Source: Burkholderia sp. WP9
GTDB taxonomy: Bacteria; Pseudomonadota; Gammaproteobacteria; Burkholderiales; Burkholderiaceae
Length of the DNA: 64,000 nt
Assembly (NCBI RefSeq): GCF_900104795.1
Contig: NZ_FNTG01000001.1
Location: 2,232,001-2,296,000, forward strand
Reading direction: 5' to 3'
Numbering within the stretch: position 1 is the stretch's first letter; every line of letters begins with the position of its first letter. Below the pieces are notes generated by a model that saw only the letters and a program-made list of their open reading frames with translations, ran no database searches and was not told where the DNA came from. The position numbers and the translations under genes were made by a program. This document shows, piece by piece, positions 1 to 64,000 of the stretch.

Positions 1-284
1 CACGCGAGCGCGCCCTCGTTGGGGTCGAGCTTACCCGCCGGATACTCGACCATGACCTTGCCCATCGGATAGCGATACTGGCTTTCCAGCAACACGCGGC
101 CGTCGTCGAATAATGGAATGACCATCACGGCACCCGGGTGCTGAACGTATTCGCGCGTAGCGTGCTTGCCGTCCGGCAGGCGAACGGTGTCGCACTTGAG
201 CGTCAGAAACGGACCCTGATGCATCGTTTTGCTCTCGAGACAGGTCTCGGTGAGCGCGGCGTCGTGATCGGGAAGTTCAGCCAT
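1..284 (-). CDS. NUDIX hydrolase, probable ADP-ribose pyrophosphatase (3' part outside window)
   Basis: This frame opens at an ATG ending at 284 and runs off the left edge, so only about the first 94 residues are visible. It reads MAELPDHDAALTETCLESK and later contains VLLESQYRYPMGKVMVEYPA followed by GKLDPNEGA, the segment that leads into the Nudix box in ADP-ribose pyrophosphatases (NudF-like); the box itself lies outside. Known members hydrolyse ADP-ribose to AMP and ribose 5-phosphate in the cytoplasm. It sits 44 nt after the DUF2818 gene at the distal end of the nuo operon, an order I recall as common in Burkholderiales, and is probably co-transcribed. The family is well supported; the exact substrate is inferred. 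Confidence 0.85.
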   Translation of the reverse strand, partial: MAELPDHDAALTETCLESKTMHQGPFLTLKCDTVRLPDGKHATREYVQHPGAVMVIPLFDDGRVLLESQYRYPMGKVMVEYPAGKLDPNEGALA

Positions 285-328
285 ATGCGGACCTCAGGAC
301 AACTGGGTGCGCCGACGGCGAGACGCCG

Positions 329-625
329 TCAGCGGCGTTTGACGAGATACTGGAAGGTGAAGCCGGGGAATGCGAACACCACGAATAGCGCGAATGTGAT
401 CGCGTAAAACTGCCATCCCTGTTCGAAGCGGTTGCCCGCGCGCGCTTCCAGCAGAAAACCGAGCGCGCCAACCACAAAGTACAGCACGATCAATTCGGCA
501 ATCCGGATCCAGCCGCTCTTCTTCGCCGCCTTCAGCGGCACGGCGGCGAAGAGGCGCTGATTCAGGAACGGCAGGTTGGCGCCGACCAGCGCCAACAGCA
601 CGATAAACCAACCCGCAGCCGACAT
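329..625 (-). CDS. DUF2818 family small membrane protein
   Basis: A 98-residue protein with three likely membrane segments: an N-terminal one (residues about 5-23, WFIVLLALVGANLPFLNQRL), a second around 42-60 and a third near 75-93. Its ATG overlaps the stop codon of nuoN by one base (TGATG), so translation is probably coupled and it belongs to the complex I operon. The family is found beside nuoN in betaproteobacteria and has no established function. An accessory or assembly role for complex I is a guess from position only. Confidence 0.85.
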   Translation of the reverse strand: MSAAGWFIVLLALVGANLPFLNQRLFAAVPLKAAKKSGWIRIAELIVLYFVVGALGFLLEARAGNRFEQGWQFYAITFALFVVFAFPGFTFQYLVKRR

Positions 626-2097
626 CAGAGCAGCAGAGTGTGCTGGATAGCCTGCAGGCAGGCCTTCAACAACGGATCCGGCACGATACCGAGCACCAGT
701 ACGGCCACGCCATTCAGTGCCAGCAACGCACGCGTGCTGGTGTCGGCGAGAATCGGCGACTTGTCTTGCGGATCGTCGAAATACATCAGCTTGACGATAC
801 GCAGGTAGTAGAACGCGCCGAACAGCGAGGTGATCACGGCTAGCACCGTCAGCCAGGTCAGGCCGGCGTTCATGGTCGCCTGCAGCACCGCGAGCTTCGC
901 GTAGAAGCCGACTGCGGGCGGAATGCCGGCGAGCGAGAACATCATGACCATCATCACGAACGCGAACACCGGGCTACGCTGATTCAGGCCCTTGAAGTCT
1001 TCAAGCGTGTCCGCTTCGAAATCGCGGCGAGCCAGCAGCATGATGACGCCGAACGTACCCATCGTCGTGATCAGGTAGACGATGCTGTAGTACATGGCCG
1101 AGCCGTACGCGTTGGCGGCGCCCGAGGTCTTGTTGTCGACCACGCCTGCCAAGAGGCCCAGCAGCACGAAGCCCATGTTCGAGATCGCCGAGTACGCGAG
1201 CATCCGCTTCACGTTGCGTTGCACGATACCGGTGATATTGCCGACGATCAGCGACAGCGCCGCGAGAATCACCAGCATTTGCTGCCATTCGACTGCCAGC
1301 GGCAACAGACCCATCACGAGGAAACGCAAACCCCATGCGAACGCGGCAACCTTCGGACCGCCGCCGACCATCAGCGTCATCGCCGTCGGTGCGCCCTGAT
1401 ACACGTCGGGCACCCACATGTGGAACGGCACCGCGCCCATCTTGAACGCCACGCCCGCCACGATGAAGATCACGCCGAACAGCAGCACGCTCGGATCGTA
1501 GTGGCTCGTGCCGATCGCCTTGAACACTTCGTTCAGGTCGAGCGAACCGGTCGCGCCATACAGCATGGAGATGCCGTACAGCAGGAAGCCGGAAGCCAGC
1601 GCGCCGAGCACGTAGTACTTCATGGCCGCCTCGTTCGACGGTGCCGCGTCACGACGCAGCGCGATCGCGCCGTACAGCGACAGCGACATCAGTTCCAGCC
1701 CGAGATACAGCGTCAGGAAGTTGTTGCCGGAGATCATGACGAGCTGGCCGAGCAACGAGAACATGCCCAGCAGGAAGAATTCGCCGCGGAACAGACCGCG
1801 ATCCTCGAGGTAGCGGCGCGAATAGACGATCGACACGGCATAGCCGAGCGTCACCACCGCTTTCATCACGTTGGCGAACGAGTCCACCACGTACATATGG
1901 CCGAAGTAATAGCGCACTTGCGGGTCGAACGCGTTCATCGCGAACCAGATGCCGGCGACGAGCGTCGAGAAGAACGCGATGAAGTACGTGGTACGGCGAC
2001 CGGCCTGGCCGACGAACGTGTCGTTGAGCCACGCGACGACAACGGCGAGCATCACCAGCGCGTCAGGCAACAGAGCAGTCATAGGGGCGTTTTGCAT
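625..2097 (-). CDS. nuoN: NADH-quinone oxidoreductase subunit N
   Basis: 490 residues, normal length for NuoN, one of the three antiporter-like proton-pumping subunits (with NuoL and NuoM) in the membrane arm of complex I. The protein is almost wholly hydrophobic with about 14 transmembrane helices. The conserved proton-channel parts are visible: a glutamate-bearing helix (LGLELMSLSLYGAIAL) and the lysine-bearing stretches KMGAVPFHMWVPDVYQGAPT and NVKRMLAYSAISNMGFVLLG. It starts 24 nt after nuoM and overlaps the DUF2818 start by one base. Identification is secure from sequence and operon position. Confidence 0.97.
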   Translation of the reverse strand: MQNAPMTALLPDALVMLAVVVAWLNDTFVGQAGRRTTYFIAFFSTLVAGIWFAMNAFDPQVRYYFGHMYVVDSFANVMKAVVTLGYAVSIVYSRRYLEDRGLFRGEFFLLGMFSLLGQLVMISGNNFLTLYLGLELMSLSLYGAIALRRDAAPSNEAAMKYYVLGALASGFLLYGISMLYGATGSLDLNEVFKAIGTSHYDPSVLLFGVIFIVAGVAFKMGAVPFHMWVPDVYQGAPTAMTLMVGGGPKVAAFAWGLRFLVMGLLPLAVEWQQMLVILAALSLIVGNITGIVQRNVKRMLAYSAISNMGFVLLGLLAGVVDNKTSGAANAYGSAMYYSIVYLITTMGTFGVIMLLARRDFEADTLEDFKGLNQRSPVFAFVMMVMMFSLAGIPPAVGFYAKLAVLQATMNAGLTWLTVLAVITSLFGAFYYLRIVKLMYFDDPQDKSPILADTSTRALLALNGVAVLVLGIVPDPLLKACLQAIQHTLLL

Positions 2098-2121
2098 GGT
2101 CTTTAATTCCTCCGCTCTGCG

Positions 2122-3612
2122 TTACTGAGGCAACGGCAGCTTTGATTGCGCAACGTGGGAGAGGAGGTTTTCCACGGATACGTGCATCACATCGGTAAAG
2201 GGCTTCGGATACAGGCCCATGAACAGCGTCAGTGCGGCGAGCACTGCCAGCATGAAAAATTCGCGACGGTTGATGTCGAGCAGGCCCTTCACGTGATCGT
2301 TGGCGATCGCGCCGAAGTACACGCGCTTGTACATCCACAGCGTGTAGGCCGCGCCGAGAATCAGCGTGACTGCCGCGCCGCCGGCGATCCAGAAGTTGTA
2401 CTGGACAGCCGCCAGAATCACCATGAATTCGCCGACGAAACCGGAAGTACCCGGCAAGCCGCAATTCGCCATGGAGAACAGCATCGCGAACGCCGCGAAC
2501 TTCGGCATCACGTTGACGACACCGCCGTAATCGGCGATCTGACGCGAATGCATACGGTCATACAGTACGCCGATGCTCAGGAACATCGCGCCCGACACGA
2601 AGCCGTGCGAGATCATCTGCACGATCGCGCCTTCCACGCCGAGCTGGTTGAAGATGAAGAAGCCGAGCGTCACGAAACCCATGTGCGCGATCGACGAATA
2701 CGCGACCAGCTTCTTCATGTCCGTCTGCACCATCGCAACCAGACCGATGTAGATCACGGCGATCAGCGACAGCGTGATGACGACCGGTGCCAGAAAGTGG
2801 CTGGCGTCCGGCGTGATCGGCAGCGAGAAGCGCAGGAAACCGTATGCGCCCAGCTTCAGCATGATCGCGGCCAGCACGACCGAGCCGCCGGTCGGCGCTT
2901 CCACGTGGGCGTCAGGCAACCACGTGTGAACCGGCCACATCGGCACCTTCACGGCGAAGGCCATGAAGAACGCTATGAATAGCAACACCTGAGGCGTCAT
3001 GGCGATCTGCGCATGCTGCCACGTGGCGAGGTCGAACGTGCCGGTCTGGGTGTACAGGTACAGCAACGCGACCAGCATCAGCAGCGAGCCCATCAGCGTG
3101 TACAGGAAGAACTTGAACGCCGCGTACACGCGGTTCGCCCCACCCCACACGCCGATGATGATGTACATCGGAATCAGCGTCGCTTCGAAGAACACGTAGA
3201 ACAGCATGCCGTCGGCCGAGCTGAACACGCCGACCATGATGCCCGACAGGATCAGGAATGCGGCGAGGTACTGCGCCACGTTCTTCGTAATCACTTCCCA
3301 CGCGGCGATCACGACGATCACCGTAATCAGGGCCGTCAACACGACGAACCACATCGAGATACCGTCTACACCGAGGTGGTAAGTAATGTTGAAGCGCTCG
3401 ATCCAGTTCGCCTTTTCGACGAACTGCAGATCGGCGGTACTCGAATCAAAACCGGTAATCAGCGGGATCGTCACGAGGAAGCTGACGACCGAGCCGATGA
3501 GCGCGATCCAGCGAGCGGGACCCGGGTTCCGGTCGGAACCGATAGCCAGAACCAGAAGGCCGACGAGGATCGGTAACCAGATCGCGATACTGAGAATCGG
3601 ATAAGCGTGCAT
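2122..3612 (-). CDS. nuoM: NADH-quinone oxidoreductase subunit M
   Basis: 496 residues, as expected for NuoM, the middle antiporter-like subunit of the membrane arm that carries protons across the inner membrane. Visible family signatures are FYVFFEATLIPMYIIIGVWG (the essential glutamate helix), KVPMWPVHTWLPDAHVEAPT, and MKKLVAYSSIAHMGFVTLG with the channel lysines. It lies 14 nt downstream of nuoL and 24 nt upstream of nuoN, within a tightly packed operon. No truncation or unusual residue was seen. Confidence 0.97.
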   Translation of the reverse strand: MHAYPILSIAIWLPILVGLLVLAIGSDRNPGPARWIALIGSVVSFLVTIPLITGFDSSTADLQFVEKANWIERFNITYHLGVDGISMWFVVLTALITVIVVIAAWEVITKNVAQYLAAFLILSGIMVGVFSSADGMLFYVFFEATLIPMYIIIGVWGGANRVYAAFKFFLYTLMGSLLMLVALLYLYTQTGTFDLATWQHAQIAMTPQVLLFIAFFMAFAVKVPMWPVHTWLPDAHVEAPTGGSVVLAAIMLKLGAYGFLRFSLPITPDASHFLAPVVITLSLIAVIYIGLVAMVQTDMKKLVAYSSIAHMGFVTLGFFIFNQLGVEGAIVQMISHGFVSGAMFLSIGVLYDRMHSRQIADYGGVVNVMPKFAAFAMLFSMANCGLPGTSGFVGEFMVILAAVQYNFWIAGGAAVTLILGAAYTLWMYKRVYFGAIANDHVKGLLDINRREFFMLAVLAALTLFMGLYPKPFTDVMHVSVENLLSHVAQSKLPLPQ

Positions 3613-3626
3613 TAGTGTCCCTCGCC

Positions 3627-5714
3627 TTATTTGCCGCCGAGCGTTACAAACAGGGTCAGGAGCCCCAACATGCCGATAATCATGGCGAACGCGTAGTGGT
3701 AGATGTAGCCGGATTGGAGGAAGCGGATCACGCCGGCGAACCAGCCGATAAAGCGTGCGCTGCCGTTGACGATGCCGTCGATCACCACGACGTCGCCTTC
3801 CTTCCAGAGACCACGGCCAATTGCCACGGCGCCCCGCGCAAACACGACATCGTTGATCTTGTCCATGTAGTACTTGTTATCGAGCAACGTGTAGATCGGA
3901 CCGAACGCGCGCTTGATGACAGCCGGCAAGTCCGGACGCACCAGGTACAGGAACCACGCGACCACCACACCCGCCAGCGCCAGCCAGACCGGCAGGCCCG
4001 CGACCGAGTGCAGACCCATCGACGCCCAGCCTTGGAATTCTTCGGCCATCTCATGCAGCGCCGGATGGTTCTCGCCGATGAAGATCACCTTGTCGAACGC
4101 CACGCCGTGCTGGAAGAAGTCGCCGAACAGCATCGGGCCGATACCGATCGCGCCGATCACCACCGACGGAATCGCCAGCAGCACCAGCGGCAGCCATACC
4201 ACCCACGGCGTTTCATGCGGCTCGTGAGCATGGTCGTCGTGGCCGTGGCCGTGCGCGTCGTGACCATGAGCGTGCGAATCGTGGCCGTGACCGTCATGTG
4301 TATGCGCCGCGGCTTCGATGCCCATCGGCGATTCCGGATGCTTCGGACCGCGGAAGCGCTCCTCGCCGTGGAACACCAAGAAGTACATACGGAACGAATA
4401 CAGCGCGGTGACGAACACGCTCGCCACCACGGCGAAGTACGCGAAGCCCGAGCCCGGCAGATGCGACAGCTTCACCGCGTCGATGATCGAGTCTTTCGAG
4501 TAGAAGCCCGAGAAGAACGGCGTACCGATCAGCGCCAGCGAACCGACCAGCGATGTGATCCACGTAATCGGCATGTACTTGCGCAGGCCGCCCATGTTGC
4601 GGATGTCCTGATCGTGGTGCATGCCGATGATCACCGAACCCGCGCCGAGGAACAGCAGCGCCTTGAAGAACGCGTGTGTCATCAGGTGGAACACGGCGAC
4701 CGAGTAGGCCGAGGCGCCCAGCGCGACCGTCATGTAACCCAGCTGCGACAGCGTGGAATACGCCACCACGCGCTTGATGTCGTTCTGGATGATCCCGAGG
4801 AAGCCCATGAACAGCGCGGTAATCGCACCGATGATCATGACGAACGAGAGCGCCGTATCCGACAGTTCGAACAGCGGCGACATGCGCGTGACCATGAAAA
4901 TGCCGGCCGTCACCATGGTTGCCGCGTGAATCAGTGCGGAGATCGGCGTCGGGCCTTCCATCGAATCCGGCAGCCACACGTGCAGCGGGAACTGTGCCGA
5001 CTTACCCATCGCGCCGATGAAGAGGCAAATACAGGCCACCGTCAGCAGACCCCAGTCCGTGCCCGGGAACGTCAATGCCGCGAGTTCGGTGCGCTTCGCG
5101 AACACGTCGCCGTAGTTCATCGAACCGGCGAACGCGAACAGCAGGCCGATACCCAGCAGAAAGCCGAAGTCGCCGATGCGGTTCACGATGAACGCCTTCA
5201 TGTTCGCGTAGATCGCCGTCGGACGCGTGAAGTAGAAACCGATCAGCAGGTACGACACCAGACCCACCGCTTCCCAGCCGAAGAACAGTTGCAGGAAGTT
5301 GTTGCTCATCACGAGCATCAACATCGAGAACGTGAACAGCGAGATGTACGAGAAGAAGCGCTGGTAGCCGTCTTCATCGGCCATGTAGCCGATCGTGTAG
5401 ATGTGCACCATGAGCGACACGAAGGTCACCACGCACATCATCATGGCCGTCAGCGAGTCGACCAGGAAGCCGATCTCGAACTTCGTCTTGCCGATCGACA
5501 TCCATTCGTAGATGGTCGCGTTAAAGCTCGCGCCGTTCAGCACCTGGAAGAAGACGATAGCCGACAGGATGAACGAGATCGCGACGCCGAGGATCGTGAC
5601 CGAATGCGCACCGGCTCGCCCTACCGCTTTTCCGAACAGCCCGGCAACCAGACAGCCGGCCAGCGGTGCCAGCGGGATCGCCAGCAGCAGGTTTTCATTG
5701 AGTATCGTGGACAT
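3627..5714 (-). CDS. nuoL: NADH-quinone oxidoreductase subunit L, with histidine-rich loop
   Basis: 695 residues; enterobacterial NuoL is about 613. NuoL is the distal proton-pumping subunit and carries the long lateral helix at its C terminus. Conserved stretches include FFGWEAVGLVSYLLIGFY, KSAQFPLHVWLPDSMEGPTP and DIKRVVAYSTLSQLGYM. Part of the extra length is a hydrophilic loop at about residues 468-501, built from HGHD-type units with about 13 histidines in some 32 residues, placed between membrane segments just after FHGEERFRGPKHPES. Such a run could bind divalent metal, but nothing here shows a role. The gene is 14 nt from nuoM and 17 nt from nuoK. Confidence 0.97.
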   Translation of the reverse strand: MSTILNENLLLAIPLAPLAGCLVAGLFGKAVGRAGAHSVTILGVAISFILSAIVFFQVLNGASFNATIYEWMSIGKTKFEIGFLVDSLTAMMMCVVTFVSLMVHIYTIGYMADEDGYQRFFSYISLFTFSMLMLVMSNNFLQLFFGWEAVGLVSYLLIGFYFTRPTAIYANMKAFIVNRIGDFGFLLGIGLLFAFAGSMNYGDVFAKRTELAALTFPGTDWGLLTVACICLFIGAMGKSAQFPLHVWLPDSMEGPTPISALIHAATMVTAGIFMVTRMSPLFELSDTALSFVMIIGAITALFMGFLGIIQNDIKRVVAYSTLSQLGYMTVALGASAYSVAVFHLMTHAFFKALLFLGAGSVIIGMHHDQDIRNMGGLRKYMPITWITSLVGSLALIGTPFFSGFYSKDSIIDAVKLSHLPGSGFAYFAVVASVFVTALYSFRMYFLVFHGEERFRGPKHPESPMGIEAAAHTHDGHGHDSHAHGHDAHGHGHDDHAHEPHETPWVVWLPLVLLAIPSVVIGAIGIGPMLFGDFFQHGVAFDKVIFIGENHPALHEMAEEFQGWASMGLHSVAGLPVWLALAGVVVAWFLYLVRPDLPAVIKRAFGPIYTLLDNKYYMDKINDVVFARGAVAIGRGLWKEGDVVVIDGIVNGSARFIGWFAGVIRFLQSGYIYHYAFAMIIGMLGLLTLFVTLGGK

Positions 5715-5731
5715 AACCGCTTTTCCTGAAA

Positions 5732-6037
5732 TTAACCTTTGAGCTGATCGAGATCCTCGACATTGATCGTGTCGAGGCTACGGAACAGGGTCACCAGAAT
5801 CGCGAGGCCGATTGCCGCTTCGGCTGCAGCAACCGTCAGCACGAAGAAGACGAAGATCTGGCCATGCACGTCGCCGAGGTAATGCGAGAACGCGACGAAA
5901 TTGGTGTTCACCGCGAGCAGCATCAGCTCGATCGCCATCAGGATGATGATGACGTTGCGACGGTTCAGGAAAATGCCGACGATGCTGATCGCAAACAGGA
6001 TCGCGCCGAGGACAAGGTAATGGGCAAGGGTCAACAT
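5732..6037 (-). CDS. nuoK: NADH-quinone oxidoreductase subunit K
   Basis: 101 residues with three transmembrane helices, the standard size for NuoK, the MrpC-like membrane subunit of complex I. The two buried glutamates needed for proton transfer are seen in [14 protein letters not shown] and [18 protein letters not shown]. It sits between nuoJ (20 nt) and nuoL (17 nt). Identification is secure. Confidence 0.97.
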
Positions 6038-6057
6038 GATTTCTATCTCCTGTCCGC

Positions 6058-6747
6058 TCAGCTGTTCTTGGCTGGTGCCGAGTCGGCCGCTGCTGCTGCC
6101 GCTGCCGCGGCTTCTTCCGCCGCGACGGTAGCCGCGGTCTTTTCCGATTTCATCTTCACGACACGCACGCGGTCTTGAGCACGTACCTTGACCTGTTCGC
6201 TGACGTTCTGACGTTTGCTGTCTTTCTTGTGACTCGTGGTCAGCGCAATCGCCGCGATGATCGCCACCAGCAGCACCAGACCGGCCACTTCGAACGCGAA
6301 GATGTAGTCCGTGTAGATGACCTTGCCGATCAGGCGGGTGTTCGACCAGTCGCCCATACCGTTAGCGGCGGCCGTGGTGTCGCGCAGCGCCGTGGCGGTC
6401 GCGCCATAGCCGTGCCACAGGATCAGCGCGGTTTCGATCACGATGATCGCGCCCACCAGGGTGGCCATCGGCACGAAGCGTTTGAAGTCTTTGCGCAGCA
6501 CGTCGATATTGATGTCCAGCATCATCACGACGAACAGGAACAGCACCATCACCGCGCCGACGTAGACCAGCACCAGCAGGATTGCAAGGAACTCGGCCTC
6601 CAGCAGCATCCAGATCGCGGCTGCGTTGAAGAACGCCAGCACCAGAAACAGTGCGGACGACACCGGGTTGCGCGAGGTGATCACCTTCAGCCCTGAAACC
6701 ACCAGGAGCAGCGCGAAGATGTAGAACAGTACGGTCGTGAATTCCAT
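6058..6747 (-). CDS. nuoJ: NADH-quinone oxidoreductase subunit J, with alanine-rich tail
   Basis: 229 residues with five transmembrane helices. NuoJ forms part of the E-channel/hinge of the complex I membrane arm; the conserved stretch [20 protein letters not shown] (helix 3) is clear. Residues about 170-229 form a hydrophilic C-terminal tail, first basic ([20 protein letters not shown]) and then almost pure alanine with two glutamates. The tail is longer than in enterobacterial NuoJ (about 184 aa) and looks like low-complexity drift. The start is 171 nt downstream of nuoI, the largest gap inside the operon, which holds a strong hairpin. Confidence 0.96.
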
Positions 6748-6838
6748 GATTACCGGTTCATCGTTAGGCCATCGTCAGGCATTGTTCTTTGGCACGTGTG
6801 ACTGGCATAGCGCCAGAACAGCCGCACAGGTGCGCCGT

Positions 6839-6860
6839 GCCGCGGCGTTCGGGCCGCGGC
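6839..6860. repeat. Perfect 8-bp GC hairpin in the nuoI-nuoJ gap
   Basis: The sequence gccgcggc is followed by a 6-nt loop and the same gccgcggc, which is its own complement, giving a perfect GC stem in the 171-nt spacer between nuoI and nuoJ. On the minus-strand transcript no uridine run follows, so it is not a standard intrinsic terminator. It could stabilise an mRNA segment or be an ordinary GC-rich palindrome. Confidence 0.6.
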
Positions 6861-6918
6861 GCCCGGCCCGACAACAGGCCGTGATTGCTGCAATTACTGC
6901 TTCTTCAACTGAAGCGCT

Positions 6919-7407
6919 TCAACGATACGGTGCGTCGGCTGCCTTGTTCGCAGCGATCTCCGTTTCATAGCGATCGCCCACGGCTAGCAGCATGTCTTTC
7001 GTGAAGTACAGGTCGCCACGCTTTTCTCCGTGGTATTCGAGAATGTGCGTTTCGACGATCGAATCGACCGGGCAGCTCTCTTCGCAGAAACCGCAGAAGA
7101 TGCACTTGGTCAGGTCGATGTCATAACGCGTGGTGCGGCGGGTGTTGTCCGCACGCGTTTCCGACTCGATCGTAATCGCGAGCGCCGGGCACACCGCTTC
7201 ACACAGCTTGCAGGCGATGCATCGTTCTTCGCCGTTCTCATAGCGGCGCAGCGCGTGCAGGCCGCGAAAACGCGGCGAGATCGGGGTCTTCTCTTCCGGG
7301 AATTGCACGGTGACTTTGCGCTGGAACGTATAACGTCCGGTCAGCGCGAGGCCTTTGAGCAGCTCCGTGAGGAAGAAGGTCTTGAAAAAGTTTTGGATTG
7401 CGGTCAT
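6919..7407 (-). CDS. nuoI: NADH-quinone oxidoreductase subunit I (two 4Fe-4S clusters)
   Basis: 162 residues, the typical proteobacterial length. NuoI is the ferredoxin-like peripheral subunit that holds clusters N6a and N6b and passes electrons towards NuoB. Both CxxCxxCxxxCP motifs are intact: [12 protein letters not shown] and [12 protein letters not shown], separated by about 28 residues. It lies 15 nt after nuoH. The C terminus ([10 protein letters not shown]) is as expected for Burkholderiales. Confidence 0.98.
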
Positions 7408-7422
7408 GGGTTCATCCGCCCT

Positions 7423-8487
7423 TTATTTCCAGATGTTCAACGGCGACATGATCCAGAAGCCGACCACGATGAGCCACACCACGCAAACCGGAATGAAAAT
7501 CTTCCAGCCCAGACGCATGATCTGGTCATAGCGGTAGCGAGGGAATGTGGCACGCGCCCAGATGAACACCGACAACAGCAAGAAAACCTTCAGCACAAGC
7601 CAGAAGATGCCCGGGATAAACGACAGGAACCCGAACGGTGCGCTCCAGCCGCCGAGGAACAGTGTTGCGGCCAATGCCGAGATCACGATCATGTTGATGT
7701 ACTCGGCGAGGAAGAACAGCGCGAACGCCATACCCGAGTAATCGATCATGTGGCCCGCGACGATTTCCGACTCCCCTTCCACCACGTCGAACGGGTGACG
7801 GTTCGTTTCGGCGATGCCCGAGATGAAGTACACGACGAACATCGGCAGCAGCGGAAGCCAGTTCCACGACAGGAAGTTCAAGCCGTATGACGCGAAGATG
7901 CCATGTTCCTGCGAAGCGACGATGCCCGACAGATTCAGCGTGCCAGCGGTCATCAGCACGACGACGAGCGCGAAGCCCATCGAGATTTCGTACGACACCA
8001 TCTGCGCCGCGGCGCGCATGGCGCCGAGAAACGCGTACTTCGAGTTCGACGCCCAGCCGGCCAGGATCACGCCGTACACGCCGATCGACGAAACCGCCAT
8101 CGCGTACAACAGACCGGCGTTGATGTCGCCGAGCACCGCGCCCGCCTGGAACGGAATCACCGCCCAGACCGCGAAGGCCGGCACCACCACCATGATCGGC
8201 GCGATCATGTAGATCCAGCGGCTTGCTTGCGCGGGCTGAATCACTTCTTTCAGCAGCAGCTTAAGCACGTCGGCGATCGGCTGCAGAAGACCTGCGGGGC
8301 CGACGCGGTTCGGGCCGAGACGCACGTGCATCCAGCCGATCAGCTTCCGTTCCCACAGAATCAGGTAAGCCACGCACAGCAGGATCACGACGGCCACCAC
8401 CAGGATGCGCACCAGTGCCCACACCGTGGGCCATGCCACACCGAGAAGCTGGGTGCCGCCCGAGTTGATCGTATCGAACAAGCTCAT
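7423..8487 (-). CDS. nuoH: NADH-quinone oxidoreductase subunit H
   Basis: 354 residues, multi-pass membrane protein. NuoH lines the quinone chamber where the membrane and peripheral arms meet. Conserved motifs include [19 protein letters not shown], the acidic loop [18 protein letters not shown] and [20 protein letters not shown]. The ATG directly abuts the nuoG stop codon (no spacer), implying coupled translation, and the gene ends 15 nt before nuoI. Confidence 0.98.
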
Positions 8488-10830
8488 TTACGCCTTCTCC
8501 ACCACCAGTTCACCGAACAGGCTGCCCAGCGCTGCACCGGCCGGCGTAGCCGCCGATACGCGGACGACCGTCTCCGCAAGATTCGCGTCGCGCACGGCCG
8601 GCAACTGCACCGATTGCTCGCCCTGGCGCACGCGCACTGCGTCGCCTTCCTTCAAACCCAGTTTGTCGAACAGCGCAGCCGGCAGACCGACCGTGTTCGC
8701 TGCGCGTGCCGCTGCGGTCAGATGCAGCGACTCCGCGCGACGCACCAGCGCGTCGGCGTGATAGATCGGCACGTTCGCAATGCGCTCGAACTTGCCTTCC
8801 GCCGCCTTAGCCGCCTTGCCGCGCGCAACTGCGACGCCCGTCTTGTTCGACAGACGCGAGTTCAGTTCGCCGTCGCCGAGAGCGGCCGTACGCACTTCCT
8901 CCGACGTATCGAATTCGAAGCCCGGCACGCCCAGCAGGCTGCCCAGCACACGCAACACCTTCCATGCCGGACGCGTGTCGCCGAGCGGGCGCACCACGCC
9001 GTTGAACGTCTGTACCGTACCTTCGGCATTCACAAACGTACCGGCCGTTTCCGTGAACGGCGCGATCGGCAACAGCACGTCGGCGTATTCGGCGCCCGTC
9101 TGGAACGGCGACAGCACGACCACCATTTCAGCCTGCTTCAGCGCGGCCAAAGCCTGCGCCGGATTGGCCGTGTCGAATTCCGGCTCGACGTTCAGCAACA
9201 CATAACCCTTGCGCGGCTGCTCGAACACGTCGCGAGCGTTCAAACCGCCCTCGCCCGGCAATGCATTCACGAGATGCGCGCCGACCGTGTTGGCCGCTTC
9301 CGTGAAGAAGCCCAGCGTCGCGCCGGTCGCGTCCGCGATCCATTGCGCTGCGGCGTGGATGAGCGCGAAATCCGGATGACGGACCGCACCGTTGCCCAGC
9401 AACACGAGGCGGCGTTCGCCCGAAGCGAGCGACTTGGCGACCTGCTTGTTCGCATCCGTAGGCTGCGTGCCGGCGAAAGCTTCCGGCAGCGCGACGCCAT
9501 TGGCTTCCGACACTGCGCCGGCAATGCCAGCCAGCGCGTCGAGCCATGCGGACGGCGCGGCAACCACGCGCTCCGCTTGCGGAATCAGCGCGTCGTCATT
9601 CGTGGACTGCACCAGCGTGAGCTTCGCGCCGCCCTTGGCAGCTTGACGCAAACGCGCGGCGAACAGCGGATGGTCGCGGCGCAGATCCGAGCCGATCACC
9701 AGCGCGGCGTCGACGTTCGACAGATCGGCGATGGCGGTGCCGAGCCACGGCGCGCCATTGACCGGCGCGGAGAAATCCGACTGACGCAGACGGAAGTCGA
9801 CGTTAGGCGTGCCGACCGCTTGCGCCAGTTGCTTCAACAGGAACAGTTCTTCGACCGTGCTGTGGGCGCTGCCGAGTGCGGCCAGCGCGTTCGCGCCGTG
9901 GTCGCCCTTGATGCCCTTCAAACCCTTCACCACGTATTCGAGCGCGCTTTGCCAGTCGGTCTCGACCCACTTGCCGCCTTGCTTGAGCATTGGCTGCGTC
10001 AGACGCTCGGGGCTGTTCAGGCCTTCATACGAGAAGCGGTCCTTGTCCGAAATCCAGCATTCGTTGATGGATTCGTTTTCGAACGGCAGCACGCGCATCA
10101 CGCGATTGTTCTTCACCTGCACCACGAGGTTCGCGCCGACGGAATCGTGCGGGCTCACCGACTTGCGGCGCGACAGTTCCCACGTGCGGGCGCTGTAACG
10201 GAACGGCTTGCTGGTGAGCGCACCGACTGGGCACAGATCGATCATGTTGCCCGACAACTCCGAATCCACCGTCTTGCCGACAAACGAAGTGATTTCCGAA
10301 TGCTCGCCGCGGCCCAGCATGCCGAGTTCCATCACGCCGGCCACTTCCTGGCCGAAACGCACGCAACGCGTGCAGTGAATGCAACGCGACATTTCTTCCA
10401 TGGAGATCAGCGGGCCGACGTTCTTGTGGAACACCACGCGCTTTTCTTCGCTATAGCGCGATGCCGACTTGCCGTAACCCACGGCCAGATCCTGCAACTG
10501 ACACTCGCCACCCTGGTCGCAAATCGGGCAATCCAGCGGGTGGTTGATCAGCAGGAATTCCATCACGGCTTGCTGACCCTTCACCGCCTTGTCCGACTTG
10601 GTGCGCACGATCATGCCGGCCGATACCGGCGTGGCGCATGCGGGCACCGCCTTCGGCATCTTTTCGACATCGACCAGACACATCCGGCAGTTGGCCGCAA
10701 TCGACAGCTTCTTGTGATAGCAGAAGTGAGGAATGTACGTGTCGACCTTATGCGCAGCCTGGATCACCATGCTGCCTTCAGGCACCTCTACTTTCTTGCC
10801 GTCTATTTCAAGTTCAACCATGATGGTCAA
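8488..10830 (-). CDS. nuoG: NADH-quinone oxidoreductase subunit G
   Basis: 780 residues, the large iron-sulfur subunit of the peripheral arm. The N-terminal 2Fe-2S ferredoxin domain (residues 1-80) has CYHKKLSIAANCRMC and a later cysteine in PACATP. Next come HPLDCPICDQGGECQLQD (His/Cys-ligated cluster) and the CIHCTRCVRF ferredoxin motif, followed by a molybdopterin-oxidoreductase-like fold that lacks the cofactor in this family. The C-terminal region (GLKEGDAVRVRQG) resembles the MopB C-terminal domain. A 123-nt spacer with a hairpin separates it from nuoF. Confidence 0.97.
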   Translation of the reverse strand: MTIMVELEIDGKKVEVPEGSMVIQAAHKVDTYIPHFCYHKKLSIAANCRMCLVDVEKMPKAVPACATPVSAGMIVRTKSDKAVKGQQAVMEFLLINHPLDCPICDQGGECQLQDLAVGYGKSASRYSEEKRVVFHKNVGPLISMEEMSRCIHCTRCVRFGQEVAGVMELGMLGRGEHSEITSFVGKTVDSELSGNMIDLCPVGALTSKPFRYSARTWELSRRKSVSPHDSVGANLVVQVKNNRVMRVLPFENESINECWISDKDRFSYEGLNSPERLTQPMLKQGGKWVETDWQSALEYVVKGLKGIKGDHGANALAALGSAHSTVEELFLLKQLAQAVGTPNVDFRLRQSDFSAPVNGAPWLGTAIADLSNVDAALVIGSDLRRDHPLFAARLRQAAKGGAKLTLVQSTNDDALIPQAERVVAAPSAWLDALAGIAGAVSEANGVALPEAFAGTQPTDANKQVAKSLASGERRLVLLGNGAVRHPDFALIHAAAQWIADATGATLGFFTEAANTVGAHLVNALPGEGGLNARDVFEQPRKGYVLLNVEPEFDTANPAQALAALKQAEMVVVLSPFQTGAEYADVLLPIAPFTETAGTFVNAEGTVQTFNGVVRPLGDTRPAWKVLRVLGSLLGVPGFEFDTSEEVRTAALGDGELNSRLSNKTGVAVARGKAAKAAEGKFERIANVPIYHADALVRRAESLHLTAAARAANTVGLPAALFDKLGLKEGDAVRVRQGEQSVQLPAVRDANLAETVVRVSAATPAGAALGSLFGELVVEKA

Positions 10831-10866
10831 TCTTCCTTAACCTGTTACCGCTCAATCGTTCGCCTG

Positions 10867-10891
10867 TTCATCGCCCGTTTCAGGCGATGAA
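10867..10891. repeat. 9-bp hairpin in the nuoF-nuoG spacer
   Basis: ttcatcgcc and its complement ggcgatgaa flank a 7-nt loop in the 123-nt gap between nuoF and nuoG. No uridine tract follows on the minus strand. It may act as an mRNA processing or stability element that sets the stoichiometry between operon segments; this is inference. Confidence 0.5.
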
Positions 10892-10953
10892 TCCCGCGGT
10901 TGACGTGTTCTGGTGCGTGCCTGTTCAGCGCACTTACGTGTGCTTGTCTGCGC

Positions 10954-12282
10954 TCAAGCCGCCACTGTTTCCGACGCCGCTGCTGCGCCGGCGTGACCGC
11001 CGACGAGGCAATGCTTGTGGGCGACGTGATATTCGAACTCGTTCCAGTAGTGCTTGAGCATGCCGCGAACCGGCATGGCCGCCGCATCGCCGAGCGCGCA
11101 AATCGTGCGGCCCATGATGTTTTCGGCGACCGAGTTCAGCAGATCCAGATCTTCCGGACGGCCAAGCCCATGCTCGATACGATGCACGACGCGATACAGC
11201 CAGCCCGTGCCTTCGCGGCAAGGCGTGCATTGACCGCACGACTCTTCGTAGTAGAAATAAGACAGGCGCAACAGCGAGCGCACCATGCAACGCGTCTCGT
11301 CCATGACAATGACCGCGCCCGAACCCAGCATCGACCCCTGCTTGGCGATCGAGTCGTAGTCCATGTCGGTCTGCATCATGATGTCGCCCGGAATGACCGG
11401 TGCCGACGAGCCGCCAGGAATCACGGCTTTGATCTTCTTACCGCCGCGCATACCGCCGGCCAGTTCCATCAGCGTGGAGAACGGCGTGCCGAGCGGAATT
11501 TCATAATTGCCCGGACGCTCGACGTCGCCCGCGATCGAAAAGATCTTCGTGCCGCCGTTATTCGGCTTGCCGATCTCGAGGTAATTCTGCGGACCGATTG
11601 CGAGCAGGAACGGCACTGCGGCAAACGTCTCGGTGTTGTTGATCGTGGTCGGCTTGCCATACACGCCGAAGCTCGCCGGGAACGGCGGCTTGAAGCGCGG
11701 CTGGCCTTTCTTGCCTTCCAGCGATTCGAGCAGCGCGGTTTCTTCGCCGCAGATATAGGCGCCGTAACCGTGGTGCGCATGCAGTTCGAACGAGAAGCCC
11801 GAACCCATGATGTTTTCGCCGAGGAACCCGGCGCGGCGAGCTTCGTCCAACGCTTGTTCAAAGCGTTTGTAGACTTCCCAGATTTCGCCGTGGATATAGT
11901 TGTAGCCGACCGTAATGCCCATCGCGTACGCGCCGATGGCCATGCCTTCGATCAGCGCATGCGGATTGAAGCGCAGGATGTCGCGGTCTTTGAACGTACC
12001 CGGTTCGCCTTCGTCCGAATTGCAGACGAGGTACTTCTGGCCGGGGAACTGACGCGGCATGAAGCTCCACTTCAGGCCGGTCGGGAAGCCTGCACCGCCT
12101 CGGCCACGCAGACCCGACGCCTTGACGTCGGCAATCACCTGCTCGGGCGGAATCTTCTCTTCCAGAATACGGCGCAGCTGGGCGTAACCGCCGCGCGCCA
12201 CATAGTCTTCGAGATGCCAGTTATCGCCGTTCAGGCCGGCGAGAATCAGCGGTTTGATGTGACGATCGTGTAAACACGTCAT
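10954..12282 (-). CDS. nuoF: NADH-quinone oxidoreductase subunit F (FMN and NADH binding)
   Basis: 442 residues from the start [12 protein letters not shown]. This ATG is preferred over a longer frame upstream because it overlaps the nuoE stop (ATGA) and gives the family length. NuoF oxidises NADH through bound FMN and passes electrons through cluster N3. FMN and NADH motifs are visible as [17 protein letters not shown] and [18 protein letters not shown], and the 4Fe-4S motif is [12 protein letters not shown] with a distal cysteine in [14 protein letters not shown]. The C terminus is alanine-rich ([12 protein letters not shown]). Confidence 0.97.
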
Positions 12283-12764
12283 TTCGAAAGTTCCTCGAGC
12301 AGCTGGTCGATCTTCGCGCGGCTCATGAAGCTGCACATGCGATGGTTGTTCACCAGCATCACCGGCGCGTCGCCGCACGAGCCCATACATTCACCTTCTT
12401 TCAGGGTGAATTTGCCGTCGGGCGTGGTTTCGCCGAAGTCGATGCCGAGCTTCTGCTTCAGATATTCAGCCGCGCTGTCCGAGCCGCCGTCCGGGCCAAG
12501 CTGACACGGCAGGTTCGTGCAGAGCGTGATCTTGTACTTGCCGACAGGCGAGGTCTCGTACATCGTGTAGAAGGTAGCCACCTCCTGCACGGCGACTGCC
12601 GGCATGCCGAGATAGTCCGCGACGAACTGCATGAGTTCGGGCGACAGCCAGCCATGCTCTTCCTGAGCAGTGGCCAACGCCGACATCACGGCGGACTGTT
12701 TCTGATCGGCGGGATACTTCGCGATCGCACGATCGATTTCTTTCAGGCCTTCAGCTGAGATCAT
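12279..12764 (-). CDS. nuoE: NADH-quinone oxidoreductase subunit E
   Basis: 161 residues from [18 protein letters not shown] seven codons upstream (ending at 12785) is possible, but the ATG gives the usual family length. NuoE is the thioredoxin-fold subunit with 2Fe-2S cluster N1a; the ligands appear in CTNLPC and later [14 protein letters not shown]. It forms the NADH dehydrogenase module with NuoF and NuoG. Its stop overlaps the nuoF start by four bases, and a 109-nt spacer precedes it after nuoD. Confidence 0.96.
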
Positions 12765-12894
12765 TTTCAGACACGACTCTTTCAATTCCTACCGAACGAA
12801 AACCCGTCGCTCACATCATGCTGCGACAGACCCGGCGTTCCTTGCTTGACGCGCGCTTCAGTGCAATCTGAAAACGCGCGCCGATGAATACGTC

Positions 12895-14148
12895 CTAGCG
12901 ATCCACTTCGCCGAACACGATGTCCTGCGTGCCGATGATCGTCACGGCGTCGGCGATCATGTGACCGCGCGCCATTTCATCGAGCGTGGACAGGTGGGCA
13001 TAGCCCGGTGCGCGGATCTTCAGGCGATACGGCTTGTTGGCGCCGTCCGAGATCAGGTAGATGCCGAACTCGCCCTTCGGATGCTCGACAGCGGCGTACG
13101 CCTCGCCTTCCGGTACGTGGAAGCCTTCCGTGAAGAGCTTGAAGTGGTGAATCAACTCTTCCATGTTCGACTTCATGCCGACGCGCGACGGCGGCGCAAC
13201 CTTGTGATTGTCGATCATCACGGGGCCGGGATTCTTACGCAGCCACTCAATGCACTGTTTCACGATGCGCGTGGATTGGCGCATTTCTTCGACGCGGACC
13301 AGATAGCGGTCGTAGCAATCGCCATTCACACCGACCGGAATGTCGAAATCGAGCTTGTCGTAGACTTCGTACGGCTGCTTCTTGCGCAGATCCCACTCGA
13401 TACCCGAGCCGCGCAACATGGCGCCGGTCATACCGAGGTTCAACGCGCGTTCCGGACTCACCACGCCGATACCGACCAGACGTTGCTTCCAGATCCGGTT
13501 GTCGGTGAGCAGCGTTTCGTATTCGTCGACGCACTTCGGGAAACGCGTGAAGAAATCGTCGATGAAGTCGAGCAGCGAACCCTGGCGGTTCTCGTTCATC
13601 TTCGACAATGCCTTCGCATTGCGAATTTTCGATGCCTTGTATTGCGGCATTGCGTCAGGCAGATCGCGATAGACGCCGCCCGGACGATAGTAAGCTGCGT
13701 GCATCCGTGCGCCGGACACCGCTTCATACACGTCCATCAGGTCTTCACGTTCGCGGAACGCATACAGGAACACCGCCATGGCGCCGACGTCGAGTGCGTG
13801 CGCGCCGATCCACATCAGGTGGTTCAGCACGCGCGTGACTTCGTCGAACATGACGCGAATGTATTGCGCGCGGATCGGCACCTCGATGCCGAGCAGCTTT
13901 TCGATCGCCATCACGTAGCCGTGCTCGTTGACCATCATCGACACGTAGTCGAGACGGTCCATGTACGGCACCGACTGAATGAATGTTTTGGTTTCGGCGA
14001 GCTTTTCAGTCGCACGATGCAGCAGGCCGATATGCGGATCGGCGCGCTGGATGACTTCGCCGTCGAGTTCGAGCACGAGGCGCAGTACACCGTGCGCTGC
14101 CGGGTGCTGAGGGCCGAAGTTGAGCGTGTAGTTCTTGATCTCTGCCAT
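12895..14148 (-). CDS. nuoD: NADH-quinone oxidoreductase subunit D
   Basis: 417 residues, the normal length for a NuoD that is not fused to NuoC. This 49-kDa-type subunit is related to NiFe hydrogenase large subunits and forms the quinone-binding pocket with NuoB. Visible motifs are [20 protein letters not shown] near the N terminus, [15 protein letters not shown], and the C-terminal stretch LMARGH-like [19 protein letters not shown]. It lies 9 nt after nuoC. Confidence 0.98.
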
Positions 14149-14157
14149 GGCGTTCTC

Positions 14158-14760
14158 TTAGTGTTTCAGACCGCCATAGCGATCTTCGCGGATCACGCGC
14201 GGCGTGATTTCCCGCGGCTCGATCGTCACAGGCTGATAGACGACGCGCTTTTCTTCCGGGTCGTAACGCATTTCGACGTAACCGGAGACAGGAAAATCTT
14301 TACGGAACGGGTGACCGATGAAACCGTAATCGGTGAGGATACGGCGCAGGTCCGGGTGGCCTTCGAAGACGATGCCGTACAGGTCGAATGCCTCGCGCTC
14401 GTACCAGTTGACCGAATTCCAGATTTCGACGACGGACGGCAGGATCGGCACTTCGTCGTCCGGTGCGAACACGCGCAGACGCAAACGCCAGTTGTTCTGC
14501 ACCGACAACAAATGCAGAACGGCCGCGAAACGCGGACCGTCATAAGCGCCTTCGGCGTAGGTCTGATAGTCGACGCCGCACAGATCCACGCATTGCTCGA
14601 AACCGAGCGAGCGGTCGTCGCGCAGACGGGTTGCCACATTGAGGTAGTCGCCAGCCTTCACGACGATCGTCAACTCACCGATTGCCTCGGTAGTGCTCTG
14701 CAGGAGGCCGCCAAAGGCCGCCTCGAGGTTCGCTTTCAGGGTCTCGAGTTTGCTTGCCAT
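14158..14760 (-). CDS. nuoC: NADH-quinone oxidoreductase subunit C
   Basis: 200 residues. NuoC (30-kDa subunit) is a peripheral-arm structural protein without cofactor. The family signature is present as [20 protein letters not shown] followed by [20 protein letters not shown]. It is separate from nuoD here, unlike the fused nuoCD of enterobacteria. It sits between nuoB (21 nt) and nuoD (9 nt). Confidence 0.97.
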
Positions 14761-14781
14761 ATTGTGGGGGAGGCGTTGGCC

Positions 14782-15261
14782 TTATTGACGGGCGATTGTG
14801 TTGGTGCGGCGAATCTTGGCCTGCAACTGGATCACGCCGTACACCAGCGCTTCCGCCGTGGGCGGGCAACCGGGCACATAGACGTCGACCGGCACGATCC
14901 GATCGCAGCCGCGCACCACCGAATACGAGTAGTGGTAATAGCCACCACCGTTCGCGCACGAACCCATCGAAATCACCCAGCGCGGCTCGGCCATCTGGTC
15001 GTAGACCTTGCGCAGAGCCGGCGCCATCTTGTTGCACAGCGTGCCGGCGACGATCATCACGTCCGACTGACGCGGACTCGGACGAAACACCACGCCAAAA
15101 CGGTCGAGGTCATAACGGGCGGCACCCGCATGCATCATCTCGACCGCACAGCACGCAAGACCAAACGTCATCGGCCACAGCGAGCCGGTGCGCGTCCAGT
15201 TGATCAGTTTGTCAGCTGTGGTGGTGACAAACCCTTCCTTCAAGACCCCTTCGATACTCAT
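14782..15261 (-). CDS. nuoB: NADH-quinone oxidoreductase subunit B
   Basis: 159 residues from [15 protein letters not shown]; a longer in-frame extension upstream is rejected because MSIEG is the family start. NuoB carries cluster N2, the last electron donor before quinone. The adjacent cysteine pair in [19 protein letters not shown], the cysteine in [20 protein letters not shown] and the final [13 protein letters not shown] are all intact. It follows nuoA after 63 nt. Confidence 0.97.
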
Positions 15262-15324
15262 TTGCTTTCCACTCCAGACGGGGTGGCAAGCCTTGGCCAC
15301 CCGCGCAAACCGGCGATTAATCCA

Positions 15325-15684
15325 TCATTCCCAGTCGAGGCCGCCTTTTTTCCAGATGTAGGCGAAGCCCAGCAGGAATTCGAGCAGGAAAATCATCATC
15401 GCCATGAAGCCCGGCCAGCCGATGTCGCGCAGGGCAACGCCCCACGGGAACAAGAACGCGGTTTCAAGATCGAAAATGATGAACAGAATGGCGACGAGGT
15501 AATAGCGCACATCGAACTTCATGCGCGCATCTTCGAATGCTTCGAAGCCGCACTCGTACGGTGCGTTTTTCTCGGTATCAGGCTTATTGGGACCGAGGAT
15601 CTTGCCGATACTGACCAGCGCCACGCCTAAACCAGTGCCCACAACGAGGAACAACAAGACGGGGAAATAGGCTGCGAGGTTCAA
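15325..15684 (-). CDS. nuoA: NADH-quinone oxidoreductase subunit A (TTG start)
   Basis: 119 residues with three transmembrane helices, first gene of the nuo operon. Two TTG codons are candidates (ending at 15696 and 15684). The second is chosen because a GAGGA ribosome-binding sequence lies five bases ahead of it and the product [19 protein letters not shown] then matches the family start. Conserved [20 protein letters not shown] and [13 protein letters not shown] are present. NuoA contributes to the quinone-site loop and the membrane arm. Confidence 0.95.
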
Positions 15685-15716
15685 GACAGTCCTCAATCGG
15701 TTGGGTTCTGAGTGCC

Positions 15717-15739
15717 GTCAGGAGCATAGCACTCCTGAC
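15717..15739 (-). promoter_or_regulatory. Probable nuo operon promoter: extended -10 inside a perfect inverted repeat
   Basis: On the minus strand the element TGCTATGCT (extended -10, 15723-15731) lies about 40 nt ahead of the nuoA start. It falls across a perfect 8-bp inverted repeat, gtcaggag / ctcctgac, with a 7-nt spacer. No good -35 is visible at 16-18 bp, which fits an extended -10 promoter. The repeat could be an operator overlapping the promoter or a hairpin at the start of the leader. Confidence 0.5.
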
Positions 15740-15799
15740 GCGAAATCACTTCCGAAACGCACATGTCGCAAGCCCAACGCAAGCCGCACGCCAGAAGTG

Positions 15800-15836
15800 A
15801 AAATGCCAGCCGAAGCGAAGCAAGCGGCTGGCATTT
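15800..15836 (-). terminator. Intrinsic terminator after tRNA-Leu
   Basis: aaatgccagccg pairs perfectly with cggctggcattt over 12 bp around a 12-nt loop, starting 11 nt past the tRNA 3' end. On the minus strand the stem ends in a short T run (TTTT). It should stop transcription of tpiA-secG-tRNA before the nuo promoter. Confidence 0.8.
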
Positions 15837-15847
15837 AGATAACATTT

Positions 15848-15932
15848 TGGTGCCGACGGCGAGACTCGAACTCGCACAGCTTTCGCCACTACCCCCTCAA
15901 GATAGCGTGTCTACCAATTTCACCACGTCGGC
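15848..15932 (-). tRNA. leuU: tRNA-Leu (anticodon GAG)
   Basis: An 85-nt class II tRNA with the CCA end encoded. The acceptor stem GCCGACG pairs with CGTCGGC (seven bp) with discriminator A. The anticodon arm is CTATC-TTGAGGG-GGTAG, giving anticodon GAG, which reads CUC/CUU leucine codons. A long variable arm typical of tRNA-Leu and the T arm with GTTCGAGTC are visible. The gene lies directly downstream of secG, as leuU does in enterobacteria, and is followed by a terminator. Confidence 0.95.
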
Positions 15933-16044
15933 ACTGCATGCAATCCGGGAAAACAACTTATAAAACCCGCGAATCGCTTCAAGACTTGAATTATAACTGG
16001 TCTAAACAGTTTGTTCAACGCACAAAAGCACTTTGAACGAAAAT

Positions 16045-16422
16045 TTATTTCGGTACATCAGTCGCAGGAACGGATGCAGCCGATGCCGGCAAAACAGCCG
16101 AGCCACCTGCCGGTGCCGAAGCAGCCGAAGCCGCGACCGGCGCAGTCACCGCCGCGCCCAGCAAGCCTGCGGAAGGTTTCGCCCGATATGCACCAAGGTA
16201 CGTGAGCGTCAGCGTGGTGACAAAAAACACCGCGGCGAGAACCGCCGTTGTACGTGACAAAAAGTTTGCCGAACCGGTCGCACCGAACAGACTGCCCGAC
16301 GCTCCGCTACCAAAAGCCGCGCCCATATCGGCGCCTTTGCCGTGTTGCAGCAAGACGAGGCCAATCACCCCGAGTGCCGACAACAGCTGAACGACGATAA
16401 TCAATGTTTTCAAATACAGCAT
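16045..16422 (-). CDS. secG: Preprotein translocase subunit SecG
   Basis: 125 residues from MLYLKTLIIVVQLLSALG. The ATG at 16422 is favoured over a GTG three codons upstream because AGGTGAG lies just ahead of it. SecG is the small SecYEG subunit that assists SecA-driven export. Two transmembrane helices (residues about 1-22 and 50-75) flank the conserved cytoplasmic loop GLVLLQHGKGADMGAAFGSG and GSANFLSRTT. The C terminus is an Ala/Pro/Ser-rich tail. It follows tpiA after 82 nt and precedes the tRNA. Confidence 0.95.
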   Translation of the reverse strand: MLYLKTLIIVVQLLSALGVIGLVLLQHGKGADMGAAFGSGASGSLFGATGSANFLSRTTAVLAAVFFVTTLTLTYLGAYRAKPSAGLLGAAVTAPVAASAASAPAGGSAVLPASAASVPATDVPK

Positions 16423-16504
16423 CACACTCACCTGAGTCTTTATTTAACCGCGCGACACACTACGTGTTGCACGGGATGGGGTCATCCTCGCCAAGGCGCC
16501 CTGC

Positions 16505-17284
16505 TCAACCGGCGACGCTCGTTGCGGCTGCCGCCTTGCAGATCGCCAGGAAATCCTGGTCTTTCAACGACGCGCCGCCGATCAGGCCACCGTCGATATC
16601 CGGCTGGCGGAACAATTCTTCCGCGTTTTCCGGCTTTACACTGCCACCGTACAGCAGCGGCACATCCGCCACCGCCGCGCCCTTTGCCGCCAGACGCGCG
16701 CGCAGGAACGCATGAACCGCCTGCGCCTGCTCCGAACTCGCGCTCTTGCCGGTGCCGATCGCCCAGACCGGCTCATAAGCAACGACGATCCGCGCCGCCT
16801 CTTGCACCGACAATTTCGCCAGCACTTCGTCCAGCTGCATGCCGACCACCTGCTCGGTCGAACCGGCTTCGCGCTCTTCAAGCGTTTCACCGACGCAGAC
16901 GATCGGCGTCAAGCCGGCCTCCAGCGCGCGCTGTGTTTTCACCGCGACCAGTTCTGCGCTTTCGCGATGATAGGCACGGCGCTCCGAGTGCCCGACGATC
17001 GCGAGCGTGGCGCCGAACTCCACCGCCATAGGCGCGGCCACTTCGCCGGTATAGGCGCCATGCGTGAACGCTGACACGTCCTGCACGCCCCACACGACCC
17101 GGCTGCCTTCCAGCAACGATTGAGACTGCGCGAGATACGGACTCGGCACGCAGACGCCGACGCGCACGTCGGCCGGCAATTCGCCCGCGCCTTGCACCAC
17201 CGCCTGCAACAGCGTGGCATTCTCAGCGAGGCGCCCGTGCATCTTCCAGTTACCGACTACCAGTTTGGCTCGTTGTTTCGACAT
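16505..17284 (-). CDS. tpiA: Triosephosphate isomerase
   Basis: 259 residues, a complete TIM barrel. It interconverts dihydroxyacetone phosphate and glyceraldehyde 3-phosphate in the cytosol. Active-site residues are visible: Asn/Lys in VVGNWKMHG, the histidine in [10 protein letters not shown], the catalytic glutamate in [13 protein letters not shown] with the mobile loop, and the phosphate-binding [11 protein letters not shown]. The gene heads the tpiA-secG-tRNA unit. Identification is secure. Confidence 0.98.
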
Positions 17285-17405
17285 CGTCTCGTCTTGTCTT
17301 GGCGGCGGACTTCGTTTGCGCTTACAGTCCGCCTTTCGGATTCATGCGGCGTGCGCAAAACGCACAATTTTACTGCGTGGGGTGGATCGGGTCAAACCGA
17401 CCGTG

Positions 17406-18422
17406 TCAAGCGTCCTGACCCCAAGACAGTACGATCTTGCCGACGTGCGTGCTGCTCTCCATCAGCGTGTGCGCGTCGGCGGCCTGCGCGGCCGGAAACA
17501 CGCGATGCACCACGGGCTTGATGCGCCCGTCTTCGAGATGCGGCCACACGCGTTCTTTGAGTTGCGCGGCAATCTTCGCCTTGAATTCGATCGACCGCGG
17601 ACGCAGCGTCGAACCGGTCAACGTCAAACGGCGGCGCAGCACTTCGTTCAGATTCAGCTCCGCTTTCGCGCCACCCAGCAACGCGATCAGCACGATGCGT
17701 CCGCCGTCGGCCAAGGCCGTCAACTCGCGCGATACGTAACTGCCCGCCACCATGTCGAGCACCACGTCGACGCCGCGGTCGTTGGTCAACGACTTGATCA
17801 CTTCGACGAAATCTTCGGTCTTGTAGTTGATCGCCCGTTCGGCGCCCAACGCTTCACACGCACGGCACTTCTCGTCCGAACCGGCGGTCGCGAACACGCG
17901 GAAACCCAGCGCATGCGCAATCTGGATCGCCGTCACGCCGATGCCGCTGGAACCACCCTGCACCAGCAGCGTTTCGTTCGGCGCGCCTTCGCCCTTACCG
18001 AGTTGCGCACGGTCGAACACATTGCTCCACACCGTGAAAAACGTTTCCGGCAGCGAAGCCGCCTCGACGTCCGACAAACCGGCCGGCACCGGCAGGCACT
18101 GCAGCAACGGCGCGACCGCGTATTCCGCGTAGCCGCCACCAGCCAGCAACGCACACACGCGATCACCCACCTTCAGGCCAAACGGATTGTTCTTCTCGTC
18201 GATCGTACCGCCGACGATTTCGCCCGCCACTTCCAGCCCCGGCAGATCCGACGCGCCCGGCGGCGGCGCATAGCCGCCCTTGCGCTGGAACACGTCAGGA
18301 CGGTTGATGCCGGATGCGGCCACCTTGATCAGCACCTCGCCCGCGGCCGGTTGCGGCGTGGGCCGCTCCGCCAGTTTCAGAACATCCGGTGCACCGAATT
18401 CGGTGATTTCGATCGCTTTCAT
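17406..18422 (-). CDS. NAD(P)H quinone oxidoreductase, zinc-less MDR (PIG3/TIGR02824 type)
   Basis: 338 residues from MKAIEITEFGAPDVLKLAE; an in-frame extension of 11 codons upstream is less likely. The protein is a medium-chain dehydrogenase/reductase with an N-terminal GroES-like domain and a Rossmann domain (LVQGGSSGIGVTAIQIAHAL). The structural and catalytic zinc cysteines of alcohol dehydrogenases are absent, as in quinone reductases. It probably reduces quinones using NADPH. It lies 121 nt upstream of tpiA and may be transcribed with it. The family is firm, the substrate is not. Confidence 0.88.
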   Translation of the reverse strand: MKAIEITEFGAPDVLKLAERPTPQPAAGEVLIKVAASGINRPDVFQRKGGYAPPPGASDLPGLEVAGEIVGGTIDEKNNPFGLKVGDRVCALLAGGGYAEYAVAPLLQCLPVPAGLSDVEAASLPETFFTVWSNVFDRAQLGKGEGAPNETLLVQGGSSGIGVTAIQIAHALGFRVFATAGSDEKCRACEALGAERAINYKTEDFVEVIKSLTNDRGVDVVLDMVAGSYVSRELTALADGGRIVLIALLGGAKAELNLNEVLRRRLTLTGSTLRPRSIEFKAKIAAQLKERVWPHLEDGRIKPVVHRVFPAAQAADAHTLMESSTHVGKIVLSWGQDA

Positions 18423-18573
18423 CTGCGTCAACTCCAAGATTGGATTGCGTTGCATGCCGGGATGAACAACTAGAGTACCCGTTTCTCATTACCTGCAACG
18501 CAATCCACCCTGCGCCCTTCATGAAAAACGGCCGGCGCGCATTCGCGCTGCCGGCCGTTGCCCCGCTACCGCA

Positions 18574-20733
18574 TTACTGCTGCGGCGTCGGCTCGCCTTG
18601 CGGCGCGCCGCTTGCGCCATTCGCGCCTTCGTTCAGCAACGCCTTGGCCGACAAACGCACGCGGCCCTTTTCGTCCGTCTGGATGACCTTGACCTTCACT
18701 TGCTGGCCATCCTTCAGGTAGTCGTTGATGTCCTTGATACGCTCGTTGGCGATTTCGGAAATATGCAACAGACCGTCCTTGCCCGGCAGGATGTTCACGA
18801 TCGCGCCGAAATCGAGCAGCTTGAGCACGGTGCCTTCGTACACCTGGCCCACTTCGACTTCCAGCGTGATGTTCTCGATACGCTTCTTCGCTTCGGCCAT
18901 GCCTTCGCTGCTCGTGCTGGCGATGGTGACGACGCCGTCGTCCGAAATATCGATCGTCGTGCCGGTTTCTTCGGTCAGTGCGCGGATCACCGAACCACCC
19001 TTGCCGATCACGTCGCGGATTTTTTCCGGATTGATCTTGATGGTGATCATGCGCGGTGCGTAGTCCGACAGCACCGTGTTCGCGCCCGACACCGCCGAGG
19101 TCATCTTACCGAGGATATGCAGACGGCCTTCCTTCGCTTGCGCGAGGGCGACCTGCATGATTTCCTTGGTGATGCCCTGGATCTTGATGTCCATTTGCAG
19201 CGCGGTCACGCCTTGTTCCGTGCCCGCCACCTTGAAGTCCATGTCGCCGAGGTGATCTTCGTCGCCGAGGATGTCGGTCAGCACGGCAAACTTGTTGCCT
19301 TCCAGGATCAGGCCCATCGCGATGCCGGCGACGTGCGCCTTCATCGGCACGCCGGCGTCCATCAGCGCGAGGCAGCCGCCGCACACCGAAGCCATCGACG
19401 ACGAACCATTCGATTCCGTGATTTCCGACACGACGCGAATCGAGTAGCCGAATTCGTCGGCGCTCGGCAGGCATGCAGCCAGCGCGCGCTTGGCCAGACG
19501 GCCGTGACCGATTTCACGGCGCTTCGGCGAACCGACGCGGCCCGTTTCGCCGGTCGCGAACGGAGGCATGTTGTAGTGGAGCATGAAGCGTTCGCGGTAC
19601 TCGCCTTCAAGCGCGTCGATGTTCTGCTCGTCGCCCTTCGTGCCGAGCGTCGCCACTACCAGCGCTTGCGTTTCGCCGCGCGTGAACAGTGCCGAGCCGT
19701 GGGTACGCGGCAGCACGCCGGTACGGATTTCGATCGGGCGCACGGTGCGCGTATCGCGGCCGTCGATACGCGGTTCGCCGTTCAGGATTTGCGTACGGAC
19801 GATCTTCGCTTCGATATCGAACAGCACGTTGCCGACGGTTGCTTTGTCGGCCGCCACCGTGCCGCTTGCTGCAGCGTCTTCTTCCAGTTTCTTCGACGTG
19901 GCTGCGTAGACTTCCTTCAGCTTGGTCGAACGGGCTTGCTTGTCGCGCAGTTGGTAGGCGGCGAGCAGGTCGGCTTGCGCCAGTTCCGTCACGCGTGCGA
20001 TCAGCGGCTCGTTCTTCGCCGCCGGCTGCCAATCCCATTCCGGCTTGCCGCCTTCGCGGACCAGTTCGTGGATCGCGTCGATCGCGATCTGCATTTGCTC
20101 ATGACCGAACACCACGCCGCCGAGCATCACTTCTTCGCTCAGTTGCTGCGCTTCCGATTCCACCATCAGCACCGCGCGCTCCGTACCGGCGACGATCAGG
20201 TCGAGTGCCGATTCCTTCATTTGCGGACGCGTCGGGTTCAACACGTATTCGTTGTTGATATAGGCCACGCGTGCTGCGCCGACCGGGCCATTGAACGGCA
20301 GACCGGACACGGCGAGCGCTGCCGACGCGCCGATCAGCGCGGGAATGTCAGCGGGGATTTCCGGGTTCAGCGACAGGACGTGGATCACGACCTGGACTTC
20401 GTTGTAGAAGCCTTCCGGGAACAGCGGACGCAGCGGACGGTCGATCAGGCGCGAGATCAGCGTTTCGCCTTCCGACGGACGGCCTTCGCGACGGAAGAAG
20501 CCACCCGGGATCTTGCCGGCGGCGTAGGTCTTTTCGAGGTAGTCGACGGTCAGCGGGAAAAAGTCCTGGCCCGGCTTGGCCGTCTTGGCGCCGACCACGG
20601 TGGCCAGCACCACGGTATCTTCGACGTCGACGATCACGGCACCGCTCGCCTGACGAGCGATCTCGCCGGTTTCGAGGCGAACCTTATGTTGTCCCCACTG
20701 AAATTCTTTGACGATCTTATTGAACATAGTCAT
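18574..20733 (-). CDS. pnp: Polyribonucleotide nucleotidyltransferase (PNPase)
   Basis: 719 residues from [24 protein letters not shown] sequence seven bases ahead supports this ATG over a longer open frame. PNPase degrades RNA 3' to 5' using phosphate and is part of the RNA degradosome. Two RNase PH domains are seen (residues about 10-220 and 325-545, the latter with [13 protein letters not shown] and GRLAKRAL). They are followed by a KH domain ([18 protein letters not shown]) and an S1 domain ([16 protein letters not shown]), and the C terminus is Gly/Ala/Pro-rich. It follows rpsO, the classic pair. Confidence 0.97.
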
Positions 20734-20910
20734 TGCTTTTCCTCTTCGTAATGCCGCGCGAACCAGAAGCGGCGCGGCAACGCCAAGACCGGCGCCGCAT
20801 GGGAAGAGTAGTGTTATGCCATTCCAGAGAGCCACGCTTGACGTTGAGTACGCGCGCGAACCGCTGGAATGACACAAAGCTCCGCCCTGAAGCCCGGCCA
20901 TGAATCGCTT

Positions 20911-20946
20911 CTTTACTGCTTGCTCTACTGCTTGATTACTGCTTCG
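20911..20946. repeat. Three 12-nt tandem repeats in the rpsO-pnp spacer
   Basis: Units at 20911-20922, 20923-20934 and 20935-20946 share the core tactgctt (ctttactgcttg, ctctactgcttg, attactgcttcg). They lie in the 345-nt spacer between rpsO and pnp, which otherwise holds only the rpsO terminator. The array could be a protein- or RNase-binding segment of the pnp leader, or simple slippage. Confidence 0.6.
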
Positions 20947-21018
20947 CCACTCCCGCCGCATGAACCAGCACGCCACTGCGGAGAACAGCCGGCGCGCATC
21001 ACATGAAGCGCACCGTGC

Positions 21019-21057
21019 AAAAACAAAATGCCTGTATCAGTGGAACTGACACAGGCA
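21019..21057 (-). terminator. rpsO intrinsic terminator / pnp attenuator
   Basis: tgcctgtatcag and ctgacacaggca form a 12-bp stem with a 5-nt loop. On the minus-strand RNA the single non-Watson-Crick pair is a G-U wobble (on the plus strand it would be A-C), and it is followed by TTTTGTTTTT. Both points show it acts on the minus strand, 22 nt after the rpsO stop. Read-through would supply pnp. Confidence 0.9.
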
Positions 21058-21078
21058 TCTTGCTGAACGACTGGCCGA

Positions 21079-21351
21079 TTACTTACGCAGACCCAGCTTC
21101 TCGATCAGTGCGCGGTAACGATCCGCGTCCTTACCCTTCAGGTAGTCGAGCAGCTTACGACGGCGGCTCACCATGCGCAGCAGACCGCGGCGGCTGTGGT
21201 GATCTTTCGTGTGAGCCTTGAAGTGAACGGTCAGTTCGTTGATGCGGGTCGTGAGCAGCGCGACCTGAACTTCGGGGGAGCCGGTGTCGTTAGCTGCGCG
21301 TGCGAATTGCGCGACGACTTCGGACTTCTTGCTTGTTTCAACTGCGGACAT
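21079..21351 (-). CDS. rpsO: 30S ribosomal protein S15
   Basis: 90 residues from [20 protein letters not shown]; the 11-codon in-frame extension upstream is rejected because AAGGAAAT sits before this ATG and the length fits S15. S15 binds 16S rRNA early in 30S assembly. Conserved [40 protein letters not shown] and [12 protein letters not shown] are all visible. In other proteobacteria S15 represses its own translation; the short leader here was not tested for a pseudoknot. Confidence 0.98.
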
Positions 21352-21541
21352 GTCGATTTCCTTAAGAACTAGACAGGCGGTCACGGAAGAAAGGCCGTGC
21401 CGTGGGTTACCCGTGTGCTTTCAATATTGCTGACATGCCTTGGATACAGGCCTGCCTCACAACGAACGGGACGCGTATTGTAGCACAGCCCAATCCGGCC
21501 GCGAACCCCGCTGTGACGGGCGGTGGCACGCCTTTCCCGCG

Positions 21542-22903
21542 TCATGGCCGCTTCATCTTGCAAACGCTCGGCAAGACCGTGCGCTCGGGCGGCAGCGCGA
21601 GCACCGTGCGAAAGCCATAGCCGGAGCCCTCGTTGTCGAAATGCACGCCCGGCGTGCCGGCTTTGTCCATTTCCATCACGTAAAGGGGCTGGATCAATTG
21701 GTGGTCGTCGGCGCGCATCCAGGAAGCGTGAAAGCCGTTGTCGAACCTGATGCCTTCCAGCGCTTTCGCCACGGCGGTCGGATCGACGCTGCCGGCGCGG
21801 CTCATCGCCGCAGCGAGGGTTTCGATCATCAGCGACATGCGCAGCACCGGGTAATCGTCCTGCGCGGCCGGGAAACGGGTCCGGAAGGCGGCGTACCAGG
21901 CGTCGGACGCCGCGCCGCCGGCGTTCGGATGCCAGTCCGCCACCGCGATCACGTGGCCGACGCCGGCGTCGGCCAACGCGGCCGGCGCGCCGAGGCTGTT
22001 GCCGTAGAACGTGTAGAACTTCGTGTCCAGCCCCTGTTCGCGCGCGGCCTTGACGAGCAGCGTCAGGTCGTTGCCCCAGTTACCCGTGATCACGGCGTCC
22101 GCTCCGCTCGCGCGGATCTTCGCCACGTACGGCGCGAAGTCCTTCACGCGTCCGATCGGATGAAATTCGTCGCCGACCACCGAAATGTCCGGCCGCTTCG
22201 TCGCCAGCGTCGAGCGCGCGAGGCTGCTGACGTCGTGTCCGAAACTGTAATCCTGGTTCAGCAGATAGACCTTCCTCACCGCCTTGTCGCGCTGGATCAC
22301 GTCGGCCAGCGCATCCATGCGCATGCCCGCGTGAGCGTCGAAGCGAAAATGCCAGAAGCTGCAGTTGGCGTTGGTCAGGGCGGGGTCGTCGGCGGAATAG
22401 TTGAGGAACAGTTCGCGGTTGCCCGGCTCGCGGCTGTTCTGCTTGTCGATCGCGCCGATCAGCGCGGCGGCGACCGCCGAGCTGTTGCCTTGCAGGATGT
22501 AGCCGATATGGCGGTCGGCGGCCGCGCGCAGTTGCGTGAGCGCCTCTTCGGTGCCGCCCTTGCTGTCCAGCACGACCAGTTCGAACGGATGCGCGCCGTC
22601 GGCGAGCTTCACGCCGCCGTGCGCATTCACCTGCTCGACGCCGAAGCGCAGATTGCGCTCCACCGCCGCGCCCGCGTTGGCGAACGGGCCGGACATGCCT
22701 TCGATCAACGCCAGCTGGATCGGCGTGCCGGTGGGTTTGTTCGCGGGCTTCGCTGCGGCGTTAGCCGTCGGCTTCGCTGCCGGACTCACTGCGGGGCTGG
22801 CTGCGGCGCCGGCCGTGGGGTTTGTCGCCGGCTCGCCCGCCGCGTGCGCCGCTGTCATCAAAAGCGCTGTCAACGCCACGGCCGTTCGTTGCCACTTTGC
22901 CAT
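21542..22903 (-). CDS. Periplasmic binding protein of the branched-chain amino acid (LivJ/peripla_BP_6) type, orphan
   Basis: 453 residues from MAKWQRTAVALTALLMTAAH; an ATG two codons upstream is also possible, but its ribosome site would be too close. A signal peptide ends near AHAA. Residues about 25-60 are an unusual Ala/Pro/Lys/Thr linker. The type I periplasmic-binding fold follows: PIQLALIEGMSGPFANAGA, YILQGNSSAVAAALIGAID, VYLLNQDYSFGHDVSS, GADAVITGNWGNDLTLLVKA. Family members bind leucine/isoleucine/valine, amides or aromatic acids for ABC import. No permease or ATPase gene lies next to it, so its partner and ligand are unknown. Confidence 0.85.
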   Translation of the reverse strand: MAKWQRTAVALTALLMTAAHAAGEPATNPTAGAAASPAVSPAAKPTANAAAKPANKPTGTPIQLALIEGMSGPFANAGAAVERNLRFGVEQVNAHGGVKLADGAHPFELVVLDSKGGTEEALTQLRAAADRHIGYILQGNSSAVAAALIGAIDKQNSREPGNRELFLNYSADDPALTNANCSFWHFRFDAHAGMRMDALADVIQRDKAVRKVYLLNQDYSFGHDVSSLARSTLATKRPDISVVGDEFHPIGRVKDFAPYVAKIRASGADAVITGNWGNDLTLLVKAAREQGLDTKFYTFYGNSLGAPAALADAGVGHVIAVADWHPNAGGAASDAWYAAFRTRFPAAQDDYPVLRMSLMIETLAAAMSRAGSVDPTAVAKALEGIRFDNGFHASWMRADDHQLIQPLYVMEMDKAGTPGVHFDNEGSGYGFRTVLALPPERTVLPSVCKMKRP

Positions 22904-23093
22904 CGTCATCGCCCCGCCTGATTGGTGAAAGCGCGGATCATAGGGGGTTCGGGACGGAATAAGCAAGCCGGGCCAAGCGTTACCCCACTACCCGGCCAGC
23001 CCTTCACGAAGCGCAAATCTTTTGCCGCAGCGCGTGTCAAAATAATGCGTCTCGATGATAAAAACCGCTACTCACACGCCATCGGAGGAATAC

Positions 23094-23645
23094 ATGTTCA
23101 ACCGCCACCACGTCACGGCGGCCTCGATCGGAGCGCCGGCCGCCGGGCGCCTGCGCCGCGCGGCGCTCGTCTGCCTGAGCGCCTTGACGCTTGCCGGCTG
23201 CGTGCAGCCCTGGCAGCAATACACCCAGGGCGCGGATGAATCCACCATCGTCGCGCGTCTCGGCCCGCCGCGCGAAAGCTACGACCTGCCCAACGGCGGG
23301 AAGCGGCTGATGTGGCCGACCCAGCCGATGGGCGAAACCACCACCGCGGCCGACATCGACGCGGCCGGCAAGATCGTCAACGTGCGCCAGGTGCTGCAAC
23401 CCAACGAGTTCTACCGCGCGGAAATCGGCAAGTGGACCAAGAGCGACGTGCTGGTGAATTTCGGCCGCCCGGTCGAAACGGCCTACTTCCCGTTGATGAA
23501 GCGTGAAGTCTGGACCTATCGCTATCTGGAAGACAACGTCTGGTACATGATGTACAGCTTTTATTTCGACGACCAGGGCATTGTCCGGCTCACGCAGAAA
23601 ACGCCTGATCCGTTGCACGATCCGGATCGCCGCAGCCTGTTCTGA
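23094..23645 (+). CDS. Outer-membrane lipoprotein, SmpA/BamE-like
   Basis: 183 residues from MFNRHHVTAASIGAP; GGAGGAA lies six bases ahead of this ATG. Residues about 20-38 form a lipoprotein signal peptide ending in a lipobox (ALTLAGC), so the cysteine should be lipidated. Two short repeats follow, each built like SmpA/BamE domains: ESTIVARLGPPRESYDLPNG and SDVLVNFGRPVETAYFP, with WTYRY after the second. No function is established. It might assist outer-membrane assembly, but this is not the bamE locus and the resemblance is weak. It ends with a strong terminator. Confidence 0.8.
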   Translation: MFNRHHVTAASIGAPAAGRLRRAALVCLSALTLAGCVQPWQQYTQGADESTIVARLGPPRESYDLPNGGKRLMWPTQPMGETTTAADIDAAGKIVNVRQVLQPNEFYRAEIGKWTKSDVLVNFGRPVETAYFPLMKREVWTYRYLEDNVWYMMYSFYFDDQGIVRLTQKTPDPLHDPDRRSLF

Positions 23646-23684
23646 GCGATGCGCAAATGACGCGCAATGCGCCGCGCATCTATC

Positions 23685-23713
23685 AAAGCCGCCTCTTCAG
23701 GCGGCTTTTTTTT
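23685..23713 (+). terminator. Intrinsic terminator after the lipoprotein gene
   Basis: aaagccgcct and aggcggcttt form a 10-bp stem with a CTTC loop and run into eight T residues. It lies 39 nt past the lipoprotein stop codon and is a textbook rho-independent terminator. Confidence 0.93.
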
Positions 23714-23879
23714 ATTTATTACGCATCGCGGCGAATTTTATTTCGCGCACAGCGGATTTATTTTTTGATAGAAAGGCTTTCGTAAGCATTGATTCAGCGC
23801 TGGTCTCCCATGAGGCCGCACGAGCGTAGCCGTGAATTCGGCGCCGAATGAATGCGCACCACTTACGGAGCCGTTATCG

Positions 23880-24518
23880 ATGAACCGTCCCAAACGCCTG
23901 TTGGTCGCCAACGTAGCGTGGGCGCACGAAACCGCCGTGCGCAACCCCGCATTTTTCCGCCACCTGGTGCGCGGCCAGAATCCGCACGTGTTGTGGATCG
24001 GTTGCTCGGACAGCCGCGTGCCCGCCGAGACCATCACACATTGCGAGCCGGGAGACCTGTTCGTCCACCGCAATATCGCCAACCTCTTTCAAGCCGGCGA
24101 CGACAACTCGGCGAGCGTGCTCGAATACGCGGTGAAGGTGTTGAAGGTCGGCCATGTGATCGTCTGCGGCCACTATGGATGCGGTGGCGTGCGCGCCGCG
24201 CTGCTGCCGCCCGAGCCGAGCCTGCCGCATGTGAATCGCCGGATCGCGCCGCTTTGCGCACTCGCCAAAGCACACCACGAAGAACTGGATGGCCACGCAA
24301 ACGAGCGGCAGCGCGTCGATCGCCTCGCCGAACTGAACGTGCTCGAACAGGTACGCGGCTTACGCGCGCACCCTATCGTGCAGGACGCCGATCCGGCGCC
24401 CCTCGTGCACGGCTGGATCTTCGCGCTCGAAGATGGGCGCATCAAGGTCCTCACGTCCGGCTACGAAGCCGACGACGCGATGACCTGCACCACCGCCGCC
24501 CACAGCGCCGCCGCTTAG
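23880..24518 (+). CDS. can: Beta-class carbonic anhydrase
   Basis: 212 residues from MNRPKRLLVANVAWAHETAV, the family start; an in-frame extension of 16 codons is rejected. The enzyme interconverts CO2 and bicarbonate in the cytosol. Zinc ligands are visible as Cys42 and Asp44 in GCSDSRVP, with His98 and Cys101 in GHYGCGG; the dyad Asp44/Arg46 is intact. The sequence resembles E. coli Can. It is followed 76 nt later by a SulP transporter in the same direction, suggesting a shared role in inorganic carbon supply. Confidence 0.95.
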   Translation: MNRPKRLLVANVAWAHETAVRNPAFFRHLVRGQNPHVLWIGCSDSRVPAETITHCEPGDLFVHRNIANLFQAGDDNSASVLEYAVKVLKVGHVIVCGHYGCGGVRAALLPPEPSLPHVNRRIAPLCALAKAHHEELDGHANERQRVDRLAELNVLEQVRGLRAHPIVQDADPAPLVHGWIFALEDGRIKVLTSGYEADDAMTCTTAAHSAAA

Positions 24519-24594
24519 CGCGACACCTCATGCGGATCCGATCCGGTTCGGCTTTCGCCGCATACCAGGCCCTACACCTCACCGCACCGACACC

Positions 24595-26163
24595 ATGAAC
24601 CTTCGAGCTTTTTTCTCCACGTTTCAGCGCGACCTGCTTGCGGGCACGGTCGTTTTTCTGGTGGCGCTGCCGCTCTGTCTCGGCATTGCCAATGCATCGG
24701 GCGTCGAGCCTTTTGCCGGGCTCGTTTCCGGCATTGTCGGCGGGCTGGTGGTGGCCGTGCTGAGCGGCTCGCGTCTGAGCGTGAGCGGTCCGGCCGCGGG
24801 CCTCGTCGTGATCGTCGTCGACGGGATCGCGCAACTCGGCAGCTTCTCTGCCTTCCTGCTGGCCGTGCTGCTGTCCGGGGCGATCCAGTTCGGCTTCGGC
24901 ATGCTCAAAGCCGGCCGCTTTGCCGCCTACGTGCCCTCGCCGGTAATCAAGGGCATGCTCGCCGCCATCGGCGTGCTGTTGATCGTCAAGCAGTTCCCGC
25001 TCGCGCTCGGGCTGTCCGGCGCGAACGCAGCGTCCGGCGCGCAAGCCGCGGGCGCGATCGTCACGCCGTTCGGTTCGATTTCTCTCGCGGCCTGCGTAAT
25101 CACCTTGCTCTCTCTGGCGATTCTGGTCGGCTGGGAAACGCGCGCGCTGCGCCGCTTCGCGCTGGTGCGCCGGGTACCGGCACCGCTCGCGGTCGTCCTG
25201 CTCGGAATCGGCGCGACATTGTTGCTCAGCGTGCTGACGCCGTCGCTCGCACCGCCCGCGGAACATCGGGTCGCGCTGCCGCCGCTGGAGTCGTTCGCCG
25301 CGCTGCGACTCGCGCTCGAGTGGGCCGACTTTGGGCCGCACTTCGCACAACTCGTCAATCCCGATGTCTGGCGCGTGGCCATCACGCTGGCGATCGTCGC
25401 GAGTCTGGAAACGTTGCTGAGCCTCGAAGCGGTCGAGCAGATCGATCCCGAGCGGCGCCCCGCGCCGCCGGATCGCGAGCTGAAGGCGCAAGGCGTCGGC
25501 AACCTGATTGCGGGTGCGATCGGCGGATTGCCGATCACGTCGGTGATCGTGCGCAGTTCGGCCAACGTGCATGCGGGCGCGCAAAGCCGGCTCTCGGCGA
25601 TCATTCACGGCGTGCTGCTGCTCGTCAGCGTGTTTGCGCTCACTAGCGTGATCAACCTGATTCCGCTCGCCTGCCTCGCGGCGATCCTGATCTTCACCGG
25701 GGTGAAGCTCGCCAAGCCGTCGCTGTTCGTCGCCGTCGCGAAACAGGGCTTCGCGCCGTTCGCCCCGTTTATCGTGACGCTGGTCGGTGTGCTCGCAACC
25801 GATCTGCTGATCGGCATCGTGCTCGGCATTCTGTGCAGCGTGCTGCTCGCGCTGTATGCGAATCTGCGCAGCCCGATCGTGCTAGCACAACACGGCGATC
25901 ACTATCTGCTGTCGTTTCGCAAGGACGTGTCGTTTCTCGGCAAAGTGCCGCTCAAGCATTACCTGCAGCAGATTCCCGACGGCGCCACGGTGATCGTCGA
26001 TGCGACGCGCGCCGATTTCGTCGACCACGACGTGCGCGAACTGCTCGACACGTTCGTGGCCGATGCACCGGAACGCGGCATCGCCGTCGAAGTGCGGCAT
26101 CAGGTGCAGGCCCAGGCGCGCGCGTCACGCGGCTGGTCGATGCGGCGCACGGCGACGGAGTAA
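24595..26163 (+). CDS. SulP-family anion transporter, probable bicarbonate importer
   Basis: 522 residues with about 12-14 membrane segments, then a cytoplasmic STAS-like domain (about residues 430-515). The SulP signature is seen in LLAGTVVFLVALPLCLGIAN and SGPAAGLVVIVVDGIAQLG, and in the later GVGNLIAGAIGGLPITSVIVRSS region. The STAS part contains GKVPLKHYLQQIPDGATVIV. SulP proteins move sulfate, bicarbonate or dicarboxylates. Adjacency to carbonic anhydrase points to bicarbonate, because some SulP proteins are fused to this enzyme. Substrate is inference. Confidence 0.85.
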   Translation: MNLRAFFSTFQRDLLAGTVVFLVALPLCLGIANASGVEPFAGLVSGIVGGLVVAVLSGSRLSVSGPAAGLVVIVVDGIAQLGSFSAFLLAVLLSGAIQFGFGMLKAGRFAAYVPSPVIKGMLAAIGVLLIVKQFPLALGLSGANAASGAQAAGAIVTPFGSISLAACVITLLSLAILVGWETRALRRFALVRRVPAPLAVVLLGIGATLLLSVLTPSLAPPAEHRVALPPLESFAALRLALEWADFGPHFAQLVNPDVWRVAITLAIVASLETLLSLEAVEQIDPERRPAPPDRELKAQGVGNLIAGAIGGLPITSVIVRSSANVHAGAQSRLSAIIHGVLLLVSVFALTSVINLIPLACLAAILIFTGVKLAKPSLFVAVAKQGFAPFAPFIVTLVGVLATDLLIGIVLGILCSVLLALYANLRSPIVLAQHGDHYLLSFRKDVSFLGKVPLKHYLQQIPDGATVIVDATRADFVDHDVRELLDTFVADAPERGIAVEVRHQVQAQARASRGWSMRRTATE

Positions 26164-26172
26164 CGCCACAAT

Positions 26173-26210
26173 GCAAAAGCCCCATGCCATTCAAGGCACG
26201 GGGCTTTTGC
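26173..26210. terminator. Bidirectional terminator between sulP and leuA
   Basis: gcaaaagcccc and ggggcttttgc pair perfectly over 11 bp, extended inward by a further 4-bp stem (tgcc/ggca) after one mismatch. The hairpin lies between two convergent genes, 10 nt after the SulP stop and 53 nt past the leuA stop on the other strand, with T-rich flanks in both directions. Confidence 0.85.
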
Positions 26211-26262
26211 GATTCAAACGACGAACCGGCGTCGCGCCGTCAGCGCGCTGCCTTCAGCTCAC

Positions 26263-27810
26263 TCACTCCGAACGCTGCGGATTCAACTTGTCCACGTTCG
26301 AATACAGCTTGTTGAGCGCCGAGATATACGCTTTCGCGGAAGCCGCGACGATATCCGGATCGGTGCCCACGCCGTTGACGATGCGCCCACTCTTCGACAA
26401 ACGCACGGTCACTTCGCCTTGCGCCTGCGTGCCGGTGGTGATCGCATTCACCGAGTACAGCAGCAGTTCCGAGCCGCTGCCCACTTCCGTTTCGATCGCG
26501 TTCAACGTGGCGTCGACCGGGCCGTTGCCGCGCGCTTCGCCGGTCACTTCCTTGCCTTCCACCGAGAACACGATCTTCGCGTGCGGCTGCTCGCCGGTTT
26601 CCGAATGTTGCGACAGCGACAGGAACTTGTAGTGCTCCTTCTCCTGCGCCTCGGCGGATTCTTCCGTGACGATCGCGATAATGTCTTCGTCGAAGATTTC
26701 CGACTTGCGGTCGGCCAGTTCCTTGAAGCGTGCAAACGCCGTGTTCAGTTCCGCTTCGCTATCCAGCGCGATGCCCAATTCCTGCAGACGCTGCTTGAAT
26801 GCGTTACGACCCGACAGCTTGCCGAGCACGATCTTGTTCGCGCTCCAGCCCACGTCTTCGGCGCGCATGATTTCGTAGGTGTCGCGCGCCTTCAGCACGC
26901 CGTCCTGGTGGATGCCTGACGCGTGCGCGAACGCATTCGCGCCGACCACCGCCTTGTTCGGCTGCACGACGAAACCGGTGATCTGCGACACCAGCTTCGA
27001 AGCCGGCACGATCTGCGTAGTATCGAGACCGATATCGAGGCCGAAATAATCTTTGCGGGTCTTCACGGCCATCACGATTTCTTCGAGCGACGTGTTGCCC
27101 GCGCGCTCGCCAAGGCCGTTGATCGTGCACTCGACCTGACGCGCACCGCCGATCTGCACGCCGGCCAACGAATTCGCCACCGCCATGCCGAGGTCGTTAT
27201 GGCAATGCACCGAGAACACAGCCTTATGCGAGTTCGGAATGCGCTCGCGCAGCGTTTTCACGAGCTGACCGTACAACTCCGGCACGCCGTAACCGACCGT
27301 ATCCGCGATGTTGATGGTGGTCGCGCCTTCGGCAATCACCGCTTCCAGCACGCGGCACAGAAAGTCCATGTCCGAGCGGCTGCCGTCTTCGGGGGAGAAC
27401 TCGACGTCGTCGGTGAATTTGCGGGCGAAGCGCACCGCCAGCTTTGCCTGCTCGAACACCTGGTCCGGCGTCATGCGCAGCTTCTTTTCCATGTGCAACG
27501 GCGAGGTTGCAATGAACGTGTGGATGCGGAAGTGATCGGCGGGTTTGAGCGCGTCGGCCGCGCGCTGAATGTCTTTGTCGTTCGCGCGGGCAAGCGAACA
27601 GATCGTGCTGTCCTTGATCAGGCCCGCGATTGTTTGGATCGCGTCGAAATCGCCATTCGAGCTTGCCGCGAAGCCTGCTTCGATCACGTCCACCTTCATC
27701 CGTTCCAACTGCTTCGCGATACGGATTTTTTCTTCTTTCGTCATCGACGCGCCGGGCGATTGTTCGCCGTCTCGCAACGTGGTGTCGAATATGATCAGTT
27801 TGTCGGACAT
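26263..27810 (-). CDS. leuA: 2-isopropylmalate synthase
   Basis: 515 residues from [25 protein letters not shown] eight bases ahead fixes this ATG, and a 36-codon in-frame extension is rejected. The enzyme condenses 2-oxoisovalerate with acetyl-CoA, the first step of leucine synthesis. The catalytic barrel shows [12 protein letters not shown], the metal-binding [13 protein letters not shown] and [11 protein letters not shown]. The C-terminal leucine-binding regulatory domain spans about residues 385-515. It is separate from the ilv genes but close to them, with pssA and psd between. Confidence 0.97.
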
Positions 27811-28050
27811 GTCGAGTCTCCTGCGGAGTCGTTCAATGGTGGGGATGGGATAGTGGAATTCGGTTGTCTGCGCTAGCGCTGGCAATACTCGATCACAGAC
27901 GAGACAGACGGAGGGCAAAAACGGTCAGCGCGGCAAAAAGGCCCTGCTCTCTGCTAACAGCGCGGCAGACGCCCCGGCACTGGCATGTTCAATGGCACGT
28001 CAAGGCGCGTAGTGCGACTCCACAAGGAACGTGAACGCAGTCATCCAACG

Positions 28051-28079
28051 ACTATAGCGGCATTCCCGCCGCCACGCAA
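28051..28079 (-). promoter_or_regulatory. Candidate leuA promoter
   Basis: On the minus strand TTGCGT (28074-28079) and TATAGT (28051-28056) are separated by 17 bp, about 240 nt ahead of leuA. The 380-nt spacer 27811-28190 otherwise holds only the pssA terminator. A possible 14-codon frame starts at the expected first transcript base, but it is not leucine-rich, so no attenuator can be claimed. Confidence 0.5.
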
Positions 28080-28122
28080 TTGGCGCCGGACCCGCTTGCC
28101 GGCGCCGCCAGACGGGCTCGCC

Positions 28123-28155
28123 AAACGAAAAACGGCAGCCCGAAGGCCGCCGTTT
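28123..28155 (-). terminator. pssA intrinsic terminator with TTCG loop
   Basis: Read on the minus strand, AAACGGCGGCC, the tetraloop TTCG and GGCTGCCGTTT form an 11-bp stem (one G-U pair) followed by TT and CGTTT. It lies 36 nt after the pssA stop. Confidence 0.88.
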
Positions 28156-28190
28156 GATCGTGTGTTTCAACCCGTTGCGCTAGCGACCGA

Positions 28191-29057
28191 TTACCTGTCG
28201 CGCGCCACCGACCGAGCCGGGTTGGCCCTGCCGCGTAACGCCTGATAACCCCAGAACACGTAGCCGGACAGGCCGTAAAGCACGAACAGGCCGAACAGCA
28301 TCAGCGGCGGGTCGGAGGACACCAGCACGAAAGCGACCACCACCAGCAGAATCACGCCGAATGGCACGCGATGCCGCACGTCGAGCGCCTTGCCGCTATA
28401 GAACGGCGCGTTCGACACCATCGTCACGCCGGCGTAGATGGTCAGCACGAAGGCGACCCAAGGCAGCCAGACCAGCTTGAGCGGCACGCGGTTGTCCGTG
28501 GCGAGCCACACGAAACCGGCTATCAGCGCCGCCGCGGCCGGGCTCGGCATGCCCTGGAAGAAACGCTTGTCAACCACGCCGATGTTCGTGTTGAAGCGCG
28601 CGAGACGCAATGCCGCACCCGAACAGTAGACGAACGCCGCAAGCCAGCCCCAGCGGCCGAGGTCCTTCAGAATCCACTCGTACATGACGAGCGCCGGCGC
28701 CACGCCGAACGACACCATGTCGGAGAGGCTGTCGAACTGCTCGCCGAACGCGCTTTGCGTATGCGTCATGCGGGCGACGCGGCCGTCCATGCCGTCGAGC
28801 ACCATGGCCACGAAGATCGCGATGGCCGCGACCTCGAAGCGCACATTCATGGCCTGCACCACGGCAAAGAAGCCGCAGAACAGCGCCGCCGTGGTAAATG
28901 CGTTCGGCAGCAGATAAATGCCGCGCTTTCTCAGGAACTGCTGGCGCTGCGCGCGCCGGCTGTCGACCGCCGACTCCGTCACCATCGGCTTGTTACGGCG
29001 GAACGGACGCGGAAGCGGTCCGCTGTTACGGGGTCGACGCGGTTTGAATGCGGCCAT
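28191..29057 (-). CDS. pssA: CDP-diacylglycerol-serine O-phosphatidyltransferase
   Basis: 288 residues, an inner-membrane enzyme with about eight membrane segments. It makes phosphatidylserine from CDP-diacylglycerol and serine, the committed step to phosphatidylethanolamine. The CDP-alcohol phosphotransferase motif DGx2ARx8Gx3Dx3D is visible as VLDGMDGRVAR through FGEQFDSLSD (about residues 87-113). The N-terminal 45 residues are basic and cytoplasmic. It follows psd by 24 nt, so the two steps are co-expressed. Confidence 0.95.
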   Translation of the reverse strand: MAAFKPRRPRNSGPLPRPFRRNKPMVTESAVDSRRAQRQQFLRKRGIYLLPNAFTTAALFCGFFAVVQAMNVRFEVAAIAIFVAMVLDGMDGRVARMTHTQSAFGEQFDSLSDMVSFGVAPALVMYEWILKDLGRWGWLAAFVYCSGAALRLARFNTNIGVVDKRFFQGMPSPAAAALIAGFVWLATDNRVPLKLVWLPWVAFVLTIYAGVTMVSNAPFYSGKALDVRHRVPFGVILLVVVAFVLVSSDPPLMLFGLFVLYGLSGYVFWGYQALRGRANPARSVARDR

Positions 29058-29081
29058 TCGGAAAACCTCCTTGGTGCCGCT

Positions 29082-29720
29082 TTATAGTTCAGCGAGGATC
29101 GTGGACGACGCGGAAACCTTTTCGCCAATCGACACGCGCGGACGGCTGCCCACCGGCAGATACACGTCGACGCGCGAACCGAAGCGGATAAATCCGTAAC
29201 GCTGACCACGGGTGAGCGGCTCACCTGCCCGTACGTAGCAAAGAATGCGCCGCGCGATCAAACCGGCGATCTGCACCGACGTCACGGTCTGGCCGCCGGC
29301 CGTTTCGATCACGATCGCATTGCGTTCGTTTTCGGTGGAAGCCTTGTCCACCGCGGCATTCAGATACGCACCCGGGAAATATTCGACCTTGGAGATCGCG
29401 CCGTCCACCGGCGAGCGTTGCGAGTGGACGTTGAAGACGTTCATGAACACGCTGATCTTCAGCGCTTCACGATTGGCATACGGATCGTGCGCGGTTTCGA
29501 CTGCGACGATACGGCCGTCGGCCGGGCACAGCACGGCATTCGCCTGCGTGGGGATCGGGCGTGCCGGGTCGCGGAAGAACTGCACGACGAAAATCAACAG
29601 CAGCCAGAACAGCCATGAAACGCCGAATCCCGCGAAGAAGTGAATCAGGAGTGCAACGACGGCCGCGATGGCGATGAACGGCCAGCCTTCTCGCGCGATG
29701 ATCGGATGTGGGTAATTCAT
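29082..29720 (-). CDS. psd: Phosphatidylserine decarboxylase proenzyme
   Basis: 212 residues from [20 protein letters not shown]; a 20-codon in-frame extension is rejected because this start matches the short type of Psd. The enzyme turns phosphatidylserine into phosphatidylethanolamine using a pyruvoyl group formed by self-cleavage. The cleavage site is the serine in [13 protein letters not shown] near the C terminus. Two N-terminal membrane helices (about residues 12-45) anchor it, and [15 protein letters not shown] is conserved. It is followed at once by pssA. Confidence 0.94.
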
Positions 29721-29757
29721 GAATGGCTTCTGTGTTTTTGTAAAACCGTAGGATAGC

Positions 29758-29796
29758 AAAAGCCGCCCAGGGTTCAGCACCCTTGGACGGCTTTTT
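29758..29796 (-). terminator. ilvC terminator
   Basis: aaaagccg and cggctttt close a stem of about 8 bp, extended inward with a G-U pair (on the minus strand) to CCC/GGG, in the 130-nt gap between ilvC and psd. The minus-strand side ends with a T run. It should separate ilvC from psd-pssA. Confidence 0.75.
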
Positions 29797-29850
29797 GATC
29801 TGTCCGGTTGTTACGGCATAGCGCCGCACCGGACATCAGCGTGAATCAGC

Positions 29851-30894
<1,044 letters not shown>

Positions 30895-30986
30895 TCAGTG
30901 AGATTCAAATACTGCATATAGTTGTTGCTGGCCGGGTTCTTAAAGGCACTGCCCGGCCTGGATCGAGACGGTTGAACGCTCGCGCG

Positions 30987-31478
30987 TCACACCTTCAGAA
31001 TGCGCTCGCCGCGACCGATACCCGAGCTGCCCGTACGGACCGTCTCGAGAATCGCCGTAGCGTCGAGCCCTTCGATGAAGGCATCGAGCTTCTCGCTCGC
31101 GCCCGTCAGTTCGATCGTGTAGGTCTTTTCAGTGACGTCGATGATGCGGCCGCGGAAAATATCCGACATCCGCTTCATCTCCTCACGTTCCTTGCCGACC
31201 GCCCTCACCTTGATCAACATCAGCTCGCGCTCGATGTGGGCGCCCTCGGTAAGGTCGACCACTTTCACCACCTCGATCAGGCGGTTCAGATGCTTCGTGA
31301 TCTGTTCGATCACGTCGTCCGAGCCAATGGAGACGATGGTCATGCGCGACAGCGAACGGTCTTCGGTCGGAGCCACCGTCAAGGTTTCAATGTTGTAGCC
31401 GCGTGCCGAGAAGAGACCAACCACGCGTGATAACGCGCCCGGTTCGTTTTCCAGCAGGACGGAAATAATGTGTCTCAT
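30987..31478 (-). CDS. ilvH: Acetolactate synthase small (regulatory) subunit
   Basis: 163 residues: an N-terminal ACT domain (residues 1-77, HIISVLLENEPGALSRVVGL) that binds valine for feedback inhibition, and a C-terminal ACT-like domain. It activates the large subunit encoded 124 nt upstream and makes it valine-sensitive. The asparagine in FSARGYNIETLTVAPTEDRS is in the usual effector-site region. Operon order is ilvI-ilvH-ilvC. Confidence 0.97.
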   Translation of the reverse strand: MRHIISVLLENEPGALSRVVGLFSARGYNIETLTVAPTEDRSLSRMTIVSIGSDDVIEQITKHLNRLIEVVKVVDLTEGAHIERELMLIKVRAVGKEREEMKRMSDIFRGRIIDVTEKTYTIELTGASEKLDAFIEGLDATAILETVRTGSSGIGRGERILKV

Positions 31479-31602
31479 GTTTCGCTTCTTCCAGATGTTT
31501 TGTCGATGTCTGCGAACGGTTCGCGCCGCTTCGTCCGCAGCTCGCCTTTCATGAAGGCGCGCAGGACGAAGCCAACGCGGCGTTTAACTCAACGCGCCGT
31601 CG

Positions 31603-33366
31603 TTATAGATCTTCCGAACCCATGAGCATCTCGGTGATGCCCTTGCCGGCCTGAACCATCGGCCAGACGTTTTCGGTCGGATCGGTCTGGAAATCGAGAA
31701 ACACCGTGCGATCTTTCAGGCGCAGCGCTTCCTTGAGCGCCGGTTCCACATCTGCCGTGCGTTCGATACGCATGCCGACATGGCCGTACGCTTCGGCGAG
31801 CTTCACGAAATCCGGCAGCGCATCCATGTACGAATGCGAATAGCGCTTGCTGTATTCGATCTGCTGCCACTGGCGCACCATGCCCAGATAGCGGTTGTTC
31901 AGCGAAATGATCTTCACCGGAGTCTCATACTGCTTGCAGGTGGAGAGCTCCTGAATGCACATCTGGATCGAGCCTTCGCCCGTGATACAGAGCACGTCGT
32001 CGTCCGGGTGCGCCATCTTCACGCCCATCGCCGCCGGCAGGCCGAAGCCCATCGTGCCGAGACCACCGGAGTTGATCCAGCGGCGCGGCTTGTTGAAGCG
32101 ATAGAACTGCGCCGCCCACATCTGGTGCTGGCCGACGTCGGAACACACGAAGGCATTGCCGTCGGTCAGTTCCCACGCCTTTTCCACCACGTACTGCGGC
32201 TTGATGATGTCGCTCTTGCGGTCGAACTTGAGGCAGTCTTTCGCGCGCCAGGCTTCGATGTCCTTCCACCAGTCGGCGAGCGCCGCGGTGTCCGGGCCAT
32301 GCTCGGCCGTTTGCAGCTGCTCGATCAGCTCCTTCAGCACTTCCTTCACGTCGCCGACAATCGGAATGTCGACCTTGACGCGCTTGGAGATGGAGGACGG
32401 ATCGATGTCGATATGGATGATCTTGCGCGGACGCGATGCGAAGTGCGCCGGGTCGCCGATCACACGGTCGTCGAAACGCGCGCCGATCGCGATCAGCACG
32501 TCGCAGTGCTGCATCGCCATGTTGGCTTCGTACGTGCCGTGCATACCGAGCATGCCGAGGAATTTCTTGTCGCTCGCGCGGTAGCCGCCCAAACCCATCA
32601 ACGTATTGGTGACCGGGTAGCCGAGCAGATCGGCGAACTGGTTCAGCTCACGCGATGCGTCCGCGAGAATGATGCCGCCGCCGGTATAGATGTACGGACG
32701 CCTGGCCGACAACAACAGCGAGACCGCTTTGCGAATCTGGCCGGAGTGGCCCTTCGTGACCGGGTTATACGAGCGCAGCGAAACCGTTTTGAGCGGTTCG
32801 TACTGGCACGGCGCCTTCGACACGTCTTTCGGGATGTCGATCAGCACCGGGCCGGGACGGCCAGTACGAGCAATGTAGAAGGCTTTCTTGACGGTGGCGG
32901 CGAGGTCGCGCACGTCCTTCACGAGGAAGTTGTGCTTCACGCAGGGACGCGTGATACCAACCGTGTCGCACTCCTGGAACGCATCCTGGCCGATCGCGGC
33001 AGTCGGCACCTGGCCGCTGATCACCACCATCGGGATCGAATCCATGTACGCGGTGGCAATGCCCGTCACCGCATTGGTGACGCCGGGGCCGGAGGTCACG
33101 AGGCACACACCGACCTTGCCGGTGGAACGCGCGTAGGCGTCGGCGGCGTGGACCGCGGCCTGCTCGTGGCGCACGAGGACGTGCTGGAATTTGTCCTGCT
33201 TGTAAAGCTCGTCGTAAATGTAGAGTACCGAGCCGCCGGGATAGCCCCAGACAAACTCGACGTCTTCGTCGGCCAGTGCCTTCATGAGCACGGTGGCGCC
33301 GATAGAGTCAGCTTCGGGATGGGGGGTCGTATCCGACGTGGAGAATTCCGCGCTGGGCATATTCAT
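31603..33366 (-). CDS. ilvI: Acetolactate synthase large (catalytic) subunit
   Basis: 587 residues (an ATG two codons later is an alternative). The thiamine-diphosphate enzyme joins two pyruvates, or pyruvate and 2-oxobutyrate. The catalytic glutamate lies in LVRHEQAAVHAADAYARSTG. The cofactor motif reads TGEGSIQMCIQELSTC, so the usual GDG is GEG; I believe this is seen in related betaproteobacteria. The FAD/middle domain is around residues 210-360. It is the first gene of the ilvI-ilvH-ilvC unit, with a candidate promoter at 33514-33542. Confidence 0.96.
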   Translation of the reverse strand: MNMPSAEFSTSDTTPHPEADSIGATVLMKALADEDVEFVWGYPGGSVLYIYDELYKQDKFQHVLVRHEQAAVHAADAYARSTGKVGVCLVTSGPGVTNAVTGIATAYMDSIPMVVISGQVPTAAIGQDAFQECDTVGITRPCVKHNFLVKDVRDLAATVKKAFYIARTGRPGPVLIDIPKDVSKAPCQYEPLKTVSLRSYNPVTKGHSGQIRKAVSLLLSARRPYIYTGGGIILADASRELNQFADLLGYPVTNTLMGLGGYRASDKKFLGMLGMHGTYEANMAMQHCDVLIAIGARFDDRVIGDPAHFASRPRKIIHIDIDPSSISKRVKVDIPIVGDVKEVLKELIEQLQTAEHGPDTAALADWWKDIEAWRAKDCLKFDRKSDIIKPQYVVEKAWELTDGNAFVCSDVGQHQMWAAQFYRFNKPRRWINSGGLGTMGFGLPAAMGVKMAHPDDDVLCITGEGSIQMCIQELSTCKQYETPVKIISLNNRYLGMVRQWQQIEYSKRYSHSYMDALPDFVKLAEAYGHVGMRIERTADVEPALKEALRLKDRTVFLDFQTDPTENVWPMVQAGKGITEMLMGSEDL

Positions 33367-33513
33367 TTATTCACCTTTCGAATTTTCGGCAAAAAATTGA
33401 TCGGGTGCTCTCTGCCGGGCTTGTGGCTCGGGTTCAAGCGGCGCGTCCAGTTGACAGGTGAGCTTCTTGGGCCACACCTCAATGAGACAAGTCACTTATG
33501 TTGCGAACCAGCG

Positions 33514-33542
33514 ACGATATCTGCAGACGCCCGCGCGGTCAA
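33514..33542 (-). promoter_or_regulatory. Candidate ilvIHC promoter
   Basis: On the minus strand TTGACC (33537-33542) and TATCGT (33514-33519) are separated by 17 bp, 148 nt ahead of the ilvI start. The 351-nt divergent spacer 33367-33717 shows no leader peptide with a run of Ile/Val/Leu codons, and I saw no other structure in it. Confidence 0.6.
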
Positions 33543-33717
33543 GCAAATATTGCCTGAGCACGCCGCACCGAACTCTCGATATTGACCGAAAGGCTGTTAT
33601 GGAGATGCAAGCTGAATCACGTTTCGCCCCAGCGACGCAAAAGTTTGTTAGCATCCGCGAGTTTTACGACATTTTTCGACCGATTACGCGCACGCTCGCT
33701 GCGCCGACCCCCAACGG

Positions 33718-34281
33718 ATGGCATCAGACAAGGAACTCGCCGATTTTCTGGCGGGCGTCGAAAGGCGCGCATTCAAGCAGACGGTCTACGCCGTGCGGGA
33801 CGACGACGCCTCGCTCGACATCGTGCAGGACGCGATGATCAAGCTCGCCGAAAAATACGGCGACCGTCCGGCGGCCGAACTTCCGCTCCTGTTTCAGCGT
33901 ATTCTCCAGAATGCGATGCACGACTATTTCCGTCGTGCCAAAGTGCGCAATACTTGGGTTAGTCTCTTTTCGTCGCTCGGCAACGCCGACGACGACGAAT
34001 TCGACCCCCTCGAAACCTTCGAGGCGCAGCAAGGCTCGGCGGGCTCCGAGAGCAACGAACAGAAACTCGAACGCGAACAGGTTCTGCAGTTAATCGACGA
34101 CGAGATCCAAAAGTTACCGGCACGTCAACGGGAGGCGTTTCTCATGCGTTATTGGGAGGATATGGATGTCGCCGAGACTGCCGCCGCAATGGGCTGCTCC
34201 GAAGGCAGTGTGAAAACGCACTGCTCGCGGGCCACTCACACGCTGGCGCAAGCGCTCAAGGCCAAAGGAATCACGCTATGA
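33718..34281 (+). CDS. RNA polymerase sigma factor, ECF-like
   Basis: 187 residues. Region 2 (about residues 20-78) includes DIVQDAMIKLAEKYGDRPAA and FQRILQNAMHDYFRRAKVRN. An acidic linker (GNADDDEFDPLETFEAQQGS) precedes region 4 (about 120-185, KLPARQREAFLMRYWEDMD then GCSEGSVKTHCSRATHTLAQ). The start is the ATG at 33718, without a strong ribosome site. Its stop overlaps the next gene (ATGA). The target regulon is unknown. It is transcribed divergently from ilvI. Confidence 0.88.
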   Translation: MASDKELADFLAGVERRAFKQTVYAVRDDDASLDIVQDAMIKLAEKYGDRPAAELPLLFQRILQNAMHDYFRRAKVRNTWVSLFSSLGNADDDEFDPLETFEAQQGSAGSESNEQKLEREQVLQLIDDEIQKLPARQREAFLMRYWEDMDVAETAAAMGCSEGSVKTHCSRATHTLAQALKAKGITL

Positions 34282-34706
34282 GCTCCCTAGAAACCAAAGA
34301 ACTCGAGTTCGCCCGCCAGGTGCGCCGCGCGCTCGACGAAAACGCCGCCAGCATTCCGTCCGCCACTGTCGATCGACTCGCCGCGGCGCGCCACGCCGCG
34401 CTCGCCCGCAAGAAGCCCGAACCCGTGAGCGCGCCCGTGTTCGTGCCGGCCCTTGCCGGCGCGGGTATGCCTGCCGGCTTGCCGCCAGCCGAACTGCCGC
34501 AGCGCCGCCGTTCGCCGCTGCGCCGCTTCGCGCTTGCGTGGCCGCTCGTCGCGCTGGTGGTCAGCCTCGTGGGGATCGCTTACTGGGAGGACCAGCAACG
34601 CACCGCCGAGCTCGCCGATATCGATGCCGCCATGTTAAGCGACGACCTGCCGCTCAATGCCTATCTCGACCACGGTTTCAACGCGTACCTTTCACGCGCC
34701 CACTGA
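34278..34706 (+). CDS. DUF3619 family membrane protein, probable anti-sigma partner
   Basis: 142 residues from MSSLETKELEFARQVRRALD, overlapping the sigma gene stop by four bases. Residues about 1-85 are cytoplasmic and helical; one transmembrane segment follows (about 88-108, FALAWPLVALVVSLVGIAYW), then a short periplasmic tail (DIDAAMLSDDLPLNAYLDHG). One membrane pass next to and co-translated with an ECF sigma factor is the usual arrangement of an anti-sigma factor, but no zinc-binding anti-sigma motif (HxxxCxxC) is present. Role inferred. Confidence 0.75.
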   Translation: MSSLETKELEFARQVRRALDENAASIPSATVDRLAAARHAALARKKPEPVSAPVFVPALAGAGMPAGLPPAELPQRRRSPLRRFALAWPLVALVVSLVGIAYWEDQQRTAELADIDAAMLSDDLPLNAYLDHGFNAYLSRAH

Positions 34707-34722
34707 GCGGGAGATTTCTCGG

Positions 34723-35487
34723 GTGAGTTACAAGCGCGGCCTGGCCGTTGTTTTCGGATGCACGATCGCGGCCCTGGTGTCGTTCGCCGCGACATATCCG
34801 CGCTTTTACCCGGGTCCGTCGACCGTCAGCGCGCCCGTCGCGGGCGGCAACGCCACCGCCAAGGCGCCCGCGCCCACGCCCACGCTCGCCGTCGAATTGC
34901 CGAGCCTGCCCGGCAGCAACAGCCCAATGGCGTGGACGCGCCTGACTTCCGCCGAGCATATCGCGCTCGCGCCGTTCGAAGCCCAATGGGATTCGTTTAG
35001 CGACGAACGCAAGCGCAAATGGATCAAGATCGCGTCGCGTTACCCGAAGATGTCGCCCGATGCGCAAAAACGCCTACACGAGCGCATGACTGAGTGGACC
35101 CGCATGACGCCCGATCAGCGGCGTGTCGCGCGAGAAAACTATCAGGTGTCGAAGGAATTGCCGCGCGAAGCCCGGCAGAACGCGTGGAAGGCCTATCAGC
35201 AATTGCCCGAAGAGCAGAAGGAACGGCTCGCCGCCAGCGAGCGCAAACGGCGGCCGAGCGTCGTCAGTGCGCCGCCCTCGGGCCGCAGTGAGATCAAGGG
35301 ACTCGATCGGCTCGTGAATGCGCGTGAGCACGGCGCGAGCGGCGCCGCAGCCGTGAGCGCCGCGGCGGCCGCGTCGTTGCCGAGCCCGGCCGCCGCGCCG
35401 CCGATTCCCGCCGCCGGCAGCTTCGTGCCCGCTACGCCGCTGCCGGTTTCGCCGGCTGAAGCGCCGTCGATCTTCAACGGCTCCTGA
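34723..35487 (+). CDS. DUF3106 family exported or membrane-anchored protein (GTG start)
   Basis: 254 residues from a GTG at 34723 with GGGAG ahead of it, 16 nt after the DUF3619 stop; an upstream ATG would overlap the previous gene. An N-terminal hydrophobic segment (GLAVVFGCTIAALVSFAATY) is a signal or anchor. The DUF3106 core (about residues 80-170) has repeated W-x-x-(M/L)-x-P-(D/E)-(Q/E) helices: ERKRKWIKIASRYPKMSPDA, TEWTRMTPDQRRVARENY, AWKAYQQLPEEQKERLA. The tail is Ala/Pro-rich. Helical spacing recalls CpxP/Spy-type sensors, which fits a periplasmic input to the sigma system; this is speculative. Confidence 0.78.
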   Translation: MSYKRGLAVVFGCTIAALVSFAATYPRFYPGPSTVSAPVAGGNATAKAPAPTPTLAVELPSLPGSNSPMAWTRLTSAEHIALAPFEAQWDSFSDERKRKWIKIASRYPKMSPDAQKRLHERMTEWTRMTPDQRRVARENYQVSKELPREARQNAWKAYQQLPEEQKERLAASERKRRPSVVSAPPSGRSEIKGLDRLVNAREHGASGAAAVSAAAAASLPSPAAAPPIPAAGSFVPATPLPVSPAEAPSIFNGS

Positions 35488-35499
35488 TCGGGCCCCACT

Positions 35500-36021
35500 G
35501 TGTCCCAGCCGCTTTCGACCCCTGCATTGCCCGCTGATGCAACCGGCAATGCGCCCACCGTAAGGCGGCGTCTCGCAGCGCTGCTGTACGAAGCGCTGAT
35601 TCTGTTCGGCGTGGTGTTCATCGCTGGATATCTGTTCAGCACCCTGACCCAGCAACGCAACGGGCTGACCCATCACAACCTGCTGGCCGCATGGATCGGG
35701 CTCGTGGTCGGCGTGTACTTCGTCTGGTTCTGGACCCACAGCGGCCAGACCCTGCCGATGAAAACCTGGCGTCTGCGAGTCGTCGCCGCCGACGGCGCGC
35801 CGCTCTCCACCGGTCGTGCCATAACCCGCTACGTGCTTGCGTGGCTGTGGTTTTTACCGCCGCTCGCGCTGCATCCGCTGCTCGGTCTCAAGCTGCCGCA
35901 GACGCTCACGATCGCAGGCATCTGGTTCGTGTTGTGGGCCGCCACCGGGCGCGTCGATTCGCAACGCCAGTTTCTGCACGATCGCCTCGCCGGCACTCGG
36001 GTCGTTAGCGTCTCCGGTTGA
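35500..36021 (+). CDS. RDD family membrane protein (GTG start)
   Basis: 173 residues from a GTG 12 nt after the DUF3106 stop. RDD proteins are small inner-membrane proteins of mostly unknown function; the family is named for Arg/Asp/Asp residues. Membrane helices lie at about 28-48, 63-80 and 110-150. SGQTLPMKTWRLRVVAADGA and QFLHDRLAGTRVV are family signatures. It ends the sigma-DUF3619-DUF3106-RDD unit. No clear terminator follows. Confidence 0.8.
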   Translation: MSQPLSTPALPADATGNAPTVRRRLAALLYEALILFGVVFIAGYLFSTLTQQRNGLTHHNLLAAWIGLVVGVYFVWFWTHSGQTLPMKTWRLRVVAADGAPLSTGRAITRYVLAWLWFLPPLALHPLLGLKLPQTLTIAGIWFVLWAATGRVDSQRQFLHDRLAGTRVVSVSG

Positions 36022-36126
36022 GCGGTTGAACCCGACGGGCAATTCTTTCGCTCTCCTGTTGGACCGGCGCCACATCGTGCGATCTGCAACGGCGGTTCTT
36101 TTGATGCGTTGATTTCCGCCGCCCGC

Positions 36127-36296
36127 GCTTTGCCGCTTCTCCCGCTGCACCGCCTCTCGCCCTTTGCCGAGTCTCCCGCTTCGCCACCTTTCGCCCTTTT
36201 CTGCGTCTCCCGCTGCACCGCCTCTCTCCCTCCGCCCTGTCTCCCGCTCCGCCACCTCTCGCCCTCCGCTGCGTCTCGCGCTTCACAGACCATCGC
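36127..36296. repeat. Five degenerate 34-nt tandem repeats (C/T-rich)
   Basis: Units of exactly 34 nt start at 36127, 36161, 36195, 36229 and 36263. Each carries the core gtctcccgct or close variants and ends in a form of ctctcgc. Units 1 and 3 share gctgcaccgcctct while 2 and 4 share a cgccacct form, so the array has a 68-nt higher-order period. It fills much of the 434-nt gene-free stretch 36022-36455. No spacers are present, so it is not CRISPR. Open frames through it on the minus strand are repeat translations. Confidence 0.8.
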
Positions 36297-36393
36297 ACCT
36301 CACACCAATTCGATTTCACTGCATCCTCCGCTTCGCATCTCACACCCCACCGCCCCCTCTCCCCGCGTCCGCAGTAATAAGAACTTCTCATGA

Positions 36394-36411
36394 CTGTCAC
36401 GGCACAGTCAC
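36394..36411 (+). promoter_or_regulatory. Pho-box-like site upstream of the lipid remodelling cassette
   Basis: CTGTCAC, four bases, then CAGTCAC: the 7-4-7 layout of a PhoB box (consensus two CTGTCAT repeats 11 bp apart). It ends 44 nt before the metallophosphoesterase start. The -10 region is not clear (caatac at 36424-36429 is weak). Confidence 0.55.
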
Positions 36412-36455
36412 GCGCGCCCGGCCCAATACGGGCACCGCAACTCGACGCGTGAGCC

Positions 36456-37397
36456 ATGGACCCCAAAACGTCCGCGACTTCCCTGTTCCGCCAGACCGGC
36501 CCGAGCGTCGACCCCGTCGCGTTCCTCCCGGAACCCAACCATAGCCACGGACGGCCGTTGCCCGTGGCGCCATTGCCACTCGATGCCAACGCCGGCCAGC
36601 ACGACGACGACCACGCCGCGCCGCACCGCTACCGCACCATCTGGCTCTCCGACATCCATCTCGGTTCGAGCGGCTGCCAGGCGCCCTATCTGCTCGATTT
36701 CCTGCGCCATAACGAATCGGAGTATCTGTACCTCGTGGGCGACATCATCGACGGCTGGCAGTTGAAGAAAGGCTGGTACTGGCCGCAGGCGCACAACGAC
36801 GTCGTGCAGAAGGTGCTGCGCAAGGCGCGCAAAGGCACCCAGGTGATCTACGTGCCCGGCAATCACGACGAAGCCGCGCGCCAGTTCTGCGACCTCGCGT
36901 TCGGCGACATCCACGTGCGCGGCGAGGCGTTTCACACCACGCTCGCCGGCAAGCGTCTGTGGATCGTGCACGGCGATCTGTTCGACGGCGTGATCCAGCA
37001 CGCCAAGTGGCTCGCCTATCTCGGCGACACGCTCTACACCATGATCCTGATCCTGAACCGCTGGTTCAACCGGATCCGCAGCCGGCTCGGTTTTCCGTAC
37101 TGGTCGCTATCGCAGTACCTGAAGCATCAGGTGAAGAACGCGGTGAATTTCATCTCGTCGTTCGAACGCGTGATGACCGACGAAGCGCGCCGCCGCGGCT
37201 GCGACGGCGTGGTCTGCGGGCACATCCACAAAGCCGAGATACGCGATATCGACGGCGTCCTGTATTGCAACGACGGCGACTGGGTCGAAAGTTTGTCCGC
37301 ACTCGTCGAGACGTATGAAGGCGAACTCAAGGTGATCTACTGGACCGTGGTGCGCTCCCCGGAAATGGGCGTGCAAAAGGCCCGGGCGACCGCGTAG
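36456..37397 (+). CDS. Calcineurin-like metallophosphoesterase, probable PlcP-type phospholipase C (annotated elsewhere as LpxH-like)
   Basis: 313 residues. The metallophosphoesterase motifs are complete: LSDIHLGSSGCQAPYLLDFL, VGDIIDGW, VPGNHDEAA, IVHGDLFD and CGHIHKAEI (about residues 65-240). The region WYWPQAHNDVVQKVLRKARK and FPYWSLSQYLK is what I recall from PlcP, the phosphate-starvation phospholipase C of rhizobia and marine bacteria that releases diacylglycerol from phospholipids. It is longer than true LpxH (about 240 aa). Residues 1-55 form a non-conserved extension. It is followed by a GT4 glycosyltransferase and dgkA. Confidence 0.82.
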   Translation: MDPKTSATSLFRQTGPSVDPVAFLPEPNHSHGRPLPVAPLPLDANAGQHDDDHAAPHRYRTIWLSDIHLGSSGCQAPYLLDFLRHNESEYLYLVGDIIDGWQLKKGWYWPQAHNDVVQKVLRKARKGTQVIYVPGNHDEAARQFCDLAFGDIHVRGEAFHTTLAGKRLWIVHGDLFDGVIQHAKWLAYLGDTLYTMILILNRWFNRIRSRLGFPYWSLSQYLKHQVKNAVNFISSFERVMTDEARRRGCDGVVCGHIHKAEIRDIDGVLYCNDGDWVESLSALVETYEGELKVIYWTVVRSPEMGVQKARATA

Positions 37398-37433
37398 TCC
37401 CTGCTTGTTAACTTCTCTATTGGGCCGAAACCG

Positions 37434-38465
37434 ATGAAGATCATGATCGTCACCGACGCATGGGAACCGCAGGTCAATGGCGTCGTACGCACGCTGAAAA
37501 ACACCACGCGCGAACTCAGCGCACTCGGCCACCGCGTCGATCTGCTGACGCCGCTCGAGTTCAAGACGATCCCTTGCCCGACCTATCCGGAGATCCGTCT
37601 GTCGCTGCTGCCGCGCCGCAAGCTGCGCCAGCGTATCGACGCATTCGCGCCCGACGCCTTGCATATCGCCACGGAAGGTCCGCTCGGCATGGCCGCGCGC
37701 GCCTATGCGATTCAGCACAAGCTGCCGTTCACGACCGCTTATCACACGCGTTTTCCGGAGTATGTGCAGGCGCGCTTCGGCATTCCGCTCGCCGCGACCT
37801 ACAAGTTCCTGCACTGGTTTCACAAGCCGTCGCTGTCCGTGATGGCGCCCACGCCGGTCGTCAAGAGCGACCTGGAGAAATTCGGCTTCACCAACGTCGT
37901 GCTGTGGACGCGCGGCGTCGACCTGGACATCTTTCACCAGATGGACTCGAAGGTGCTCAATACCGCCCGGCCGATCTTTCTGTATGTGGGACGTGTGGCG
38001 GTCGAGAAAAACGTCGAGGCGTTTCTTAAGCTCGATCTGCCCGGCTCGAAGTGGGTGGCCGGTGAAGGCCCGGCGCTCGCCGAACTGAAGTCGCGCTATC
38101 CGCAAGCGAATTATCTGGGCGTGCTCACGCAGGCCGAACTGGCGAAGGTCTATGCGGCCGCTGACGTGTTCGTGTTCCCGAGCCGTACCGACACGTTCGG
38201 GCTCGTGCTGCTCGAAGCGCTCGCCTGCGGCACGCCCGTCGCGGCATATCCGGTCACCGGTCCGATCGACGTGCTCGGCGACGGCGGCGCCGGCGCGATG
38301 CACGAGGACCTGCGCGAAGCTTGCCTGGAAGCCCTGAAGATCGATCGCAACCATGCGCGCGCGTGGGCCGAACGCTTCTCGTGGGCGGCGGCCTCCGAGC
38401 AGTTCGCCGCGCATCTGAAGCCACTTCCGCGCGCAACGTACCGCGAGGAAAGCGCCGCCGCATGA
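37434..38465 (+). CDS. GT4 glycosyltransferase, probable diacylglycerol glycosyltransferase (Agt-like)
   Basis: 343 residues, two Rossmann domains of the GT-B fold. The N-terminal MKIMIVTDAWEPQVNGVVRT is typical of GT4 enzymes. The donor-binding part has LYVGRVAVEKNVEAFL and FVFPSRTDTFGLVLLEALAC (the E-x7-E motif). It starts 36 nt after the metallophosphoesterase and overlaps dgkA by four bases. Adjacent plcP-agt pairs make glycosyl-diacylglycerol lipids when phosphate is short. Other GT4 roles such as mannosyltransfer to lipid carriers are possible. Confidence 0.8.
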   Translation: MKIMIVTDAWEPQVNGVVRTLKNTTRELSALGHRVDLLTPLEFKTIPCPTYPEIRLSLLPRRKLRQRIDAFAPDALHIATEGPLGMAARAYAIQHKLPFTTAYHTRFPEYVQARFGIPLAATYKFLHWFHKPSLSVMAPTPVVKSDLEKFGFTNVVLWTRGVDLDIFHQMDSKVLNTARPIFLYVGRVAVEKNVEAFLKLDLPGSKWVAGEGPALAELKSRYPQANYLGVLTQAELAKVYAAADVFVFPSRTDTFGLVLLEALACGTPVAAYPVTGPIDVLGDGGAGAMHEDLREACLEALKIDRNHARAWAERFSWAAASEQFAAHLKPLPRATYREESAAA

Positions 38466-39154
38466 CGCGGCGCGCCGAGCTGTCCATGCGAACCAGAACC
38501 TCTCCTGTGGCCCGCGCGTCGAACGGCGCGCTGCGCGCCGTCGATACCGACAGCACCGCCAGCATCGAACCGTTCGACGACGTGAGCGAACCAGGCACGC
38601 CGAATCATGCAGATCACGCGCATGGTTTGGACGGCATGAATGGCACGCGCGTGGCGAACAACATGCGACACGCCCCGCCACGCGACGCACAAGACGAAAC
38701 GCAGCACGACGCGCAGCACGAACCGCTCAGCCCCGACGATCCGCTCGCGCCGCTGCCCTTCAATCCGTACAAGGGCAATCGCGGCGTCACGCGCGCCTGG
38801 CACGCGATGAAAAATTCGCTCGCCGGATTTCGCGTCGCGATCCGCGAGGAAAGCGCGTTTCGCCAGGAACTCACGCTCGCCGCGATCCTGATTCCGTGCG
38901 GCGTGCTGGTGCCGGTCGATCCGGTATCGCGCGTGTTGCTGCTCGGCTCCGTGCTGCTGGTGCTGATCGTCGAGTTGCTGAATTCGAGCGTCGAAGCGGC
39001 TATCGACCGCATTTCGCTCGAACGCCACGAACTCTCGCGACGCGCGAAGGATCTCGGCAGCGCGGCCGTGATGGTCGCGCTCGGCATGTGCCTGATGACG
39101 TGGCTTTTGATCGTCGGGCCGCTCGTGGTGCAGTGGCTCAAGGCATGGCTGTGA
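38462..39154 (+). CDS. dgkA: Diacylglycerol kinase with long N-terminal extension
   Basis: 230 residues from an ATG overlapping the glycosyltransferase stop (ATGA). The DgkA core of about 120 residues is at the C terminus: RAWHAMKNSLAGFRVAIREE, FRQELTLAAILIPCGVLVPV, then the signature LVLIVELLNSSVEAAIDRIS and AKDLGSAAVMVALGM, with three membrane helices. The first about 105 residues are hydrophilic and His/Asp-rich, unlike the usual about 120-residue protein; a later start inside the frame is possible. DgkA phosphorylates diacylglycerol to phosphatidate, so it can recycle the product of the neighbour phospholipase. Confidence 0.88.
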   Translation: MTRRAELSMRTRTSPVARASNGALRAVDTDSTASIEPFDDVSEPGTPNHADHAHGLDGMNGTRVANNMRHAPPRDAQDETQHDAQHEPLSPDDPLAPLPFNPYKGNRGVTRAWHAMKNSLAGFRVAIREESAFRQELTLAAILIPCGVLVPVDPVSRVLLLGSVLLVLIVELLNSSVEAAIDRISLERHELSRRAKDLGSAAVMVALGMCLMTWLLIVGPLVVQWLKAWL

Positions 39155-39241
39155 AGCCGCGCCGCGGCCGCTTCGGCGCAGCCGAACCGTAAGCGAACTG
39201 TGCGCGAAATCGCCGCGAATAATGAAAACCCTGAGTATTCG

Positions 39242-39269
39242 CTTGGTATAAGAACGCTCGGTTTATAAT
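39242..39269 (+). promoter_or_regulatory. Candidate promoter and operator of the tetR-LOG-SDR unit
   Basis: A perfect TATAAT (39264-39269) has CTTGGT 16 bp upstream as a weak -35. The arms GAACG (39252-39256) and CGTTC (39270-39274) flank the -10 region as an imperfect operator-like inverted repeat, where a TetR regulator could control its own gene. Confidence 0.5.
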
Positions 39270-39359
39270 CGTTCGATACACCAACCGCGTCCGGGCGGAT
39301 CACGCAAAGAGCGGCACGCCGCCGTGTGCCCCAGCCCGGCGTAACCAGGGCCGGACGAC

Positions 39360-40085
39360 ATGGAAGCCAAACCTCCCCGCCGCACGCGCGAACGGATTCT
39401 CGAACTCTCGTTGAAGCTGTTCAACGAAATCGGCGAGCCGAACGTCACGACGACGACGATCGCCGAGGAAATGGAAATCAGTCCAGGCAACCTGTACTAC
39501 CACTTCCGCAACAAAGACGACATCATCAACAGCATCTTCAGCCAGTTCGAGCAGGAGATCGAAAAGCGTCTGCGTTTTCCCGACGACCATCGCGCGACCA
39601 TCGACGAAATGTGGTCGTATCTGCAGTACATGGTCGATTTCACCTGGCGCTATCGCTTCCTGTATCGTGATCTGAACGATCTGCTGGCGCGCAATCGCAC
39701 GCTCGAAACGCACTTCAAGCAGATCATCAGCCACAAGGTGCGTTTTGCGAGCCAGTTCTGCGAGCAGCTCGTTGCCGACGGCGAAATGGTCGCCACGCCT
39801 GAAGAACTGCACGTGATCGCCACCAACGTCGGCGTGATCGGCACGTATTGGCTCTCGTATCAGTTCGTGATGAACCCGCGCAAATACAACGAGCAGGAGG
39901 CGATTCGCGCGGAGCTGCATCAGGTGAGCGTGCAGATCGTCTCGTTGATGGCGCCTTATCTGCGCGGCCGCTCGCGGCAGATTTTCGACGACCTCGTGTC
40001 GGGCAAACTGCCCAAGCGCGAGTTTTACGACTACCTGCCGCCCAAGGAAGGCGCCGCGCCCCGCAACGAACCGAAGGACGCTTGA
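39360..40085 (+). CDS. TetR/AcrR family transcriptional regulator
   Basis: 241 residues. The N-terminal DNA-binding domain (residues about 8-55) includes RERILELSLKLFNEIGEPNV and TTIAEEMEISPGNLYYHFRN, the TetR helix-turn-helix. The rest is a helical ligand-binding domain rich in aromatic and acidic residues (WSYLQYMVDFTWRYRFLYRD). It is followed within 2 nt by a LOG-family gene. The ligand and targets are unknown. Confidence 0.92.
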   Translation: MEAKPPRRTRERILELSLKLFNEIGEPNVTTTTIAEEMEISPGNLYYHFRNKDDIINSIFSQFEQEIEKRLRFPDDHRATIDEMWSYLQYMVDFTWRYRFLYRDLNDLLARNRTLETHFKQIISHKVRFASQFCEQLVADGEMVATPEELHVIATNVGVIGTYWLSYQFVMNPRKYNEQEAIRAELHQVSVQIVSLMAPYLRGRSRQIFDDLVSGKLPKREFYDYLPPKEGAAPRNEPKDA

Positions 40086-40087
40086 GC

Positions 40088-40672
40088 ATGAAGTCGGTGT
40101 GTGTGTATTGCGGCTCCTCCAACGGGGCTAAACCGTTGTATGCCGAAGCGGCGCGCGCCTTTGGCCGCGCGCTGGTGCAAGCCGATCTGGCGCTCGTCTA
40201 CGGCGGCGGCAAGGTCGGTCTGATGGGCGTGATCGCCGACACCGTGATGGCCGAAGGCGGCCGCGCGATCGGCGTGATTCCCGAACTGCTGGTCAGCAAG
40301 GAAGTCGGTCACAACGGCCTGACCGAACTGCATGTCGTGCCCGACATGCATCATCGCAAGAAGATGATGGCCGACCTGTCCGACGCGTTCGTCGCGATGC
40401 CGGGCGGCGCGGGTACGCTCGAAGAACTGTTCGAGGTCTACACGTGGGCGCAACTCGGCTACCACCAGAAAGCGGTGGCCGTGCTGAACATCGACGGCTT
40501 CTATGACCCGCTGATCAATCTGCTGCAGCATACCGTCGAAGAAGGCTTCATGCGCCAGACCTATTTCGACATCCTGCAGATCGACGCCGATCCCGCCGCG
40601 TTGATCGGCAAGCTGCAACGCTATCAGCCGCCCGCCAACGACAAATGGGCGATCAAGCGCGACGCGGTCTGA
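40088..40672 (+). CDS. LOG family protein (cytokinin riboside 5'-monophosphate phosphoribohydrolase type)
   Basis: 194 residues from MKSVCVYCGSSNGAKPLYAE. The LOG signature motifs are present: YGGGKVGLMGVIAD, MHHRKKMMADLSDAFVAMPG and PGGAGTLEELFEVYTWAQLG. The fold is lysine decarboxylase-like by old naming, but these proteins split nucleoside 5'-monophosphates to free base and ribose 5-phosphate. It starts 2 nt after the tetR gene. In non-plant bacteria the physiological role is unclear. Confidence 0.9.
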   Translation: MKSVCVYCGSSNGAKPLYAEAARAFGRALVQADLALVYGGGKVGLMGVIADTVMAEGGRAIGVIPELLVSKEVGHNGLTELHVVPDMHHRKKMMADLSDAFVAMPGGAGTLEELFEVYTWAQLGYHQKAVAVLNIDGFYDPLINLLQHTVEEGFMRQTYFDILQIDADPAALIGKLQRYQPPANDKWAIKRDAV

Positions 40673-40696
40673 CTTTTCCCGAACCATGAGGTTGCG

Positions 40697-41443
40697 ATGA
40701 CGAAAGCCGTTCTGATCACCGGTGGCAGCCGCGGCATTGGCCGCGCAACCGCGCGTTTGCTGGGTGCGCGCGGCTGGTCCGTCGGCGTGAATTACGCGCA
40801 GAATCTCGCGGCAGCGCAAGACACCGCCGCCGATGTGGAACGGGCCGGCGGCCGCGCGTTGACGATCGCCGGCGACGTCGCGAACGAAGCCGACGTGCTG
40901 GCCATGTTCGACACGCTTGAACAGAAGCTCGGGCGGCTCGATGCGCTCATCAACAACGCGGGCATCGTCGCGCCGTCCAGCCAACTCGCCGACATGGACC
41001 TCGCGCGCCTGAAGCGCATGTTCGACGTCAACGTGCTCGGCGCGTATCTCTGCGCACGCGAAGCCGCGCGGCGCATGTCCACCACGCGTGGCGGCGCGGG
41101 CGGCGTGATCGTAAACGTTTCGTCGGCGGCGTCGCGGCTCGGCTCACCGAACGAATATGTCGACTATGCCGGCTCGAAAGGCGCCGTCGACACCATGACG
41201 CTCGGCCTCGCCAAGGAACTCGGCCCGCAAGGCGTGCGTGTGAACGCGGTGCGTCCCGGCCTGATCGACACCGAGATCCACGCGAGCGGCGGCAAGCCCG
41301 AGCGCGCCGCGCAACTCGGCGCGACCACGCCGTTGGGCCGCCCCGGCACGGCCGGTGAAGTGGCCGAGGCCATCGTCTGGTTGCTGAGCGACGCCGCCTC
41401 GTATGTGACGGGCGCACTGCTCGACGTGGCCGGCGGCCGCTAG
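40697..41443 (+). CDS. SDR family NAD(P)-dependent oxidoreductase
   Basis: 248 residues of a classical short-chain dehydrogenase. The cofactor site is LITGGSRGIGRATARLLGAR, followed by NNAGIVAPSS. The catalytic serine is in VNVSSAASRLG and the Tyr/Lys pair in YVDYAGSKGAVD. It lies 24 nt after the LOG gene and is likely co-transcribed. The substrate is unknown. Confidence 0.9.
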   Translation: MTKAVLITGGSRGIGRATARLLGARGWSVGVNYAQNLAAAQDTAADVERAGGRALTIAGDVANEADVLAMFDTLEQKLGRLDALINNAGIVAPSSQLADMDLARLKRMFDVNVLGAYLCAREAARRMSTTRGGAGGVIVNVSSAASRLGSPNEYVDYAGSKGAVDTMTLGLAKELGPQGVRVNAVRPGLIDTEIHASGGKPERAAQLGATTPLGRPGTAGEVAEAIVWLLSDAASYVTGALLDVAGGR

Positions 41444-41469
41444 GCGTTTCGAGCGCGCTGACCGCAAAT

Positions 41470-42105
41470 CTAGAACGATGAACCCGGTTCGCGCAGGAAC
41501 GCGCTTTCTTCAACCGTCGAAGGACGCCCCAGCAGCGCATTGCGATGCGGAAAGCGCCCGAACCGTTCGATGATTTCCGCGTGCCGCACCGCGGACCGAT
41601 AATACGACGCGCCGCCCGGTTCAGCTTTCAGCAGTTTGAACAGTCGCAAAGATTCGCGCTGACCGGCGAGCGTCTCGTCGTGTTCGAAAGGCAAATAGGC
41701 GAACGCGCGATGATGCGCGCTCGGCAACAAGCGATCGGCGCCGCTTGCGATCATCTGCTGCGCGGTTTGCAATGCCTTGTGGTCGGCCGCGAACGCGCGC
41801 GATGTGCCACGATGACAATTGCGGGAAAACTGGTCGAGCACGATGACGAGCGCCAACGCGCCGAGCGGTGTGTCGGCCCAGTGGTCGAGCGTGGATTCGC
41901 GTGCCGCATCGATCAGGGTTCCGAAGCGTTCGCGCAGCATCGTGTCGAACGCCGCGTCGCGTGAAAACCAGCGTTTGTGCTGCTTGCCGAACTCGGGTGT
42001 GCCCGGCGCGCCGAACCAGCAGTCGAGAACTTCGCGTGCCTGCGGAGGCAGAACGGCATAGTCCGCCGAAGTCGTGCGCGAAGTCTGCCCAACCTCCTCA
42101 GCCAT
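41470..42105 (-). CDS. DUF924 family protein
   Basis: 211 residues. Family signatures include VLDCWFGAPGTPEFGKQHKR, ALVIVLDQFSRNCHRGTSRA, AYLPFEHDETLAGQRESLRL and IIERFGRFPHRNALLGRPST. DUF924 proteins are helical and TPR-like; no enzyme activity is known. The start overlaps the globin gene by 7 nt, so the two are translated together. Confidence 0.9.
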   Translation of the reverse strand: MAEEVGQTSRTTSADYAVLPPQAREVLDCWFGAPGTPEFGKQHKRWFSRDAAFDTMLRERFGTLIDAARESTLDHWADTPLGALALVIVLDQFSRNCHRGTSRAFAADHKALQTAQQMIASGADRLLPSAHHRAFAYLPFEHDETLAGQRESLRLFKLLKAEPGGASYYRSAVRHAEIIERFGRFPHRNALLGRPSTVEESAFLREPGSSF

Positions 42106-42511
42106 TGCGATTGCGCATCCAGTCGGCCGTTTCGAAGAACGAGCCGAGCAAGCGCTCTCTCAGCGGCTCCGCGAGCCCGATATCTTCCATCGCCCACGCC
42201 ATGCATCTGAGCCACTGATCGCGCTCGCCGGATGCGATCGCGAACGGCAGATGCCGCGCGCGCAGACGCGGATGACCGAAGCGGCTGATGTAATGATCAG
42301 GACCGCCCAACCATCCGCATAAAAACCAGAAGAACTTGTCGCGCGAACCGTCGAGCGATTGCGGATGCAACGCCCGGATTCCGGCGAAGTCTGCTTCAAG
42401 ATCCATCAGATCGTAAAAGCGGTCCACCAGTTCGCGCACGCGCGCCTCGCCGCCCACCAGTTCGAAGGCCGTGGGCTGCGCCGTGGACACTTCGTCGTTC
42501 AAATCACTCAT
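42098..42511 (-). CDS. Group II truncated hemoglobin
   Basis: 137 residues from MSDLNDEVSTAQPTAFELVG (a GTG two codons upstream is possible). The trHbO pattern is visible: FELVGGEARVRELVDRFYDL, FFWFLCGWLGGPDHYISRFG, and the proximal-histidine region GHPRLRARHLPFAIAS, with a distal WLRCMAWAMEDIG containing the conserved tryptophan. These globins bind O2 or detoxify NO and peroxide. The DUF924 gene follows with a 7-nt overlap. Confidence 0.92.
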   Translation of the reverse strand: MSDLNDEVSTAQPTAFELVGGEARVRELVDRFYDLMDLEADFAGIRALHPQSLDGSRDKFFWFLCGWLGGPDHYISRFGHPRLRARHLPFAIASGERDQWLRCMAWAMEDIGLAEPLRERLLGSFFETADWMRNRNG

Positions 42512-42539
42512 ACCCACTCACCAACCAGAAAAAAGGAAT

Positions 42540-45122
42540 TCACGCATCCCGCAGCGATTGCAACGCGGGCCGCGCCAGCACATGCCGCAAGCTCAGCCAG
42601 CCGCCCACGCCGGCGCACGCGATGCCGGCGGCAATGCCCGCCGGCAAGAGCCAGGGATCGAAGCTCAGATAAAACTCGAACACGCGCGTTGCCAGCACGT
42701 AGCCGATAGCCTGCGCGCCCACCGCCGCCATCAGACCCGCCAGCGCGCCCACCGCCACAAACTCGGCGACCTGCACCGAGCGCACCTGACGATGCGACGC
42801 ACCTAATGCGCGCAGCAGCGCGGATTCTCGCATGCGCTCATCACGCGTGCCGGCGAGCGCCGCGTACAGCACGAGTACACCCGCGGCAAGCGTGAACGCG
42901 AACAGGAACTGCACCGCGCCGATCACCTGCTGCAACACGCGCTGCACCTGCGCGAGAATCGGACCGGTATCGATCGCCGTGAGGTTCGGATAAGTGGAGA
43001 TCAGGCCGTCGATGGTCGACTGCTTCTCCTGCGGCAGATGGAAGCTCGTGATGAACGTCGCCGGAAAATCCTGCAATGCGGCGGGCGGCATCAGCACGAA
43101 GAAGTTGACCTTGAACGAACCCCAGTCGAGCTTACGCACACTCGTGACGGGCGCGTCGATCTGCAAGCCGGTCACGTCGAAACGCAGCATGTCGCCGGGC
43201 TTCACGTTGATCAGCTTGGCGAGGCCCTGCTCGATCGAAATCTGCGGCGTGGTTGTGTCGCCATACCACGTGCCGGCGGAGAGTCGATTGTCGTCGGGCA
43301 ACTCGGTGGTGTACGACAGATTGAACTCGCGATCCACGAGACGTTTGGCGTCGTCACCCTTGAACGCATCCGGATTGACCGGCTTGCCGTTGATCGCCGT
43401 CAGCCGGCCGCGCACCATCGGCGAAAGCACCGTGCCCGGCACGCCGTGCGTGCTCAGATAGTGTGTGACGGCGTCGCGCTGATCAGGCTGGATATCGATG
43501 ATGAACTCGTTCGGTGCATCGGGCGGCGTCGATTTGCGCCAGCCGGCCACGAGGTCGTTACGCGTCATCGCAATCAGCAACAGACACATCAGCCCGATGC
43601 CGAGCGCGGTGATCTGCAATGCGCTCGCGCTGCTGCGCCGTTCGAGCGATGCCAGTGCGTAGCGCCAGCCGATTCCCGCATTCACGCGCTCGCTGCGCAC
43701 CACGCGCGCCGCGCCCCACAACGCGAGCCGCGCGATGCACGCGAACACCAGCAGCCCGCCCGCGAAGCCGCCCGCCACGATCCCGCCGAGCTTTAACTCG
43801 CCGGCCGCGACGATCAGCAGCGCCGCGAACAGCACGATGCCGAGCGCGTAAGCCGCCCATGCGGTGCGGCCCGCCTCGCCCCATTCACGGCGCAGCACGC
43901 GCACCGGCGGCACTCTTGTGAGCGGCAACAGCGGCGGTAACGCGAAGCCCAGCAACAGCACGAGACCGGCCGCGATGCCTTCGAGCGCCGGCCATGCGGT
44001 CGGATACGGCAGCGCGACATCGATCAGACTGCCGAGCCACGTGAGCAGCGCGAGGTGCCCCAGATAACCGAGCGCCACACCCAGCGCGCCGCCGATCAAC
44101 CCGAGCCCCACGAATTCGAGCGTGAAGAGCGCGCGCAGTGTCGCCTGACTGACGCCGAGGCAACGCAGCACCGCGCAGCCGTCCAGATGCCGGCGCATGT
44201 ATCGATGCGCGGCCATCGCAATCGCCACGGCCGCCAGCAACGCGGTGAGCAGCGAGACGAGCGTGAGGAAGTGACTCGCGCGGTCGAGCGTCTGGCGCAC
44301 TTGCGGTTGCCCGTCCTGCAACGATTCGAGCGCGACGCCGCGCATCTTGCCGCCGTCCACGCGGTCGTGCGCGAATTGCGCGAAACGCGCCACCGCTTCG
44401 TCGGGCCCCGCGACCAGCAAGCGGTACGTCACGCGGCTGCCGTAAGCGATGAGGCCGGTCGACGGCACGTCGTCGGCGCGCAGCATCAGGCGCGGCGAGA
44501 AATTGACGAACGAGAAACCGCGGTCGAGTTCGCGCGTGATGACCGCGCCGATCGTGAAATTGCGATTGCCGACTTTCACCGTATCGCCGACATGCACCTT
44601 CAGCGCGTCGAGTAACGCCTGATCGACCCACACGACGCCCGGCGGCGGAATCGATCGCGCCGGATAGTCCGCCGCGCCCGGCGCCGAGGCAATGCGCAGC
44701 GCGCCGCGCAGCGGATAACCGGGCGACACCGCCTTGATGGCGGCGAGCCGCGAGACCGGCTGCGCGCCGGTCGAGTTGATCATGCTGGGAAAGATCGCCG
44801 TGCTGGCGGTGTTCAAACCGAGCGCTTTGGCTTGCCCGGCGAATTGCGGATCGACCGGATGATCGGCCCGCACGATGAAGTCGGCGGCGATCATGCGCCG
44901 CGCGTCGCGCTCGAGCCCCTGGTGCAAACGGTCAGCCAGAAAGCCGACACTCGACAAAGCCGCCACGGCCAGCACCAGCGCCAGCAGCAGCATCGTCAAT
45001 TCGCCCGCGCGCCAGTCGCGCGACGTCATACGAACGGACTGGCGCAACAGATCCCTACCGCCGAACTGCCGCGTCGGCGGTGTCGCCATGCGCGCCGCGG
45101 AACCCCGTACCGTATCGCTCAA
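42540..45122 (-). CDS. FtsX-like ABC transporter permease (YbbP type), TTG start
   Basis: 860 residues. The start is a TTG whose codon overlaps the DUF4126 stop (TTGA), with AGGAG nine bases ahead; an ATG 11 codons later is an alternative. One N-terminal membrane helix is followed by a large periplasmic domain (about 75-270). Next are three helices of a first FtsX domain (LTALLAAVAIAMAAHRYMRR), then more helices, a second periplasmic domain (about 500-740) and a C-terminal FtsX domain (AFTLAAGVLVLYAALAGTRD, ESALLRALGASHRQV). YbbP works with the ATPase YbbA; none is encoded next to it here. Confidence 0.88.
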   Translation of the reverse strand: MSDTVRGSAARMATPPTRQFGGRDLLRQSVRMTSRDWRAGELTMLLLALVLAVAALSSVGFLADRLHQGLERDARRMIAADFIVRADHPVDPQFAGQAKALGLNTASTAIFPSMINSTGAQPVSRLAAIKAVSPGYPLRGALRIASAPGAADYPARSIPPPGVVWVDQALLDALKVHVGDTVKVGNRNFTIGAVITRELDRGFSFVNFSPRLMLRADDVPSTGLIAYGSRVTYRLLVAGPDEAVARFAQFAHDRVDGGKMRGVALESLQDGQPQVRQTLDRASHFLTLVSLLTALLAAVAIAMAAHRYMRRHLDGCAVLRCLGVSQATLRALFTLEFVGLGLIGGALGVALGYLGHLALLTWLGSLIDVALPYPTAWPALEGIAAGLVLLLGFALPPLLPLTRVPPVRVLRREWGEAGRTAWAAYALGIVLFAALLIVAAGELKLGGIVAGGFAGGLLVFACIARLALWGAARVVRSERVNAGIGWRYALASLERRSSASALQITALGIGLMCLLLIAMTRNDLVAGWRKSTPPDAPNEFIIDIQPDQRDAVTHYLSTHGVPGTVLSPMVRGRLTAINGKPVNPDAFKGDDAKRLVDREFNLSYTTELPDDNRLSAGTWYGDTTTPQISIEQGLAKLINVKPGDMLRFDVTGLQIDAPVTSVRKLDWGSFKVNFFVLMPPAALQDFPATFITSFHLPQEKQSTIDGLISTYPNLTAIDTGPILAQVQRVLQQVIGAVQFLFAFTLAAGVLVLYAALAGTRDERMRESALLRALGASHRQVRSVQVAEFVAVGALAGLMAAVGAQAIGYVLATRVFEFYLSFDPWLLPAGIAAGIACAGVGGWLSLRHVLARPALQSLRDA

Positions 45123-45730
45123 TCGTGCCTGCTCCTGGCAAAGCGCGACACCATGTGCGTCGCCATGCCGCGAAAACCGCCCTGGACCCCACGCCAGAGC
45201 CGCGGCAACGCCCAGCCGGCCAGCATCAGGAAGCCCACCATCAACACCAGAAAGAGGAGCGGCACGAACAGCGCGAGCAACATGCCGCCGAACACGAGCC
45301 CGTCTTCAGCCGTCGAGGTCACGACATTCGACACCGGTTCCGGCGACAGGTTGATCAGCGCGCGCGTCCCCGCTTTGGCGAGGTGCGCCGTGCCCGCCAG
45401 CGTCCCGCCCGCGAGCGCGGCCACGGTCAACAGCGCCGGATCGGCATGGCCGAGCGCACCGGCGGCCAGCACGGCGCCCGCCGGAATGCGGATAAAGGTA
45501 TGAACCGCGTCCCACAGCGAATCGAACGCGGGAATCTTGTCGGCGAGAAATTCGGTGACAGTCAGCACGCCCGCCACGCCGATCACCCAAGGCGAGGACA
45601 ATGCGGACAGCGTATCGGGAAGATGAACGAGGCCCAGACGGGCGAACACGCCGGCCAGCAGGACCGTCAGATAGAGGCGCAGACCGCTGCCCCACGAGAG
45701 GCCCGCAGCGAGCGAAAGTGATTCAAGCAT
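45119..45730 (-). CDS. DUF4126 domain-containing membrane protein
   Basis: 203 residues from MLESLSLAAGLSWGSGLRLY; a 39-codon in-frame extension upstream is arginine-rich and rejected. About five membrane segments. The family signature is VTEFLADKIPAFDSLWDAVHTFIRIPAGA. Function unknown. Its stop overlaps the start of the FtsX-type permease, so they are co-translated. Confidence 0.85.
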   Translation of the reverse strand: MLESLSLAAGLSWGSGLRLYLTVLLAGVFARLGLVHLPDTLSALSSPWVIGVAGVLTVTEFLADKIPAFDSLWDAVHTFIRIPAGAVLAAGALGHADPALLTVAALAGGTLAGTAHLAKAGTRALINLSPEPVSNVVTSTAEDGLVFGGMLLALFVPLLFLVLMVGFLMLAGWALPRLWRGVQGGFRGMATHMVSRFARSRHD

Positions 45731-45989
45731 GGCCGCCTCCGGGCGCGCTGTGCGTGCCGGGCGGCTTCGACGGGCCAATAATGGGGGAGCCGCACCGAAG
45801 TCGTCAGACCCGCGCCAAGCCGGCCGCGCCAAATGGGCCGCGGACAATGTCAGGTTGGATTCGATCTCATTATAGCCACGTTAATTCGCAGAACGCAGAG
45901 CGGCGAATAAATGGGGAGTTCGATGCGGGCGCGAGCCGGGCGCCGCCGGACTCAACGGATACGTCCGGCGACGGGATCGAATACGGCGC

Positions 45990-46310
45990 TCAATGCCCGG
46001 AAGAGAGCTTCAACCCGATCAGTCCGATCACGATGAGCGAAGCGCTGGCAACCCGGGCGACGGTCAACGCCTCGCCCATCATCACGATCCCGAAGATGAA
46101 CGCGCCGACTGCGCCGATGCCGGTCCACACCGCGTAGGCCGTGCCGAGCGGCAACTGGCGCATGGCCATGGCGAGCAGTATGAAGCTGCCGAGCGCGGTC
46201 ACGACCGTGAACACCGAAGGCCAGAGACGAGTGAAACCGTCGGAGGTTTTAAGACCGGCCGCCCAGGCGACTTCGAGCAAACCGGCGATCAACAGAAGAA
46301 TCCAGGACAT
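45990..46310 (-). CDS. gdx: Guanidinium exporter, small multidrug resistance (Gdx/SugE) family
   Basis: 106 residues with four transmembrane helices. Diagnostic SugE/Gdx features are [20 protein letters not shown], with the glutamate in helix 1, and [14 protein letters not shown], with [18 protein letters not shown] in helix 3. It is a proton-coupled antiporter that expels guanidinium. A guanidine-II riboswitch and an extended -10 promoter lie directly upstream, which supports guanidinium rather than general drug export. GGAG is nine bases ahead of the ATG. Confidence 0.95.
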
Positions 46311-46331
46311 GAAACAGCTCCATGGTGAAAT

Positions 46332-46372
46332 GGGGCCGTCCCCGTTCGTGAAACCGCAAGGTCGTCCTTACG
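46332..46372 (-). ncRNA. Guanidine-II (mini-ykkC) riboswitch
   Basis: On the minus strand two hairpins with ACGR tetraloops are present: CGTAAGG-ACGA-CCTTGCG (46355-46372, seven pairs with one G-U) and GGGG-ACGG-CCCC (46332-46343), joined by an 11-nt linker. This is the published consensus of the mini-ykkC/guanidine-II class. The second hairpin ends 21 nt before the gdx start; the ribosome site GGAG lies in the interval, suggesting translational control. Confidence 0.93.
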
Positions 46373-46379
46373 AAATGTA

Positions 46380-46388
46380 ATTATACCA
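46380..46388 (-). promoter_or_regulatory. Extended -10 promoter of gdx
   Basis: On the minus strand TGGTATAAT is a perfect extended -10 element (TGnTATAAT). No -35 is obvious. The expected transcript start (around 46373) is immediately before the first riboswitch stem, which agrees with the small size of this riboswitch class. Confidence 0.75.
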
Positions 46389-46527
46389 GGACCGCCGGTA
46401 AGCCGCTGGGAGCGACTCGCGACAAGAGATCGCGCCGGCCGTGGCGGATTCACCACACTGCGCCGCCAGGCTGCGTCAACACACCGCATCACAGTGCGAC
46501 ATCACAGCGCCGCGTCATATCACCGCA

Positions 46528-47226
46528 TCAAGCCGCCCCCACCAGCCGGTATCCCACCCCGGTTTCCGTAATGATATGTTCCGGCTGCGCCGGATCGCGC
46601 TCGAGCTTGCCGCGCAGATGCGCCATATAGATGCGCAGATAGTGATGGCTCTCGACATGCGACGGCCCCCACACGTCGCGCAGCAACTGGCGGTGCGTGA
46701 GCACGCGGCCGGCGTGGCGCACCAGCGTGGCGAGCAGCCGGTATTCGATCGGCGTCAGATGGACGGCCGCGCCGTCGCGGCTCACCTGCCGCAAGGCCAG
46801 GTCGACGGTCACGGCGCCGAAGCGCACTTGCGGCGACTCGTTCGCACCACCCTGATTGCGCCGCCGCATATGCGCGCGGATTCGCGCGAGCAACTCGGAC
46901 ACGCCGAACGGCTTGGTGAGGTAGTCGTCCGCGCCGGCATCGAGCGCGGCGACTTTCTCGCTTTCCTGCGTGCGCGCCGACAGCACGATCACCGGCAATT
47001 CGCTCCAGCCGCGCAGTTCGCGGATCACGTCGAGGCCATCGGTGTCGGGCAGGCCAAGATCGACGATCACCAGATCGGGCTTGCGCGTGGCGGCTTCGAC
47101 GAGACCCTGCTTGCCGGTTTCGGCGTCGTGCACGACGATGCCCTCGCCTTCCAGCGCCGTTCGCACAAAGCGGCGAATCTGCTTTTCGTCTTCGATCAGG
47201 ACGACGGTGATGCTCGGGTCACTCAT
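46528..47226 (-). CDS. kdpE: KDP operon response regulator KdpE
   Basis: 232 residues from MSDPSITVVLIEDEKQIRRF. Receiver domain (residues about 5-118): acidic pocket in VLIEDE, phosphoacceptor Asp in LVIVDLGLPDTDGLDV, Lys in DYLTKPF. OmpR/PhoB winged-helix domain follows (about 130-230, HLTPIEYRLLATLVRHAG and ESHHYLRIYMAHLRGKLERD). It activates kdp under K+ limitation. It overlaps the kdpD end by 8 nt. Confidence 0.96.
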   Translation of the reverse strand: MSDPSITVVLIEDEKQIRRFVRTALEGEGIVVHDAETGKQGLVEAATRKPDLVIVDLGLPDTDGLDVIRELRGWSELPVIVLSARTQESEKVAALDAGADDYLTKPFGVSELLARIRAHMRRRNQGGANESPQVRFGAVTVDLALRQVSRDGAAVHLTPIEYRLLATLVRHAGRVLTHRQLLRDVWGPSHVESHHYLRIYMAHLRGKLERDPAQPEHIITETGVGYRLVGAA

Positions 47227-50056
47227 GGGTAGGCTTGGCAAGCGTGTTAGGAGTTGGTTCGCTGTCGGTGTCGGCGTGCGTCAAAGCATCGGCGCCTTCG
47301 TCTTCGAGTGCGTCCGGTGCGTCGGGCGGCGTTTCCACGGGCAGCGTGAACCAGAAGCGCGCGCCTTCCACATGGCCGTCCGCCGACACGCGATTGAGCG
47401 CGCCGATTGTACCGCCGTGCGCTTCCACGATCGCGCGGCAGATCGCAAGCCCGAGGCCGATGCCCGGCTTGGCCGACTCTTTCTCGCCTCGCGTGAACTT
47501 CTCGAACACGCGTGCTTCCATGCCGGCGGGCAGGCCCGGGCCGTCATCGTCGACAGTGACGCGCACGAACGACTTGCCGTCCGCGTCGAGACGCTGCGCG
47601 CCGATCGTCAACGGCGTGGTCGGCGCCGTGTATTTGGCCGCGTTCTCGAACAGGTTGGAAAAGAGGCGCTCCATCAGCACGGCGTCGAGGTGCAAGAGCG
47701 GCAAGTCGGCGGGCAACTTCACCTGCACCGGATGATTCGCCAGCACGCGTTTGCACGCGCGCAGCGCGGCGCCCACGGTTTCTTCGAGCAGCGTCCATTG
47801 CTGGTTCAGTTGCAGACTGCCCGCCTGCAGGCGGGCCATGTCGAGCAGATTCGTGACGATGCCCGTCATGCGCAGCGCTTCCTCGTGAATCGCTTCGACC
47901 AGTTCGCCGCTGGGCTGCGTATCAGGCGATTGCGCGAGCATCGACGAGAAGCCGACGATGGTCGTCAACGGCGTGCGCAGATCGTGCGAGATCGCCGACA
48001 ACAACGAGTTGCGCAGGCGCTCCGACTCCATGTTCACGAGCGCATCGCGCGCGATGTCCACGTAGTGCACCCGTTCCAGCGCGAGCGCGATCTGCGCGGC
48101 GAACGCGTCGAGCATGCGCTGCTGTTCGGGCACGTCGAGTTCGCCCTCGTTGCGCATCACGACCGCAAGCACGCCGCGCGTACGCATGGGCGCCTTCAGC
48201 GGCAGGTAGAGGGCCGCGGCGGCCGGCAGCGTATCGGTGCCGTGACCGGCCGGCTTCTGCTGATCGTAGACCCATTGGCCGACGTCGCTATCGAGCATCT
48301 CGCCTTCGAGCGTGACCGCCGCGTCGGGATCCTCGATCTTCTGTTTGACCTGATCGGCGCTATCCGGCAACAGAATCGCGACGCGTGCGCCGAACACCTC
48401 GCTCACATGACGGCTGCCTATGCCGACGATCTGCTCCGTGGTCAACGCCGCGGCCAGCTCGCGCGCCATCGCGTACATCGCGCCGGTGCGTTGCTCGCGC
48501 CGCCGCGCCACGCTCGCCTCGCGGCGCAGACTCGAGGTGAGATGGCTGATCACTAGCGAGGTCAGCAGCATGCCGAAGAAGGTCAGCAGATACTGCGTGT
48601 CCGAGACCGACAGCGACATGCGCGGCGGCACGAAGAAGAAATCGAACGCGGCCACGCTCATGAACGACAGCACCACACCCGGCCCGCGCCCGAGCTTCAC
48701 CGCGGCGAAGATCACGCCGAGCAGATACAGCATGACGAGGTTGGTCAGATCGATATGGTCGATCAACTGGCTCGACAGCAAGGTGATGGCCGCGCAGATC
48801 GCCAGCGCGAAAGCGTAGGCGCGCGGCGGCGAGCGGCGTTCGCGCGCGGCGCTCAATGCATCGCGCCAGGCGTTCGCGGTGGTGTTCAAAAGATGCCGAT
48901 GCTCGCCGCCGTCGCGCTCAGAAGAAGCGCGAATCAGCGTGAGATCGAGATCGCCCGCTGCCGTTTCGGCAATACGCTCGCCGAGGGGCTTGCGCAACCA
49001 GCGCTGCAGGCCCGTGCGCGCCGACGCGCCGGCCACGAGCTTCGACACGTTGCGAGCCTGCGCGTAGCCGATCAATGCGGCGGCCGCGTCGGCACCCGCC
49101 AGCGTCGCGGTTTCGGCGCCGAGTTCAGCGGCGAGCTTCAGCGCGTTCAGCGTGCGTTCACGGCGCGCATCCGGCAAACGCTGCAGCGCGGGCGTCTCGA
49201 CATAGACGGCAATCCAGTCGGCCTTCAGGCTGGCGGCAAGGCGCGCCGCCGCGCGCACCAGCATCGGCGCTTCCGGGCCGGGGCCGACGCACACCAGCAA
49301 GCGCTCGCGCGCCTGCCAGATGCGCTGGATCGAACGGTCGGCGCGATACTCCCGCATCTGCGCATCGACGCGATCCGCGGTGCGGCGCAGCGCCAGCTCG
49401 CGCAACGCGATCAAGTTGCCTTTGCGAAAGAAGTTGCGCACCGCGCGTTCGGCCTGCTGCGGCAAATACACTTTGCCATCGCGCATGCGGTCGAGCAGTT
49501 CCTCGGCGGGCAAGTCGACCAGCGTGACTTCGTCGGCGCGGTCGAACACGCGATCCGGCACGGTCTCCCAGACGCGAATGCCGGTGATCTGTCCGACCAC
49601 GTCGTTCAGACTTTCGAGGTGCTGGACGTTGACCGTCGTATAGACGTCGATGCCCGCGTCGAGCAGTTCGTAGACATCCTGCCAGCGCTTCAGGTGGCGC
49701 GCGCCCTGCACGTTCGAATGCGCGAGTTCGTCGACGAGAATCAGTTGCGGCTTGCGGGCGAGCGCGGCGTCCAGATCGAACTCGCCGAGCTTGCGGCCGC
49801 GATACTCGATCTGCGCGAGCGGCAGCACGTCGAGGCCTTCGAGCAGCGCCGCGGTTTCGCTGCGGCCATGGGTTTCGGCGATGCCGACCACCACGTCCGC
49901 GCCTTCATCGTAACGGCGGCGCGCGGCCTGCAACATCGCATAGGTTTTGCCGACGCCCGCCGACGCGCCGAAAAAAATCTTCAGCCTGCCTCGCTGACGT
50001 TTTTCTTCGTCGCGTTGCAGCTTGTCGAGCAGCTCATCGGGATCGGGGCGGTTCAT
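47219..50056 (-). CDS. kdpD: Potassium sensor histidine kinase KdpD
   Basis: 945 residues from MNRPDPDELLDKLQRDEEKR (a TTG two codons earlier is possible). The N-terminal KdpD domain has Walker A FFGASAGVGKTYAMLQ, then a universal-stress-like domain (LLVCVGPGPEAPMLVRAAAR). Four membrane helices follow (about 400-500, LICAAITLLSSQLID region), then a GAF-like domain (about 520-650). The kinase core has the phospho-acceptor histidine in LLSAISHDLRTPLTTIVGFS and ATPase boxes VDDDGPGLPAG and GIGLGLAICRAIVEAHGG. It senses K+ and osmotic state and phosphorylates KdpE. A 223-nt gap with a hairpin precedes it. Confidence 0.97.
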   Translation of the reverse strand: MNRPDPDELLDKLQRDEEKRQRGRLKIFFGASAGVGKTYAMLQAARRRYDEGADVVVGIAETHGRSETAALLEGLDVLPLAQIEYRGRKLGEFDLDAALARKPQLILVDELAHSNVQGARHLKRWQDVYELLDAGIDVYTTVNVQHLESLNDVVGQITGIRVWETVPDRVFDRADEVTLVDLPAEELLDRMRDGKVYLPQQAERAVRNFFRKGNLIALRELALRRTADRVDAQMREYRADRSIQRIWQARERLLVCVGPGPEAPMLVRAAARLAASLKADWIAVYVETPALQRLPDARRERTLNALKLAAELGAETATLAGADAAAALIGYAQARNVSKLVAGASARTGLQRWLRKPLGERIAETAAGDLDLTLIRASSERDGGEHRHLLNTTANAWRDALSAARERRSPPRAYAFALAICAAITLLSSQLIDHIDLTNLVMLYLLGVIFAAVKLGRGPGVVLSFMSVAAFDFFFVPPRMSLSVSDTQYLLTFFGMLLTSLVISHLTSSLRREASVARRREQRTGAMYAMARELAAALTTEQIVGIGSRHVSEVFGARVAILLPDSADQVKQKIEDPDAAVTLEGEMLDSDVGQWVYDQQKPAGHGTDTLPAAAALYLPLKAPMRTRGVLAVVMRNEGELDVPEQQRMLDAFAAQIALALERVHYVDIARDALVNMESERLRNSLLSAISHDLRTPLTTIVGFSSMLAQSPDTQPSGELVEAIHEEALRMTGIVTNLLDMARLQAGSLQLNQQWTLLEETVGAALRACKRVLANHPVQVKLPADLPLLHLDAVLMERLFSNLFENAAKYTAPTTPLTIGAQRLDADGKSFVRVTVDDDGPGLPAGMEARVFEKFTRGEKESAKPGIGLGLAICRAIVEAHGGTIGALNRVSADGHVEGARFWFTLPVETPPDAPDALEDEGADALTHADTDSEPTPNTLAKPTHE

Positions 50057-50220
50057 GCTCAATGGTTTTCATCGTTGGACGAGCGTCAGTCTACGCATGG
50101 TGGCACGGCGGCGGCGCGGCCGCAAATGGCGGGGGCCGCTCATGGCGGCCAGCACAGATCGCTTCGCGCCGCGGCTACGCTCATGCCGCACCGCCATCAT
50201 GCGCGCTACGCCGCGCCGTC

Positions 50221-50256
50221 AAAAGCCAAAGGCGGAGTCGCGAGGACGCCGCCTTT
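50221..50256 (-). terminator. Hairpin between kdpC and kdpD, possible partial terminator
   Basis: aaaggcgg and ccgccttt form an 8-bp stem extended by gtc/gac around a 5-nt loop, 24 nt after the kdpC stop. On the minus strand the T run (GGCTTTT) starts 3 nt after the stem. It may reduce, not stop, transcription into kdpDE. Confidence 0.6.
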
Positions 50257-50279
50257 GCGAAACGCTGCGCCTCAGAGGC

Positions 50280-50858
50280 TCAGCCGCGCTTCATCTCGTC
50301 CAGCGCCAGGTTCAGTTGCAGCACGTTCACGCGCGGCTCGCCCAGAATGCCGAACTGACGGCCGCTCGTATAACGGTCCACCAGCGCCTGCACGTCGTTC
50401 GGCGCGAGCTTGCGAGCCTTGGCGACGCGCTCGATCTGATAAGCCGCCGCAGCCGGGCTGATCTCAGGATCGAGACCGCTGCCCGACGACGTCACCAGAT
50501 CGACCGGCACCGGCTTGGACATATCCGTGCCGGCGGCTTTCAGCGCGTCGATGCGGCCTTTGATTTCGTCGAGCAAGGCCGGGTTGGTCGGGCCGAGATT
50601 CGACCCGCTCGAACCCTGCGCGTTGTACGGCATCGGGCTGGTGGCCGACAGACGGCCCCAGAAGTACTGCGGCGCGTCGAACTGCTGGCCGATCAGCTTC
50701 GAGCCGACCACCTTGCCGTCCTGTTCGAGCATGCTGCCGTTGGCCTGATCGTGGAAGGCCGCCTGACCGACAGCGGTCATCACCGCCGGATAAGCCAGCC
50801 CCGTGACGGCGGTGAGCACCGCGAACAGCACGATCAACGGACGGAACAGATTTTTCAT
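50280..50858 (-). CDS. kdpC: Potassium-transporting ATPase subunit C
   Basis: 192 residues with one N-terminal membrane helix (about 7-28, [20 protein letters not shown]). KdpC is the periplasmic-side subunit that stabilises KdpA-KdpB. Signatures are [39 protein letters not shown] and [18 protein letters not shown]. It lies 34 nt after kdpB. Confidence 0.97.
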
Positions 50859-50892
50859 GATGAATGATTCCTCTTGAACTAGCGACTAGCGC

Positions 50893-52977
50893 TCAGACCC
50901 AACCGAACGCGGCCAGCACCATATCGATCAGCTTGATGCCGATGAACGGCACGATGATCCCGCCCAAACCGTAAATGAGCAGATTGCGGCGCAGCAGGAT
51001 CGCCGCACCCAGCGCGCGATAACGCACGCCCTTGAGCGCCAGCGGAATGAGCAGCACGATGATCAGCGCGTTGAAGATCACCGCCGACATGATCGCCGAA
51101 GCCGGCGTGGCCAGATGCATCACGTTCAGCGCGTTCAGTGCCGGATAGGTCGTGGCGAACGCAGCCGGAATGATCGCGAAGTATTTGGCGACGTCGTTGG
51201 CGATCGAGAACGTGGTGAGCGAGCCGCGGGTCATCAGCATCTGCTTGCCGATCTCGACGATCTCGATCAGCTTGGTCGGATTCGAATCGAGGTCGACCAT
51301 GTTGCCCGCTTCCTTCGCGGCCTGCGTGCCGGTGTTCATCGCCACCGCGACATCGGCCTGCGCGAGCGCCGGGGCGTCGTTGGTGCCGTCGCCTGTCATC
51401 GCGACGAGGCGGCCTTCGGCCTGGTGCGCGCGGATCGTGGAGAGCTTCGCTTCCGGCGTGGCTTCGGCGAGGAAATCGTCGACGCCAGCTTCAGCGGCGA
51501 TCGCGGCGGCGGTCAAGCGGTTGTCGCCCGTCACCATGATGGTCTTGATACCCATCTTGCGCAGTTCGGCGAAACGTTCCTTGATGCCGCCCTTCACCAC
51601 GTCCTTCAACTCGATCACGCCGAGCACGCGCGCGCCCTGCTCGCCCTTCTCCGCGACCACGAGCGGCGTGCTGCCGCGGCGCGCGACTTCGGCGACCGCG
51701 TTGCTGACTTCATTCGGGAAACGTCCGCCGTTGGCTTCGACATAGTTCTTCACTGCGTCGGCCGCGCCCTTGCGGATTTCACGGCCCGGCAGATCGACGC
51801 CGCTCATGCGCGTTTGCGCGGTGAACGCGAGGAACACAGCATGCAGCGACGCCATATCGCGTTGACGGATATTGAAGCGCTGTTTCGCCAGCACGACGAT
51901 ACTGCGGCCTTCCGGCGTTTCATCGGCGAGCGACGAGAGTTGCGCCGCGTCCGCGAGCGCTTCTTCCGTCAAGCCCGGCGCGGGCACGAATTGCGACGCC
52001 TGGCGATTGCCGAGCGTGATGGTGCCGGTCTTGTCGAGCAGCAGCACGTCGACGTCGCCGGCGGCTTCCACCGCGCGGCCCGAGGTGGCGATCACGTTGG
52101 CCTGCATCATGCGGCTCATGCCGGCCACGCCGATCGCGGACAACAACCCGCCGATGGTGGTCGGAATCAGACACACCAGCAGCGCGACCAGCGCGGTGAT
52201 CGTCACCACGTGGCCGGCCTTTGCGGCTTCGACCGAGAACATCGAGAACGGCAGCAGCGTGGCGGTGGCCAACAGCATGACGATCGTCAACGCGACCAGC
52301 AAAATGGTCAGCGCGATTTCGTTCGGCGTCTTCTGACGCTTCGCGCCTTCCACCATCGCGATCATGCGGTCGAGGAACGCCTCGCCCGGGTTCGCCGTGA
52401 CGCGCACCACGATCCAGTCCGACAGCACGCGCGTGCCGCCCGTCACCGACGAAAAGTCGCCGCCCGACTCGCGGATCACCGGCGCGGATTCGCCCGTGAT
52501 TGCCGATTCGTCGACCGACGCGACACCTTCGACCACTTCGCCGTCGGCCGGAATCACGTCACCGGTTTCGACCAGCACGACGTCGCCCTTGCGCAGGTCG
52601 GAAGCCGTCACAATGCGGATCGGCGACTTCGGATGCGGCTCGTTCAACTTCTTGGCCATCACGTCTTTCTTCGCGCTGCGCAGCGACGCCGCCTGGGCCT
52701 TCGAGCGGCCTTCGGCGAGCGCTTCCGCGAAGTTGGCGAACAGCACCGTGAACCACAGCCACAAGGTGACCGCGAGAATGAAGCCCGCGGGCGCCTCGGC
52801 CTGGCCGCCGAGCGCGGCGATCCAGAGAATGGTGGTGAGAATGCTGCCCACGTACACGCAGAACATCACCGGATTGCGGAACTGCGTGCGCGGCGTGAGC
52901 TTCTTGAAGGAGTCCACGATCGCCGGGCGCACCAGCGCCGGGTCGAACATGGACCTGGTTGCATTATGTTCAGTCAT
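50893..52977 (-). CDS. kdpB: Potassium-transporting ATPase ATP-binding subunit B
   Basis: 694 residues, a P-type ATPase with seven membrane helices. The phosphorylated aspartate is in [19 protein letters not shown] is present ([14 protein letters not shown]), and the hinge motif is [17 protein letters not shown]. It hydrolyses ATP to drive K+ uptake through KdpA. It lies 52 nt after kdpA. Confidence 0.98.
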
Positions 52978-53029
52978 TGAATCCTCGAATTTCCCGTTTG
53001 CGCGTGATCACTCGTTTTCATCGCGGGTC

Positions 53030-54835
53030 TCAATGGGCGCCCATCATCATCAGATGTTCGACACCAGGACCCAGCGCGAGCGCAGGCACATAAGTCAGCG
53101 CGCCGACCAGCAGCACCGTGCCGAGCAGCAGCACGACGAACAGCGGTCCATGCGTGGGCAGCGTGCCGCCGGTCACGCCGATGCGCTTTTTCGCGGCGAG
53201 CGAGCCGGCAATCGCGAGCACCGGAACGATCGTGCCGAAGCGGCCGAACCACATCGCGATCGCCGTGAGCCAGTTGTAGAACGGCGTGCCCACCGTGAGG
53301 CCCGCGAACGCACTGCCGTTGTTGTTGGCGGCCGAGCTGAACGCGTAGAGGATTTCAGAGAAACCGTGCGCGCCGGGGTTGAGAATGCCGGCCTTGCCCG
53401 CGTCGCTCAACACCGCGATCGAGGTGCCCACCAGCACCAGCAGCGGCGTGAGCAGCACGACGATCGACACCATCTTCATCTCGTACGCTTCGATCTTCTT
53501 GCCGACGTATTCCGGCGTGCGACCGATCATCAGGCCCGCCACGAACACGGCCAGCAGCGCGAACACGAGCATCCCGTACATACCGGAACCCACGCCGCCG
53601 AAGATCACTTCGCCCAGTTGCATCAGCAGCATCGGATACAGGCCGCCGATCGGCGTCAGCGAATCGTGCGTGTTGGCGACCGCGCCGCACGAAGCCGCAG
53701 TGGTCGCAACCGTGAAGATGCCCGACTGCGCGATGCCGAAGCGCGTTTCCTTGCCTTCCGCATTGCCGCCCGACTGCAACGCATTGGCCGATTGATCGAC
53801 GTGCAATGCGGCGATAGCCGGATTGCCGGTCTGCTCCGCGCTGATTTCGCCGAACACGCAAACCGCGAAAGCGATCGTCATCGCGGCGAGCACGGCCACG
53901 CCTTGCCGGCGGTCCGCGATCATGCGACCGAACACCAGCGCCAGCGCCGCCGGGATGAGCAGGATCGAGAAGATCTGCAGGAAGTTCGAGAACGGCGTCG
54001 GGTTTTCGTACGGATGCGCCGAGTTGCCGTTAAAGAAGCCGCCGCCGTTAGTGCCCAGCATCTTGATCGCTTCCTGCGATGCAACCGGACCCATGGCGAG
54101 CGTTTGCGTCTTCACCGGCGTATCGACCGTCACCGGATTGCCCTTCGCGTCCTTCACCGGATTGCCTTGTGCGTCGAGCTTCGGCGCGGCATACGTGGTG
54201 GTCTGCAAGGTCGGCACGTCTTCATACGACTTGAAGTTCTGGATCACGCCCTGGCTCATCAACAGCGCCGCGATGATCGCCGACATGGGCAGCAGCACGT
54301 AGAGCGTCGCGCGCGTCAGGTCGACCCAGAAATTGCCGATGGTTTGCGCGGTGTGGCGCGCAAAGCCGCGAATCAACGCGATCACCACCACGATGCCGGT
54401 GGCGGCCGAGAAGAAGTTCTGCACGGTGAAACCGAGCATTTGCGTGAGATAGCCGACGGTTTGTTCCGGCGTGTAATCCTGCCAGTTCGTGTTGGTCACG
54501 AAACTGACTGCCGTGTTGAACGCGCCGTCCACCGTCATCGGGCCGAACTGTTGCGGGTTGCCCGGCAGCCAGCCTTGCACGCGCAACAGTACATAGAGAA
54601 ACGCCACGCCGAGCGTGTTGAACGCGATCGTGGCGATCGCATAGTGCTTCCAGCTCATTTCCGTGGAAGGATCGACGCCCGCGATGCGATACAGCAAGCG
54701 CTCGACGGGACCGCCGAGGCGCACCACGCGCGAGCTGCCGTCCATCACGGCGCTCAGATAACGGGCCATCGGCACCGCGGCCGCCAGCAGCACGACGATG
54801 AACAGGCCCGCTTGCAGGACATTGTTGGAGTTCAT
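53030..54835 (-). CDS. kdpA: Potassium-transporting ATPase subunit A (K+ channel-like)
   Basis: 601 residues with ten or more membrane helices and four pore-loop segments of the SKT superfamily: VSFVTNTNWQDYTPEQTVGY, KMLGTNGGGFFNGNSAHPYE, ATTAASCGAVANTHDSLTPI and YAFSSAANNNGSAFAGL. It selects K+ in the outer part of the membrane and passes it to KdpB. A periplasmic loop near residues 205-235 (QGNPVKDAKGNPVTVDTPVK) is hydrophilic. The start overlaps the kdpF stop (ATGA). Confidence 0.97.
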   Translation of the reverse strand: MNSNNVLQAGLFIVVLLAAAVPMARYLSAVMDGSSRVVRLGGPVERLLYRIAGVDPSTEMSWKHYAIATIAFNTLGVAFLYVLLRVQGWLPGNPQQFGPMTVDGAFNTAVSFVTNTNWQDYTPEQTVGYLTQMLGFTVQNFFSAATGIVVVIALIRGFARHTAQTIGNFWVDLTRATLYVLLPMSAIIAALLMSQGVIQNFKSYEDVPTLQTTTYAAPKLDAQGNPVKDAKGNPVTVDTPVKTQTLAMGPVASQEAIKMLGTNGGGFFNGNSAHPYENPTPFSNFLQIFSILLIPAALALVFGRMIADRRQGVAVLAAMTIAFAVCVFGEISAEQTGNPAIAALHVDQSANALQSGGNAEGKETRFGIAQSGIFTVATTAASCGAVANTHDSLTPIGGLYPMLLMQLGEVIFGGVGSGMYGMLVFALLAVFVAGLMIGRTPEYVGKKIEAYEMKMVSIVVLLTPLLVLVGTSIAVLSDAGKAGILNPGAHGFSEILYAFSSAANNNGSAFAGLTVGTPFYNWLTAIAMWFGRFGTIVPVLAIAGSLAAKKRIGVTGGTLPTHGPLFVVLLLGTVLLVGALTYVPALALGPGVEHLMMMGAH

Positions 54836-54924
54836 TCAATGTCCTCCGCGCGCAGCAGCGCATAGACCAGGTACACGAACAGCAGCGCGGTCGCCGCACC
54901 GGACAACCAGAGAATCCAGCTCAT
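54832..54924 (-). CDS. kdpF: Potassium-transporting ATPase subunit F
   Basis: 30 residues, a single membrane helix (LWLSGAATALLFVYLVYALL), typical of KdpF, which stabilises the KdpABC complex. It overlaps the upstream 37-codon gene by four bases (ATGA) and kdpA by four bases (ATGA). The identification rests on length, hydrophobicity and position. Confidence 0.88.
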   Translation of the reverse strand: MSWILWLSGAATALLFVYLVYALLRAEDIE

Positions 54925-55034
54925 GAGCGCGCTCCCTGACCACGGCGGAACTGCATCAACTTCTCGCAGCCGGCAATTAACGCAAAGGTCAGTGCGGCGA
55001 ACAGCACCAAGCCCCCGACATACAGCACATCCAT
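54921..55034 (-). CDS. Unnamed 37-aa membrane protein preceding kdpF
   Basis: ATG at 55034 with GGAG seven bases ahead; the frame reads MDVLYVGGLVLFAALTFALI and then AGCEKLMQFRRGQGARS before TGA. One membrane helix (residues about 5-23) followed by a Cys-Glu and a positively charged tail. Its stop overlaps the kdpF ATG by four bases, so it is the true first gene of the kdp operon. It does not resemble KdpF. I recall similar unannotated small proteins before kdpF in other proteobacteria, but cannot name a family. It may be a further accessory subunit. Confidence 0.75.
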   Translation of the reverse strand: MDVLYVGGLVLFAALTFALIAGCEKLMQFRRGQGARS

Positions 55035-55097
55035 TTTTGTTCTCCATTACACGGACTTTGGATGGGTGCAACGTTATGCCGAACCGCGTAAAGGGCT

Positions 55098-55131
55098 GGT
55101 CAAAGATGGGAGGGCGTGTATAAAAATCGCG
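55098..55131 (-). promoter_or_regulatory. Candidate kdp promoter region with KdpE-type site
   Basis: On the minus strand, CGCGATTTTTATA (55119-55131) matches the ATTTTTATAC start of the E. coli KdpE site as I recall it. TTGACC (-35, 55098-55103) follows 15 nt later, with a weak CATAAC -10 (55073-55078) at 19 bp. It lies about 65-95 nt ahead of the first kdp gene. Confidence 0.5.
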
Positions 55132-55258
55132 TAAACGGGAAAGGCCGTTCCATCGCAAGACGGAACGGCCTTGTGCATGCCTGGCATGGGTTTACGGCGT
55201 GACGCGCCGGCTTTTCCAGTGCGTCGAGCGCGACTTCGAGGAACGCGCGATTTTTATA
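55119..55258. repeat. 13-bp inverted repeat flanking the kdp-side terminator
   Basis: tataaaaatcgcg (55119-55131) is repeated in inverse orientation as cgcgatttttata (55246-55258), 114 nt apart. One arm is the candidate KdpE site; the second arm could be another binding site, allowing looping, or chance. Confidence 0.6.
55141..55172. terminator. Terminator between the second quinone oxidoreductase and kdp
   Basis: aaggccgttcc and ggaacggcctt pair over 11 bp, with an inner 2-bp stem around GCAA. It lies 117 nt after the stop of the downstream minus-strand gene. The minus strand side ends in a short TTTCCC tail, so strength is uncertain. Confidence 0.65.
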
Positions 55259-55288
55259 GGGCTGACGGCACGTTTATGCCGCGACGCC

Positions 55289-56263
55289 TCACGGCAGCAG
55301 AACCGTCGAGCCCGTGGTGCGGCGTCCTTCGAGATCCGCGTGCGCTTTTCCGACATCCGCCAGCGCGTAACGCTGATTGATGCTCGTCTTCACCTTGCCC
55401 GACACCAGCATGTCGAATAGCTCGGCGGACATCGCCTCGTAGTCGCTGCGTTTGGCGATATAGGTGAAGAGCGTCGGACGCGTAAAGAACAGCGAACCAC
55501 GCCCGGCGAATTCAGAAGAGTCGATCGGCGGCAACGGCCCCGACGCGTTGCCGAAGCTCACGAACATGCCGAGCGGCGCGAGGCAATCGAGCGAGCCCGC
55601 AAACGTGTCTTTACCGATCGAGTCGTATACCACCGGCACGCCCGCGCCGTTGGTGATCTCGCGCACGCGCTTGGTGAAGTTCTCGCGCGTGTAGACGATC
55701 GCGTGGTCGCAACCGTGCGCCGTGGCGATCTGCGCTTTTTCATCCGAGCCGACCGTGCCGATCACCGTCGCGCCGAGCGCCTTCGCCCATTGGCACACCA
55801 GCAGGCCGACGCCGCCCGCCGCGGCCTGAATCAGGATCGTGTCGCCGGCCTTCACCGGATACGTGCGACGCAGGAGATATTGCGCGGTCAGGCCTTGCAG
55901 CATCACCGAGGCGGCCTGCTCGTCGCTCAGGGCATCGGGCACCTTCACGACCTGCGCGGCCTGCAGCACCCGCTCCTGCGTGTAAGCGCCGGGCGGACGC
56001 GCCACGTAGGCAATGCGATCGCCCACCTTGAGGCCGGTCACGCCCGCGCCGAGCGCCGTCACCTCGCCGGCCGCCTCCATGCCGAGGCCGCCTGGCAACG
56101 GCAACGGATACAGGCCCGTGCGGAAGTACACGTCGATATAGTTGAGTCCAACCGCCGTCTGTTTGACGCGGATCTCGCCCGCGCCCGGCTCGCCGACTTC
56201 GACGTCGACCCACTTCATGACCTCCGGGCCGCCGGTTTTATCGAATCGGATTGCTTTGACCAT
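55289..56263 (-). CDS. NADPH:quinone oxidoreductase (zinc-less MDR, Qor type)
   Basis: 324 residues from MVKAIRFDKTGGPEVMKWVD; AAGGAG five bases ahead decides this ATG over the preceding ATG. The protein has a GroES-like domain, then a Rossmann domain (ILIQAAAGGVGLLVCQWAKA) and no zinc cysteines. Conserved VGLNYIDVYFRTGLYPLPLP and PGGLGMEAAGEV are typical of Qor, which reduces quinones with NADPH by one-electron transfer. It shares low similarity with the enzyme at 17406-18422. Confidence 0.92.
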   Translation of the reverse strand: MVKAIRFDKTGGPEVMKWVDVEVGEPGAGEIRVKQTAVGLNYIDVYFRTGLYPLPLPGGLGMEAAGEVTALGAGVTGLKVGDRIAYVARPPGAYTQERVLQAAQVVKVPDALSDEQAASVMLQGLTAQYLLRRTYPVKAGDTILIQAAAGGVGLLVCQWAKALGATVIGTVGSDEKAQIATAHGCDHAIVYTRENFTKRVREITNGAGVPVVYDSIGKDTFAGSLDCLAPLGMFVSFGNASGPLPPIDSSEFAGRGSLFFTRPTLFTYIAKRSDYEAMSAELFDMLVSGKVKTSINQRYALADVGKAHADLEGRRTTGSTVLLP

Positions 56264-56322
56264 CATGTCTCCTTGGGGTTGGATTGGAATTGGAGCGTGC
56301 CGCGTGTGCAATGCCGCTGATC

Positions 56323-56712
56323 TCAGACCTGTTGCGTGAGGCGCAAGGTCAGCGAATCGAGCACCATGCGCGCGGTCGAAATGTTGGTCGCGCACGGAAT
56401 GTTGTGCACGTCGCATGCGCGCACCAGGGCGTTGATGTCCGGCTCGTGCGGCTGCGGTGTCATGGGGTCGCGCAGGAAGATCACCATGTCCACGCGCCCT
56501 TCCGCGAGTTGCGCGCCGATCTGCAGGTCGCCGCCGTGCGGGCCGGACAGCATCCGCTCGACCGCGAGGCCATGCGCGTCGGCGATGCGCCCGCCGGTCG
56601 TGCCGGTCGCCACGATGTTGCAACGCCTGAGCGTATCGACGTATTCGCCGGCCAGTTTGACGATGTCGTCTTTTTTATGATCGTGCGCGATCAGCGCGAT
56701 ACGGGTGGTCAT
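56323..56712 (-). CDS. mgsA: Methylglyoxal synthase
   Basis: 129 residues. It converts dihydroxyacetone phosphate to methylglyoxal and phosphate, a bypass of lower glycolysis. The N-terminal [14 protein letters not shown], the TGTTGGRI phosphate loop, [17 protein letters not shown] with the catalytic Asp, and [18 protein letters not shown] are all present. It lies 59 nt upstream of the quinone reductase gene. Confidence 0.96.
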
Positions 56713-56781
56713 GACGTAAGACTCCTGAAACCGTTGTGATTGTCGTTGTTGTAGTGATGATGGAACTGCCGCAACTGCCGA

Positions 56782-57561
56782 TCAGAACGTGCCCGGATAG
56801 GCGCCGCCGTCGATCAGCCAGTTCTGCCCGGTAATGTAGCCGGCATGCACGCTGCACAGGAACGCACAGGCGCGGCCGAATTCGTCGCGGTTGCCGAAAC
56901 GGCCGGCGGGGATCGTCTTCATGCGCTGCTTGCGGGCGTCGTCGACGGAAATGTTTTGCGACTTGGCCTGCGCCGCGAAGGTCACGGCAATGCGGTCGGT
57001 GTCGAAAATTCCCGGCAGCAGGTTGTTGATGGTCACACCGGTGGGCGCGACCTTGCGCGCGAGGCCCGCGACGAAGCCGGTCAGCCCCGAACGCGCGCCG
57101 TTGGATAACCCGAGCACGTCGATCGGCGCCTTCACCGCGGAACTCGTGATGTTGACGATACGCCCATAGCCGCGCTCGCTCATCGAGTCGATGGTTGCGC
57201 GAATCAGCTCGATTGGCGTGAGCATGTTGCTCTCCAGCGCGCGGATCCAGTCTTCATGCGTGAAGTTGCGGAAGTCGCCCGGCGGCGGACCACCCGCGTT
57301 ATTCACCAGAATGTCCGGCTGCGGACAGGCGGCGAGCGCCGCGGCGCGGCCTTCGGGCGTGGTGATGTCGCAGGCCACCGTCTTCACTTCCACGCCGCTT
57401 TGCTGGCGGATCTCCGCCGCGGTGGCTTCGAGCGTCTCGGCGGTGCGCGCGACGATCGTCAGGTTGACGCCCTCGGCGGCGAGCGCTTCCGCGCAGCCGC
57501 GGCCGAGTCCCTTGCTGGCCGCGCAGACCAGCGCGGTGCGTCCTGCGATTCCCATGTCCAT
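56782..57561 (-). CDS. SDR family oxidoreductase
   Basis: 259 residues from MDMGIAGRTALVCAASKGLG. Unusually for an SDR the glycine motif is AASKGLGRGCAEAL. NNAGGPPPGDF follows, and the catalytic serine is in ITSSAVKAPIDVLGLSNGAR. The canonical YxxxK is replaced by LSNGARSG in this stretch, so the Tyr and Lys are missing; the fold resembles atypical 3-oxoacyl-ACP reductase-like SDRs with an altered active site. Function unknown. mgsA follows 69 nt later on the same strand. Confidence 0.85.
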   Translation of the reverse strand: MDMGIAGRTALVCAASKGLGRGCAEALAAEGVNLTIVARTAETLEATAAEIRQQSGVEVKTVACDITTPEGRAAALAACPQPDILVNNAGGPPPGDFRNFTHEDWIRALESNMLTPIELIRATIDSMSERGYGRIVNITSSAVKAPIDVLGLSNGARSGLTGFVAGLARKVAPTGVTINNLLPGIFDTDRIAVTFAAQAKSQNISVDDARKQRMKTIPAGRFGNRDEFGRACAFLCSVHAGYITGQNWLIDGGAYPGTF

Positions 57562-57851
57562 GTGTATTCACCTCGTGAAGTTGTGCGTCGTGAGAAAGCG
57601 CCAGGCGGCCTCAGCTTTTTCCCCGCTCGTGAGTCTCGCCCGAAGCGCCGGGTCCGGCGGGCTCCCGTGGCGAAGTTTCCCCCGATTCTAGAAGAATCGG
57701 TGCCGGACTGCGCCGGCTCGCTGCAATCTCCGGTATCTTCGGAGCGCACTCTTTCGGTAAACTTGCGCCGTGGCGCGTCCGCCAGCCAGCCGGCCCCCCG
57801 GCCATGCGGCGCGCCGAACCGATCCCTCTAGCCGCCGCTTGCGCCCCCGCC

Positions 57852-58502
57852 ATGACTCAGGACAGCCGTTTCCCCAATCTCTTCATCCTCGATCACCCGC
57901 TGATCCAGCACAAGCTGTCGCATATGCGCGACCGGGACACCTCGACCCGCACGTTCCGCGAACTGCTGCGTGAAATCACGCTGCTGATGGGCTACGAAAT
58001 CACCCGCAACCTGCCCATGACCACGCGCCGCCTGACCACGCCGCTCGTCGAGATCGACGCGCCGGTGATCGCCGGCAAGAAGCTGGCGATCGTGCCGGTG
58101 CTGCGCGCCGGCATCGGCATGTCGGACGGCCTGCTGGAACTGGTGCCGTCGGCGCGGGTGGGCCACATCGGCGTGTATCGCGCTGAAGACCATCGCCCGG
58201 TCGAATATCTGGTGCGCCTGCCCGACCTCGAAGATCGCGTGTTCATTCTGTGCGATCCGATGGTCGCGACCGGCTATTCCGCCGTGCACGCGGTCGACGT
58301 TCTCAAGCGCCGCAACGTGGCGGGCGAAAACATCCTGTTCCTCGCGCTGGTCGCCGCGCCCGAAGGCGTGCAGGTGTTCCAGGACGCGCACCCGGACGTC
58401 AAGCTGTACGTCGCCTCGCTCGATTCGCATCTGAACGAGCACGCCTATATCGTCCCGGGTCTCGGCGACGCCGGCGACCGCCTGTTCGGCACGAAGAACT
58501 GA
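57852..58502 (+). CDS. upp: Uracil phosphoribosyltransferase
   Basis: 216 residues from [20 protein letters not shown]; the 16-codon in-frame extension is rejected by family length. The enzyme makes UMP from uracil and PRPP (pyrimidine salvage). The PRPP-binding region is [19 protein letters not shown] and the uracil loop is [18 protein letters not shown]. It is transcribed divergently from the SDR gene; the 290-nt divergent spacer shows no clear element. Confidence 0.96.
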
Positions 58503-58512
58503 AAGCGGCCTG

Positions 58513-58558
58513 AAAAGCGCACGACGGCGTGCGGCCAAGGCCGCCGCCGCGCACTTTT
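58513..58558. terminator. GC-rich hairpin after upp, weak terminator
   Basis: aaaag (58513-58517) and ctttt (58554-58558) close a long imperfect stem with a GC-rich interior. Three non-pairs on the plus strand are G-U on the minus strand. It lies 10 nt after upp. The remainder of the 444-nt gap up to yebC (58503-58946) is very GC-rich and shows nothing else I can name. Confidence 0.4.
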
Positions 58559-58946
58559 CGCGTCGTTTGCGGCTATCTCGCCCTCTGCCGCACCCTTGCG
58601 GCGTGATAAAATTCGAATCCGCTCAAAGAGCGGCTCAACTTGCACCACCGCCTGGCGCACCGCGCCTTTCGCGGGGCCCGGCAGGCCGGCGCGGCATTCG
58701 TCGCGTGGGGTCTGGCCAGATCGCCCTGTCCCAACCGCGCTGCCGACCTGCGGTCCCGCTAGCCGGGTCCGGCCGGGCGTGGCGTGGCGAGGCGCGAGAC
58801 GGGTAGCCACGAATGGTTGACCCGGACAGTTAAGCACCGGGCGGATTGACATCGCGGCGCACAAACGCAGAACGCGTCAGCGCCCGACATCGCAACGACA
58901 ATTGCACACTGCGTGCGCCCCACTGGCGCGCGCGACGGAGAAAGGT

Positions 58947-59675
58947 ATGGCGGGTCATTCGAAATGGGCCAACATCAAGCATAAGAAAGCAGCGGCCGAC
59001 GCCAAGCGCGGCAAGGTCTGGACGCGGCTCATCAAGGAAATTCAGGTCGCGGCGCGCATGGGCGGCGGCGACATCGACTCGAACCCGCGTCTGCGGCTCG
59101 CCGTCGAAAAGGCATACGACGCCAACATGCCCAAAGATAACGTCAACCGCGCGATCCAGCGTGGCGTGGGCGGCGTGGACGGCGCAAGCTACGAGGAAAT
59201 CCGCTACGAAGGCTACGGCATTGGCGGCGCGGCGGTGATCGTGGACACCATGACTGACAACCGCACGCGTACCGTGGCGGAAGTGCGTCACGCGTTCTCG
59301 AAGAACGGCGGCAATATGGGCACGGACGGCTCGGTGTCGTTCATGTTCGATCACGTCGGCCAGTTCCTGTTCGCGCCCGGCACGCCGGAAGACAAGCTGA
59401 TGGAAGCCGCGCTCGAAGCTGGCGCTGACGACGTCGTCACGAATGAAGACGGCAGTATCGAGGTGCTGTGCCCGCCGAACGATTTCCCGAAGGTGAAGTC
59501 CGCGCTCGAAGCCGCCGGCTTCAAGGCCGAACTGGCCGAGGTGACGATGAAACCTCAGACGGAAGTCGAGTTCACCGGCGAAGACGCCGTGAAAATGCAG
59601 AAGCTGCTCGACGCGCTGGAGAATCTGGACGACGTGCAGGAAGTCTATACAAACGCCGCGATCGCCGACGAATGA
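58947..59675 (+). CDS. yebC: YebC/PmpR family DNA-binding regulatory protein
   Basis: 242 residues from [29 protein letters not shown] precedes this ATG. YebC proteins are three-domain factors; some bind DNA and others relieve ribosome stalling at proline runs. Conserved [34 protein letters not shown] and [15 protein letters not shown] are visible. It precedes purD by 238 nt. The specific regulatory role in this organism is not known. Confidence 0.95.
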
Positions 59676-59913
59676 GCGTGCCCCGGCGGCGCGTAGTGCA
59701 GCGGTTCCTGTCGAACCGCGCCACGCCGCCGGCCCTCGCGTCGTTGCTGAAGCGCCGAAGCGCGTGAGTGCGACTTCCGCACCGCGCTTCCACCCGGCTT
59801 CGCACCGTGCCCTGCGCCGCTACTGGCTGCGGGCCCAATGCGAACCTCGTTGTCATTGCACGGCTGAGCATGTTGCGTCAGCCGTTTATGGTTTTTAAGT
59901 CTCGGGGATTCAC

Positions 59914-61212
59914 ATGAAGTTACTCGTCGTCGGTTCCGGCGGTCGCGAACATGCGCTCGCATGGAAGCTCGCGCAATCGCCGCGGGTCCAGCTCGTCTAC
60001 GTGGCTCCTGGCAACGGCGGCACCGCCCAGGACGAGCGTCTGCGCAACATCGACATCACGGATCCGGCCGCGCTCGCCGATTTCGTCGAGAACGAGCAGA
60101 TCGCCTTCACGCTGGTCGGGCCGGAAGCGCCGCTCGCGGCCGGCATCGTCAATCTGTTCCGCTCGCGCGGTCTGAAGATTTTCGGGCCGACCAAAGAAGC
60201 CGCCCAGCTCGAAAGCTCGAAAGACTTCGCGAAGGCGTTCATGAAGCGCCACGCGATTCCGACCGCCGAATACGAAACCTTCGCCGACGTCGCCGCCGCG
60301 CACGCGTATCTGGACGCCAAGGGCGCGCCGATCGTCATCAAGGCCGACGGACTCGCCGCGGGCAAGGGCGTGGTGGTCGCGCAAACGCTGGAAGAAGCGC
60401 ACGCCGCAGTGGACATGATGCTGTCGGACAACAAGCTCGGCGACGCCGGCGCGCGTGTCGTGATCGAGGAATTCCTCGCCGGCGAGGAAGCGAGCTTCAT
60501 CGTGATGGTGGACGGCAAGCACGTGCTGCCGCTCGCTTCGAGCCAGGATCACAAGCGTCTGCTCGACGGCGACCAGGGCCCGAACACGGGCGGCATGGGC
60601 GCCTACTCGCCCGCGCCGATCGTCACGCCGCAACTGCACGCCCGCGTGATGCGCGAAATCATCCTGCCGACGGTGCGCGGCATGGAGAAGGAAGGCATCC
60701 GCTATACCGGCTTTCTTTACGCCGGCTTGATGATCGACACGCAAGGCAACCCGAAAACGCTCGAATTCAACTGCCGCATGGGCGACCCCGAAACGCAGCC
60801 GATCATGGCGCGTCTGAAGGGCGACTATTCGAAGGTGGTCGAGCAGGCGATCGCCGGCACGCTCGATACGGTCGAGCTGGAATGGGACCGCCGCACCGCG
60901 CTCGGCGTGGTGCTCGCCGCGTACAACTATCCGGATACGCCGCGCAAGGGTGACCGCATTAACGACATTCCGGCTGAAACCGCGGATTCGGTCACGTTCC
61001 ACGCCGGCACCACGTTGACGGACGGCAAGCTGACCACCTCGGGCGGCCGCGTGCTGTGCGTGGTCGGCCTGGCGGATTCGGTGCGCAGCGCGCAGTCGGT
61101 CGCGTACGAAACGATCAACCAGATCTCGTTCGACGGCATGCAGTACCGGCGCGACATCGGCTACCGTGCGTTGAACCGCAAGCACGACGCCAAGACCGAA
61201 GGCAAGCACTAA
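59914..61212 (+). CDS. purD: Phosphoribosylamine-glycine ligase
   Basis: 432 residues. An ATP-grasp enzyme that makes glycinamide ribonucleotide from phosphoribosylamine and glycine, second step of purine synthesis. Conserved VVGSGGREHALAWKLAQSPR, IKADGLAAGKGVVVAQTLEE, LASSQDHKRLLDGDQGPNTG and NCRMGDPETQPIMARL are visible. The order yebC-purD-hemF-nadD-rsfS-rlmH is known in Burkholderiales. Confidence 0.98.
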   Translation: MKLLVVGSGGREHALAWKLAQSPRVQLVYVAPGNGGTAQDERLRNIDITDPAALADFVENEQIAFTLVGPEAPLAAGIVNLFRSRGLKIFGPTKEAAQLESSKDFAKAFMKRHAIPTAEYETFADVAAAHAYLDAKGAPIVIKADGLAAGKGVVVAQTLEEAHAAVDMMLSDNKLGDAGARVVIEEFLAGEEASFIVMVDGKHVLPLASSQDHKRLLDGDQGPNTGGMGAYSPAPIVTPQLHARVMREIILPTVRGMEKEGIRYTGFLYAGLMIDTQGNPKTLEFNCRMGDPETQPIMARLKGDYSKVVEQAIAGTLDTVELEWDRRTALGVVLAAYNYPDTPRKGDRINDIPAETADSVTFHAGTTLTDGKLTTSGGRVLCVVGLADSVRSAQSVAYETINQISFDGMQYRRDIGYRALNRKHDAKTEGKH

Positions 61213-61293
61213 GCCGCACTGCGCCGCACCAGGCCATTACCCCGCTCGCCCGCGTGCGGCGCCAACAGCGCTACACTGCGGGTTTTCGCGGCG

Positions 61294-61319
61294 GGTCTTG
61301 GCAGCAGGTCTTAGCAGCG
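61294..61319. repeat. Two 13-nt tandem repeats before hemF
   Basis: ggtcttggcagca and ggtcttagcagcg lie end to end in the 300-nt purD-hemF gap. No terminator, promoter or gene is clear in the rest of this gap. Confidence 0.5.
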
Positions 61320-61512
61320 ACACCGGCGCCCACCGCACCATGTGGGCCGATCCGGGCCCATGCGGGCTAAACGACGGAGCCGGGAGCATTTCGCCGGGCG
61401 CGAAAAAACGTCAGGCGCGCCTTCGCAGGTTCCGACCTGACGCGGGCCCGGCCAACGCCCTTCACGACGAACCCGCGGCACGACGAGCGTGCCGCCCTCA
61501 GCATCTGCATTC

Positions 61513-62436
61513 ATGACCGAATCGAGCTACGACGCACAGGCCGTGCGCAACTGGCTGCAAGGCCTGCAAACGCAGATCGCGGACACGCTCGGCGCGTTCG
61601 ACGGCACGCCGTTCGCCACCGACACATGGCAGCGCGCCCCCGGCGAGAAGCTGCGCGGCGGCGGCTGCACACGGATTCTGGAAGGCGGCAACTTCTTCGA
61701 GCGCGCCGGCATTGGTTTCTCGGACGTCGCGGGCGACGCGTTGCCGGGTTCGGCAAGCGCGGCGCGTCCGCAACTGGCCGGCCGGGGTTTCGAAGCGATG
61801 GGCGTATCGCTCGTGCTGCACCCGCACAATCCGCACTGCCCGACCGTGCATATGAACGTGCGTCTGCTGGTCGCGACCAGGGCCGGCGAAGAACCGGTCT
61901 TCTGGTTCGGCGGCGGCATGGATCTGACGCCGTACTACGGCTACGAGGAAGACGCGCAGCATTTCCATCGCACCTGCCGCGACGCGCTGCAGCCTTACGG
62001 CGCGGACCTGTACCCCAGTTTCAAGCGCTGGTGCGACGAGTATTTCTTCCTCAAGCACCGCAACGAGCCGCGCGGTATCGGCGGGATTTTCTTCGACGAT
62101 TTCTCGGCGCCGGGCTTCGATCAATCGTTCGCGATGCTCAAGAGTGTGGGCGACGGGTTCCTCAAAGCGTACCTGCCGATCATCGAAAAGCGCCGCAACA
62201 TTCCGTACGGTCAAGCCGAGCGGGATTTCCAGGCATACCGGCGCGGGCGCTACGTCGAGTTCAATCTGGTCTTCGACCGTGGCACACTGTTCGGGCTGCA
62301 GAGCGGTGGACGCACGGAATCGATCCTGATGTCGATGCCGCCTGTGGTGAACTGGCGCTACAACTGGCAGCCCGAACCGGGCACGCCGGAAGCGCGTCTT
62401 TACAGCGATTTTCTCGTGCCGCGCGAGTGGGTGTGA
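61513..62436 (+). CDS. hemF: Oxygen-dependent coproporphyrinogen III oxidase
   Basis: 307 residues from [19 protein letters not shown] (a longer in-frame start 8 codons upstream is rejected). It performs the oxidative decarboxylation of coproporphyrinogen III in haem synthesis. Signatures are [60 protein letters not shown] and [20 protein letters not shown]. It is followed 49 nt later by nadD. Confidence 0.97.
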
Positions 62437-62485
62437 CGGGCAGCGCCCGCACCTTGCTCCAATCGTCACGACAAAGGATCTTCAC

Positions 62486-63202
62486 CTGAAGCCGAACGCT
62501 CATCCTGTCGCCCTGCCTCGCCGGATCGGACTGCTCGGCGGCACTTTCGATCCGATCCACGACGGCCATCTCGCGCTCGCGCGGCGTTTCGCGCATGTGC
62601 TGCATCTGACCGAACTCGTGCTGTTGCCGGCCGGCCAGCCCTGGCAGAAATCGGACGTGTCGCCGGCCGTGCACCGGCTGGCCATGACGCGCGCGGCGGC
62701 GAGCGAACTGGTGCTGCCGGGCACGACCGTGCGGGTCGCGACCGACGAAATCGAGCACGACGGCCCGACTTACACGATCGACACGCTGCAACGCTGGCGT
62801 GAACGCGAAGGTGAGGACGCATCCATTGCGCTCCTGATCGGCGCGGATCAACTGGTGCATCTCGACACGTGGCGCGACTGGCGGCGCCTGTTCGAGTTCG
62901 CCCACATCTGCGCGGCCACCCGGCCCGGTTTCGACCTCACGTCGATTCCGCCGGCGGTCGCTCAAGAAATCGACGCGCGCCGTGCCCGCGCCGACGTTCT
63001 GCAAGCCACGCCCTGCGGCCACTTGCTGATCGATACGACGCTTGCGTTCAACGTTTCGGCCACCGACATTCGCGCGCATCTGCGCGAGCAGGTGAACCAG
63101 CGGCTTGCCCTCGCGGGCGGCGAACAGCAAGACCAGGCGGCGAGCCATGTCCCCACCGCGGTGTGGGACTATATTCTTCAACATCATCTGTACCACCGGT
63201 AA
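62486..63202 (+). CDS. nadD: Nicotinate-nucleotide adenylyltransferase, probable CTG start
   Basis: About 238 residues. The first ATG/GTG/TTG in this frame is the GTG at 62597, but it would remove the nucleotide-binding motif [20 protein letters not shown], which is intact just upstream in the same frame. There is no ATG, GTG or TTG between hemF and that motif. A CTG at 62486 has AAGGA seven bases ahead and gives [15 protein letters not shown], so it is chosen. The enzyme makes nicotinate adenine dinucleotide; ISTDIRAHL-like [14 protein letters not shown] is near the C terminus. rsfS starts 4 nt after the stop. Confidence 0.9.
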
Positions 63203-63206
63203 ATCC

Positions 63207-63665
63207 ATGGATATTCGCAAACTGCAACGCGTGATCGTCGACGCTCTCGAAGACGTCAAAGCGCAAGACATCAAGGTGTTCAACACCAGCCACCTGACCG
63301 CGCTGTTCGATCGCGTGATCGTCGCGAGCGGCACCTCGAACCGGCAAACCAAAGCGCTCGCTTCGAGCGTGCGCGAGAGCGTGAAGGAAAACGGCGGCGA
63401 GATCATCAGCACCGAAGGCGAGGACATCGGCGAATGGGTGCTGGTGGACTGCGGCGACGCGATCGTGCACATCCTGCAGCCGGCCCTGCGTCAGTACTAC
63501 AACCTCGAAGAAATCTGGGGCGACAAGCCGGTGCGCATCAAGCTGTCCACGCCGGATCCGTTCGGCGGTGCGCGTTCGAGCGAGCCCGACGAAGACGAGG
63601 ACGAAGAGGAAGCCGCGCCGGCGGTGAAGAAGCCCGCGCGCAAAGCGCCCGCACGCCGCAAGTGA
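63207..63665 (+). CDS. rsfS: Ribosome silencing factor RsfS
   Basis: 152 residues from [19 protein letters not shown], four nt after the nadD stop; a longer frame overlapping nadD is rejected. RsfS binds uL14 on the 50S subunit and blocks 30S joining when nutrients run out. Conserved [34 protein letters not shown] and [16 protein letters not shown] are present. The C-terminal 35 residues are acidic and then basic ([20 protein letters not shown]), an extension beyond the about 105-residue core. Confidence 0.95.
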
Positions 63666-63711
63666 GCGGGCTTCGGCCCACTCACCGTTCTCGTTCGCGA
63701 ATGCTTGCGCA

Positions 63712-64000
63712 ATGAAACTGCATATCCTCGCCGTCGGCCACAAGATGCCGGACTGGATCGCCACCGGCTTCGACGAATACGCGAAGCGCATGCCGCCCGA
63801 GCTGCGCATCGAACTGCGCGAGATCAAACCCGAGCAGCGTTCGTCGGGACGGCCGGCGGAAAGCGTGATGGCCGCCGAGCGGCTGAAGATCGAAGCCGCG
63901 TTGCCGAAGAACGCGCGCATTGTCGCGCTCGACGAGCGCGGTAAGGACTGGACCACCATGCAGCTTGCCGGCGCCCTGCCCGGCTGGCAGCAGGACGGCC
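63712..64000 (+). CDS. rlmH: 23S rRNA pseudouridine1915 N3-methyltransferase RlmH (3' end outside window)
   Basis: The first 96 residues of about 156 are visible: [20 protein letters not shown], then [40 protein letters not shown]. RlmH is a SPOUT methyltransferase that acts on pseudouridine 1915 in 23S rRNA of assembled 70S ribosomes. It follows rsfS by 46 nt, the usual order. The catalytic C-terminal knot is beyond the window edge. Confidence 0.93.

Follow-up and report, generated by a model that had tools for sequence, protein, structure and literature searches.

A putative Pho operon in Burkholderia sp. WP9 combines PlcP, a GT4 glycosyltransferase and a diacylglycerol kinase for membrane lipid renovation

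The renovation of membranes from phospholipid to glycolipid is usually described as two steps, PlcP followed by Agt. The DNA analysed here, a 64,000-nt stretch of Burkholderia sp. WP9 (family Burkholderiaceae, nearest genus Paraburkholderia) referred to below as the window, contains genes of both types and, directly after them, a gene for a diacylglycerol kinase (DGK). The question is whether the three genes serve one pathway and what a kinase contributes to it. We consider it quite probable that they form a Pho operon for membrane lipid renovation carrying both outlets of the PlcP diacylglycerol pool. The sequence and its open reading frames place the genes in one direction behind a Pho box, in the order plcP, agt, dgkA, with the following features:

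36394..36411, + strand: Pho box, half-sites CTGTCAC-ggca-CAGTCAC (sequence; alignment of relatives)
36424..36429, + strand: candidate -10 element CAATAC, 12 nt 3' of the box (predicted; alignment read by eye)
36456..37397, + strand: plcP, phospholipase C-type metallophosphoesterase, usually misnamed LpxH, 313 aa (Pfam, tree, motifs)
37434..38465, + strand: agt, GT4 glycosyltransferase, probable diacylglycerol glycosyltransferase, 343 aa (Pfam, 51% identity to the L113 glycosyltransferase)
38462..38465, + strand: 4-nt ATGA overlap of the agt stop and the annotated dgkA start (sequence)
38462..39154, + strand: dgkA, prokaryotic diacylglycerol kinase, 230 aa, core at about residues 105-220 (Pfam, catalytic residues)

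The box ends 44 nt before the plcP ATG (36456), and 36 nt separate plcP from agt. A sequence-only reading of this DNA had given the same coordinates, 36-nt spacing, 4-nt overlap and 7-4-7 site 44 nt before the first start, and all were correct to the base. It had also proposed co-translation of dgkA with the genes before it. The overlap is present here, but only in 22 of 49 trios (starts chosen heuristically) does the kinase begin no later than the stop of the glycosyltransferase (GT), so a 4-nt overlap is not general.

The product of 36456-37397 matched Pfam Metallophos (PF00149) at 42.5 bits (cut-off 21.5) and carries the metal-ligand motif residues D66, H68, D96, N136, H137, H172, H256 and H258, all of which except D66 were invariant in seven aligned proteins, some of them N-terminally cut. 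It was 53% identical over 238 residues to a P. aeruginosa protein encoded beside GT and CyaB genes (L113) and 51% identical over 266 residues to an S. meliloti protein encoded near an AHL synthase/LuxR pair (L112). From these neighbours, we take the two to be PA3219 and SMc00171, respectively. The usual annotation would make the enzyme a second LpxH acting in lipid A synthesis: the two proteins belong to the same superfamily, most named database entries of its relatives are labelled UDP-2,3-diacylglucosamine diphosphatase or LpxH, and LpxH models match it weakly, at 30.2 and 33.5 bits. However, these scores are far under the cut-offs of 190.35 and 134, and an LpxH gene, scoring 228.2 bits, lies elsewhere in the genome (C1:816735-817385). 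In a tree of 85 rows (25 of the 80 related loci, L112-L156 without L114, and the LpxH rows; long-branch warnings were given for rows near the LpxH split), the 15 LpxH proteins were separated at 100/100, and the window protein and both references fell among the other 70. All 70 rows on the PlcP side have GNHD, as does the window protein, and all 15 LpxH rows have GNRD, with Arg where the catalytic His would follow the Asn ligand; Arg at this position is confined to LpxH according to PMC5016852. PlcP and LpxH are expected to share a fold, and a structure model would therefore not tell them apart. Together with a Pho box that is missing from the 15 lpxH genes tested, this makes a second LpxH hardly credible. 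By tree, motif and family scores the metallophosphoesterase is PlcP-type and not LpxH, as the sequence-only reading had claimed; its remark that PlcP often goes under the LpxH name is likewise borne out by the database entries.

The product of 37434-38465 has GT4/GT1 Pfam domains (86.7 and 69.8 bits) and shares 51% identity over 346 residues with the GT at the P. aeruginosa Agt1 locus (L113), in agreement with the Agt-type assignment made earlier; the genome search gave no close GT paralogue, the next-best match scoring 40.4 bits. From this identity, its product is most likely monoglucosyl-diacylglycerol. GT4 specificity is unreadable from sequence, and no NCBIfam model was passed by the GT (best 80.9 bits, cut-off 480), so that an acceptor other than diacylglycerol, such as a lipid of the cell wall or of LPS, has to be considered. 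We regard it as very unlikely given the position of the gene directly after plcP and the resemblance to the P. aeruginosa GT encoded with plcP, which is reported to be Agt1 and to make MGDG (PMC8528852). The segments HTRFPEY (H104), TRGVD (T159, R160) and FSW (W317), compared without alignment, also resemble residues that PMC8231724 describes as crucial for the enzyme of Pelagibacter (His104, Thr162, Arg163 and Trp320). Where the window GT has TRGVD, the P. aeruginosa GT has RKGVD.

The third product, from 38462-39154, matched DAGK_prokar at 108.6 bits (cut-off 22.3). Its closest solved structures were diacylglycerol kinase entries (2kdc and others; 93 bits), which we take to be E. coli DgkA, and its residues E130, E171, N174, E178, K196 and D197 align with E. 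coli Glu28, Glu69, Asn72, Glu76, Lys94 and Asp95. The DAGK_prokar family also takes in undecaprenol kinases, and like its Gram-positive relatives the enzyme might phosphorylate undecaprenol, or some other lipid alcohol, in place of diacylglycerol; with diacylglycerol kinases as the best solved relatives, the catalytic residues aligned, and a gene that is linked to, and elsewhere fused with, those of diacylglycerol enzymes, we judge this highly improbable. Compared with nine close relatives, the core showed 101/35/336 substitutions at codon positions 1/2/3 and the first ~104 residues 291/253/370; the N-terminal part is weakly constrained, which leaves the true start less certain than the core. 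The gene is the sole DAGK_prokar gene of the genome, and presumably has the housekeeping role as well. A specialised second kinase is thereby ruled out for this genome: the diacylglycerol kinase that the sequence-only reading had placed in the cassette is present and linked, but it is not an added, specialised copy.

The site at 36394-36411 is the single perfect match to CTGTCAYN4CWGTCAY in the 9.02-Mb genome, the W having been admitted on account of this site itself; it has one mismatch to the strict CTGTCAYN4CTGTCAY. At up to one mismatch, the whole genome held 13 sites, this one included, versus 3 for the reversed pattern. The one-mismatch sites were rejected as a list of the Pho regulon, since Pho-type genes were recognised by eye at one of the 12 others (L100, phnG/phnH-like), and the strict motif seems a poor genome-wide Pho predictor in this genome. 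Conservation was assessed upstream of plcP in 77 of 80 related loci, and also in 19 of 20 loci from the order and 18 of 20 from the phylum. Among the 77 related regions, 21 had a box at up to one mismatch and 45 at up to two, where dinucleotide shuffles gave expectations of 0.00 and 0.40; 32 had none within two mismatches, and none of 15 lpxH upstream regions had one within three. The shuffles and the LpxH regions replaced a reversed-motif control, which lost its place as the main test because a partly self-symmetric site is matched by the reversed motif too (at up to two mismatches, 48/77 regions for the motif and 11/77 for its reverse; of the 80 loci, L052 and L088 were left out for absence of the motif and L024 for a short upstream region). 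At the S. meliloti plcP locus there was a single Pho-like site, at three mismatches.

In an alignment of 27 upstream regions, the segments TGTCA and GTCA were invariant with the same spacing, and AAT[AG]C, read by eye and matching the candidate -10 element, occurred in all 27. No consensus sigma-70 promoter was found within 36000-39400, which would fit a Pho box that takes the place of the -35 element. The half-site type of the plcP box also precedes the genome's own pstS (L186), and three of four pstS copies have Pho-like repeats at up to three mismatches, the fourth (L189) having a single one at four. With a box suitably spaced from the start codon, unique as a perfect match and retained in relatives, the claim of a Pho box held up in the motif scan, and the operon is apparently switched on by phosphate starvation, presumably via PhoB.

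In the family, dgkA lay downstream of plcP in 36 of the 41 sampled genomes with plcP, and the linked gene was the only one of its kind in 28 of these 36, the other 8 having second copies. Three of five related loci titled Polynucleobacter showed no DGK (L056, L061, L064). In one genome (G190), it has been lost between agt and a TetR gene and is present elsewhere. Another, counted as unlinked (G196), looks like a contig break, where one contig ends in plcP and agt and another in DGK-TetR-LOG, and the count was left unchanged; the PlcP match of G168, counted as linked, is interrupted by stops. Outside the family, 65 Burkholderiales genomes had both genes, linked downstream in 14, unlinked in 49 and nearby in another arrangement in 2. 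Linkage is thus a minority there, and the pathway does not need it. Unlinked DGK genes had no Pho box within two mismatches (0/37) and one at three mismatches in 4/37 (L202, with a short upstream region, was left out), so membership of the Pho regulon is not a general property of DGK genes.

A DGK tree (116 columns; 17 near-duplicate loci skipped, and L073, L142 and L144 placed in no group) grouped 47 rows in a clade (96/88) that takes in 38 of the 42 linked ones, and most of the plcP-dgkA linkage may derive from one old event. Linkage also recurs outside this clade, in rows L137, L138, L141 and L145, and required 8 changes on the tree, at least 5 of them forced. At L138, opposite-strand genes lie between the linked genes. 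Further betaproteobacterial loci carry the trio between different flanking genes, and the order DGK-PlcP-GT occurs in another class, in an alphaproteobacterial family (f74) whose kinase stands before a Pho-like repeat and beside a purF-like gene. In addition, 76 of 120 listed proteins, most of them unnamed, have GT4 and then DGK in one chain (two, P0138 and P0125, are doubtful and look like frame merges). Such fusions occur in Verticiella and some Alphaproteobacteria, with examples in LSUCC0684 and Puniceispirillales genomes, and at L078 one overlaps the plcP end. Fusion of the two enzymes suggests a shared diacylglycerol pool.

From the gene identities, the conserved box, the conserved linkage and the fusions elsewhere, we infer enzyme activities, regulation and a balancing role as follows. 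At low phosphate, PhoB would bind the conserved site and turn the operon on. PlcP, by orthology to characterised PlcPs, would cut phospholipids into diacylglycerol and a phosphorylated head group; the GT4 enzyme would glycosylate diacylglycerol to a sugar lipid, saving phosphate, and DgkA would convert non-glycosylated diacylglycerol to phosphatidate, towards phospholipid re-synthesis. The kinase arm could prevent diacylglycerol build-up, allow head-group exchange and permit a quick return once phosphate is back. A point against this scheme is that re-phosphorylating diacylglycerol spends phosphate, contrary to saving it. Because dgkA is the sole gene of its family here, its product should handle diacylglycerol of other origin as well, and some PhoB-independent expression is expected.

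The kinase might instead be a passenger, the sole housekeeping dgkA standing in the operon by ancestry with no part in lipid renovation. A housekeeping dgkA serves to recycle the diacylglycerol that the decoration of osmoregulated glucans or LPS leaves behind, and a gene that is the only one of its family, here and in most linked genomes, should do that work. The concentration of linked rows in one DGK clade and the separation of the two genes in most sampled Burkholderiales fit the same reading. Yet the linkage survives changes of flanking genes, recurs outside the main clade, has a counterpart in another class and is taken as far as fusion with the GT, and we consider a passenger unlikely, while giving it more weight than the alternatives for the single enzymes. 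Returning to an operon with both outlets, we tentatively extend it, with rather less than even confidence: Agt and DgkA might be one coupled branch-point module, as adjacent genes or a bifunctional protein, that partitions PlcP diacylglycerol, and dgkA, usually sole, might have been placed under PhoB in most sampled plcP-bearing Burkholderiaceae, so that phosphate would set the whole membrane diacylglycerol economy.

The PlcP-Agt renovation operon is already known, and the added kinase arm is the unusual part. The sequence-only reading had called the three-gene form little described, and a non-exhaustive search of the literature (titles, abstract openings, passages) found no description of the trio. 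A kinase in the operon, fused to the GT elsewhere, adds a return arm, with which renovation would become a regulated partition instead of a loss in one direction. The trio offers a direct test of control over a potentially harmful intermediate during phosphate starvation, and a widespread LpxH misannotation is corrected in a family that matters in soil, plant and chronic-infection settings.

Among known systems, P. aeruginosa plcP-agt1 (PA3219-PA3218; PMC8528852) has a like gene order and the 53% and 51% identical products found at L113. A Pho box precedes plcP there too, as two overlapping two-mismatch sites 83 and 72 nt upstream, but its operon has no kinase and CyaB comes next, whereas the window operon has dgkA. 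P. aeruginosa is also described as having a second Agt (Agt2, PA0842; same source), of which this genome has no close copy. The S. meliloti PlcP, 51% identical to that of the window, is reported in PMC10315480, citing Zavaleta-Pastor et al. 2010, as a PhoB-regulated phospholipase C releasing diacylglycerol usable for betaine lipid; unlike the window operon, its locus has no GT4 or DGK match within ~5 kb on each side. In marine bacteria and methanotrophs agt directly follows plcP and glycolipids were shown (PMC4796936, PMC9239053), with Pho boxes predicted (PMC4796936), but in the main texts of these two sources no diacylglycerol kinase is described and the word "kinase" does not occur. PlcP and the diacylglycerol kinase DagK of P. 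putida BIRD-1 are Pi-responsive and PHO-dependent (PMC5082522); the available text states neither a PlcP-DagK gene linkage nor the family of DagK, whereas the window genes are linked. Finally, the window DgkA shares the integral-membrane kinase core of E. coli DgkA (93 bits, catalytic residues kept) and differs from it in ~104 extra N-terminal residues and in the placement of its gene in a Pho operon.

Re-reading the sequence recovered exactly the three genes, the spacings and the 7-4-7 repeat described by the sequence-only reading. The window occupies C1:2232001-2296000 within the 9.02 Mb genome, and Pfam placed the three products in the metallophosphoesterase, GT4 glycosyltransferase and prokaryotic diacylglycerol kinase families:

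36394-36411, Pho-box-like site
36456-37397, + strand, plcP, metallophosphoesterase
37434-38465, + strand, agt, GT4 glycosyltransferase
38462-39154, + strand, dgkA, diacylglycerol kinase (DGK)

The closest named relatives are Paraburkholderia, with PlcP identities of 96% (P. elongata) and 95% (P. rhynchosiae). A 34-nt tandem repeat (5 copies, 78% pyrimidine) was also present at 36116-36286, with the RDD gene on one side and the Pho box on the other.

To the extent that sequence can assign it, the first gene is plcP and not lpxH. Its product scored 30.2 and 33.5 bits against two NCBIfam LpxH models with cut-offs of 190.35 and 134, and a separate LpxH is encoded elsewhere in the genome (228.2 bits). 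Two PlcP reference loci were taken from records filed as plasmids. The P. aeruginosa locus (L113), where glycosyltransferase and CyaB genes come after the PlcP homologue, is taken to be PA3219-PA3218 plcP-agt1, in agreement with PMC8528852. The S. meliloti locus (L112), whose PlcP homologue has AHL synthase and LuxR regulator genes as neighbours, is taken to be that of the characterised plcP. The window PlcP is 53% and 51% identical to the P. aeruginosa and S. meliloti references, respectively, which exceeds the identity of PA3219 to two other characterised PlcPs (47% and 46%) given in PMC8528852.

In an 85-row tree, 15 LpxH rows formed one side with support of 100/100, and the window protein and both references fell among the other 70, so the proposed PlcP identity withstood the phylogenetic check. 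Long branches join the two sides, and long-row warnings stood beside the split (L169, an LpxH row, and L136, a PlcP-like row), which makes the rooting of each side uncertain; the window row is distant from both. The motif GNHD was found in 70/70 non-LpxH rows and GNRD in 15/15 LpxH rows, and PMC5016852 describes the Arg at this position as exclusive to LpxH. The sub-cut-off scores, the tree split and GNHD in place of GNRD together argue strongly against LpxH.

Near lpxH of the window genome (L103, ~2380-2570), a short-unit repeat has overlapping frames that read EAEAEA or RSRSRS. The PlcP of a MAG titled Klebsiella pneumoniae (L065) groups with betaproteobacterial rows, and the DGK of a MAG titled Bordetella sp. 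(L038) groups with Burkholderia-group rows; both are likely mislabelled bins. On a Mitsuaria sp. 7 plasmid (L115), plcP adjoins ppk1 and a Ppx/GppA phosphatase gene, and no glycosyltransferase match was found in that locus.

The second gene is assigned as an Agt-type enzyme, since its product is 51% identical to the glycosyltransferase of the P. aeruginosa locus over 346 residues. Among 80 related PlcP-homologue loci, 77 contained a glycosyltransferase match, some cut by contig ends; in L063 and L079 it lies upstream of plcP. Agt1 was demonstrated to make MGDG (PMC8528852) and the Pseudomonas enzyme is described as apparently UDP-glucose-specific (PMC8231724), so glucosyl-diacylglycerol is the likeliest product. 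An Agt2-like copy was sought in the window genome and none was found, the next best match to the glycosyltransferase scoring only 40.4 bits.

The third gene is the predicted dgkA. The core of its product matched a solved diacylglycerol kinase with 93 bits, and residues named as important in PMC4703834 are in place. Across relatives, the N-terminal ~104 residues are variable in length and weakly constrained. The genome holds no DAGK_prokar gene besides this dgkA.

The suggested Pho box was supported by motif scanning. The pattern CTGTCAYN4CWGTCAY, in which W was chosen after seeing the site before plcP, matched perfectly only at that site in the whole genome; 13 sites occurred within one mismatch, and 3 with the reversed pattern. 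An alignment of 27 upstream regions, one from the window and 26 from closely related loci, showed no variation in TGTCA or GTCA. The mean conservation of the box was 0.89, ranking 20th of 163 among 18-nt stretches (median 0.56), and the better-conserved stretches include ones that start 8 to 15 nt earlier and reach into the first half-site. Upstream of plcP in 77 of the 80 loci, 21 boxes were within one mismatch and 45 within two, compared with 0.00 and 0.40 in shuffles; the other 32 regions had no box within two mismatches. At this threshold, boxes were found in 8/19 order-level and 6/18 phylum-level loci (shuffles 0.25 and 0.00). The best match upstream of 15 LpxH genes was never under 4 mismatches. 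The P. aeruginosa plcP locus has upstream sites at 2 mismatches and the S. meliloti locus a site at 3. Among four pstS copies of the window genome, one (L186) is preceded by the repeats CTGTCACatccGTTTCAC and TAGTCACgttaCTGTCAC, two others carry a single repeat each at 3 mismatches, and one (L189) has no upstream repeat under 4. A one-mismatch box was also seen before genes that by eye look like phnG/phnH (L100, C2:711000-717000).

The linkage is common among the sampled plcP-bearing genomes of the family. In 60 family genomes at least 95% complete, DGK was present in 46 and PlcP in 41, and all 41 held both. DGK lay no more than 5 kb downstream of PlcP, in the same orientation, in 36/41, and was the sole DGK of the genome in 28 of these 36. 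Among the five exceptions, G196 resembles a contig break, and G190 has plcP-agt-TetR with the kinase on a different contig; the kinase is absent between agt and TetR in G190 (L229, L203), a natural variant that parts it from the operon. Across 150 order genomes, PlcP was found in 77 and DGK also in 65 of them, where it was downstream in 14, nearby in another arrangement in 2 and apart in 49.

A same-strand trio was present in 49 of the 80 loci, some others being cut by contig ends. The flanking genes ilvB, sigma factor, DUF3106, RDD, TetR and LOG are common to Burkholderia-Cupriavidus-Ralstonia loci, and the trio persists without them in L057-L060, L062, L070, L074, L075, L078 and L082, which defines a unit of three genes. 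The trio is present in two (L062, L074) of five loci titled Polynucleobacter and absent from the other three. In the DGK tree, 38/42 linked kinases fell in one 47-row clade (96/88), resolution being weak with 116 columns; the other four (L137, L138, L141 and L145) are linked outside it.

Fusion of kinase and glycosyltransferase into one protein also favours the kinase as a true part of the unit. A length-restricted search with the DGK half as query scored 7998 candidates and found 140 proteins, 120 of them listed; among the matches listed, 76/120 held GT4 followed by DGK, mostly at ~467 aa:

P0121-P0124 and most of P0169-P0240, GT4 (Agt-type) plus DgkA domain, ~467 aa
L078:5975-7384 (Verticiella sp. 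GG226), the same fusion in one intact frame, overlapping the plcP end

Named hosts are Verticiella sediminum (P0124), LSUCC0684 (P0172), an Alphaproteobacteria MAG (P0173) and a Puniceispirillales MAG (P0220), the last three being marine Alphaproteobacteria. Three of the proteins bear a source name joining diacylglycerol kinase and glycosyltransferase. Aligning 13 fusions showed full conservation of the kinase residues and of glycosyltransferase positions including H104 and R160. Two of the listed proteins, P0138 (Paraburkholderia-like) and P0125, resemble frame merges and should not be taken as genuine fusions. A Burkholderiales MAG (L077:4959-6866) has PlcP and GT4 in one 636-aa open frame, either real or a lost stop.

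Against a general role of the kinase in the unit, no unlinked DGK gene had a Pho box within 2 mismatches (0/37, 30 from plcP-bearing genomes; 4/37 at 3), and no linked one had its own within 3 (0/49). The kinase therefore seems, from these sequence scans, to join the Pho response only through its position behind plcP-agt, which is not its position in most sampled Burkholderiales. In an alphaproteobacterial family (f74; L230, L231), the genes run DGK-PlcP-GT beside what by eye is a purF-like gene, and CTGACAC-type Pho-like repeats fall between DGK and PlcP, so adjacency there does not imply shared control.

In the proposed mechanism, PlcP would release diacylglycerol, for which Agt and DgkA would compete. 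The Agt branch would spare phosphate; the DgkA branch would spend ATP and return phosphatidate. DgkA thus looks wasteful in starvation, unless it curbs diacylglycerol build-up, permits head-group exchange or maintains a basal phospholipid level. As the cell should also rely on this enzyme when phosphate is plentiful, dgkA would be expected to have a second promoter or to be reached by read-through; a simple scan showed no second promoter.

Viral contigs (IMG/VR; L250-L297) were searched with the fusion alignment. An Agt-like glycosyltransferase was found on 49, with PlcP next to or near it in 39 (19 PlcP clusters at 90% identity) and DGK on none. On eight sampled contigs, 17/26 neighbouring proteins matched phage families (among them T4-type topoisomerase II subunit, tail fibre, ribonucleotide reductase, thymidylate synthase, exonuclease and DNA ligase); as several of these families have bacterial members too, some of the contigs may not be viral. 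PlcP-like genes were present in two named phages: Pelagibacter phage Mosig EXVC030M (L299; 48% identity), with a phosphate-transporter gene alongside, and Synechococcus phage S-SRM01 (L300; 33%). The viral glycosyltransferase query matched three phage records, neither of these two among them. L290 has a phosphate transporter subunit gene as a neighbour. No Pho box within 3 mismatches preceded the viral genes (0/36). As plcP and an Agt-like glycosyltransferase occur in viral sequences, with a phosphate-transporter gene near in Mosig and L290, phages may reprogramme host lipid renovation.

Lipid renovation by PlcP and Agt under PhoB control is already established (PMC8528852, PMC4796936, PMC9239053), and a PHO-dependent DagK was reported together with PlcP in P. 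putida BIRD-1 (PMC5082522). No description of a plcP-agt-dgkA operon was met in the literature covered, which included few subscription papers. Within that coverage, what is new is the kinase added to the known PlcP-Agt renovation operon.
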